IMG/VR virus record: IMGVR_UViG_3300042400_001904
Coordinates: 1-32,531 of that record
DNA: 32,531 nucleotides
Source of the DNA: a virus
Reading direction: 5' to 3' (one strand)
In this document: positions 1 to 32,531 of the stretch, one piece after another
How the letters are laid out: each line of letters begins with the position of its first letter
Numbering within the stretch: the first letter of the stretch is position 1
Position numbers and translations under genes: made by a program
Notes under the pieces: generated by a model
Told to the model about the DNA's origin: nothing
The model's database searches: none
The model's input: the letters and a program-made list of their open reading frames with translations, nothing else

Positions 1-487
1 TCTGAGCGACGTGATGCGCCCGCGCCAACGCGAGCGCGTAGAACTCGAGCTGCGGTGTGTAGCGCTCCATCCCCTCGACGTCGTGCGTCGTCTTCCAGTC
101 GACGACGGTCGCGACACCGCCGGGCGGCGCGGGGATGAAGAGATCGCAAGTACCTGCGATTTCGCTGGGGGCGAGCGCTCCGTACGCGCGGTTCGACACG
201 TTCAGGAGACGCGCGGAGCGCCGAAGGACGTCGTACGCGACGGCGACCTCGGCAATCGCTCCGGGCACGGGCTGCAGCGCGATCGACGCGCAGTACTCCC
301 GATGCGCCTCAGGCACCGCCGCGAGCGCGTCCTCGCGCAGCTCTCCGTTGTGCAGGCGAAAGAGGAAGTCGTGCGCAGCGGTCCCTCGCTCGGCTTCCGG
401 CGAAACCGCGGTGCGAACGTGCGGCAACGCTTCGGACGAAGGGCACGCGACGACGCGCGCGATCGAGCTCGCGGTGAAGCTCGCCAT
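1..487 (-). CDS. PD-(D/E)XK exonuclease, RecB-like (partial)
   Basis: Only the N-terminal 162 residues are in the window; the gene runs off the left edge. It is read leftward from the ATG at 487, two bases after the recT stop. The RecB-type nuclease signature is visible: an AGTCDLF segment carrying the first acidic residue, then VVDWKT (the D-x-K motif), then RYTPQLEFYALA, which matches the conserved Y-x-x-Q helix. Such nucleases resect double-stranded ends to make single strands for an annealing partner, and the RecT-family gene directly upstream supplies that partner. The N-terminus (ASFTASSIARVVACPSS) resembles the start of other phage and plasmid RecB-like nucleases. The family call is firm. 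The pairing with RecT is inferred from position. Confidence 0.85.
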   Translation of the reverse strand, partial: MASFTASSIARVVACPSSEALPHVRTAVSPEAERGTAAHDFLFRLHNGELREDALAAVPEAHREYCASIALQPVPGAIAEVAVAYDVLRRSARLLNVSNRAYGALAPSEIAGTCDLFIPAPPGGVATVVDWKTTHDVEGMERYTPQLEFYALALARAHHVAQ

Positions 488-489
488 GA

Positions 490-1464
490 TCAGCCCTCGC
501 CCTGGCTGGCGTCCGCGTCAGCCGCCGGCTCGGCGTCGGGGTTGAGCGCGTCGCAGACGCGAACGCCAGCCAGCGCGATGTCCTCGGGCAGCTTCAGGAT
601 CGCGCCGCGCAGCGCGTCGATCGCTTCTTGCGTCGTGATCTTCGCTCGAACGAGCTTCTCGAGCTGCTCCGCCCAGGCCTTGATGCACCGCGCGCGCACT
701 CCGTTGGAGGTGTGCTCGGCGATCTGCTCTGCGACTCCGACGCACGCCTGGATGGGCTTCTTCTGCTCCGCCGACTTGCCGATCTTGTCGAGCCACTTAG
801 CTGCCGGATCTTCGATCGTTCCGTCGATCGGCGCAGACGCGGGCTTGCCCTCGGATGCCGGCGGTGTCGACTGCGCGCTCGACACGACCGATGCGGGCAC
901 CGCGCTCTGCCTGCGAATTTCCTCGGCCTCGTCGGGGTCGTACATGCCCTGGACGGCATCGGGGTAGACCGCACGCGCGAGCGCGGACGCGCAGCGCGCG
1001 CGCAACATCGCCTCGGGATGGTTCTTCCAGTTCTGCTTCCCAACGAGCCCTGCGCGCGCGGCCTGTTCGATCGAGTAGGACATCCGCGTGGGCGTCGGCG
1101 ACCCACGACGCTTCGTCTCGTACGTCGCGACCTTGTCCGAGCTCTCGACCAGAGAGAAGTGCTCGGCGAGCCCCGAGCGCAACACCTGGCTCACCATCAG
1201 GTCGGCGCTCATCACGATCTTGCCGTCGATGATGTGCAGCGATCGCAGGGACTGAACGACGCTGAAGCCGAGCTCGCGCCCGGCGGCGATCACGTAGAAC
1301 ACCGCCTCGTGCGTCGCGAGCGCCTTCGGCACGAGATTGCTCTTCGAGAGCACCTGCGCGAGCGCGAGGGCTTCGCGAACGTCGCTGGGCTCGAACGCCG
1401 CGGTGTTAGGGCGAAATTCGTTCGTGGTCGTGGGCCTCGTGGCCAGCTCTTTCTCGGTCGTCAT
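490..1464 (-). CDS. recT: RecT-family single-strand annealing protein
   Basis: A 324-residue protein of the RecT family, which coats single-stranded DNA and anneals complementary strands during phage recombination. Family features visible are an N-terminal helical region with ALAQVLSKSNLVPKAL, a central MSADLMVSQVLRSG segment, and the well-conserved block MLRARCASALARAVYPDAV followed by GMYDPDEAEE near residues 155-185. The C-terminal third is more variable. The ATG at 1464 is preferred over the in-frame TTG three bases upstream because AGGAG sits six bases before it. The start overlaps the stop of the preceding gene as TGATG, which suggests translational coupling. The exonuclease gene follows two bases downstream, so the pair forms a two-component recombination module at the end of the leftward operon. 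Confidence 0.9.
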   Translation of the reverse strand: MTTEKELATRPTTTNEFRPNTAAFEPSDVREALALAQVLSKSNLVPKALATHEAVFYVIAAGRELGFSVVQSLRSLHIIDGKIVMSADLMVSQVLRSGLAEHFSLVESSDKVATYETKRRGSPTPTRMSYSIEQAARAGLVGKQNWKNHPEAMLRARCASALARAVYPDAVQGMYDPDEAEEIRRQSAVPASVVSSAQSTPPASEGKPASAPIDGTIEDPAAKWLDKIGKSAEQKKPIQACVGVAEQIAEHTSNGVRARCIKAWAEQLEKLVRAKITTQEAIDALRGAILKLPEDIALAGVRVCDALNPDAEPAADADASQGEG

Positions 1465-1658
1465 CAAGATCTCCTGTCGTTGAGTGAGCGCGGGAGCACG
1501 AGGATCCCGTCGCGTTGAAAGGCGCCCGCGCGCGTCAGGCGCTCCGCGAGCAATCGCGAAGCGTCGAACACGACGAGAGCGCGGACGTCGTCCGGCAGCG
1601 CTGGAGCGATCGCGCGGCGCGCGCTGTCGGGCAGTTGGGCAAAGAGGACCGCGCGCAT
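1464..1658 (-). CDS. small hypothetical protein, leftward operon
   Basis: A 64-residue protein of unrecognised family, beginning MRAVLFAQLPDSARRAIAP and ending in LPRSLNDRRS. It has no membrane segment or metal-binding pattern. The central DDVRALVVFDASRLLAERL could form a strand-helix unit. The support is positional: its ATG overlaps the stop of the upstream gene as TGATG, and its own stop overlaps the recT ATG in the same way, which fits the overlapping architecture of the whole operon. No function can be assigned. Confidence 0.6.
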   Translation of the reverse strand: MRAVLFAQLPDSARRAIAPALPDDVRALVVFDASRLLAERLTRAGAFQRDGILVLPRSLNDRRS

Positions 1659-1822
1659 CAGGCGTCCTCGTTCCAGAGAAGGCCGAAGAGGAGCGCGGCG
1701 CCGAACGCGAGCTTTGCCTTCGCGAACGTCGTGCTCCACGGCGCGTCGACGAGCACCGGCATCACGATCGCGACGAGCGCGATGACGATCGCGGTGCGAT
1801 AGCGCGTCGCGATCAGCCGCAT
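1658..1822 (-). CDS. small membrane protein
   Basis: A 54-residue protein with two hydrophobic stretches. The first spans about residues 10-27 (TAIVIALVAIVMPVLVDA) and the second about 36-49 (KLAFGAALLFGLLW), so it is probably a two-pass or hairpin inner-membrane protein. The N-terminus is positively charged (MRLIATRYR), as expected for a cytoplasmic end. The stop TGA overlaps the next ATG (TGATG) and its start overlaps the end of the coiled-coil gene by ten bases. It is too short and plain to match to a family by eye. Confidence 0.6.
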   Translation of the reverse strand: MRLIATRYRTAIVIALVAIVMPVLVDAPWSTTFAKAKLAFGAALLFGLLWNEDA

Positions 1823-2292
1823 GGCCCCGCCTCCCACTGGCGAAGGTAGTCCTCGTAGAAGCCCGGCGGCAGCTGCGCCTTCCGCGCGTTGATGTAGCTA
1901 CGCAGCGGCGCGGGAAGATCGACACCGTCCGCGAGCATCGCGAGCCGCGCGGACGTGCGGTGCAGCTCGCCCACAAGCGACATCACCTTCGACTGCAGGC
2001 GAAGCACGTCGGGGTGGACGCTCGAGGTGAGCACGCGCTTCGAGTAGAGGAGGTCCTTCTCTTTCGCTTCCCAAACCAAGCGCGCGCGCTCTGCCTTCGC
2101 TCGCCAGGTCTCGAACGACTCGCGCGATGGAAAGGTGGATCCGTCCTTCGTGGCGAGGTCGGTCTCGATCGACGCGATGCGATCGCGCACCAGCTCGAGC
2201 GCGAGCTCGCACTCATCCAGATCGCGCGGCACCCGCACGTCGCTCGCGGAAAGATCGCGCCGCTCGCGGTCACTATTCGTCGGTTCTTTCAC
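1813..2292 (-). CDS. coiled-coil hypothetical protein
   Basis: A 159-residue, highly charged protein starting with GTG. Residues from about 25 to 110 are rich in Glu, Lys, Arg and Leu with heptad-like spacing (DECELALELVRDRIASIE, AKAERARLVWEAKEKDLL), which suggests a long alpha-helical coiled coil. The C-terminus ends in a more globular PPGFYEDYLRQWEAGPCG. Small coiled-coil proteins are frequent in phage recombination operons but their roles vary, and none is assigned here. The GTG overlaps the stop of the upstream gene by four bases (GTGA). Confidence 0.65.
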   Translation of the reverse strand: MKEPTNSDRERRDLSASDVRVPRDLDECELALELVRDRIASIETDLATKDGSTFPSRESFETWRAKAERARLVWEAKEKDLLYSKRVLTSSVHPDVLRLQSKVMSLVGELHRTSARLAMLADGVDLPAPLRSYINARKAQLPPGFYEDYLRQWEAGPCG

Positions 2293-2597
2293 AGGCCTTC
2301 CTCCATCAACAGTCGACGCAGCTCGCGCGACTCGACGCCGTCCGAGCGCGGATCACTGAGCAGCTCGCGGGCGAGCTCGCGCGCAGCCGTCGCGGGCGTC
2401 GCGCCCTCGGCGCGAACCTGCTGCGCGTTCGTTTGCGCGCGCGCGGTCCAGGGAGCGTTCGGCTGCACCGGCCCGGTGAGTGACGCCTGCGCGCCACGGC
2501 CAAGCACCTCGAACGCCGCGAGCTGCAGCTGCTCGAGCAGCACGTCGAGCTCGATCGGCGCCGGTGTGTGATCGATCAGCCGGGCAGCGAACGTCAT
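2289..2597 (-). CDS. hypothetical protein
   Basis: A 102-residue protein from the ATG at 2597, which overlaps the preceding stop as ATGA. The sequence starts MTFAARLIDHTPAPIELDV and is mainly helical and Ala/Arg/Glu-rich, with a C-terminal RELRRLLMEEGL. There are no cysteines, membrane segments or recognised motifs. The open frame extends further upstream, but that extension is antisense-like and Arg-rich, and the operon-style overlap supports the shorter start. Function unknown. Confidence 0.6.
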   Translation of the reverse strand: MTFAARLIDHTPAPIELDVLLEQLQLAAFEVLGRGAQASLTGPVQPNAPWTARAQTNAQQVRAEGATPATAARELARELLSDPRSDGVESRELRRLLMEEGL

Positions 2598-2863
2598 CGC
2601 GACACCCGCTTTTCTGCCCGCGCTTGGCAGCAGTGGCAGCAGTTGCAGTCGTCGAACGGCCGCCTCGCGCGCACCTCTGTTTCGAGGGCCCAGAGACCGA
2701 CCCACGCGAGGATGTCCCACGGCGTGACGTCGTCTGCGCCGTCGGGATTGCCGCTCATCTCCCGCGTCTTCGCCTCGCAGAGCAGCCAGACGCAGTACGT
2801 GATCTGCAGCGGCTGGGTCGCGGTCGCCATCCCGCTTTCGTAGCGATCGAAGACGCGCGTCAC
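2594..2863 (-). CDS. small protein with Cys-rich tail
   Basis: An 89-residue protein starting at the GTG at 2863, which overlaps the previous stop (GTGA). The middle contains LQITYCVWLLCEAKTREMSG and TPWDILAWVGLWALETEVRA, two amphipathic segments rich in Trp. The C-terminus carries the dense cysteine cluster CNCCHCC, which could bind zinc or another metal. The stop overlaps the next ATG. I do not recognise the family. The combination of Trp-rich core and Cys-rich tail is unusual for so short a protein. Confidence 0.6.
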   Translation of the reverse strand: MTRVFDRYESGMATATQPLQITYCVWLLCEAKTREMSGNPDGADDVTPWDILAWVGLWALETEVRARRPFDDCNCCHCCQARAEKRVSR

Positions 2864-3054
2864 CGTGCACCGTCCTCTACGCGTACGAGCAACTGCAGCT
2901 CGAGCGCGGCCGCGCGCACCGCGTGCTCGATCGACTCCCACGAGTGCGATTCACCGAGGTGCTCGCGCAGCGCGTCGAGCGCGTTGACCACCTCTGCGTG
3001 TTCCTTCACGCGGTCTGGATTCGCCTTCGTCGGCGTTGCGATTCGCTCAGCCAT
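2860..3054 (-). CDS. small hypothetical protein
   Basis: A 64-residue acidic, helical protein beginning MAERIATPTKANPDRVKEH and ending VRVEDGAR. The pattern of Ala, Leu and Glu (VVNALDALREHLGE, IEHAVRAAALELQLL) suggests two helices packing as a hairpin. The ATG at 3054 overlaps the end of the zinc-ribbon gene and the stop overlaps the next GTG. No function can be inferred beyond membership of the leftward operon. Confidence 0.6.
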   Translation of the reverse strand: MAERIATPTKANPDRVKEHAEVVNALDALREHLGESHSWESIEHAVRAAALELQLLVRVEDGAR

Positions 3055-3451
3055 GACGTGCCTCGCGCTCCAGGCGGCCGGCTCGCTCGACGAGGTCCGC
3101 CGCCGCGGCGTGGTTCCCCTCCGCCTGCTCGAACGCGGCGTAGAGTCGCATCTGCTGCGCGTCACACCGCGGGCACGGCTTGGTCTCAACCGACGTCCCC
3201 GCTGAAGGGCACTCGGCGTAGTGCCCCAGCTTCGCGCGCACAGGAGCCGCGGTCAGCGCGGCCACCTCCGCCTCGAGCTGCGTGGCTTCGTAGATCTTCT
3301 GCGCGCCGGCAACGTGATTGCCGATGCAGTGCTCGTAGTCCGCGTCGCGGCGAAGCGCGCGCGCGCCGCAGCGCGGGCACGACGTCGTGAGCGTCGACGA
3401 CCCGGTGAGCCTGCACGTCTCGCAGGGGCCGATCCAAAGCGCGACGGTCAT
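3047..3451 (-). CDS. double zinc-ribbon protein
   Basis: A 134-residue protein with at least one clear treble-clef or zinc-ribbon pair: CETC near residue 10 with CPRCG near residue 25, and a second CPRCD near residue 95, preceded by an ECP. Between them lies a helical segment with the repeated pattern YEHCIGNHVAGAQ and FEQAEGNHAAAAD, so the protein looks internally duplicated, each half being a ribbon followed by a helix with a GNHxA motif. Such ribbons usually bind nucleic acid or protein partners. The ATG at 3451 overlaps the upstream stop as ATGA. Exact family not recognised. Confidence 0.65.
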   Translation of the reverse strand: MTVALWIGPCETCRLTGSSTLTTSCPRCGARALRRDADYEHCIGNHVAGAQKIYEATQLEAEVAALTAAPVRAKLGHYAECPSAGTSVETKPCPRCDAQQMRLYAAFEQAEGNHAAAADLVERAGRLEREARHG

Positions 3452-3633
3452 CGCGACGCCGCCTTTCGATCACGCAGGCTGGCAGCGACGTCGCGCAGCG
3501 CGGCCGCGAGCGCCAGCGACGCACGTCGAGCGCGCGCGTCGCGCATCACCGCCGCGGCGTGTTGCTGCACCTGGGCCTCGTCCTCGACGGCCAGTGCCGC
3601 GAGCACGAGCGCTTCTTTCGTCGGGCCACACAT
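3448..3633 (-). CDS. small helical hypothetical protein
   Basis: A 61-residue protein rich in Ala, Arg and Val (ALVLAALAVEDEAQVQQHAA), probably two helices. The ATG at 3633 is chosen because it overlaps the preceding stop as TGATG; a GTG three bases upstream is an equally possible start. A lone Cys-Gly-Pro near the N-terminus is not part of a metal site. No family recognised. Confidence 0.5.
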   Translation of the reverse strand: MCGPTKEALVLAALAVEDEAQVQQHAAAVMRDARARRASLALAAALRDVAASLRDRKAASR

Positions 3634-3947
3634 CACGCAGCCCTCGAGAGATCGCCGCTGCGGGCAACCTCGTTCACGAGATCAGCGAGTTCGCGCAGCC
3701 CAGCGCCATCCGCGCGGCGGTCGACAGCCAGCGCCAGCACGCGGGCCGCCAGGTCGAACAGCCCGGCGAGCAGGCGCGGAGAGCGCACGCAGATCACCGG
3801 CGCGACCAGCGGGCTCGTGCGCACGACGATTGTCCACCGCGGATCCTCGTGCGACGGCGCGAGGGCACCGACGTGCCACGTGTGCGCGGGCAGGACCTCG
3901 TTCGCCGCGCGGGCGATCGCGATCGTGAAAGCGTCGATGTCGATCAC
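3633..3947 (-). CDS. hypothetical protein, leftward operon
   Basis: A 104-residue protein from the GTG at 3947, with GGAGG eight bases upstream and a GTGA overlap with the preceding gene. It begins with VIDIDAFTIAIARAANEVL and contains TWHVGALAPSHEDPRWTIVV, which suggests a small alpha/beta fold. A hydrophobic stretch around LLAGLFDLAARVLALAV is more consistent with a buried helix than a membrane span. No catalytic motif is seen and no function is assigned. Confidence 0.6.
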   Translation of the reverse strand: MIDIDAFTIAIARAANEVLPAHTWHVGALAPSHEDPRWTIVVRTSPLVAPVICVRSPRLLAGLFDLAARVLALAVDRRADGAGLRELADLVNEVARSGDLSRAA

Positions 3948-4153
3948 GGCCGTGCCTCCGCGCTGCGCGTCGCGCAATCGCCGCTCGGGGGAACGCAGCC
4001 CGGCGCCTCGCGCCAGCGCTGCCCTCGCCCGTCGAAGAAGAACACCGCGCCGTCGTCGAGGATTTCGCGCGAGCTTCCGCACCGCGCGCACTCGGACTTC
4101 TTCGAGCTACGAGCGATCCACCGATGAGATTGGTCTGGATATTTGCTAGCCAT
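3944..4153 (-). CDS. small zinc-finger-like protein
   Basis: A 69-residue protein starting MASKYPDQSHRWIARS. It contains ECARCGSS and then GCVPPSGDC, a spacing compatible with a four-cysteine zinc site around an aromatic strand (AVFFFDGRGQRWRE). The ATG at 4153 is preceded by CAGGAA. Similar tiny Cys4 proteins are common in phage early operons and usually have unknown roles. Confidence 0.6.
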   Translation of the reverse strand: MASKYPDQSHRWIARSSKKSECARCGSSREILDDGAVFFFDGRGQRWREAPGCVPPSGDCATRSAEARP

Positions 4154-4233
4154 GGTGGGTTCCTGTCGTGGGCGAGAGCGCCCCGAAGAACCCCGCAGAC
4201 GCTGTGCCGCGGGTCCCTTCGGGGCACGCCCGC

Positions 4234-4617
4234 TCACCCCGTGCGCTCGCGGTTGTTGGGGGTCGGCTCGAAGGCACGCGCGCGGTACGCCCAACGCGTT
4301 CCGGCGATGCGAAGGTCGTCCGCGGCGGCGAGCGCGTGCTCGCTGTGCGTGCGGCAAACCGGGATCGCGAGGGCGCTGTACGCGGGCGCGGCCTCGCGCT
4401 CGCAGTACGCGCAGCAAACGCGGTTCGCCTCGTCGTTCATCCGATCGAACTCGCTCGCGCACCCCGCGCAGAGCTGCTCGCCGTCCGTGAAGATCACCGC
4501 GAGGTCGTCCTCGCAGCCCTTGCAAATCAGCAGGTGGTCGAGCATCCGCGCGAGCTCGCGCACGTCGCCCGCCGCGAGCCGCTCCGCAGTTCGCCGTGCG
4601 TTCGCGAGCGCGTTCAC
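4234..4617 (-). CDS. Cys-rich zinc-binding hypothetical protein
   Basis: A 127-residue protein starting at the GTG at 4617, which has AGGAGG just upstream and overlaps the previous stop. After a helical N-terminus (ARRTAERLAAGDVREL) it has CKGC and CAGC (about residues 33-54), then CCAYC and VCRTH (about 68-90), consistent with two zinc sites. The final 40 residues are basic and aromatic. A gap of 80 bases containing GC-rich short stems separates it from the next gene, the only real spacer in the operon. Function unknown. Confidence 0.6.
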   Translation of the reverse strand: MNALANARRTAERLAAGDVRELARMLDHLLICKGCEDDLAVIFTDGEQLCAGCASEFDRMNDEANRVCCAYCEREAAPAYSALAIPVCRTHSEHALAAADDLRIAGTRWAYRARAFEPTPNNRERTG

Positions 4618-4910
4618 GCTGCCTCCTGGTCGGCGCCGAGGCCGTCGTGCTCCGCCGCGAGGCCGTTCACGACCTCTTCCGCGTACGAGGCGGTGCGGTC
4701 CGCGAGCGCGCTCTGAACCTGCTCGCTCTCGATGTCCTCGCCCTCGCCCGCCTCGCCGGTGCCGTCGCACTCGTCGCACCAGAGCCAGCCGCGGCCCTCG
4801 CAGTTCAGGCAGTCCGCGTCGTAGCCGCGGTCACCAACGACCACCTCGACCCGACCGTTGTTGCAGTCCGGGCACTCGACCTTTCCCCCATCGCAGCACT
4901 TGCAACCCAT
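4614..4910 (-). CDS. DnaJ-like zinc-finger protein, first gene of leftward operon
   Basis: A 98-residue protein with repeated C-x-x-C-x-x-G motifs of the DnaJ central type: CKCCDGG, CPDCNNG, CLNCEGRG and CDECDGTG within the first 55 residues. It lacks the J domain and client-binding domains of DnaJ, so it is a free-standing zinc-finger protein, perhaps acting on protein partners or nucleic acid. The C-terminal half is acidic (EAGEGEDIESEQVQ). The ATG at 4910 has GGAGG about ten bases upstream and is the first start after the leftward promoter at 4955-4983. Confidence 0.7.
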   Translation of the reverse strand: MGCKCCDGGKVECPDCNNGRVEVVVGDRGYDADCLNCEGRGWLWCDECDGTGEAGEGEDIESEQVQSALADRTASYAEEVVNGLAAEHDGLGADQEAA

Positions 4911-4954
4911 TCGATCTTCGCCTCCGTCGCGGGGTGATCCCGCTACGAGGTGAA

Positions 4955-4983
4955 GTGATAGGTTACGCTCGTAACCGTGTCAA
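4955..4983 (-). promoter_or_regulatory. leftward early promoter (PL-like) with embedded operator
   Basis: Reading the minus strand, a perfect TTGACA (-35, 4983-4978) is followed by a 17-base spacer and TATCAC (-10, 4960-4955). The spacer contains the inverted repeat GGTTACG-n2-CGTAACC. Transcription would start near 4948 and run through the fourteen-gene recombination operon. A repressor bound in the spacer would block RNA polymerase directly. The rightward promoter at 6610-6638 has the same architecture. Confidence 0.75.
4961..4976. promoter_or_regulatory. operator OL (inverted repeat)
   Basis: The 16-base sequence GGTTACGCTCGTAACC is a perfect inverted repeat of GGTTACG around two central bases. 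Its inner 14 bases recur exactly at 6618-6631 in the rightward promoter. It is the best candidate binding site for the repressor encoded at 5946-6581 and for the Cro-like protein at 6646. Confidence 0.75.
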
Positions 4984-4991
4984 CAAGGACG

Positions 4992-5735
4992 TTACCAAAA
5001 TTCTTCAAGGAGCCAGTTTGGCGGGCGTTCGCGTATCAACAGCCGGTGCTTCCGTTCGAGGCGGCGCACGAACCACCCGCGGCGCCGCGCGTCGTCAGGG
5101 CGCCACGCGAGCCGGACGAGCTCGGCGTCGCTGATGGGCGCCCGCGCGAGCCAGCCGCGGCGCTGAACGATCGGGCGGCCGAACAACGGCTCGGCGTACG
5201 GGTTGATCACGGCCACCCCGTAGTCGAGCACCTCGCCCAAACGAAGGCCCGCCACGCGAATCGTTGTGCCAAATTGCTCGGCGATCGCCTTGAGGGCGTC
5301 GACCGGATCGTTGTCGTCCCAGCAGTCCCAGGCGATTCGAAACGCGCTGGCCGGCACCAGCAGAGCGCCGGCCCAGTTGTTCGCGAGCGCCTCGCACAGC
5401 GGCGAATCGGGCGGCGCGGCGTCCAGATGGTGAACGCGCCATTCACCGGCCTCGTGGCCGAGCAGCCAGCTCGTCGCGGGATCCGAGCGCGAGCTCGCGC
5501 TCACCAGCTCGATCTCGTACTCCCAACGGTCGCCAACGCGCTCGCGACGCAGCCGGCCCGCGGGGTCACCGTCGTCGTTCGCAGGCGTCATGCGCACCGC
5601 GCGCAGGCCGTCGTGGCGAAGGCGCGCGAGCGTACGCAGCGTCGCGAGCAGCGAAGCCGGCATGCGAAAGTCGGCGCCCGCGGCTGTGTACAGCCGCTCC
5701 ACGTCGCGTTCGATCTGTAGAGCGTCGAGCCCCAC
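4992..5735 (-). CDS. ImmA/IrrE-like metallopeptidase family protein (variant motif)
   Basis: A 247-residue protein lying leftward of the repressor gene. The ImmA/IrrE family signature is visible: LLGHEAGEWRVHH at residues 91-103 aligns with the usual H-E-x-x-H zinc helix, and EALANNWAGALLVPASAF at 115-132 aligns with the E-x-x-A-N-x-F-A-x-x-L-L-x-P block that provides the third ligand. In this protein the second His is Glu (H94-E95-x-x-E98). ImmA proteins cleave a partner HTH repressor to induce ICEs and phages, so this is the likely antirepressor, or at least a repressor partner. The start is a GTG with a weak ribosome site. The gene ends nine bases before the PL -35 box, so repressor transcripts could continue into the leftward operon. 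Confidence 0.7.
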   Translation of the reverse strand: MGLDALQIERDVERLYTAAGADFRMPASLLATLRTLARLRHDGLRAVRMTPANDDGDPAGRLRRERVGDRWEYEIELVSASSRSDPATSWLLGHEAGEWRVHHLDAAPPDSPLCEALANNWAGALLVPASAFRIAWDCWDDNDPVDALKAIAEQFGTTIRVAGLRLGEVLDYGVAVINPYAEPLFGRPIVQRRGWLARAPISDAELVRLAWRPDDARRRGWFVRRLERKHRLLIRERPPNWLLEEFW

Positions 5736-5945
5736 GACCGGAGAGTCCGTCGGACTTCGCCAGTTCTCAACCAGGCCCTCGAACGGCGAAACGACGCTGC
5801 GATCGCGCCTCTGTGAAATTTCGGGACGGTGCTTTCGCGAGCCCGAAGCCTTGAAGCGACGCGCGCCAACCGCGAACTGTAAACTTCGCCAACCACGAGC
5901 GGACCGCGCTCAGAGAGCGCTCAATGGCCGGACATACTTTGTCGC

Positions 5946-6581
5946 TCAGCGACGACGACGCTTGTCTCGAGCGGCCTCTGCAGCCGCGCGCGCCGCGGCA
6001 GCCCGCGCCTCGTCGCGGTCGGCGAGCTCGTCGAACTCGCGTTCACCAGCCTCGCGCTCCACGTTGCGTGCGCCCGCGCGCTCGAGCTCGACGTCGCGCT
6101 GCGCGCGCGCCAGGGCCTCGATCCAGTAGAGCGCCCCAGGATCGCGCGCTCCGAAGTTCGCCTGCGAAGCCACCCGCTCGCGCGCCGCCGGATCGATGAA
6201 CTGGCTAAGGGCCGCGAGCACCTCCGCGCGTGACGGGTAGCGATCGTCGGGAATCACCACGGGATCGCGCGGCGCCGAGCGCTCTGCCGGGCGTGACCGC
6301 CGCTCGAGGACCTGCGCGAGCGAGAGAGCTCCGGTCAGGTAGGCGTCGACGTCCCAGACATCCAGCTCGAAGGCCTTCGAGAGGCCCACCCGTTGCGCCC
6401 ACGAGGTCGCAGCGTTGTACCCGCGCTCGAGCCGCGTGACGTTGACGCGCTCGAAAACGCCGCCGCTTTTCGCGGCCATCCCTTCCTGGGTCATCCCCAG
6501 CGCCTCTCGAAGCGCGCGGATCCGTTCACCGACCAGGTTGTCGTCGCTCACGTTCCAATTGGTACCTGCCGGAACGGTCAT
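5946..6581 (-). CDS. HTH (XRE/Cro-CI type) phage repressor
   Basis: A 211-residue protein with an N-terminal helix-turn-helix domain at about residues 16-72: GERIRALREALGMTQEGMAA, then VNVTRLERGYNAATSWAQRVG, typical of the XRE family. There is no LexA-like S24 self-cleavage domain. The C-terminal half is an unrecognised, charged helical region ending in a run rich in Ala, Arg and Glu. The ATG at 6581 is preceded by GGAGG nine bases upstream. Its position between two divergent early promoters that share one operator marks it as the lysogeny repressor. The leftward TATACG near 6600-6595 is a plausible -10 box, and its -35 region would fall inside the operator, allowing autoregulation. The 210-base gap to the next gene holds two short perfect hairpins (5897-5911 and 5941-5953) and no convincing gene. 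Confidence 0.8.
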   Translation of the reverse strand: MTVPAGTNWNVSDDNLVGERIRALREALGMTQEGMAAKSGGVFERVNVTRLERGYNAATSWAQRVGLSKAFELDVWDVDAYLTGALSLAQVLERRSRPAERSAPRDPVVIPDDRYPSRAEVLAALSQFIDPAARERVASQANFGARDPGALYWIEALARAQRDVELERAGARNVEREAGEREFDELADRDEARAAAARAAAEAARDKRRRR

Positions 6582-6609
6582 CGTAACGGGCCTCCGTATA
6601 ACGTCCTTC

Positions 6610-6638
6610 TTGACACCGTTACGCTCGTAACCTACCTG
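6610..6638 (+). promoter_or_regulatory. rightward early promoter (PR-like) with embedded operator
   Basis: A perfect TTGACA at 6610-6615, a 17-base spacer (6616-6632) and TACCTG at 6633-6638. The -10 box is weak, but the -35 box and spacing are ideal and mirror the leftward promoter. The predicted start of transcription (about 6645) falls at the ATG of the Cro-like gene at 6646, so that gene would be translated from a leaderless or nearly leaderless mRNA. Confidence 0.65.
6617..6632. promoter_or_regulatory. operator OR (inverted repeat)
   Basis: CGTTACGCTCGTAACC, identical to OL except for the first base. The inverted repeat GTTACG-n2-CGTAAC fills the spacer of the rightward promoter and would also overlap the -35 region of the leftward repressor promoter. 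A further CGTAACG half-site lies at 6582-6588, next to the repressor start. Confidence 0.7.
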
Positions 6639-6645
6639 TTGGGGC

Positions 6646-6906
6646 ATGGCTCGCATCGATCCCCCGGAGGAAGCCGCCGAAGGCGCGCGGCTCTTGCGCA
6701 AGTTCCTCGACGCGCGGCGACTCTCGATCCCGAAGTTCGCCGACGCCCACGGCGTGAACCGCCTCGTCCTGCAGAAGCTGATGAACGGGGCGGTAAAGCG
6801 CGTCTCGGTCGACGTCGCATACGCGATCGAACGCGCGACCGACGGCGGCGTGCCGATGGAGTCGTGGCGCGCCCGCGACGCCGGAAGCGCAGCGAAGGCG
6901 GCCTGA
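6646..6906 (+). CDS. Cro-like HTH protein
   Basis: An 86-residue protein, first gene of the rightward operon. LLRKFLDARRLSIPKFADAH followed by VNRLVLQKLMNGAVKRVSVD fits a Cro/XRE helix-turn-helix, with the recognition helix near VNRLVLQKLMNG. It ends in an Ala-rich tail. Its position directly downstream of the operator promoter and opposite the repressor is that of lambda Cro. No Shine-Dalgarno sequence is evident, in line with a leaderless transcript. Confidence 0.65.
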   Translation: MARIDPPEEAAEGARLLRKFLDARRLSIPKFADAHGVNRLVLQKLMNGAVKRVSVDVAYAIERATDGGVPMESWRARDAGSAAKAA

Positions 6907-6909
6907 CCG

Positions 6910-7296
6910 ATGCGCGCCCCATCCTCCAACGAGCGAACGCCCTCGCTCGAACGACCCGTCGCGCCCTCGCTCGATGAGCTCTCGCTGCTGATCGCGCGCG
7001 CTCGAAACCGTGTCGAGTGGCGCGTCGTGCGAGTCGGCGCGCATCGCTCGACATTCGACGCGCTCACCGAGCTCGCGAGCGACCTCGGCGTCGTGTTGCC
7101 CAAGCGCTGCCCCGTGCCCTCGAACATGGCCGAGGCCCGCGACGCCGTCTCGCAGGTGCTCTCGTACATCGAGCGCGTTCAGCTCTCGCCCGAAACGCGC
7201 GCTCGAATCGGGGTCCATCTCATTCCGCTGCGTTGTTTTGCTCACGGACAGAGTGTCGGCGCGTCGCCGATCGAGCGGGAGGCTACGTCATGCTGA
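6910..7296 (+). CDS. hypothetical protein, rightward early operon
   Basis: A 128-residue protein starting three bases after the Cro-like gene. The N-terminal 25 residues look disordered (Pro, Ser and Glu-rich), followed by a helical core (LDELSLLIARARNRVEWRVV, FDALTELASDLGVVL, AEARDAVSQVLSYIERVQL). The end is basic and aromatic. It overlaps the next ATG by seven bases. No family recognised; by position it could be a regulator. Confidence 0.55.
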   Translation: MRAPSSNERTPSLERPVAPSLDELSLLIARARNRVEWRVVRVGAHRSTFDALTELASDLGVVLPKRCPVPSNMAEARDAVSQVLSYIERVQLSPETRARIGVHLIPLRCFAHGQSVGASPIEREATSC

Positions 7297-7769
7297 AATC
7301 GTTGCCGGAGAACCTCTCGAGCAAGGAGGCGCTCAAGGAGGCGGCTCGGCTCTTCGACGACGCGCTCACCGCGACCAACCTCGCGGACGCAAAGGCCGCC
7401 GAAGCGATCGGCTTCAGCGCGAAGAACCGCAGCAAGGTCTTCTTGATGCGCAGCGGCAAACTCCCGCTAACGCTCTCGAAGGTGCTCATGCTGCTCGCGC
7501 ATCGACCGCGCGCGGGCCGAGCGCTGCTGGCCTCTCTCGCGGCCTGGTCGCACGCGCGAACGGGCGGCTTCGTCGGTTCGAGCATCACCCTCCTCGACGA
7601 GCTCATCCGCGAAGTGCTCGACCTCGCCCGCTACGCCTGCGTCGCGCGCGCCGACGGAAAGCTCGACGCCGACGAGCAACGCGAGCTGCGACGCTTGCTC
7701 GCGCGAGTGCGCACTGCGCTCGACGCCTTCGAAGGATCGCTCTCGCGGTCGGAAGCGAGGCCCTCATGA
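7290..7769 (+). CDS. putative HTH regulator, CII-position
   Basis: A 159-residue protein with a good ribosome site (GGGAGG) before the ATG at 7290. Residues 30-65 (LADAKAAEAIGFSAKNRSKV, then MRSGKLPLTLSKVLMLLAHR) resemble an HTH in which a short helix pair is followed by a recognition segment, as in some phage CII- and Cro-like proteins. The C-terminal half is a helical region ending ELRRLLARVRTALDAFEGSL, possibly for oligomerisation. The HTH assignment is by eye and tentative. Its place after the Cro-like gene fits a lysogeny-decision regulator, which is inference only. Confidence 0.5.
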   Translation: MLKSLPENLSSKEALKEAARLFDDALTATNLADAKAAEAIGFSAKNRSKVFLMRSGKLPLTLSKVLMLLAHRPRAGRALLASLAAWSHARTGGFVGSSITLLDELIREVLDLARYACVARADGKLDADEQRELRRLLARVRTALDAFEGSLSRSEARPS

Positions 7770-7972
7770 AGAATGAGCTTCCCGAGGCGATCCGGATCGC
7801 CGCCGCGCTCATCGACGCGCGCGCCCAGCTGCAAGAGGACTTCGCAGCAGCCGAGACGCGCTACGCCGACGCGCTGCGCGCGATCGGACGAACCGCAGAA
7901 GCGGACGAGATCGCGCAGCGAGCGAAATCACACGCCGATCGCGCAGCGCGCATTCGATCGGGGTACGCATGA
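7766..7972 (+). CDS. small helical hypothetical protein
   Basis: A 68-residue protein beginning MKNELPEAIRIAAALIDARA. Nearly the whole chain is predicted helical, with heptad-like Ala, Leu and Glu spacing (LQEDFAAAETRYADALRAIG). The ATG overlaps the previous stop by four bases (ATGA) and its own stop overlaps the next ATG. No family recognised. Confidence 0.6.
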   Translation: MKNELPEAIRIAAALIDARAQLQEDFAAAETRYADALRAIGRTAEADEIAQRAKSHADRAARIRSGYA

Positions 7973-8229
7973 GCGCCGCGAAGCCTCCCTCGCTCAGCGA
8001 GATCCGGCGCGCGCTCGGAGCCCGAAAGGGCTGGGGCCTGCTGCACACCTACGGCCGGCTGACGGTCCTCGAGCAGCGCGACGGCACGGAGCAGTGGATC
8101 GCGTGCGTGTACGCGTCGCGCAGCGGAGATCAGGGTCTCGCGCACGAGTGCGTCTCCGGCGTTGGCGCGACCGGCGTCGCCGCGCTCGAAGACCTCGCGA
8201 CGCGCGCCGCGATCGGCGGTGAACCGTGA
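7969..8229 (+). CDS. hypothetical protein
   Basis: An 86-residue protein starting MSAAKPPSLSEIRRALGARK. The middle has a strand-like pattern (GWGLLHTYGRLTVLEQRDG, EQWIACVYASRSG) that suggests a small beta-rich fold, and the end is helical (GVAALEDLATRAAIGG). Overlaps on both sides (ATGA and GTGA) place it firmly in the operon. Function unknown. Confidence 0.6.
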   Translation: MSAAKPPSLSEIRRALGARKGWGLLHTYGRLTVLEQRDGTEQWIACVYASRSGDQGLAHECVSGVGATGVAALEDLATRAAIGGEP

Positions 8230-8504
8230 AGTGCCCAGCGATTCGCTGGTCGCAACGCTACGGCACGACGGCGCACTCGTTGTGCTCGATCGCCGGCGCG
8301 CTTTCGCCGAGCCAGCTCCCCGAGTCGCTCGACGCGGACATCCGCGCGGCCGTGAGGAGCATCGCGAAGCGGAGCGGAGTCGCGATCGTCCCGCGCGCGC
8401 TGCGCGAGGGATCCAGCAAGCACTTCGCGCGCGGCGTCCTCGCAGAGGCGCTCCACCAACTGTCCCTCGACGCGCTCGAGACGCGCGTCACCGAAGCGCG
8501 CTGA
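8226..8504 (+). CDS. hypothetical protein
   Basis: A 92-residue protein with a GTG start overlapping the previous stop. It begins MKCPAIRWSQRYGTTAHSLC and continues as an alpha-rich chain (ADIRAAVRSIAKRSGVAIVP, GVLAEALHQLSLDALETRV). It contains two cysteines but no metal-site pattern. A 28-base spacer with GGAGAG separates it from the ParB-like gene. Not recognised. Confidence 0.55.
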   Translation: MKCPAIRWSQRYGTTAHSLCSIAGALSPSQLPESLDADIRAAVRSIAKRSGVAIVPRALREGSSKHFARGVLAEALHQLSLDALETRVTEAR

Positions 8505-8532
8505 GCGCACCCACGAACGACGGAGAGAAACG

Positions 8533-10197
8533 ATGGAAGCCACCCAGCCAGTCCCGCCACCACACAGCGCAGGCGCTGAGCAGCCGCGCGAGCCGCGCTA
8601 CCTCGTGCTCGCGTTGTCGAGCCTGCGAGAGAGCCCGACCAACCCTCGCAAGACCTTCACGGACCTCGACGAGCTCGCGACGTCCATCCGCGAGAAGGGC
8701 GTGCTGCAGCCGATCGGCGTGCGGAAGCTCCCCGGCGATCCGCTGCGCTTCGAGATCATCTTCGGCCACCGGCGCGCGCGCGCGGCGAAGATGGCAGGTC
8801 TCACGGCGATTCCCTGCCTCGTGCACGACCTCGACGATCGGCAGACGGCCGAGGTGCAGGTCATCGAGAACGTCCAGCGCGCCGACGTCCACCCGCTCGA
8901 GGAGGCCGACGGCTACGCGGCGCTGCTGAAGACGCACGGCTATACGATCGAGAGGCTCGCGGCGAAGATCGGGCGGCCGCCGGCGTACGTTCGGTCGCGC
9001 GCCCAGCTCGCGTCGCTCTGCGACAAAGCGCGCGCGGCGTACCTCGAGGGCAAGCTCACCACGGGTGTCGCGCAGCTCGTCGCTCGCCTGGCGGATCCAG
9101 CCGCGCAGGCGAAGGCGATCGAGCGGGTGTTCGACGGCTACCGCGGCGAATGCGTCTCGGTTCGCTACGCTGCGCAGCTGGTGCAGGACGAGTTCCTGCT
9201 GCAGCTGAAGCACGCGCCGTTCGACCGCAAGAGCAGGACCCTCCTGCCGATCGCGGGCGCTTGCACCGAGTGCCCGAAGCGCACCGGCGCGCAGCCAGAG
9301 CTCTTCGCGGACATGAAGACCGAGGACTCCTGCACGGACCCGGCGTGCTTCGCGAAGAAGCGAGACGCGCATACGCAGCAATCGCTCGACGCAGCGAAGG
9401 CCTCGGGAAAGAAGATCCTCTCCGCGAGCGAGACGAAGAAGCTCTTCCCGCACGCGCACTCGACGTACGTCTCGCACGGCGCGCCCTTCGTCGACGCGGC
9501 GGATAAGGCCTACGACGTGGACTCCACCGGCAAGAAGACCTGGGCGCAGGTCCTCAAGGGTCGCGACGTTGCGACGGTTCTCGCGGTCGATCCCGTCGGA
9601 AACGTCCGCGAGCTCGTGCCGCGCGAAGAGCTGAAGCCGATTCTGAAGGAGCTAGGCAAGCGCGACTCGGGCTCTGCCTCGCTCAGAGACGAAGAGCGCA
9701 AGAAGCGCGAGAAGCAGAAGATCTGGCTCTCGACAGCGCGGCTCGCAATCAGCGGGATCGTCAGCGCGGTGGAAGCGGATGCAGGGTGGCGGACCGAGGC
9801 CACGGCGCTTTTGCACCTCGCGCTCGACGCGATCATCGACGCCGCGGACTTCAATACCGCCAGCGAGGTCGTGAAGCGACGCGAGCTCGTCGGGGAGCCC
9901 AAGAAGAAGGGCGCGCACCCGTCGCGTGACGCAACAGAGATCCTCCACGCATTCGCCGAGAAAGCAGCGATCGAAGAGCGCGTGGGTCTCGGCCTCGAGC
10001 TGCTCATCACGCAGGGCGCGGTGCCCCACGCCTGGGCCAGCAAGCCCGAGTACGGAAAGCACCTGCGCGCCGCGGGCAAGCTCTTCGGCGTCGACGTACA
10101 CGCGCTCGAGAAGGAGCTCGTGACAGCGCAGCGCGAGGCGAAGAAGGCGAAGCCCGCAGCCAAGAAGACGACGAAGGCGAAGGGAGCGAAGCGATGA
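8533..10197 (+). CDS. ParB/Spo0J-like protein with Cys4 insert
   Basis: A 554-residue protein of the ParB/RepB superfamily. The N-terminal ParB nuclease-fold motifs are clear: NPRKTF near residue 36, IREKGVLQPIGVR near 55, GHRRARAAK near 77 and ENVQRADVHPLEEADGY near 110-126. A helix-turn-helix follows (YTIERLAAKIGRPPAYVRSR, about 136-156). Around residues 240-275 CTECPKR and CTDPACF form a likely zinc site. The C-terminus is a long Lys/Ala tail. Phage ParB-like proteins can bind or cut DNA or modulate transcription. With no ParA in the window, classic plasmid partition is not supported. The family assignment is firm and the role is open. Confidence 0.85.
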   Translation: MEATQPVPPPHSAGAEQPREPRYLVLALSSLRESPTNPRKTFTDLDELATSIREKGVLQPIGVRKLPGDPLRFEIIFGHRRARAAKMAGLTAIPCLVHDLDDRQTAEVQVIENVQRADVHPLEEADGYAALLKTHGYTIERLAAKIGRPPAYVRSRAQLASLCDKARAAYLEGKLTTGVAQLVARLADPAAQAKAIERVFDGYRGECVSVRYAAQLVQDEFLLQLKHAPFDRKSRTLLPIAGACTECPKRTGAQPELFADMKTEDSCTDPACFAKKRDAHTQQSLDAAKASGKKILSASETKKLFPHAHSTYVSHGAPFVDAADKAYDVDSTGKKTWAQVLKGRDVATVLAVDPVGNVRELVPREELKPILKELGKRDSGSASLRDEERKKREKQKIWLSTARLAISGIVSAVEADAGWRTEATALLHLALDAIIDAADFNTASEVVKRRELVGEPKKKGAHPSRDATEILHAFAEKAAIEERVGLGLELLITQGAVPHAWASKPEYGKHLRAAGKLFGVDVHALEKELVTAQREAKKAKPAAKKTTKAKGAKR

Positions 10198-10793
10198 CGC
10201 GCGCGAGCCTCGACGACTTTCAGGATCACGAGCTCGCCCACGAGCTCGATCGCCGCGCAGCGCTTCGGGCGGCGAGCTGCTGCAGCTACTGCGAGAAGAG
10301 CAACACCGCGTGCCGCTGCCGTCGGCCCCACGACGACGCGCCGATCCTGACGCTGCGCGCGTATCAGCAGGAGGCGCGCCGGACGACTACGCTCGATCGC
10401 ACGTTGCTCGAGCAGCTGAAGGCGAACCAGCAGCGAGAGATCTTGTCGTTACTCGACTCGTTCGGGCAGGAGCGCGTCGCGATCGAGCTGGGGCTGAGCG
10501 TCATGCGCGCGCGACACCTGGACCTCGCGGCCCTCGGCCTCGCGGGCGAGAGCGGCGAGGTCGTTGACCTCATCAAAAAGCACGTGCACCACGGGAAGCC
10601 CCTCGATCGTGACCAGCTCATTGCCGAGCTCGGTGACGTGCTCTGGTACCTCGCGTACCTCGCGTCGATCGAAGGCATCGACCTGGCCGACGTCGCGACC
10701 GCGAACAGCCGCAAGGCGCGAGCGCGGTTCCCCAACGGATTCTCCTTCGCCGCTGCGAACGCGCGCGCTGACGAGAGGAGCGGTCAACCATGA
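10194..10793 (+). CDS. MazG-like nucleotide pyrophosphohydrolase
   Basis: A 199-residue protein whose C-terminal half matches the MazG/all-alpha NTP pyrophosphatase family: GLAGESGEVVDLIKKHVHHG (about residues 114-133), then ELGDVLWYLAYLASIEGIDL (about 144-163), giving the E-x-x-E and E-x-x-D metal-binding motifs, and a final NSRKARARFPNGF. MazG enzymes hydrolyse (d)NTPs to monophosphates, and phage copies may clean nucleotide pools or lower (p)ppGpp alarm signals. The N-terminus carries CCSYC and CRCRR, a possible zinc site not typical of the family. The ATG overlaps the ParB stop. Confidence 0.85.
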   Translation: MTRASLDDFQDHELAHELDRRAALRAASCCSYCEKSNTACRCRRPHDDAPILTLRAYQQEARRTTTLDRTLLEQLKANQQREILSLLDSFGQERVAIELGLSVMRARHLDLAALGLAGESGEVVDLIKKHVHHGKPLDRDQLIAELGDVLWYLAYLASIEGIDLADVATANSRKARARFPNGFSFAAANARADERSGQP

Positions 10794-11029
10794 GCGACGC
10801 CGCCGTCCGTCACATGCGCTCCCGCCTCGCGCTTCGCTTCGCTCGAAAGATCATCGCTGGCCTGTCGCTGATCGCTTGCGGGCTCGCCGCCGGCGTCGCA
10901 GCGGCATCGCACCACCGGCTCGCCGTCGCGATCGCGGTGACCGCGCTGGTCGTCGAGATCGGTGCGGCGATCGCCATGGCGCTGCGCGGCCTGCGCGCCT
11001 TCGACGAGATGACGAAGGCGGACCGATGA
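10790..11029 (+). CDS. two-pass membrane protein
   Basis: A 79-residue protein with two hydrophobic helices: about residues 21-40 (KIIAGLSLIACGLAAGVAAA) and 44-66 (LAVAIAVTALVVEIGAAIAM). The N-terminus is positively charged and the short loop contains two His residues. It overlaps both neighbours by four bases. A holin is possible by topology alone, but its place among replication genes argues against that. Role unknown. Confidence 0.6.
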   Translation: MSDAAVRHMRSRLALRFARKIIAGLSLIACGLAAGVAAASHHRLAVAIAVTALVVEIGAAIAMALRGLRAFDEMTKADR

Positions 11030-12234
11030 CGCGACTCCCCGTGATCAACGCCCGGCCTCACTCGTTCGAGCTCTGCTTGGCGCTCGGGCTTGGCCTGCAC
11101 GACTCGGGTGAAGCAAGCCACGCCGACGCATCGGACGATGAGGAGCCGTTGCCGGACGCTGAGCAGAGCGTGGACCAGCACGAGCACGTCGAAGGCCCAT
11201 GTCCATTCGTCGGCTGCGCCGACCACCTTGCCTGGCTCGCGATCGACGTCGCGGATCCGCGCTCGCTCACCGCCAAGCAGCTGTCGGAAGCGCTGGGCAG
11301 GCTCGAGCAGCTCGACCTCTCGAAGCTCTCGATCACGTGCGCTCGCAGGGGACCGTACACGCTCGAGCAGGTCGGGTCCGTTTGGGAGGTGAGCCGCGAG
11401 TGGATCCGCCAAATCGAGACGAAGGCGCTTGAGAAGATCCGGCATCCAGCGCTCAGCGCGTCGCTGAAGCCCTTGCTGGCCGACGGCCACGACGTGTCGC
11501 GGCCGGATCTGTACGACCGCGAGGAAGACGCGCGCGCGGCGTCGAACGTGTCGACACGCCGCGGGCCCGGCCGAAGGGCGAGCGCAGCTGCAACAGCGCT
11601 GGTGCGCGCATGCGGCCGCGCCCGCACGCGTGCGCAGTGGGCCGCGGAACTCGGCGTAGAACAGGCTGAGATCGTCGAGCAGGCGCGCGCTTTGAAGCGC
11701 TCGTTCGGCAGACATGTCGAGCTGCTGCTGGGGCAGCAAAAGCGCGCTGCTGCCGCACACGCCGAGATGACATCGCGCGCCGAGCTGCTCGATCAGTCCG
11801 AGACCGCGAGCACCGACGGCGCCGACGAGCTCTCGCGGCTCGAGCCAGACGTTGTCGACGAGAGCGCGCCGCCCGCACCTGCAGCGCCAGCGGCGACGGC
11901 AACGGAGCCCGAGGTCGTCGCGGAAGCCGCGGCCGACGAGCTGCTCGCGCAGGCGCTTGCAGAGCCGAGCGCGCCCGAAGCACCGGGTGCCGAGACCGCG
12001 CTCGAGCTCGAGCATGCGACGCGCGCCGTCGCCAGCGTCGCCCCACAACCGCAACACGCGCCCGCGCTGCGCCCGGCGAAGAAGCCGACGCCGCACCGGC
12101 CAAAGAGCGCCACGAAGCCCCGAACAGCGCCACCACGCGCCGAGCGCGGGGCAGCCACCGCGAAGATCGTCAGCGACGCCGCGAAGGCCTTCGCTGCGAT
12201 CGTTCGCAATGCGGAGCGGCGAGGCCGGCGCTGA
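11026..12234 (+). CDS. sigma-70 region 4-like DNA-binding protein
   Basis: A 402-residue protein. Residues about 112-138 read TLEQVGSVWEVSREWIRQIE and TKALEKIRHP, a near-textbook sigma-70 region 4.2 helix-turn-helix that in sigma factors binds the -35 element. Upstream, near residue 58, CPFVGCADHLAWLAIDV is a conserved-looking Cys/His segment, and there is no region 2, so it is not a complete sigma factor. A second basic helical region (about 180-250) is followed by an Ala/Pro/Glu-rich low-complexity tail and a basic C-terminus. Proteins of this class, with a CPW/FVxC motif before a lone region 4, occur in phages and mobile elements. It may redirect host RNA polymerase or act as an ordinary repressor or activator. 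Confidence 0.7.
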   Translation: MTRLPVINARPHSFELCLALGLGLHDSGEASHADASDDEEPLPDAEQSVDQHEHVEGPCPFVGCADHLAWLAIDVADPRSLTAKQLSEALGRLEQLDLSKLSITCARRGPYTLEQVGSVWEVSREWIRQIETKALEKIRHPALSASLKPLLADGHDVSRPDLYDREEDARAASNVSTRRGPGRRASAAATALVRACGRARTRAQWAAELGVEQAEIVEQARALKRSFGRHVELLLGQQKRAAAAHAEMTSRAELLDQSETASTDGADELSRLEPDVVDESAPPAPAAPAATATEPEVVAEAAADELLAQALAEPSAPEAPGAETALELEHATRAVASVAPQPQHAPALRPAKKPTPHRPKSATKPRTAPPRAERGAATAKIVSDAAKAFAAIVRNAERRGRR

Positions 12235-12267
12235 TGAACCACCAAACCTTCACGGGAGCTTGAAAAC

Positions 12268-13377
12268 ATGGGCTGGTTTCGAACAGACGACGGCTTTTGG
12301 AGCCATCCGAAGACGTTGCGCGCAAAGAACGAGGCCGCTGGCGCGTTCCTTCGGATGGGCTCGTACTGCGCGCAGCATCTCACCGATGGTGCGGTGGACC
12401 GCGAGATCGCGCTGATGATCGCCGAGCGGCAGGAGGTGCTCGATCGCCTGGTGAACGTCGGCTTCCTCGAGGTGACCGATACCGGGTACCAGCTGCACAA
12501 CTATCTGAAGTTCAACCAGAGCCGCGAGAAGGTTGAGCTCGAGCGAGACAAGACCGCCAAGCGAGTCCAGAACCACCGTAGCGCCGTTGGTAACGGCGTT
12601 ACATCCCGCGTTACCAACGCTGCTACCAACGCCAGCGGTAACAGCAGACGTAGCGCCACTAGTAGCGGCGATACCAACGGCGTTGGTACGCGTGCCCCAT
12701 CCCATCCCATCCCATCCCAAGAGGGAGAGGGGGAGTCGCGCGCGAGCGCGTGTGCGCGCACGCGAGACGAGCCGCCGGTCACCCCTCCCCCGCCCCCACC
12801 CGTCGAAGAGCTGACCAGCGAGGAGGCTGACCGCCTCAACGCGATCGCCGAGGGCGCCGAGCAGGTGCCAGGGCGATGGGACCCGCGCGGCGCTCGTTGG
12901 CAGCGCAAGGCCCTTGCTGTCGCGCTCGCCGAGCGTGGCATCTCGGCAGACGACGCCTTCATGCTCGGCGAATACCTCGCGACGCCCGAGGCCGAACGCA
13001 CCCACGAAATCAAGTCGTTCAGCGTCGACTGGATCGTGTTCGGGACGAGCAGCGCCCCAGAATTCAAGAGGCTCGACTGGATCTGGCGCGAAGCCAAGCG
13101 ATGGAACGAGCAGCCAGCGAGCACCGCGGCGCCGACCAGGGCGAAGCCCACGGCCAAGGCCGCCGCCGCGCCGAAGAGATCGTCGGAGGCCGTTCGCGCC
13201 GCGATGGGGCGCGTGCTCGACGGGTTCAAGCGCATTCCGCCGCCGCTCGCCGCGGTCGCGACCGACGACGAGCAGCTCGAGGACCCCGCGCAAGAGCCGA
13301 ACGCAACAGCAGCCGAACAGCGAGGCATCGAGCCGATCGGCGACGTGCTCGACGCGATCGTGGGAGCGGTTCGATGA
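12268..13377 (+). CDS. replication initiator / replisome organiser-like protein
   Basis: A 369-residue protein immediately upstream of dnaB. The N-terminus (GWFRTDDGFWSHPKTLRA, then FLEVTDTGYQLHNYLKFNQS) is typical of phage replisome-organiser winged-helix domains that bind the origin. The middle (about residues 100-175) is Asn, Ser, Thr and Pro-rich linker, and its DNA holds the origin-like repeats. The C-terminal domain (ADRLNAIAEGAEQVPGRW, DWIWREAKRWNE) probably contacts the helicase. The layout mirrors lambda gene O, with an origin inside the linker-coding part. The start at 12268 has GGGAGC upstream. A direct role in loading the adjacent DnaB is inferred. Confidence 0.7.
   Translation: MGWFRTDDGFWSHPKTLRAKNEAAGAFLRMGSYCAQHLTDGAVDREIALMIAERQEVLDRLVNVGFLEVTDTGYQLHNYLKFNQSREKVELERDKTAKRVQNHRSAVGNGVTSRVTNAATNASGNSRRSATSSGDTNGVGTRAPSHPIPSQEGEGESRASACARTRDEPPVTPPPPPPVEELTSEEADRLNAIAEGAEQVPGRWDPRGARWQRKALAVALAERGISADDAFMLGEYLATPEAERTHEIKSFSVDWIVFGTSSAPEFKRLDWIWREAKRWNEQPASTAAPTRAKPTAKAAAAPKRSSEAVRAAMGRVLDGFKRIPPPLAAVATDDEQLEDPAQEPNATAAEQRGIEPIGDVLDAIVGAVR
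12577..12720. repeat. candidate replication origin: TACCAACG iterons plus G-quadruplex motif
   Basis: Five copies of TACCAACG or its complement CGTTGGTA lie at 12585-12592, 12612-12619, 12624-12631, 12672-12679 and 12681-12688; the last two form a palindrome around one base. CGTAGCGCC occurs at 12577-12585 and again near 12650. At 12696-12720 four CCCAT units and a CCCAA give the bottom strand five G-tracts separated by AT, a strong G-quadruplex motif. The block lies inside the initiator-like gene, as lambda ori lies inside gene O. Confidence 0.6.
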
Positions 13378-14945
13378 GCGAAGCAGCTCTCGCCCCACCT
13401 GCTCGCACTGGCCTCGTCCCGCCGCGAACGGCAGCGATCGAGCGCGGCCCTGCGCCGCCGGCGAATGTCGAAGCACGCGAGGCATCCGCGATCGAGGAGC
13501 GCAGGACGGCGCCCGCCCCGCGCCATGACCTCGAGGCCGAGCGCGCGGTTCTCGGCGCGGTGCTACTCGACAACGCTGCGCTCAGCATTGCGCAGATGCA
13601 CGTTCGCGCGGCGGACTTCTATCACCCGGCGCACGCGGTGGTGTTCGAGTCGATGGTCGCGATCGCAGCGCGCAGCGAGCCCGTCGACGTGCTCACGCTG
13701 CGCCAGGAGCTCACCGCGCGGCGCCGCATCAACGCGGTCGGCGGGCTGCAGTTCCTCGGCGAACTGCCGGAAGCGACACCCACGATCGCGAACGTCGAGC
13801 AGTACGCAAGCATCGTCGCCGAGCTCGCCGCGGTCCGCCGTCTCGGGACGCTGGGCCAGCAGATCGCCGCGTGGTCGCTCGATCCGTCGATGGCCGCCGA
13901 AGCGATCTACTCGAAGACGTCGGAGGCGCTCTCGAAGATCGTCCGCACGCGCGCGGCGACGAACAGCGCGTCCATGAGCGACGAGATCGAAGCGATCTAC
14001 CGCGACATCGAGCGCGAGCAGGATCCCACGCCGCCACGCGCGACCAGCGTTCGCGACCTGGACGAGCTGCTCGATGGCGGCCTTCGGCCCGACCAGCTCG
14101 TGATCCTCGCGGCGCGCCCAGCGATGGGCAAGAGCTCGCTCGCGCAGCAGATCGCCGTGAAGAGCGCTCGGCGCAGCGGAAAGCCGGTGCTGTTCTTCTC
14201 GCTCGAGATGCGCCGACGCGAACTGGTGCTGCGCGTGCTGAGCGCGGAGGCCGACGTCGACGTCGAGAAGCTTCGCGATCCGAAGCGCATGGACGAAGAC
14301 GAGTTCAAGCGCATGAGCGACGCGGGCGCGCGGCTGTACGAGCTGCCGATCGTCTACAACGACACGAAGGAACTCTCGCTCACAGACGTCCGTTCGATCG
14401 TGCTGCAGCACATCGCGAGGCACGGAGAGCTCGAGCTCATCGTGATCGACTACCTGCAGCTCATGCAGATCCAGTGCGGTCGCGACGACAACCGAGCGCG
14501 CGCGATCGGTGACGTGACGCGCGGGCTGAAGGTGCTCGCCGGCGTCGCGTGTTGCCCGATCATCGTGCTCTCGCAGCTCAACCGCGACCTCGAGAAGCGC
14601 AATGACAAGCGTCCGCTTCTCGCCGATCTCCGCGAGTCCGGTTCGATCGAGCAAGACGCCGACCTGGTGATGTTCATCTACCGCGACGAGGTCTACGACA
14701 AGCAGACCGCGGACAAAGGCATCGCCGAGATCATCCTTGCGAAGCACCGCGGCGGACCAACGGGCACCGTGCGCACGCGGTTTCGAGGGGAGCGCACGAC
14801 GTTCCTCGACCTGGACGAGAGCGAGGAGGCCCAGCTCGCCGAGCTCGAATCGACAACGCACCCGCGCACCGCGCGAACGCGCGGCCGCGCGCGCCGCCGC
14901 AACACCGCCACACCGCTCGAGGAGGAAAGCCACGATGACGTCTGA
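13374..14945 (+). CDS. dnaB: replicative DNA helicase DnaB
   Basis: A 523-residue hexameric helicase. A 49-residue Pro/Ala/Arg-rich N-terminal extension precedes the DnaB N-terminal domain (RHDLEAERAVLGAVLLDN onward). The ATPase core has Walker A ARPAMGKSS at about 246-254, FFSLEM, Walker B LIVIDYLQLM at about 355-364, and LSQLNRDLEKR, RESGSIEQDAD and AKHRGGPTGT, all standard RecA-fold DnaB motifs. It unwinds DNA at the phage replication fork and would be loaded by the upstream initiator-like protein. Its ATG overlaps the upstream stop (ATGA). All catalytic motifs look intact. Confidence 0.95.
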   Translation: MSEAALAPPARTGLVPPRTAAIERGPAPPANVEAREASAIEERRTAPAPRHDLEAERAVLGAVLLDNAALSIAQMHVRAADFYHPAHAVVFESMVAIAARSEPVDVLTLRQELTARRRINAVGGLQFLGELPEATPTIANVEQYASIVAELAAVRRLGTLGQQIAAWSLDPSMAAEAIYSKTSEALSKIVRTRAATNSASMSDEIEAIYRDIEREQDPTPPRATSVRDLDELLDGGLRPDQLVILAARPAMGKSSLAQQIAVKSARRSGKPVLFFSLEMRRRELVLRVLSAEADVDVEKLRDPKRMDEDEFKRMSDAGARLYELPIVYNDTKELSLTDVRSIVLQHIARHGELELIVIDYLQLMQIQCGRDDNRARAIGDVTRGLKVLAGVACCPIIVLSQLNRDLEKRNDKRPLLADLRESGSIEQDADLVMFIYRDEVYDKQTADKGIAEIILAKHRGGPTGTVRTRFRGERTTFLDLDESEEAQLAELESTTHPRTARTRGRARRRNTATPLEEESHDDV

Positions 14946-15579
14946 AGGACTGCAGCTTCTGAACCCCACGAAGTCCAAGCGCGTCGAAGCGGGCGCGCGC
15001 GCGAAGCAGCGCGGCGATCGCGCCGAGGACGCCGTCGAGCGTCTGCACGAGAACGACTTCTTTCGCGTGTCGAATCCCGGCGTGAAGCTTACCCGGCGAC
15101 ACGCGAAGACCATCCTCGTCGAGGGAAAGCTGCGCCAGATCGCTCCACAGGGGCCGGACTTTGGCGGCGGTGGACCTGCGAAGCTCTTTCGCTACGCGCA
15201 CGACGGCATAGGCGCCTGGGTCGAGTTGGAGGTGAAGTTCGTCGACTCGCTGAGCAACCCGCGGCTCGACTTCAGCCGGTTCACCCCCGCGGAGTTCGAG
15301 ATCTTGAGCGCGTGCCGCAAGGCCGGCGGAATCGCGATCGTGCTGGTGCTCTACGGTCCGAGCGTCGCCACCGCGCGCTGGTGCGCAATACCGTGGGGCG
15401 CGCTCGAGCAGTTCGTCGCCGATCAACGCGCGAAGCAACTCGAGGTCGAGCAAGAGGTTCCGAAAGAGCGTCGCCGGTTCGCGGGTGCACCAGCGTCGAT
15501 CAACGGCGAAGCGATCCTGCGCTACGCGGTGAAGAGCTTCGACTACCTCCGCTCTCCGCAGGTGGGGCCCGGACGATGA
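14935..15579 (+). CDS. RecU-like Holliday junction resolvase / PD-(D/E)XK nuclease
   Basis: A 214-residue protein with GAGGAGG before the ATG, overlapping the end of dnaB by eleven bases. PDFGGGG near residue 75 and WVELEVKFVD near 95-104 provide the acidic and E-x-K residues of a PD-(D/E)XK site, followed by RLDFSRFTPAEFEILSACRK, which resembles the RecU/archaeal Hjc-like arrangement in which Phe and Gln/Glu-rich helices follow the catalytic lysine. A resolvase would process branched DNA from replication and recombination before packaging. RecU is the best guess; a general PD-(D/E)XK nuclease is the safer statement. Confidence 0.65.
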   Translation: MTSEGLQLLNPTKSKRVEAGARAKQRGDRAEDAVERLHENDFFRVSNPGVKLTRRHAKTILVEGKLRQIAPQGPDFGGGGPAKLFRYAHDGIGAWVELEVKFVDSLSNPRLDFSRFTPAEFEILSACRKAGGIAIVLVLYGPSVATARWCAIPWGALEQFVADQRAKQLEVEQEVPKERRRFAGAPASINGEAILRYAVKSFDYLRSPQVGPGR

Positions 15580-16409
15580 CGACCAACGGACTCGCCAGGG
15601 ACATCCTCGACACCCTCGCGCAGCTCGACGAGCTCGAAGCGGTGCTGAGCGACGAGATGCACGAGGCGCCCGTCGTGCGCGTCGAGCACATCGCCAGCGA
15701 GATCCGCGCGCTCGCGCGATCGGGGCACGTCACCGCGTGCACCGGTCTGCCGATCACGCAGCGAGTCCAGTCGAGCGGCCGCGCTGAGCCTGCGCTCGCC
15801 GGCGCTGGTGACGCGGGCCTGCGCGCGCTGGCGAAGCTCGGACGCCTCTACGCGCACGGTGGCGAGGCACGCATCGCTGCGATCGCGCTGTGGTGGACGT
15901 ACTCGCCCGAGAAGCCGCTCGAGGGCGATGGTCATCACCTGGCGCTCGCACTCACGCTGTTGCTCGACGCACAGCAGCGCATGGTCGCCGCGCTCTCTTG
16001 GCAGCACTGGGGCAAGGGGCCTTCAGCCCGCGTGCTGCTCGATCGCGGCGAAGCCCTGCTCGAGCGGGCGCGAGTGTTCTACGCCGCATGCCCGTCGGAC
16101 TCGGGCTCGAGCGGCGTGTTCGGCGAGCTGCTCGCGGCCGTCGACGCCGCGCGCCCCATCGCAGTCGACCTTCGCGCGAGCGCCTATGTCGAGCGCGAGC
16201 GCCGCGCGTTCGTGATCGAGCCGATGCGCGTGGCGCCCACGGACTGCGCGGCGCCGCGGACGCACATCGCGTGCGACAGCGATCGCTCGGGTCGCGTCAC
16301 CCGCTGCGACCGCATGCGCTTCGCGCCGACGTGCACCGAGCTTCGAGTGCGCGTCGCCAGCTGCTGCGCCCCGCACGCGCGCGCTCTTCGCCGGCGCGGC
16401 GGTAGCTGA
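15576..16409 (+). CDS. hypothetical protein with Cys-rich C-terminus
   Basis: A 277-residue protein, last of the rightward replication run, with an ATGA overlap to the resolvase. The first 200 residues are alpha-helical (ARDILDTLAQLDELEAVLSD, HHLALALTLLLDAQQRMVAA) with a WWTYSPEKP segment near 106. The last 60 residues contain CAAPRTHIAC, CDRMRFAPTC and CCAPH, suggesting one or two metal sites. No known family is recognised. Base composition is like its neighbours. Confidence 0.6.
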   Translation: MTTNGLARDILDTLAQLDELEAVLSDEMHEAPVVRVEHIASEIRALARSGHVTACTGLPITQRVQSSGRAEPALAGAGDAGLRALAKLGRLYAHGGEARIAAIALWWTYSPEKPLEGDGHHLALALTLLLDAQQRMVAALSWQHWGKGPSARVLLDRGEALLERARVFYAACPSDSGSSGVFGELLAAVDAARPIAVDLRASAYVERERRAFVIEPMRVAPTDCAAPRTHIACDSDRSGRVTRCDRMRFAPTCTELRVRVASCCAPHARALRRRGGS

Positions 16410-16440
16410 TCGAGAATCGACGGCAGCGATGCACGCGCGC

Positions 16441-16469
16441 TTGACCGAAAGTAAAGAGCTCACAAGAAT
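16441..16469 (+). promoter_or_regulatory. candidate promoter for excisionase-like gene
   Basis: TTGACC (16441-16446), a 17-base spacer, then AAGAAT (16464-16469), followed by a strong ribosome site (GGGAGGGG) and the ATG at 16496. The -35 box matches consensus at five of six bases and the -10 box at four. It lies in an 86-base gap after the replication operon. Confidence 0.5.
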
Positions 16470-16495
16470 CGAAGTCCACTTGGGAGGGGCGAACT

Positions 16496-16732
16496 ATGCT
16501 CGAGCGTCAACGACACGCCCGCCAGCGCCGACCTGAGCCGCAAGCGCGCGGCTGGTACTCGACTCGGGAGTACTCGCGCATCGCACGCCGCGCCTGGTCG
16601 ACGGTGAAGCGATGGTGCGCGCAGGGCCGCGTGCCGCATCCCAGCGGTGTGGGCTTCATCCCTGTCGTCGGTGGCGACGGGCGGGACTACAAGATCCCGC
16701 TCGCTGCAGCGCCGCTCGACGGGCAACGCTGA
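16496..16732 (+). CDS. excisionase / MerR-type helix-turn-helix protein
   Basis: A 78-residue basic protein. GWYSTREYSRIARRAWSTVK followed by RWCAQGRVPHPS is the pattern of small winged-helix excisionases: an aromatic residue before a helix, a turn, a recognition helix with VKRWC, and a short wing containing Gly and Pro. FIPVVGGDGRDYKIPLAA completes the wing. Excisionases bend attachment-site DNA and steer integrase toward excision, but the same fold also appears in ordinary repressors, and no integrase gene is in the window. It has its own candidate promoter and a candidate terminator 27 bases downstream. Confidence 0.6.
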   Translation: MLERQRHARQRRPEPQARGWYSTREYSRIARRAWSTVKRWCAQGRVPHPSGVGFIPVVGGDGRDYKIPLAAAPLDGQR

Positions 16733-16758
16733 GCCGAACTCCTCGAAGCGGCTGCGTC

Positions 16759-16779
16759 GAACATGCCGGAGCATGTTTG
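16759..16779 (+). terminator. candidate intrinsic terminator
   Basis: AACATGC, tetraloop CGGA, GCATGTT (16760-16777) is a perfect seven-base-pair stem followed by a short T run. It lies 27 bases after the excisionase-like stop. The T tract is short, so it may be a weak or attenuating terminator. Confidence 0.4.
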
Positions 16780-16839
16780 CCTGCAGCGCTTCAGCGTAGG
16801 CCGCGCGAAGAGCGCAGCCGGTATCCGAAGGAGGCCACC

Positions 16840-16896
16840 ATGCGCCGCGCTGGCGAATCACAGGAAAACCAGCGGCGCACGCGCAAGCGTGCGTAA
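16840..16896 (+). CDS. possible 18-residue basic peptide
   Basis: A very short frame encoding MRRAGESQENQRRTRKRA, preceded by a perfect AAGGAGG ribosome site five bases before the ATG. Its 3' end lies in a seven-base-pair stem with a GCAA tetraloop (16876-16893), followed directly by the TAA. A small basic peptide, a leader peptide or chance are all possible. The stretch from 16733 to 17110 otherwise shows only the hairpin at 16760-16777 and the first copy of a 29-base repeat. Confidence 0.3.
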   Translation: MRRAGESQENQRRTRKRA

Positions 16897-16932
16897 GGCA
16901 ACACCAACGACAAGCCGTGATCACTGCATGCG

Positions 16933-16961
16933 CGCTGTCGAGCTCCGAGCTCGGCACGTCG
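16933..16961. repeat. 29-base direct repeat, copy 1
   Basis: An exact 29-base match to 17759-17787 in the same orientation. In the second copy these bases, on the minus strand, hold the GTG start and first residues of a small leftward gene (MPSSELDS). Here the same start is present but the frame diverges at once and no ribosome site precedes it, so this copy looks like a fragment left by duplication or recombination. Confidence 0.6.
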
Positions 16962-17110
16962 CGCGCTGCGCTCAACCCCTCCGTCTGAGCGCAGCGCACG
17001 GCGTTTCGGCGCCACCAGCTGCCAACACCCCGACGCGGACCCCCGCGCCGCTGGGGGCATCACCGAGATCGTGGACGAGACCGACGCACCGCGGAAACGC
17101 GGCGCCCGGC

Positions 17111-17275
17111 ATGTCGGCCCCTCAATCGATCTCGGATGGGATGCGACAGCGGCACTTCTCAACCGTCCTTGCCCAGCGCGCGCTCGTCGCGCGCGTCGAG
17201 CCCTCACCCAATCAGCAGGCTGCACCCGGAGTGCGCGCTGGACACGGACGGCTGATCCACCTGGAGGATCGATGA
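17111..17275 (+). CDS. small hypothetical protein
   Basis: A 54-residue frame starting MSAPQSISDGMRQRHFSTVL and ending AGHGRLIHLEDR. Its stop overlaps the next ATG by four bases (ATGA), the junction used throughout this genome, which is the main reason to call it. A second in-frame ATG lies 30 bases downstream. Neither start has a convincing ribosome site. No family recognised. Confidence 0.4.
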   Translation: MSAPQSISDGMRQRHFSTVLAQRALVARVEPSPNQQAAPGVRAGHGRLIHLEDR

Positions 17276-17469
17276 TCTCGATGTCGTTTCTGTTCTTCAC
17301 GTTCCTCGCCCTGCTCGCGTTGAGCGCCCCGCTGCTGCTCGCCAGGCGAACAGCTCTCCGCGAGCACGAGCAGCTCGAGGCGCGGCGGCGCGATCGTCAG
17401 ACGGCTGGCCTGCCCCGCTCGCGCAGCTGGGTGCCGCGCAACTGGTACAAGGGGCTCGTCAGCGCGTGA
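17272..17469 (+). CDS. single-pass membrane protein
   Basis: A 65-residue protein with GGAGG before the ATG. Residues 4-22 (MSFLFFTFLALLALSAPLLL) form one hydrophobic segment, followed by a charged helix (RRTALREHEQLEARRRDRQ) and an aromatic end (WVPRNWYKG). It looks like an N-in or signal-anchor membrane peptide. It overlaps the downstream Acb2/Tad1-like gene by four bases, so the two are probably co-translated. An upstream in-frame GTG at 17071 would give 132 residues, but that extension has no coding character. Confidence 0.6.
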   Translation: MISMSFLFFTFLALLALSAPLLLARRTALREHEQLEARRRDRQTAGLPRSRSWVPRNWYKGLVSA

Positions 17470-17660
17470 CCGACGAGGGCGAACCGATCCTCAGGTACTT
17501 CGCGTTCGCGCACCTTCCCCTAAAGCTTGCGCATGTCTCGAAGCTCTTTCACGACGTCGCGCACGCCCTCGTGGCGACGGTGCCCGCCAGCGCGGAGCGC
17601 ACAGTCGCGCTGCGAAAGCTGCTCGAGGGGAAGGACGCGGCCGTTCGCGCAGCGATGTAA
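17466..17660 (+). CDS. Acb2/Tad1-like hairpin protein (candidate anti-CBASS/anti-Thoeris sponge)
   Basis: A 64-residue protein from the GTG at 17466. It shows the pattern of a widespread small phage protein: RYFAFAHLPLKLAHVSKLFH, an intervening AHALV helix, and ERTVALRKLLEGKDAAVRA at the C-terminus. From memory, proteins with the H-L-P, V-S-K-x-F and R-K-L-L-E-x-K-D-A-A-V-R signature are annotated as Acb2/Tad1 hairpin-domain proteins. Acb2 and Tad1 bind cyclic (oligo)nucleotide or gcADPR signals and so disarm CBASS and Thoeris defences. The size and predicted two-helix hairpin fit. Binding specificity cannot be read from the sequence. The family match is from recognition, not a search. Confidence 0.65.
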   Translation: MTDEGEPILRYFAFAHLPLKLAHVSKLFHDVAHALVATVPASAERTVALRKLLEGKDAAVRAAM

Positions 17661-17662
17661 CT

Positions 17663-17681
17663 GCTACGCGCTCTGTGCCGA
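17663..17681. repeat. imperfect direct repeat flanking accessory cassette (left copy)
   Basis: GCTACGCGCTCTGTGCCGA here and GCTACGCGCTCGGTGCCGA at 19737-19755 differ at one base of nineteen and have the same orientation. Each covers the stop and last codons of a leftward small gene. Together they bracket the RexAB-like cassette. Confidence 0.5.
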
Positions 17682-17783
17682 CGCGGCCGACGCAACGGCC
17701 AGCGATCCGGCCAGTTCCTCAAGCTCGGCGGGCTCGGCGTCCGCGAGCCTCTCCAGATCGCTGTCGAGCTCCGAGCTCGGCAC
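17664..17783 (-). CDS. small leftward protein, paralogue of 19738-19977
   Basis: A 39-residue acidic frame starting at the GTG at 17783, with GGAGG six bases upstream. It begins MPSSELDSDLERLADAEPAE and ends LAGSLAVASAASAQSA. The end resembles that of the leftward protein at 19738-19977 (AELE, LA-S-A-SL-V and a final AxSA), including at DNA level around the stop. The frame stays open upstream to 17906, so a longer product is possible. It may be a remnant of a duplicated gene. It runs convergent with the sponge-like gene, whose stop is three bases away. Confidence 0.4.
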   Translation of the reverse strand: MPSSELDSDLERLADAEPAELEELAGSLAVASAASAQSA

Positions 17784-17787
17784 GTCG
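17759..17787. repeat. 29-base direct repeat, copy 2
   Basis: Exact copy of 16933-16961. It contains the GTG start and first codons of the leftward small gene at 17664-17783, read on the minus strand. About 830 bases separate the copies, and the interval carries the sponge-like operon. Confidence 0.6.
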
Positions 17788-18116
17788 TGCCTCCGCACCT
17801 CGCTCGAGATCGTCGCTGGCTGGACGGAACGCGAGCACGGGAACGTGGTGGACGGCTCATCAAGCACGGGCGTCGGGGCAGCGTTTGACCAAGTTCTGGA
17901 AGGCACAGGAGCTCGCGCCAGTCGCGCTTCGTGACGTTGTCCGTTCGCGCGGTCGGCAAAGTGCCGTGGAAGAGAAGCGCGTCGAGGCGGTTGTCTCGTC
18001 GCGTCCGTCGAAGTCGCTCACCTTGATTCCAGAACGACAGCCAGACACCACAAACGCGTCGATCGAAGGCTTAAATTTCCAAGAGATTGTCGCGGACGTA
18101 CTCTGTCAAGGAAGAA

Positions 18117-18170
18117 TTGCAAGCCCCCGTCACTTTCGTATGATGTGCATGTCGATGGTTGATACCATCG
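18117..18170 (+). promoter_or_regulatory. promoter and inverted repeat upstream of RexA-like gene
   Basis: TTGCAA (18117-18122), a 16-base spacer and TATGAT (18139-18144, five of six to consensus) predict a start near 18151. At once downstream, CGATGGT-TGAT-ACCATCG (18153-18170) is a perfect seven-base-pair inverted repeat, either an operator or a 5' hairpin in the transcript. The ATG of the RexA-like gene is at 18195. The rest of the gap from 17784 shows no convincing gene. Composition becomes clearly richer in A and T from about 18050. Confidence 0.6.
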
Positions 18171-18194
18171 TGCGACTTTTGCAGAATCACAGCC

Positions 18195-19091
18195 ATGCGG
18201 TCACTGCGAGTCGAGTTCTTTCATCTTGACCTCCCCGATAAAGTCGATCCAGTCAAGCTGCTTGAGCGAAAGCGACGATCAGCACTCGATCAACGGCACC
18301 TTGAGATTTCAAGCGGAGCGTGGTGCCGCATCCAAACTGACGGAGGCATCTTCAAGATTACCGTGCTCGCGCGGCCGGAGATTAACCAGCTTCATTTTAT
18401 TGATCTGATGAAAGTTCGCGACAGCGACGACATTCCTCTGCGGGTTCCTCCGGACGACGAGGCAATACCGTTTGATCGAGATGAGGACGATGGAGCCGGG
18501 GACAACACCGGTTTCTGCTTTATTCCATCGCTCAAGCTCGTAGCTGCACAACGAAACTACCATGGCCCCACAGTCGCAACTTACGCCCGACTCGTGCAGC
18601 ACCTTGCGAGAGAGAGCGGTCATATAGACTGCCGGATTCACTACCGACCAGTTCTCAACATGGGACTTGAGGAGGCACTCTCTCGCCTCAGTATCCTGAG
18701 AAACGTCGAGATCGTTGTTGCACCTGACAAGGCGTCCGGCGCAGCAACATCTCTCGCCGGCGTTGCGCAGGATTCACTCAGCATTGTGCCCGATGCCAAG
18801 CGCGTAAGCATCAACATCAGTGCAGATGGAACTCTCACCAAGCGAACCGTTGCCTGGCTGAAACAGGCAATCTCCCTTCGGCGTCAGGAGGCACCAGATC
18901 AACATTCTGTTGAGAACATTATCGTCACGGGCACAGACAAGGACGGCATGCCGTTCCGCGAGTCGCTCGAACGCTTCACCGTGTTTCGGAGGTTCGATTT
19001 CGAGCAACCTTGGCCGCAGTCAAACGACTGGCCCAGGAGATTCGACTCCCTCAAGAGAGCTGTCGTTGACTTCATCTCGAATCGAACATGA
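18195..19091 (+). CDS. RexA-like protein (candidate phage-exclusion sensor)
   Basis: A 298-residue protein with no close family that I can name with certainty, but it resembles lambda RexA (279 residues) in length, order of elements and several short blocks: LEISSGAWCRIQTDGGIFKI early on, NTGFCFIPSLKLVAAQR then GPTVATYARLVQHL in the middle (RexA, from memory, has SFLFVEGDTIGFAR then GPTTSDLTDFL), and later RPVLNMGLEEALSRLSILRN with VEIVVA (RexA: EPLMRG, then a helix and TVKVEA). The C-terminal part has a strand-helix pattern and no enzyme motif. A membrane protein gene follows after seven bases, as rexB follows rexA. The ATG at 18195 is preferred over a TTG at 18159. The gene is less GC-rich than its neighbours and has its own promoter, typical of a transferred cargo gene. 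The similarity is by eye only. Confidence 0.5.
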   Translation: MRSLRVEFFHLDLPDKVDPVKLLERKRRSALDQRHLEISSGAWCRIQTDGGIFKITVLARPEINQLHFIDLMKVRDSDDIPLRVPPDDEAIPFDRDEDDGAGDNTGFCFIPSLKLVAAQRNYHGPTVATYARLVQHLARESGHIDCRIHYRPVLNMGLEEALSRLSILRNVEIVVAPDKASGAATSLAGVAQDSLSIVPDAKRVSINISADGTLTKRTVAWLKQAISLRRQEAPDQHSVENIIVTGTDKDGMPFRESLERFTVFRRFDFEQPWPQSNDWPRRFDSLKRAVVDFISNRT

Positions 19092-19098
19092 CACCAAC

Positions 19099-19695
19099 AT
19101 GAGCTTGGAAGACGACACTTCATCAGAGCGCACGTGGACTACCTGGTCGGTACTCATCGGTATTTTCACAACAGTTCTGACAGCCGGGCTCTCGAACATC
19201 TCCTCTGTGCAGACCAAAGCCGCGTCCCTTCCAAGCTCGATTAAAGAGTTCTTTGGTGCAATCGCAGGTCTTGCTGGCGTGATTGCTGGCTTCATTATCA
19301 CCGCAAAAGCTGTCCTCTTGAGCATCCCAAGCGTCGGTCGAGCAGGCAGGACGGCTCGTCTCGGCAAGCTGAAAGACGTAGTTGCGATGATGCGGGTGAC
19401 AGCGCTCTCGGCGGTGGTCGTTGGATTGGCATCGTGCATGCTCATTCTTTTTAGCGGCTCGCCATCAAATTTGCCGTTCCTGCTCATGCTGTCTATTTGG
19501 CTCGGCGCGTTCACCACCACGACAATCACATTCCTACTATTCATGCACGGCTTCGGACATCTCGCGACCAACATGATGGAAGATCGCCGAACAGACGCGA
19601 CCAGCAAGCATGCTGACGATCGCAGCCAAATGCTCGGCTCCATCACCGAGATCTCGCAACCAAGCGACGACAGCCCTCGCGACGACGCCAACTGA
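19099..19695 (+). CDS. four-pass membrane protein (candidate RexB-like effector)
   Basis: A 198-residue inner-membrane protein with four predicted transmembrane segments at about residues 16-34 (WSVLIGIFTTVLTAGLSNI), 51-75, 94-118 and 125-149. A basic loop between the second and third (VGRAGRTARLGKLK) should face the cytoplasm, and the last 45 residues are polar and acidic. Lambda RexB also has four membrane spans (144 residues) and is thought to form an ion channel that depolarises the cell when RexA senses phage replication. Spacing of seven bases to the RexA-like gene supports a two-gene unit. No sequence identity to RexB is claimed; topology and context are the evidence. It could alternatively belong to another membrane-effector defence type. 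Confidence 0.55.
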   Translation: MSLEDDTSSERTWTTWSVLIGIFTTVLTAGLSNISSVQTKAASLPSSIKEFFGAIAGLAGVIAGFIITAKAVLLSIPSVGRAGRTARLGKLKDVVAMMRVTALSAVVVGLASCMLILFSGSPSNLPFLLMLSIWLGAFTTTTITFLLFMHGFGHLATNMMEDRRTDATSKHADDRSQMLGSITEISQPSDDSPRDDAN

Positions 19696-19736
19696 GCGCG
19701 TCGACGACAAAGCACACTGCTCTGCGAGCCTCAGTC

Positions 19737-19755
19737 GCTACGCGCTCGGTGCCGA
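19737..19755. repeat. imperfect direct repeat flanking accessory cassette (right copy)
   Basis: Eighteen of nineteen bases match 17663-17681 in the same orientation. It covers the stop and last codons of the leftward gene at 19738-19977. Confidence 0.5.
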
Positions 19756-19977
19756 GGCCAACGACGACACCGCGAGCGATGCTGCGATTGATGACGCCAG
19801 TACTTCGAGTTCGGCGCGCTCTTCGCCGGTGAGCCCCTCGAGCGCGCGGTCGAAGCCCTGCGCGCGGACGGCGCGGTCAGCGTCGCTCAGCTGCCCACGC
19901 TCGGCCTCGAGCTGCGCCACGAGCGCGACGAGGTAGCGGGCGAGCGTGCGAGCAACCTTTGGCGACTGCGGAGCCAT
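19738..19977 (-). CDS. small hypothetical protein, leftward
   Basis: A 79-residue helical protein from the ATG at 19977 (MAPQSPKVARTLARYLVALV); a GTG at 20007 would add ten residues and place the start six bases after the upstream gene's stop. A run rich in Ala, Glu and Leu (FDRALEGLTGEERAELEVLA) leads to a Ser/Ala-rich end resembling that of the leftward frame at 17664-17783. It is convergent with the RexB-like gene. It lies downstream of the ribbon-helix-helix gene, probably in one transcript. Function unknown. Confidence 0.55.
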   Translation of the reverse strand: MAPQSPKVARTLARYLVALVAQLEAERGQLSDADRAVRAQGFDRALEGLTGEERAELEVLASSIAASLAVSSLASAPSA

Positions 19978-20013
19978 CGCACGAACGTACGTCGTTTGTG
20001 AGTACACACCAAG

Positions 20014-20205
20014 TCACTCGCGTGCCCGCTCACGACGAATCTGCTCACGGGCCGCGCGGCGAAGCCAAACGGAGACGTCCTCGCCCACCGCTGCCGCGGC
20101 CTCTTCGATCATCAACTTCTCTTCCGCCGACACCCTGAGGTTCAGCCGCTCGTCGCGAGCCAACGCTGCCTTCGTCGGCTTCTTCGTTTGTTTCGTGGTC
20201 GTCAT
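20014..20205 (-). CDS. ribbon-helix-helix / DUF1778-like DNA-binding protein
   Basis: A 63-residue basic protein. ERLNLRVSAEEKLMIEEAAA followed by VGEDVSVWLRRAAREQIR is the strand-helix-helix pattern of MetJ/Arc-type proteins, close to the DUF1778 antitoxin-like group. It probably binds an operator as a dimer and may repress its own leftward unit. No acetyltransferase toxin, the usual DUF1778 partner, follows, so it is not called a toxin-antitoxin pair. The ATG at 20205 has AGGA upstream at a long spacing. It is divergent from the methyltransferase gene, with 36 bases between. Confidence 0.65.
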   Translation of the reverse strand: MTTTKQTKKPTKAALARDERLNLRVSAEEKLMIEEAAAAVGEDVSVWLRRAAREQIRRERARE

Positions 20206-20241
20206 CGAGCCCGCGATCCTAGCCCCGTTCGCAAGCACCCC

Positions 20242-21525
20242 ATGACAGACAACGTCACCGCAGAACTCGCATCCTGGGTGCCGCTGACGGCGGTGAAGCC
20301 CTGGTCACGCAACCCGCGCAAGAACGACGGAGCCCCCGTCGACGCGGTCGCGAAGAGCATCGAGCGCTTCGGCTTCGTCGCGCCGATCGTGGTCTGGACG
20401 TCGCGCGCGCAGATCGTCGCCGGCCACACGCGCCTCAAGGCCATCGAGAAGCTGCTGCGCGCGGACCGCGCGTTCGTGGCGAAGGGCGCGCCGGGACCGG
20501 GCCTCGTTCCGGTCCGCTGGCACGAGTTCGCCAGCGACGCCGAGGCCGAGGCGTACGCGCTCGCAGACAACGCCCTCGGCGAGCTCGCCGAGTGGGATCT
20601 CTCTGCAGCGCAGGAGCTGCTCGCAAGCCTGCGCAACCAGGACGCCGAGCTCGCGGCGATCGCCGCCGGTGGGTCCTCGTCGCTCGCGACGCTGCTCGAC
20701 GCGCTCGACGAAGCGGACGCGCTGGCGAACGTCGCGAACACCGCCGCGCCCGAGGCGCCGGCGTTGCCCGAAGTCGCGGTCAGCGAACCGGGCATGGTGT
20801 ACGAGCTCGGGCCGCATCGACTGCTGTGCGGCGACTCGACCAACAGCGCCGAGCTCGCGCGCGCCATGGGCGGCGTGCAGGCGGACGCGGTGTTCACCGA
20901 TCCGCCGTACAACGTCGCGTACACGGGCAAGACCAAGAAGGCGCTCAAGATCGAGAACGACGCGATGAACGGTGAGCAATTTCGCTCGTTCCTTGTGGGC
21001 GCGTTCTCGGCGATGCGCTCGGTCGCGAAGCCCGGCGCCGCCATCTACGTTTGCCACGCGGACAGCGAGGGAGAGAACTTCCGCGGCGCGCTGCGCGAGT
21101 CGGGATGGCTGTTCAAGCAGTGCCTCGTGTGGGTGAAGGACCAGTTCGTTCTCGGCCGCCAGGACTACCACTGGCAGCACGAACCGATCCTCTACGGCTG
21201 GGCCGAGGGAGCCGCGCACAAGTGGTGCAGCGACCGAAAGCAGACCACGGTGTGGAACTTCGACCGCCCTCGTCGCAACGCCGAGCACCCGACGATGAAG
21301 CCCGTCGAGCTCGTCGAGTACGCGCTGAGCAACAGCACCGAGCTCGGCGACGTCGTGCTCGATTCCTTCGGCGGCTCCGGCTCGACGTTGCTCGCGGCCG
21401 CGCGCACTGGGCGCAGCGCGCGCCTGGTCGAACTCGATCCGCGCTACTGCGATGTGATTCGCAAGCGCTGGACGGAGTTCGCCATCAACGCGCGCATCGA
21501 TCCAGGCGTCGGCGCGCTGGAGTGA
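20242..21525 (+). CDS. ParB-domain DNA methyltransferase (N6-adenine/N4-cytosine, beta class)
   Basis: A 427-residue fusion. The N-terminal 150 residues are a ParB/sulfiredoxin-type domain: WSRNPRKND, SIERFGFVAPIVVW, IVAGHTRLKAIEKL and ALADNALGELAEWD. The C-terminal part has methyltransferase motif IV as DPPYNVAYTG (about residue 224), then HPTMKPVELVEYAL and the AdoMet-binding motif I DSFGGSGSTLLAAARTG (about 374), with LCGDSTN opening the domain. DPPY preceding the motif I region is the beta-class order, as in CcrM. It probably modifies phage DNA to evade host restriction or marks packaging DNA. The common ParB-MTase architecture in phages lies, as here, just upstream of terminase. No restriction enzyme is adjacent. 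Confidence 0.9.
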   Translation: MTDNVTAELASWVPLTAVKPWSRNPRKNDGAPVDAVAKSIERFGFVAPIVVWTSRAQIVAGHTRLKAIEKLLRADRAFVAKGAPGPGLVPVRWHEFASDAEAEAYALADNALGELAEWDLSAAQELLASLRNQDAELAAIAAGGSSSLATLLDALDEADALANVANTAAPEAPALPEVAVSEPGMVYELGPHRLLCGDSTNSAELARAMGGVQADAVFTDPPYNVAYTGKTKKALKIENDAMNGEQFRSFLVGAFSAMRSVAKPGAAIYVCHADSEGENFRGALRESGWLFKQCLVWVKDQFVLGRQDYHWQHEPILYGWAEGAAHKWCSDRKQTTVWNFDRPRRNAEHPTMKPVELVEYALSNSTELGDVVLDSFGGSGSTLLAAARTGRSARLVELDPRYCDVIRKRWTEFAINARIDPGVGALE

Positions 21526-21528
21526 ACC

Positions 21529-21954
21529 GTGACGAAGTTTTCTGAAAGCGAAGGCGCGCCGCAGAACGTCGCGGACCTCGACCTCTCGGAGAAGGCAATC
21601 GCCCTCCGCTGCACGGGTGCGACGTACCGAGCGATCGCGAAGGCGCTGAGCGTCAGCGTCTCAACCGCGCACGACCTCGTCTCGAAGGCCATCGTCGAGC
21701 GCCGCGAGCAGAAGGCGAAGCGCACCGACGAGCTCGTCGAGCTCGAGCTCGAGCGCTGCGACCAGCTGCAGCGAGCGCTCGCGAAGAAGGCGAACGAGGG
21801 CAACGAGCGAGCGGTGACCGCCTCGCTGAAGATCATGGAGCGACGAGCGAAGTTGCTCGGGCTCGACGCGGCACAGAAGGTCGAGCACAGCGGAAGCGGC
21901 GCCGGCGTGCTGATCCTGCCTCCACTCGAACCCGATGGCGACGGCGACGCCTAA
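21529..21954 (+). CDS. terS: terminase small subunit
   Basis: A 141-residue protein starting with GTG directly after the methyltransferase. Residues 20-60 (EKAIALRCTGATYRAIAKAL, SVSVSTAHDLVSKAIVERRE) form a helix-turn-helix typical of small terminase DNA recognition. A central helical region (ELELERCDQLQRALAKKANE) is followed by a block ending MERRAKLLGLDAAQKVEHSG, a recurrent small terminase signature. The small subunit recognises the pac or cos site and regulates the large subunit. The gene overlaps the large-subunit gene by 20 bases. Confidence 0.85.
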   Translation: MTKFSESEGAPQNVADLDLSEKAIALRCTGATYRAIAKALSVSVSTAHDLVSKAIVERREQKAKRTDELVELELERCDQLQRALAKKANEGNERAVTASLKIMERRAKLLGLDAAQKVEHSGSGAGVLILPPLEPDGDGDA

Positions 21955-23344
21955 TGTCATCTGGCAACCGAACCCCGGCCGCCAGACCAGCTTTCTGACG
22001 AGCACCGCGGACGAGACGCTGCTCGGCGGCGAGGCCGGTGGGGGCAAGAGCGATGCGGTCGTCGCGCTACCTCTTCGGTGGGTCGAAAACCCAAGGTTTC
22101 AGGCGCTCATCCTTCGTCGCGAGGGCACCGACCTCGGGCCGCTGCTCGCGAAGGCCCAACGGCTGTATCCGCGGGTGTGCCAGGGCGCGCGCTTCAACTC
22201 GACCACGAAGGTGTGGCGGTTTCCCAGCGGCGCGCAGGTTCGGTTCGCGGGCTGCGAACACGAAAAGGACGCTTACGCGTACCAGGGCGACGAGTTCAAC
22301 GTCATCGCCTTCGACGAGCTCACGCACTTCACGCGCGGGCAGGTGCTCGAGATCACGTCGCGCTTGCGCACGACGGAGCCCGAGCTGCCCACGATCATGC
22401 GCGCGACATCGAACCCCGGCGGCGATGGCCACGAATGGGTGCTCGAGCGATGGGCTGCGTGGCTCGACCCGAGCAAGGACATCGAAGGCCTCGACCGCAG
22501 CGCGTATCCAGACGGCGTTGTGCCGGAGGGCAAGCGGCTGTGGTTTCTGCGCGATGAGGGAGGCCGCGAGCGAGTCGTGCCGCGAGGAACGGAGGACGCG
22601 GCGTCGCGCACGTTTCTGCGCTCGGTGCGATCGGAGTGTCGGCAGCTCGACAAGAAGTACACGGTCAAGCTGAGGCAGTTGGATCCCGTTCGTCGAGCGC
22701 AGCTCGAGAAGGGGAACTGGCTCGCCAAGCCGGGCGCCGGGAAGTACTTCCAGCGCACGTGGGTGGACTACACCGACGTGCCGATCGTTTCTGATCGTCG
22801 CGTTCGCTACTGGGACCTCGCCGCCGGCGGCGACTACGCCGCGTCATGTCGCTCCGCCCGCGCGGGCATCTATCACGTCATCGAGGACGTGCGGCGACGT
22901 CGCGGCGGCCCGGGTGAGATTCGCGAGCTGGTCTTCAGCACGGCGAAAGAGGACGGCGCGTCCGTCGAGATCTGGATCGAGCGCGATCCCGGTCAGGCAG
23001 GCAAGGACCAGGAGCTGACGTACGTCACCGCGCCGGAGCTGCAGGGGTTCAACGTTCGCTTCCGCCCAAAGCGCGTCGACAAGGTGACGGCGTTCTCACC
23101 GTTCAGCGCATACGCGTTCTGCTCGTCGCGGTTGGTCGTCGTGCAGCGCGCTTCGTGGAACCGCGAGTTCTTCGAGGAGGCCGAAGCGTTTCCTGAGGGA
23201 GCGTACGACGACCAGTGCGACGCGGTCAGCGGCGCTCACGTCGTCCTGTTTGGAACGGAACTGCCCGAGGAACGCCAAGAGTCCGAGGGCGAGCAAGACG
23301 TAGCAGCGAGCGATCGCTGGCAGGACGAAAGCCGAAGCTGGTGA
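21935..23344 (+). CDS. terL: terminase large subunit
   Basis: A 469-residue packaging motor. The ATPase has Walker A GGEAGGGKS at about residues 31-39 and Walker B VIAFDELTHF at about 122-131, followed by a TSNPGG coupling motif near 160. The nuclease domain has YWDLAAGGDYAAS near 291-303, an ERDPGQAGKD segment near 350, and YDDQCDA near 425, giving the acidic metal ligands. It translocates DNA into the prohead and cuts concatemers. All motifs look intact. The packaging strategy cannot be decided from the sequence alone. Confidence 0.95.
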   Translation: MATATPNVIWQPNPGRQTSFLTSTADETLLGGEAGGGKSDAVVALPLRWVENPRFQALILRREGTDLGPLLAKAQRLYPRVCQGARFNSTTKVWRFPSGAQVRFAGCEHEKDAYAYQGDEFNVIAFDELTHFTRGQVLEITSRLRTTEPELPTIMRATSNPGGDGHEWVLERWAAWLDPSKDIEGLDRSAYPDGVVPEGKRLWFLRDEGGRERVVPRGTEDAASRTFLRSVRSECRQLDKKYTVKLRQLDPVRRAQLEKGNWLAKPGAGKYFQRTWVDYTDVPIVSDRRVRYWDLAAGGDYAASCRSARAGIYHVIEDVRRRRGGPGEIRELVFSTAKEDGASVEIWIERDPGQAGKDQELTYVTAPELQGFNVRFRPKRVDKVTAFSPFSAYAFCSSRLVVVQRASWNREFFEEAEAFPEGAYDDQCDAVSGAHVVLFGTELPEERQESEGEQDVAASDRWQDESRSW

Positions 23345-24846
23345 GCATCCTCCGAGACATGGCGCGCGCCGCGCAGGCGAGCGTCCGAACGTTCGCGCGC
23401 GATCTGCTCGGCCCGGTGCTGAGCGAGAAGCCCGAACAGGCGATCCTCACGCCGAACCCGTTCCACACGCGCGACGCAGACTTCCTCGGCGCGCGGCTCA
23501 CGCCCGCGGAGCTCACGACGATCATTCAGCAGCGCAACGAGGGATACCTCCAGCGCTGGGTCGACTTCGCCAACGAGGCCCGTGAGAAGGACACCCACCT
23601 GCACTCGCAGCTCGCGCTGCGCGAGCAGAGCGTGGTCGAGACGGAGTTCGAGATCAAGCCCGGCGCCGGCTCGAACAGACGCGCGGCGCTGCGGGCCGTC
23701 GATGCGTGCGAGGAACTCTTCGAGCACTGGTCAACGCTCGGCGGCGACGGCGAAGACCGCGCGCCGCTGCACGACTGGCTCGCGCGCTGGACCGGTGCTG
23801 CGTTCTACCCGGCAGGCCTCGACGAGCTCGCGTGGGAGCGGGCCGACGGCGAGCTGTATCTCGTCGGCTGCGAAGAGGTCGCCCCGCGCCGACTGTCCTA
23901 CGCGTGCGATCCGCACGACCCACGGCCATGGGCGCTGCGCCTGCACGACGCTGGGTACTCGGAGTCGATCTTCTCGGACGCGTACGGCGTTCCGCTCGTC
24001 GATCTGCCGCAAGAAAAGCTGCTCGTCACGCGACGGCGCGTGCGCGGAGCGGAGCCGACACGCGAAGGCATCTTCGCGGTCATCGTCTGGCAGTACTTGT
24101 TCAAGCACTGGGCGTGGCGCGACGTCATGTCGCTCGCCGAGCTGATCGGTCGCCCGCCCGTCGTCGGCTACTACAACGCCGGCGGAGCGAAGGCAGACGG
24201 CGAGCTCGCGAAGGGCAACGGCCCGCGCAACGCTTCGAAGGAAGACATCGCCGCGCTGCGAAAGGCGATCAACGGGCTGTCCGGATCGCTGCGCGCGGTC
24301 CTCGCCGATACGACGCGCGTCGACACGCTCAAGTACGAGCTGCCGACGACGCCGATCCAGCTCGAGATCTCGCGAGAAATCGACGCAGCGGTTTCCAAGG
24401 CGATCCACGGCGTCGCGAACTTGAGCGACCTGAAGGCCGGCGCGCGCGCCGCCGTGGAGGCCCAGGAGCGCACGAGCTACACGTTCTGGCGCAGCGACTG
24501 CCGCATCGCGCAGCGCAACCTCTCGCGGCTCTTCGCGCTCTACATCAGGGCGAATCCGCAGAGATTTGGCGCGGAGTGCCCGCTGCCGATCGCGCGCGCG
24601 AAGGTCGAGCCCGCTGCTGACACGGTGGCGGTGATCGACGGCATCGAGCGCGCGCAGCGTGTGGGCATCCAGGTGCCGCGCGCGTGGGCGCACCGCGCCG
24701 CGCAGATCCCCGAGCCGACCGAGAAGCGCGGCGTGCTCGAGCCGGTGTTGAAGCCGAAGCCCGCGGCCGCGCCAGCGGCGCAGCCATCACCCGCGGTCGC
24801 CAAGCGCGCTCCCGCAGAAGCGAAGACGAACGATGTCGATGCGTAG
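23341..24846 (+). CDS. portal protein (Mu gp29-like, DUF935)
   Basis: A 501-residue protein with a GTG start overlapping the terL stop (GTGA). The body matches DUF935 portals: THLHSQLALREQSVVETEFE early, then FKHWAWRDVMSLAELIGRPP and VVGYYNAGG, and a later ALRKAINGLSGSLRAVL with HGVANLSDLKAG. The portal is the dodecameric ring through which DNA passes at the head vertex. The C-terminus is an Ala/Pro/Lys-rich tail. Its position after terminase is standard. In Mu a MuF gene (gp30) follows; here the protease-scaffold gene follows at once with a 14-base overlap. Confidence 0.85.
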   Translation: MSILRDMARAAQASVRTFARDLLGPVLSEKPEQAILTPNPFHTRDADFLGARLTPAELTTIIQQRNEGYLQRWVDFANEAREKDTHLHSQLALREQSVVETEFEIKPGAGSNRRAALRAVDACEELFEHWSTLGGDGEDRAPLHDWLARWTGAAFYPAGLDELAWERADGELYLVGCEEVAPRRLSYACDPHDPRPWALRLHDAGYSESIFSDAYGVPLVDLPQEKLLVTRRRVRGAEPTREGIFAVIVWQYLFKHWAWRDVMSLAELIGRPPVVGYYNAGGAKADGELAKGNGPRNASKEDIAALRKAINGLSGSLRAVLADTTRVDTLKYELPTTPIQLEISREIDAAVSKAIHGVANLSDLKAGARAAVEAQERTSYTFWRSDCRIAQRNLSRLFALYIRANPQRFGAECPLPIARAKVEPAADTVAVIDGIERAQRVGIQVPRAWAHRAAQIPEPTEKRGVLEPVLKPKPAAAPAAQPSPAVAKRAPAEAKTNDVDA

Positions 24847-26098
24847 AGCCATCCTCGAGCTGTCCGCAGCGAAGCCCCACGACCAGGCGTTCGGCCCGTG
24901 CGTCGAGCTGCGATCCATCGCCTCCGCGAAGGAAGGCAAATGGAACCCGATCGCGTACGAGGTCGACCTCAAGGGTCGCGACCTCGCGGTGACCCGCCAG
25001 CACTTCGAGGAGTGCGTCGCGAACTTCAAGCGCAACCCGCGCGCGCCGATCGTGATCGAGCACGCCGACACCCGCTGGGACGCGGACGAGCTGCCAGATG
25101 ACTGGCGCTCGCCACACGGATGGGTGCTCGAGCTGCGCGTCGGCGAGTTCAAGCGCCCCGACGGATCCACGGTCGCTTCGCTCGAAGCGCGCTGTGTGCT
25201 CGACGACGCGACGCGCGGCGATGTCACCGCGGATCCACCCAAGTGGCCGTACGTGAGCGCGACGCTCTTCTTCAACACGCGCAGCGAAGAGACCGGGGAT
25301 TACCTCGGAACGATCCTCTACTCGCTGTCGCTCACCGCACACCCTGCGCTCGTCGACCTGCCTCAGTTCGTCGCCTCGCAGAGGACTGCAGCGCCTCCCA
25401 AACCGCGCGGCCAGGAAGCCGCGAAGGAGCCCCAATCCATGTTGACGTTGGTCATGTTGGCGGCGGTCCTCGGCAGGACCGCGAAGGACGAAACCGAGGC
25501 CGGCGCGATCGTGCGCGCGGCGATCGAAGACAAGACCGAGCTGCATCGCGCGCTCGCTCTTCCCATCGACGCGCCGCGCGCCGATGCCATCTCGAAGATC
25601 GCGGAGCTCACCACCCAGGCGAGCCGCGTGGGCAAGCTCGAGAAGGACCTCGAGGAGTCCAAGGCGAGCGTCGCGCTGGCGGTGACCGAGGCGACCAAGC
25701 GCGTCGAGCACCTCTCGGCGCTGTTCGCCGCGCGCCCCGAGCTCAACGCCGCGCGCCCCGCGATCGAGGTATTCGCGCGCACGGACTACGCGGCGTTCGC
25801 TGCTGCGTACCCGATTCCCGAAGCGAAGCCCGCTGCCGACGCGAAGGCGCCGACCACCGCGCACACCAAGCCGCTCGACGTCGCGCTCAGCGATGCGCGC
25901 AAGGAGAACAAGGCGTCGAGCCCGCGAGCCGCGCGCGCGCCGCAGGACGTGGCCGGCGGACAGACGAACGACGTGCTCTCCGCGGCGACCGCCCTGGCCG
26001 CGCAGAACGGCGTGTCGCTGAGCGTCGCCCTCGACGCTCTCACGAAGAATGGCGTCGCGAAGGTCGACGACGCCGAGGTCGACGAACTCGGCGAGTGA
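24833..26098 (+). CDS. phage head maturation protease (Mu gpI-like) with scaffold region
   Basis: A 421-residue protein. The first 190 residues match the Mu-like I protein: KEGKWNPIAYEVDLKGRDLA, PIVIEHADTRWDADELPD, SPHGWVLELRVGEF and YVSATLFFNTRS, ending LYSLSLTAHPALVDLPQF. In Mu this protease cleaves scaffold and trims itself during head assembly. The second half is helical and charged (EKDLEESKASVALAVTEATK) with Ala/Lys-rich linkers, as in scaffold proteins. The internal ATG at 25439 has a good ribosome site, so the scaffold may also be made separately (listed as a nested CDS). Cleavage sites and catalytic residues cannot be fixed by eye. Confidence 0.75.
   Translation: MSMRRAILELSAAKPHDQAFGPCVELRSIASAKEGKWNPIAYEVDLKGRDLAVTRQHFEECVANFKRNPRAPIVIEHADTRWDADELPDDWRSPHGWVLELRVGEFKRPDGSTVASLEARCVLDDATRGDVTADPPKWPYVSATLFFNTRSEETGDYLGTILYSLSLTAHPALVDLPQFVASQRTAAPPKPRGQEAAKEPQSMLTLVMLAAVLGRTAKDETEAGAIVRAAIEDKTELHRALALPIDAPRADAISKIAELTTQASRVGKLEKDLEESKASVALAVTEATKRVEHLSALFAARPELNAARPAIEVFARTDYAAFAAAYPIPEAKPAADAKAPTTAHTKPLDVALSDARKENKASSPRAARAPQDVAGGQTNDVLSAATALAAQNGVSLSVALDALTKNGVAKVDDAEVDELGE
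25439..26098 (+). CDS. possible nested scaffold protein (in-frame internal start)
   Basis: The ATG at 25439 lies in frame within the gpI-like gene and is preceded by AAGGAG nine bases upstream. The product, MLTLVMLAAVLGRTAKDETE onward, is 219 residues: a hydrophobic start, a long helical region with heptads, and a disordered Ala/Lys/Thr-rich end. Mu genes I and Z and lambda C and Nu3 use the same arrangement, in which the scaffold is the C-terminal part of the protease. It falls exactly at the domain boundary. Confidence 0.5.
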   Translation: MLTLVMLAAVLGRTAKDETEAGAIVRAAIEDKTELHRALALPIDAPRADAISKIAELTTQASRVGKLEKDLEESKASVALAVTEATKRVEHLSALFAARPELNAARPAIEVFARTDYAAFAAAYPIPEAKPAADAKAPTTAHTKPLDVALSDARKENKASSPRAARAPQDVAGGQTNDVLSAATALAAQNGVSLSVALDALTKNGVAKVDDAEVDELGE

Positions 26099-26132
26099 TC
26101 GCCACGGCACTCACGCAACAGGAGAACATCCG

Positions 26133-26555
26133 ATGGCCTATCGCCACTTCGAAACGGCTGGAAAGCGCATCAGCTCCGGCCTGAACATCAACGTCGCGAC
26201 GCTGCCCGCGCAGCGCGTGGTCGGCTACGCCACCTCGGCGCTCTCGAACGACGCCATCGACGCGCTCAGCGTCGTGGGCGCCACGAAGATCAAGGGCGTC
26301 ACCCTCAACGCCATCCCCTCCGGCGAGGTGGGCGACGTCGCCTGCGAAGACGGGACGGTCGTTCCGATCGACACCACCGCGGCGGCGGTCGCCGTCGGCG
26401 ACAAGCTCACCGTCGAGGCCGCCACGGGAAAGGTGCTCACCGCCGCTCCCGCCGCGGGCGTCAACGCTGAGATCGTTGGCGTCGCCGAGTCCGCCGTCGG
26501 TGGCGCTGGCGGCGTCGTGATGACGCGCCTTCACCGCTACACCATGCAGGGCTGA
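26133..26555 (+). CDS. DUF2190-type capsid cement / decoration protein
   Basis: A 140-residue protein with AGGAG before the ATG. It is beta-rich: AQRVVGYATSALSNDAIDAL, KGVTLNAIPSGEVGDVACED and VAVGDKLTVEAATGKVL are typical of small capsid-stabilising proteins that sit on the outside of the head lattice. The gene lies between scaffold and major capsid, the usual place. A five-base-pair hairpin follows the stop (26556-26569) and may slow transcription or protect mRNA. The DUF2190 assignment is by pattern and position. Confidence 0.7.
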   Translation: MAYRHFETAGKRISSGLNINVATLPAQRVVGYATSALSNDAIDALSVVGATKIKGVTLNAIPSGEVGDVACEDGTVVPIDTTAAAVAVGDKLTVEAATGKVLTAAPAAGVNAEIVGVAESAVGGAGGVVMTRLHRYTMQG

Positions 26556-26587
26556 TTCGCTCGCGCGAACACTGGAGATCCACCACC

Positions 26588-27727
26588 ATGACTTTGATCA
26601 AGGACTCTGCTCAGCGCGATCGCGTCAACCGCGACACGCGGTTCGGCATCCACCCGCAGGCGGCCGAACGACTCAAGGCCTTCGGCATCGACGCCGAGGA
26701 ACGCTCGCAGCAGATCGCAGCGATGCACATCGGGACCGCTCGACGCCGTCCCGCGGGCCTCGCGCTCGCGGCGATCGCCAGCGCGCCGAAGATCGAGCTC
26801 TCGCTCGACCCGAGCGACGTGCGCCTGCAGCCGCTGCTCAACCAGGCCGCGCTCATGTTCGAGGACTACGAGTTCCTCGCGGACGCGATCGCGCCCGTGC
26901 AGCTCGTGGGCGAGCGAAGCGCGCAGTACTTCCTCGAGGACAAGGACAACGTCCTCCACGAGTTCGACGCCGAGATCGGGCAGAACGCGGACGGCAAGGA
27001 GATCGACGACTCGCTCGCGACGGACACGTTCCGGCTCGTGTCGCGCGCCCTCCTCGGCAAGACGCTGCGCGCGACGGCGAACGAGAACCCGAGCGTCGTG
27101 TCGCGCGCGCGCACCGTCGAGCGCGTGCGCCGACGCATGATGCGGCTGCGCGAGATCCGCACGGCCAAGCTCTTTGGCACCGCGGCGAACTATCCGGTGG
27201 CCAACCGTCGCGTGCTGGGCGGCACCGCGAACTGGAACGGCGGATCCACGGCAGATCCGATCGCCGACATCCTGTACTGCCAGGAGAACATCGACGCGCC
27301 CGTCACTGACATGGTGATGAGCGACCTCATGTGGCACGCGGCGCAGCAGAACGCGCAGTTGAAGGCCATCCTCGCGTCGCAGTTCGACAACAAGGGCGTG
27401 CTCCGTCCCGCGGACATGTCCTTGTACTTCGGCGTTCCCAACTTCCACATCTCGCGCGCCGAGTACATCGCCAAGGGCGCGACGACCCGGTCGAGGATCT
27501 GGTCGACGGGCTCGGTGATGCTCTTCAACGTGAACTCGAGCGAAAGCGAGCGCACCTTCGCCCGCACGCACCGGCTCAACATCGGCGCCGGCGGGTTCTC
27601 GACGCAGACCTGGTTCGATCCGAAGGTCGGCGAGCAGGGCGCGGACTGGACCAAGCTCGTGTGCGTCGAGGCCGAGAAGCTCATCGACAACACGCGCGGC
27701 GCGATCATCACCGGCGCGAGGACCTGA
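26588..27727 (+). CDS. major capsid protein
   Basis: A 379-residue protein, the shell-forming subunit by position and composition. The sequence is mixed alpha/beta with HK97-like features: AQYFLEDKDNVLHEFDAEIG, a helical VERVRRRMMRLREIRTAKLF, then ILYCQENIDAPVTDMVMSDL and a C-terminal TWFDPKVGEQGADWTKLVCV. It is longer than Mu gpT (about 305 residues), partly because of an N-terminal segment of about 70 residues that may be removed by the protease. It has TGGAG before the ATG and follows the cement gene by 32 bases. Exact subfamily not established. Confidence 0.8.
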   Translation: MTLIKDSAQRDRVNRDTRFGIHPQAAERLKAFGIDAEERSQQIAAMHIGTARRRPAGLALAAIASAPKIELSLDPSDVRLQPLLNQAALMFEDYEFLADAIAPVQLVGERSAQYFLEDKDNVLHEFDAEIGQNADGKEIDDSLATDTFRLVSRALLGKTLRATANENPSVVSRARTVERVRRRMMRLREIRTAKLFGTAANYPVANRRVLGGTANWNGGSTADPIADILYCQENIDAPVTDMVMSDLMWHAAQQNAQLKAILASQFDNKGVLRPADMSLYFGVPNFHISRAEYIAKGATTRSRIWSTGSVMLFNVNSSESERTFARTHRLNIGAGGFSTQTWFDPKVGEQGADWTKLVCVEAEKLIDNTRGAIITGART

Positions 27728-27729
27728 GC

Positions 27730-28227
27730 ATGGCGAAGAGCAACGCTCAGGCGGCGCTCCCGCCCGATGCTCCTCCCGCGAGCGCGGATCCACCCAGCGC
27801 TCCTCCATCGAGCGGCGCAGAGCAGGTCGTCGCCCAGCTTCGCGACGAGCTCGCCTCGCTCGTGAAGCTGGCGACGGAAGAGGCCGCGCGCGCTGCAGCC
27901 GAGATCCAGCGCCTCCGCGCCGATCTCGACGAGGCAGCGAAGGGACGAGACGAGCTCGCCTCGAGGCTCGCCGACGCTCGCGACACCATCGCGCGCCAGC
28001 ACGGCGAGCTCGAGCAGCTCGCGAGGCGCGCGGAGGCCGAGCTCACTGCAGCGAAGCAGGAGCCCGAGCCGCCGGCGCCGCCACCGCCCGGCCGCCGCGT
28101 GCGCGCGCTCGGCTCTCTCGTCCTCGCGATCGACGGATCGCGGCGCGAGATCCGTCCCGGCGAAGAGCTCACCCTCACCGTCGGCGACCTCGAACAGCTT
28201 CCGCAAGACAGCTTCGAAGAGATCTGA
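27730..28227 (+). CDS. coiled-coil virion protein, Mu gp35 position
   Basis: A 165-residue protein. The first 35 residues are Pro/Ala-rich, residues about 40-115 form a long heptad coiled coil (VAQLRDELASLVKLATEEAA, ARQHGELEQLARRAEAEL), and after a Pro run the C-terminus is a small strand-rich unit (RVRALGSLVLAIDGSRREIR, then LTLTVGDLEQLP) similar in feel to the Mu gp35-type tail of a DUF family. It follows the capsid gene by two bases, precedes gp36-like, and so is in the gp35 slot. A structural or assembly role is inferred. Confidence 0.55.
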   Translation: MAKSNAQAALPPDAPPASADPPSAPPSSGAEQVVAQLRDELASLVKLATEEAARAAAEIQRLRADLDEAAKGRDELASRLADARDTIARQHGELEQLARRAEAELTAAKQEPEPPAPPPPGRRVRALGSLVLAIDGSRREIRPGEELTLTVGDLEQLPQDSFEEI

Positions 28228-28230
28228 GCC

Positions 28231-28674
28231 ATGCCGTACTTCGAAACCAACGACCTGATCGCACGTCTCGGCGAGGAGCGGTTCCTCCGTCTCTTCGATC
28301 GAGACGGGGACGGCGTTGCGGACGCCGCCGCGCTCACGTCGGTGTCGGAGTACTCCGAGGCTCTCATCAACGCCCAGCTCAACGGCTCGTTCACCACACC
28401 GCTCACGGGACCGACGCCTGTGTTCATCCGCGATCTCGCGGTGGACCTCGCGCTCGGCCGCGCTGGCGAAGCCTTCCCGGGCGCGCAGGTGAACGGCGCG
28501 AGCCCGTACGGTGCGCTCCACAAGAGCGCGCTCGATCGGCTCAAGATGCTCCGCACCGACAACGGTGCCCGTCTCCCCGCGCCGCTCGGCACCGCCGAGC
28601 CGCACGCGAGCGTCGAGGCGGGCGTCGTTGTGGCTGAAGAGCCCACGTTCTCGGGATCTGGATTTCATTTCTGA
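28231..28674 (+). CDS. head-tail connector protein (Mu gp36-like, DUF1320)
   Basis: A 147-residue protein. MPYFETNDLIARLGEERFLR is the typical start of the DUF1320 family, followed by the helical ALINAQLNGSFTTPL and DLAVDLALGRAGEAF pattern of gp36-like head-completion proteins. It forms part of the neck between portal and tail. The last 40 residues are Pro/Ala/Glu-rich and look flexible. Its stop overlaps the next ATG (TGATG). Confidence 0.75.
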   Translation: MPYFETNDLIARLGEERFLRLFDRDGDGVADAAALTSVSEYSEALINAQLNGSFTTPLTGPTPVFIRDLAVDLALGRAGEAFPGAQVNGASPYGALHKSALDRLKMLRTDNGARLPAPLGTAEPHASVEAGVVVAEEPTFSGSGFHF

Positions 28675-29048
28675 TGTTCACCGAGCTCGACACGCGCGCG
28701 CTCCAACGCGCGACGCGACGCCTCGCGGCCGCGCTCGACGACGAGCTCGAGGCCTGCGCCGTCACGGTCTCCGACGACGTGGCGTACAGCGCGAGGGTCA
28801 TCCACGGGTTCGTGAATCGCACCGGGCGGCTCGAAGGGTCGATCGAGACTGTTCCGCCGACTGGTGTGTTCACGCGCGGCACGCTGCAGGGCGCGGTGGT
28901 CGCAACGGCGCCGTACGCGGAGTTCGTCGAGCGCCGCGCGGATCTCGCGTTCCTCGGCCCCGCGTGGGTCGCGAATGAGCAGCGTGCATCGCAGCACCTC
29001 GAAGACGCGCTCGAGCGCGCAGTCGTGAAGAGCGGATGGAAGCGATGA
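28674..29048 (+). CDS. HK97 gp10-like head-tail joining protein
   Basis: A 124-residue protein. A helical start (LDTRALQRATRRLAAALDDE) leads to FVNRTGRLEGSIETVPPTGV, a core motif of HK97 gp10-type tail-completion proteins in which a GRL or GxL follows a short loop, and to APYAEFVERRAD, the characteristic closing segment. Such proteins sit at the tail end of the neck. It overlaps both neighbours. In Mu itself a different gene (gpG) is at a comparable step, so this is one point of mosaicism. Confidence 0.75.
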   Translation: MFTELDTRALQRATRRLAAALDDELEACAVTVSDDVAYSARVIHGFVNRTGRLEGSIETVPPTGVFTRGTLQGAVVATAPYAEFVERRADLAFLGPAWVANEQRASQHLEDALERAVVKSGWKR

Positions 29049-29650
29049 CCGAAGCGTTGCTCACGCAACAGATCAAGACCGCACTCGACGCGCTCAAGCC
29101 CGTGACCGCGAAGGTCGTTGGCTACTACATGGGCGAGATCACAGCGCAGGGCTTCGCGGAAGAGCTGCTCGGAAATACACCCGCGGTCCTGCTCGCGTAC
29201 GAGGGAGAGACCCGCGACGAAGAGCTCTCCGACGAAACGATGAGCGGCCTGGGCGTGGACATCGGCCGCTGCATCTGGCGCGTGTACTGCGTCGTTGAAG
29301 AGCCCCGCTCGACGGGCACTGCTCTCGTTGGAACGCCGTCGACGCCAGGCGCGCTCGAGCTCTGCGGCGCGGTGAAGTCCACGCTGAACCGCCTGCGCTT
29401 CGACGATCCGCTCGCCGAGACGATCCGTTCTGCGGCGCACCTCGGCTACCTCGACACGCGACCCGCGCTCATCGTCCGCGGTGTGCTCACCGCCTTCATG
29501 GTTCGCTTCGCGCTCCATCGCGAAGTGCAACAGGCGACGCGCGATCTGCTCGCGGGCACCGTGCGCCTCCGTGGCGTCGACACCAACGAGAACGTCCAGC
29601 CCAACGGCGAGCACAACCCGCTCGTCACGACACGCAACGAATTCCCCTGA
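29045..29650 (+). CDS. tail terminator-like protein (Mu gp37-like, DUF1834)
   Basis: A 201-residue protein from the ATG at 29045, overlapping the gp10-like stop (ATGA). It has a helix-strand pattern typical of tail-terminator folds: ALLTQQIKTALDALKPVTAK, VLLAYEGETRDEEL, CIWRVYCVVEEPRSTG and TPGALELCGAVKSTLN, ending in a polar, flexible tail. The family normally has about 180-200 residues. It caps the growing tail tube and joins it to the head. The assignment uses both pattern and position before the gp38- and sheath-like genes. Confidence 0.7.
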   Translation: MTEALLTQQIKTALDALKPVTAKVVGYYMGEITAQGFAEELLGNTPAVLLAYEGETRDEELSDETMSGLGVDIGRCIWRVYCVVEEPRSTGTALVGTPSTPGALELCGAVKSTLNRLRFDDPLAETIRSAAHLGYLDTRPALIVRGVLTAFMVRFALHREVQQATRDLLAGTVRLRGVDTNENVQPNGEHNPLVTTRNEFP

Positions 29651-29661
29651 GAACTGTGCCG

Positions 29662-29910
29662 ATGCCAACAACGATTCGCGTGCGCGCGGTCGCGGGTTCG
29701 GTGGTGTTCGTGATCGACCCGATGACGGGTGCGAGCGCGAAGCCGCTGCGTTCCGTGGGCCGCGACGGTCCTGCTGCCTCGTCTCCGATGCGCAAGCACG
29801 AAGACGTGCCCGACCTCCCTCTCTACCGGCGCGCGCTCGACGCGCACGACCTCGAGCTCGTCGACGACGAGCCTTCCGCTGATTCCGAGCCCACGAAGGA
29901 GAACGCCTGA
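29662..29910 (+). CDS. DUF2635 protein (Mu gp38-like)
   Basis: An 82-residue protein. IRVRAVAGSVVFVIDPMTGA, followed later by VPDLPLYRRALDAHDLELVD, matches the DUF2635 pattern (residues read as V-x-D-P-x-T-G-x and P-x-x-x-Y-W/Y-x-R-R-L-x-D-G-D-L). In Mu-like phages this tiny protein always precedes the sheath gene and its role is not known. The ATG at 29662 is one choice; a GTG at 29656 is the alternative. Its stop overlaps the sheath ATG as TGATG. A Ser/Glu/Pro tail follows the conserved part. Confidence 0.7.
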   Translation: MPTTIRVRAVAGSVVFVIDPMTGASAKPLRSVGRDGPAASSPMRKHEDVPDLPLYRRALDAHDLELVDDEPSADSEPTKENA

Positions 29911-31538
29911 TGTCTCTCGCCGTCCCGTCCGGATACGATCCCAACAGCTTGACCCCGGCGATTGCCGTGGGAATCGAGCTGGGCGTGGGGATCAAAAGCA
30001 ACGTGGGCGCGCGCGCCATCATGCTGATCGGCAACATGATCGGCGCGCCGATCGCGCGCACGGTGGGCGCGACCACGTACACGACCGCTGCGGGCACCGC
30101 GACGGTCAACCAGCGCGTCGACGTCACGAGCCCCGAGGACGCGGACGCCAAGTTTGGCGACGGCTCGGGCCTCGCGCTGATGGCTCGCGCGGCGTTCGCA
30201 CAGAACAAGCGCGCTTCGCTCTACGCCGTTCCCGTCGCTGAAGGCGTCGCCGCGGTGAAGGCGACGGCGACTTTGCTGTTCGCGGGTGTGATCACCGCCG
30301 GCGGCGTCGTCCGCATCGTGGGCGCCGGCCGCCGCACAGCCGAGGTCGCCGTCGCCGCGGGAGCGACGGCAGCAACCGTCGCGACCGACGTTGCGCATGC
30401 GATCAATCGCCTGACGGGCGCGCCGTTCACGGCCACGGTGGCGGCCGCGACGGTCACGTTGACGGCCAAGCAAGCCGGACCTCGCGGCAACAATCTCTGC
30501 CTGCGGTGCGAGCACACGGCCACGGGCGGGACCGTCGCGCTCAACGGTGGCGCGGCCGCGGCCCTGGTCTCAGGTCGATTCGGCGCGGGCACTGCAACGC
30601 CAGGATCGGTGGCAGACGACATCACGGCAGCCCTCGCCGGCATCGCGAATGGGCAGTACTTCTTCGCCGTCGAGCACGACGACGCGACGAACCTCGCCGC
30701 CTTGCGCGCGCACATCAACGCCTACGTTGCGATCACGGAGCGCAAGCGACAGCAAGGCGTCGCTGCGTTCACCTCGCTCTCGGTGGCCAACGCGATCGCG
30801 CGGGCACAGGGGCTCAACTCTGCGCGGATCATGTCCGTCTACTACCGTGACGCATCCACGGGAGGAGTCGTGGATCCGTTCGCGCCCACGACGGGCGAGC
30901 TCGCTGCGCAAGCGGCTGTGGGAAGGCTCTACGGCGACGGCGCCGTTGGCGGCGGGCTCGGCCGCGTGAAGGGCGAGCTCGCGTACCCCGCGGCGAACCT
31001 CAACGGCCTGCTGCTCGAGTCGATCAAGAGCCAAGAGCTGCAGGCCGCGCAGCTCATCGGCACCGAGATCGAGCAGCTTCTGCAAGGGGGCGTCAGCCCC
31101 GTGGTCGCGTCGGCTCGAAACCCGGGCCTGTGCGAGCTCGTGCGAAGCATCACAAGCTACTCGCTCGACGGTGCCGGAGCGCCAACGGCTGCTGTGAAGT
31201 CCACCGCCAAGGTGACCGTCGCGGACTTCACAGCCGCGCGCATCGAAGCGCGGATCGCAAGCGAGTTTCCGAACAAGAACCTCGCGCCCGAGCCCGCGAA
31301 TCCCTCGCAAGCGCCGCCCCACGAGGACATCGTGTACCCGTCGATGGTGCGCGGGGCGATCATCTCTGAGCTGTACGCGCTCGAGCGCGAAGGCCTCCTC
31401 TCGAACGTCGCTGAGAACGAGGACGCGGTCCTCGTCGAAGTGCACCCGAGCAACCCCGAGCTGCTCGTCGGATCTGTGCCGATCGACGTTGTCGATCACC
31501 TCAACGCAACCGCGGTCAAACTCGCGCAGGTGGGCTGA
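29910..31538 (+). CDS. contractile tail sheath protein (Mu gpL-like)
   Basis: A 542-residue protein. The N-terminus (TPAIAVGIELGVGIKSNVGA) is typical of sheath subunits. A large Ala/Thr/Val-rich inserted domain covers about residues 105-215, with repeated strand patterns. The C-terminal third has the sheath signature: KGELAYPAANLNGLLLESIK, then the SPVVASARNPGLCELVRSIT region and HEDIVYPSMVRGAIISELYA. The sheath polymerises around the tube and contracts to drive injection. Its presence shows the phage has a contractile tail. Length is about that of the family. Confidence 0.9.
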   Translation: MSLAVPSGYDPNSLTPAIAVGIELGVGIKSNVGARAIMLIGNMIGAPIARTVGATTYTTAAGTATVNQRVDVTSPEDADAKFGDGSGLALMARAAFAQNKRASLYAVPVAEGVAAVKATATLLFAGVITAGGVVRIVGAGRRTAEVAVAAGATAATVATDVAHAINRLTGAPFTATVAAATVTLTAKQAGPRGNNLCLRCEHTATGGTVALNGGAAAALVSGRFGAGTATPGSVADDITAALAGIANGQYFFAVEHDDATNLAALRAHINAYVAITERKRQQGVAAFTSLSVANAIARAQGLNSARIMSVYYRDASTGGVVDPFAPTTGELAAQAAVGRLYGDGAVGGGLGRVKGELAYPAANLNGLLLESIKSQELQAAQLIGTEIEQLLQGGVSPVVASARNPGLCELVRSITSYSLDGAGAPTAAVKSTAKVTVADFTAARIEARIASEFPNKNLAPEPANPSQAPPHEDIVYPSMVRGAIISELYALEREGLLSNVAENEDAVLVEVHPSNPELLVGSVPIDVVDHLNATAVKLAQVG

Positions 31539-31921
31539 TGGCATCAAACGCATCGAACGGATTTCTCCTCATCGGCGGAGCCGTCGTCGCTCAGGCGGCC
31601 GACATCCAGTGGGGATCGAAGAACAACGGCAAGCTCGAGTTCGTGCTCAACGGCAGCGCAGGCACCGTGGTCGGATCGCGCGAGGTCGCCGTCACGGTGA
31701 AGTGCACCACGCCGAAGCGCGCTCGAGAGCGTCTTCGCATCATCCGCGCGTACGAAGCGGGCGACGAGGTGACGTTTCGCTATCGAACGGCTGACGGAGA
31801 GTGCACTGCGAAGGGGATCATCACGGAGACGAACCTCGCCAGCCGCGCGAACGAAGGCGACTCGTTCGACTTCTCGTTCGTCGGTCAGGAAGACCGGCAC
31901 CGGACCGTGACCGAGTCATGA
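31538..31921 (+). CDS. tail tube protein (Mu gpM-like)
   Basis: A 127-residue beta-rich protein: NGFLLIGGAVVAQAADIQWG, KLEFVLNGSAGTVVGSREVA, a central RARERLRIIRAYEAGDEVTF and a final GDSFDFSFVGQEDRHRT. Length and strand pattern fit the tail tube family, which forms the hollow inner rod. It directly follows the sheath gene and its start overlaps the sheath stop as TGATG, as in Mu. Confidence 0.85.
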   Translation: MASNASNGFLLIGGAVVAQAADIQWGSKNNGKLEFVLNGSAGTVVGSREVAVTVKCTTPKRARERLRIIRAYEAGDEVTFRYRTADGECTAKGIITETNLASRANEGDSFDFSFVGQEDRHRTVTES

Positions 31922-32478
31922 CGGCGACGAAGCAGAAGGGATTCGCCAGCTTCGCGGCGATGCTCAAGGTGATGGACTCCGCCGAGCGCCCGTCGAAGTT
32001 GATCCAGTGGCCGGCACCCGACGGGACTACGACCTTCAACGTGCGGCTGTGGACGCTCACGGACATGGAGTTCGCCGAAGCGACGCTGGCTGCGCAGGAG
32101 TGGGTGTTCGACCCCAAGCGCGGCATGGGCGCGTCACCACTCACCGTCGAGATGCAGCGGAGCCTGTTCGACGCGGAGGAGGAGCGCCAGATCCTCGCCC
32201 GAGCGCTGCGCAACGCTGACGATCCGAGCTCGCCGCTCGTGGTGGACATCGACGATCTGCGACGCGTGCTCACGCCGGACGCGCGGCGCGTGCTGATGCG
32301 CATCTACAACACCTACGCCGACGAGTGCTCTCCGATCCGTGAGATCGAGGCGCTCGATCCGTCGGAGGCGAAGCGGATGCTGCTGGATTTTCAGAGAGCA
32401 GGAGAGCTGTCGGGCTGGCTGGACTCCTGCGATTTCGGTTCGCTGAAACGTTTCGTGCAGCAACTGGTCGCCCTGTAG
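31918..32478 (+). CDS. tail assembly chaperone (Mu gp41-like)
   Basis: A 186-residue protein after the tube gene, in the slot of the tail-length assembly chaperone. The ATG overlaps the tube stop (ATGA). It has LIQWPAPDGTTTFNVRLWTL, MEFAEATLAAQEWVFDPKRG, an acidic EMQRSLFDAEEERQILARAL and DDLRRVLTPDARRVLMRIYN, which agree with the family. These proteins bind tape measure protein, and many are made in a second form by a -1 ribosomal frameshift near the end of the frame; the -1 frame here stays open past the stop. Confidence 0.7.
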   Translation: MTATKQKGFASFAAMLKVMDSAERPSKLIQWPAPDGTTTFNVRLWTLTDMEFAEATLAAQEWVFDPKRGMGASPLTVEMQRSLFDAEEERQILARALRNADDPSSPLVVDIDDLRRVLTPDARRVLMRIYNTYADECSPIREIEALDPSEAKRMLLDFQRAGELSGWLDSCDFGSLKRFVQQLVAL

Positions 32479-32492
32479 CAGAGGCCACGGAA

Positions 32493-32531
32493 GTGGAGCT
32501 GCTCGGGTACCTGCTGCACGACCTCGCAGCC
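32493..32531 (+). CDS. possible next tail gene or frameshifted chaperone extension (partial)
   Basis: After the chaperone stop at 32478 the -1 frame reads AEATEVELLGYLLHDLAA and is open to the window edge. A GTG at 32493 with AGAGG upstream could start a separate gene; equally, a -1 frameshift near 32434 or 32452 would fuse this helical segment to the chaperone. Only about 13 residues after the GTG are visible. Confidence 0.3.
   Translation, partial: MELLGYLLHDLAA

Follow-up and report, generated by a model that had tools for sequence, protein, structure and literature searches.

Phages use Acb2 (anti-CBASS 2) and Tad1 (Thoeris anti-defence 1) to sequester the alarm molecules of bacteria. 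Acb2 is a small protein, encoded by an accessory gene, that forms a hexamer; in each protomer, a short helix at the N-terminus precedes two long helices that run antiparallel. Examples are T4 Vs.4 (PDB 7uq2) and Pseudomonas phage p26/gp24 (PDB 8h2j, 8ixz). In T4 Acb2, Y8 is required for binding, as seen with Y8A (PMC12657218, PMC12657230); F82 stacks on the ligand (PMC12657218); and T68M lowers binding (PMC12657230). Pfam places the C-terminal helical hairpin of Tad1 together with Acb2 in PF24729 (Acb2_Tad1_hairpin), and Tad1 also has an N-terminal beta-sheet domain (PMC12043709). Other hairpins of the PF24729 type have no assigned function, such as the DrDrey gp102 family, with its FxYHPP...REKSLALTKLEEAMFWANAAIAR pattern, and a solved relative with six chains (9ptq, or Acb2 homolog 43). 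Finally, phage RyR proteins (RyDEP), which have a different domain, cleave or sponge the cADPR signals of Thoeris (PMC13232231).

The window (the whole stretch that was analyzed, 32,531 nucleotides of a virus from IMG/VR) contains an open frame of 64 codons at 17466-17660 (+), with a GTG start and a TAA stop, which encodes a candidate nucleotide-signal sponge with the sequence (V/M)TDEGEPILRYFAFAHLPLKLAHVSKLFHDVAHALVATVPASAERTVALRKLLEGKDAAVRAAM. The position of this frame, its length of 64 residues, and the signatures HLP (residues 16-18), VSKLF (24-28), and RKLLEGKDAAVR (50-61) are all as given in a preliminary description of this DNA. The GC content at its three codon positions (75/42/84%) resembles that of the phage's own genes. 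Given an alignment with 39 relatives, AlphaFold2 produced a model with a mean pLDDT of 93.8, with a short N-terminal helix at residues 7-12 (PILRYF; 17484..17501) and two long antiparallel helices at residues 19-38 (17520..17579) and 43-63 (17592..17654). This is the layout of the Acb2 protomer, and it agrees with the two-helix hairpin that had been predicted from the sequence. A family that certainly belongs to PF24729, modelled in the same way, has helices at residues 3-8, 18-41, and 46-68.

Unlike Acb2, the 64-residue protein does not have a long insertion between the helices, and its second long helix carries an RKLLExKDxxxR block that is invariant in its family and missing from Acb2. Unlike Tad1, it consists of the hairpin only, with no N-terminal beta-sheet domain, and we found no direct match between it and Tad1. 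It is similar to the PF24729-type hairpins in length and in helix pattern, and both groups share F-x-[Y/F], LA-x(6-8)-LP-x(2)-x-E-[KR]-[ST], and AL-x-K-L-x-E. In contrast, TKLEEAMFWANAAIAR of the PF24729-type hairpins is replaced by RKLLEGKDAAVRAAL, and the basic VR of their first long helix is VS in the window's family.

This family (PHROG 1761/5120) is large, very conserved, and found in phages and prophages, and it has no annotation. The 64-residue protein matches PHROG 1761 (E = 5.4e-23), PHROG 5120 (1.6e-14), and PHROG 1454 (7e-4), none of which has an assigned function. Using tblastn, we found relatives in 320 named phage records (best E = 1e-15, 57% identity) and in 26 plasmid records. 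Chance would not produce such matches, and the ORF is real. There are also relatives at 52 loci in IMG/VR and at 187 confirmed places in GTDB genomes, of which the best 80 were retrieved; the phyla include Proteobacteria, Actinobacteria, Planctomycetes, Cyanobacteria, Acidobacteria, Chloroflexia, and others. Most members are stand-alone proteins of 60-70 amino acids. Nine residues (E44, R50, K51, L52, L53, E54, K56, D57, and R61) show zero variation in two alignments. A32, in the first long helix, is likewise invariant among 39 aligned members, and F12, H16, L17, and S25 are nearly so. The position of the gene differs between phages, as expected for accessory anti-defence genes, and its neighbors elsewhere include terminase, portal, tail, maturase, or late genes.

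Our main reading, which we consider to be roughly 65% probable, is that the 64-residue protein is a nucleotide-signal sponge, and most likely an oligomeric one. By analogy with Acb2, it would assemble into an oligomer with pockets built from the invariant charged stripe of the last helix and from the F-x-[F/Y]-x-H-L-P segment, and each pocket would hold a second messenger derived from a nucleotide tightly and leave it uncleaved. If the sponge is produced during infection, there would be less free signal, and the effectors of CBASS, Thoeris, or a similar system would then stay inactive.

Acb2 and the window's protein can be compared at their pocket positions through a merged alignment, in which residue n of the window's last helix corresponds to residue n+18 of T4 Acb2. 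In this remote alignment, T4 Acb2 has T68-E72-M75-R79-F82 at the positions of the stripe R50-E54-D57-R61-M64, and all four charged residues of the stripe are invariant in the family. Y8 of T4 Acb2 aligns with F14, which lies within the F12-x-[F/Y]14-x-H16-L17-P18 motif (17499..17519), and 36 of 38 members have F or Y at this position. K26 of PaMx33 Acb2, which we take to be a ligand residue, aligns (again remotely) with S25. In other words, the aromatic Y8/F14 is kept, and three of the four mapped ligand positions are changed (T68 to R50, K26 to S25, and F82 to M64). This remote alignment suggests that the family keeps and strongly constrains the pocket positions with a different chemistry. 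Because most of the mapped positions are changed, the ligand could well be something other than the classic ligand of T4 Acb2.

Some members of the family are associated with RyR domains. The window-type hairpin is fused to an RyR domain in two metagenomic phages (PF02026, E = 1.2e-9 in locus L029, at 2992-3567, and 9e-12 in L050, at 2983-3543), and in a third locus (L296) its gene is directly upstream of an RyR gene. The association is rare, with 3 loci of about 140 for the window-type family. The PF24729-type hairpins show it as well, with a fusion in another metagenomic phage (L320, 1201-2001) and genes that adjoin RyR genes at three loci (L096, L140, and L469). That such a rare partner is common to both hairpin families supports a common role in evading nucleotide immune signals, and the fusions are candidate two-domain anti-Thoeris/CBASS proteins. 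An RyR query found no match within the window. We also inspected the RyR proteins of Erwinia phages Kuerle and Fifi067, Klebsiella pKP-BM327-1.1, and Pectobacterium phage phiA41, and the hairpin was absent from them.

Other fusions were seen. At L035 (2989-3420) and similar loci, the window-type hairpin is joined to a C-terminal crAss001_48 domain (PF21825, E = 3.5e-17). In Ochrobactrum phage vB_OspP_OH (L222, 765-1133), the hairpin follows an N-terminal zinc-binding segment that is DnaJ/anti-TRAP-like and resembles a zinc finger. That protein was deposited as an anti-TRAP domain protein, a name that fits its N-terminus only.

More tentatively, PHROG 1761/5120 might be a very widespread clade of sponge hairpins whose strictly conserved R/K/E/D/R pocket has been rewired and captures an immune signal that Acb2 is not known to bind. 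We propose an ADP-ribose-derived Thoeris signal as an example because of the fusions to RyR domains.

It would also be conceivable that a homolog of the Acb2/Tad1 hairpin has been repurposed, so that the ligand of the stripe is a different metabolite (of phage or host), a nucleic acid, or a protein, and the protein does not sponge an immune signal. The pocket residues are unlike those of Acb2, the RKLLExKDxxxR block is more conserved across phyla than would be expected for a protein in an arms race, and the family's members sit in many different modules. We nevertheless consider repurposing to be unlikely: both this family and the PF24729-type hairpins occur fused or next to RyR domains, which act on Thoeris signals, and the 64-residue protein is small, stand-alone, and variably placed, as are the known sponges.

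As to the ancestry of the hairpin, sequence comparisons indicate that the 64-residue protein very probably belongs to the Acb2/Tad1 hairpin superfamily, as a divergent branch. A skeptic could argue that its likeness to Acb2 and Tad1 is convergent and that it is a generic two-helix hairpin, with no role to be assigned, as such hairpins are common and several direct comparisons come up empty. The protein by itself has no match to PF24729 at E <= 1 or at E <= 10 (the curated gathering cut-off of PF24729 is 27 bits), and direct searches of Pfam, NCBIfam, and PADLOC also found no match for it. When the family was compared directly to T4/PaMx33 Acb2 with hhalign, the probability was 1.6%, which is not significant. 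A Foldseek search of the PDB with the model did not find Acb2, but this weighs little, because a certain PF24729 protein used as a control was nearly silent too (T4 Acb2, or Vs.4, 7uq2, appeared only at E = 2.0).

Against convergence, when we used hhalign to compare the family to PF24729-type proteins, the probabilities were 93.4% (E = 2.5e-7), 94.1%, and 95.2%, as compared to 1.2% or less for reversed or permuted profiles and 0.6% for an unrelated helical phage domain. When the PF24729 alignment was more heterogeneous and contained Acb2 itself, the probability was 78.5%. We also built an HMM from 134 PF24729-type proteins and searched the six-frame translation of 0.9 Mb of sequence around family members: it matched 37 ORFs, and all 37 were members of this hairpin family. 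Across all frames of the window, its best match was the ORF at 17466-17660 (E = 0.006; the runner-up had E = 0.72). Furthermore, PHROG 1454 is a bridge, as it matches the 64-residue protein, T4 Acb2, and 9ptq. PF24729 was the commonest Pfam match among the relatives in each of two sets, with subthreshold matches in 11 of 39 (best E = 5.4e-4) and 12 of 40 (best E = 3.2e-3). In a structure search of BFVD, the top matches were the family itself, and the named neighbors further down were mostly described as Acb2/Tad1 hairpin domain-containing. Overall, convergence seems very improbable.

The PF24729-type proteins are in turn linked to Acb2: DrDrey gp102 matches PF24729 at E = 4.7e-16 and 9ptq at 1.1e-5, and the hhalign probability of the PF24729-type proteins with T4/PaMx33 Acb2 is 94.9%. 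As judged by these comparisons, the family is linked to T4/PaMx33 Acb2 only through PF24729-type intermediates. In a tree, the family forms its own clade apart from the PF24729-type proteins (support 0.998), although two blocks were merged to make the alignment, which favors this result. In profile searches of the PDB, 9ptq (E = 0.64-0.71) was outranked by a peroxisomal SH3 protein or by phage Gp22, so the match to 9ptq alone is no proof of relationship. The lone phmmer match in the PDB for the 64-residue protein was a dihydrolipoyl dehydrogenase, which we attribute to chance.

The preliminary description had called the protein an Acb2/Tad1-type sponge and had looked to a profile search for a family match. 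Placement in the superfamily holds at the level of the family, from the profile-profile comparisons (93.4-95.2%), the structure neighbors, and the RyR partners, but the single protein does not match PF24729. The label was right in kind, but calling the protein Acb2 or Tad1 would go too far, as the family is a separate clade and its pocket residues differ.

The GTG of the hairpin gene overlaps the stop codon of the preceding gene (GTGA), which is the pattern of translationally coupled genes. The preceding gene (17272-17469, +) has GGAGG just 5' of its ATG and encodes a 65-amino-acid protein with one transmembrane segment, and the two genes are likely co-translated. The idea that the 64-residue protein is a lysis or membrane accessory that partners this membrane protein, for instance as a holin partner, draws on the GTGA overlap and on Brevibacterium AGM phages, in which a relative is directly 3' of a holin gene, but we reject it as highly implausible because the membrane neighbor is not conserved (none of the related loci contains a relative of it), and furthermore the gene's neighbors elsewhere are of other kinds, as described above, and neither the sequence nor the AlphaFold2 model of the 64-residue protein contains a membrane segment. 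The 65-amino-acid protein has a subthreshold match to CcmD (E = 0.0014). Two copies of a 32-nucleotide direct repeat (97% identity; 16933-16964 and 17759-17790), which contains CGAGCTCCGAGCTCG, flank this pair of genes.

Further downstream are genes for a 297-amino-acid protein with a weak match to DUF6731 (18198-19091, +) and a 198-amino-acid multi-pass membrane protein (19099-19695, +). Their third-position GC content is 0.59 and 0.65, respectively, as compared to 0.83-0.89 for the phage's genes, and the pair looks like acquired cargo. The 297-amino-acid protein had no relatives in the collections that we searched. The pair had been described as a RexAB-like cassette, and it has the RexA-RexB gene order and roughly the right sizes, but there is no family match and the similarity to lambda RexA and RexB is weak (in pairwise BLAST to RexA, E = 0.14 and 1.7, yet colinear). 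The pair is possibly a RexAB-like exclusion system, going by these sequence features, and the earlier suggestion that a counter-defence gene lies beside a weapon against rival phages is unproven.

Several other features lie nearby. Two minus-strand ORFs (17664-17906 and 19738-20007) have similar C-terminal ends, and this is mirrored by a 49-nucleotide direct repeat with 78% identity (17663-17711 and 19737-19785). The frame at 20014-20238 (-) encodes a 74-amino-acid ribbon-helix-helix protein similar to NikA/TacA (PF21983, E = 8e-7; PF08681, E = 6e-5), which is possibly an antitoxin-type regulator. The gene at 20188-21525 (+) encodes a ParB-like domain and a DNA methyltransferase (phrog_498, E = 1e-139) and is just upstream of genes for a phrog_645 protein and the terminase large subunit.

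Some of these proteins may already be covered by a 2025 preprint, cited in PMC13232231, that deals with the functional diversity of phage sponges. If the sponge reading is true, then an unrecognized counter-defence gene, currently named, for example, hypothetical protein or anti-TRAP, would be present in hundreds of phages and prophages of bacteria as varied as Proteobacteria, Planctomycetes, and Actinobacteria. The Acb2/Tad1 superfamily would also gain a new specificity class, and with the invariant pocket stripe of this family, the question of the ligand can be tested directly with one small protein.
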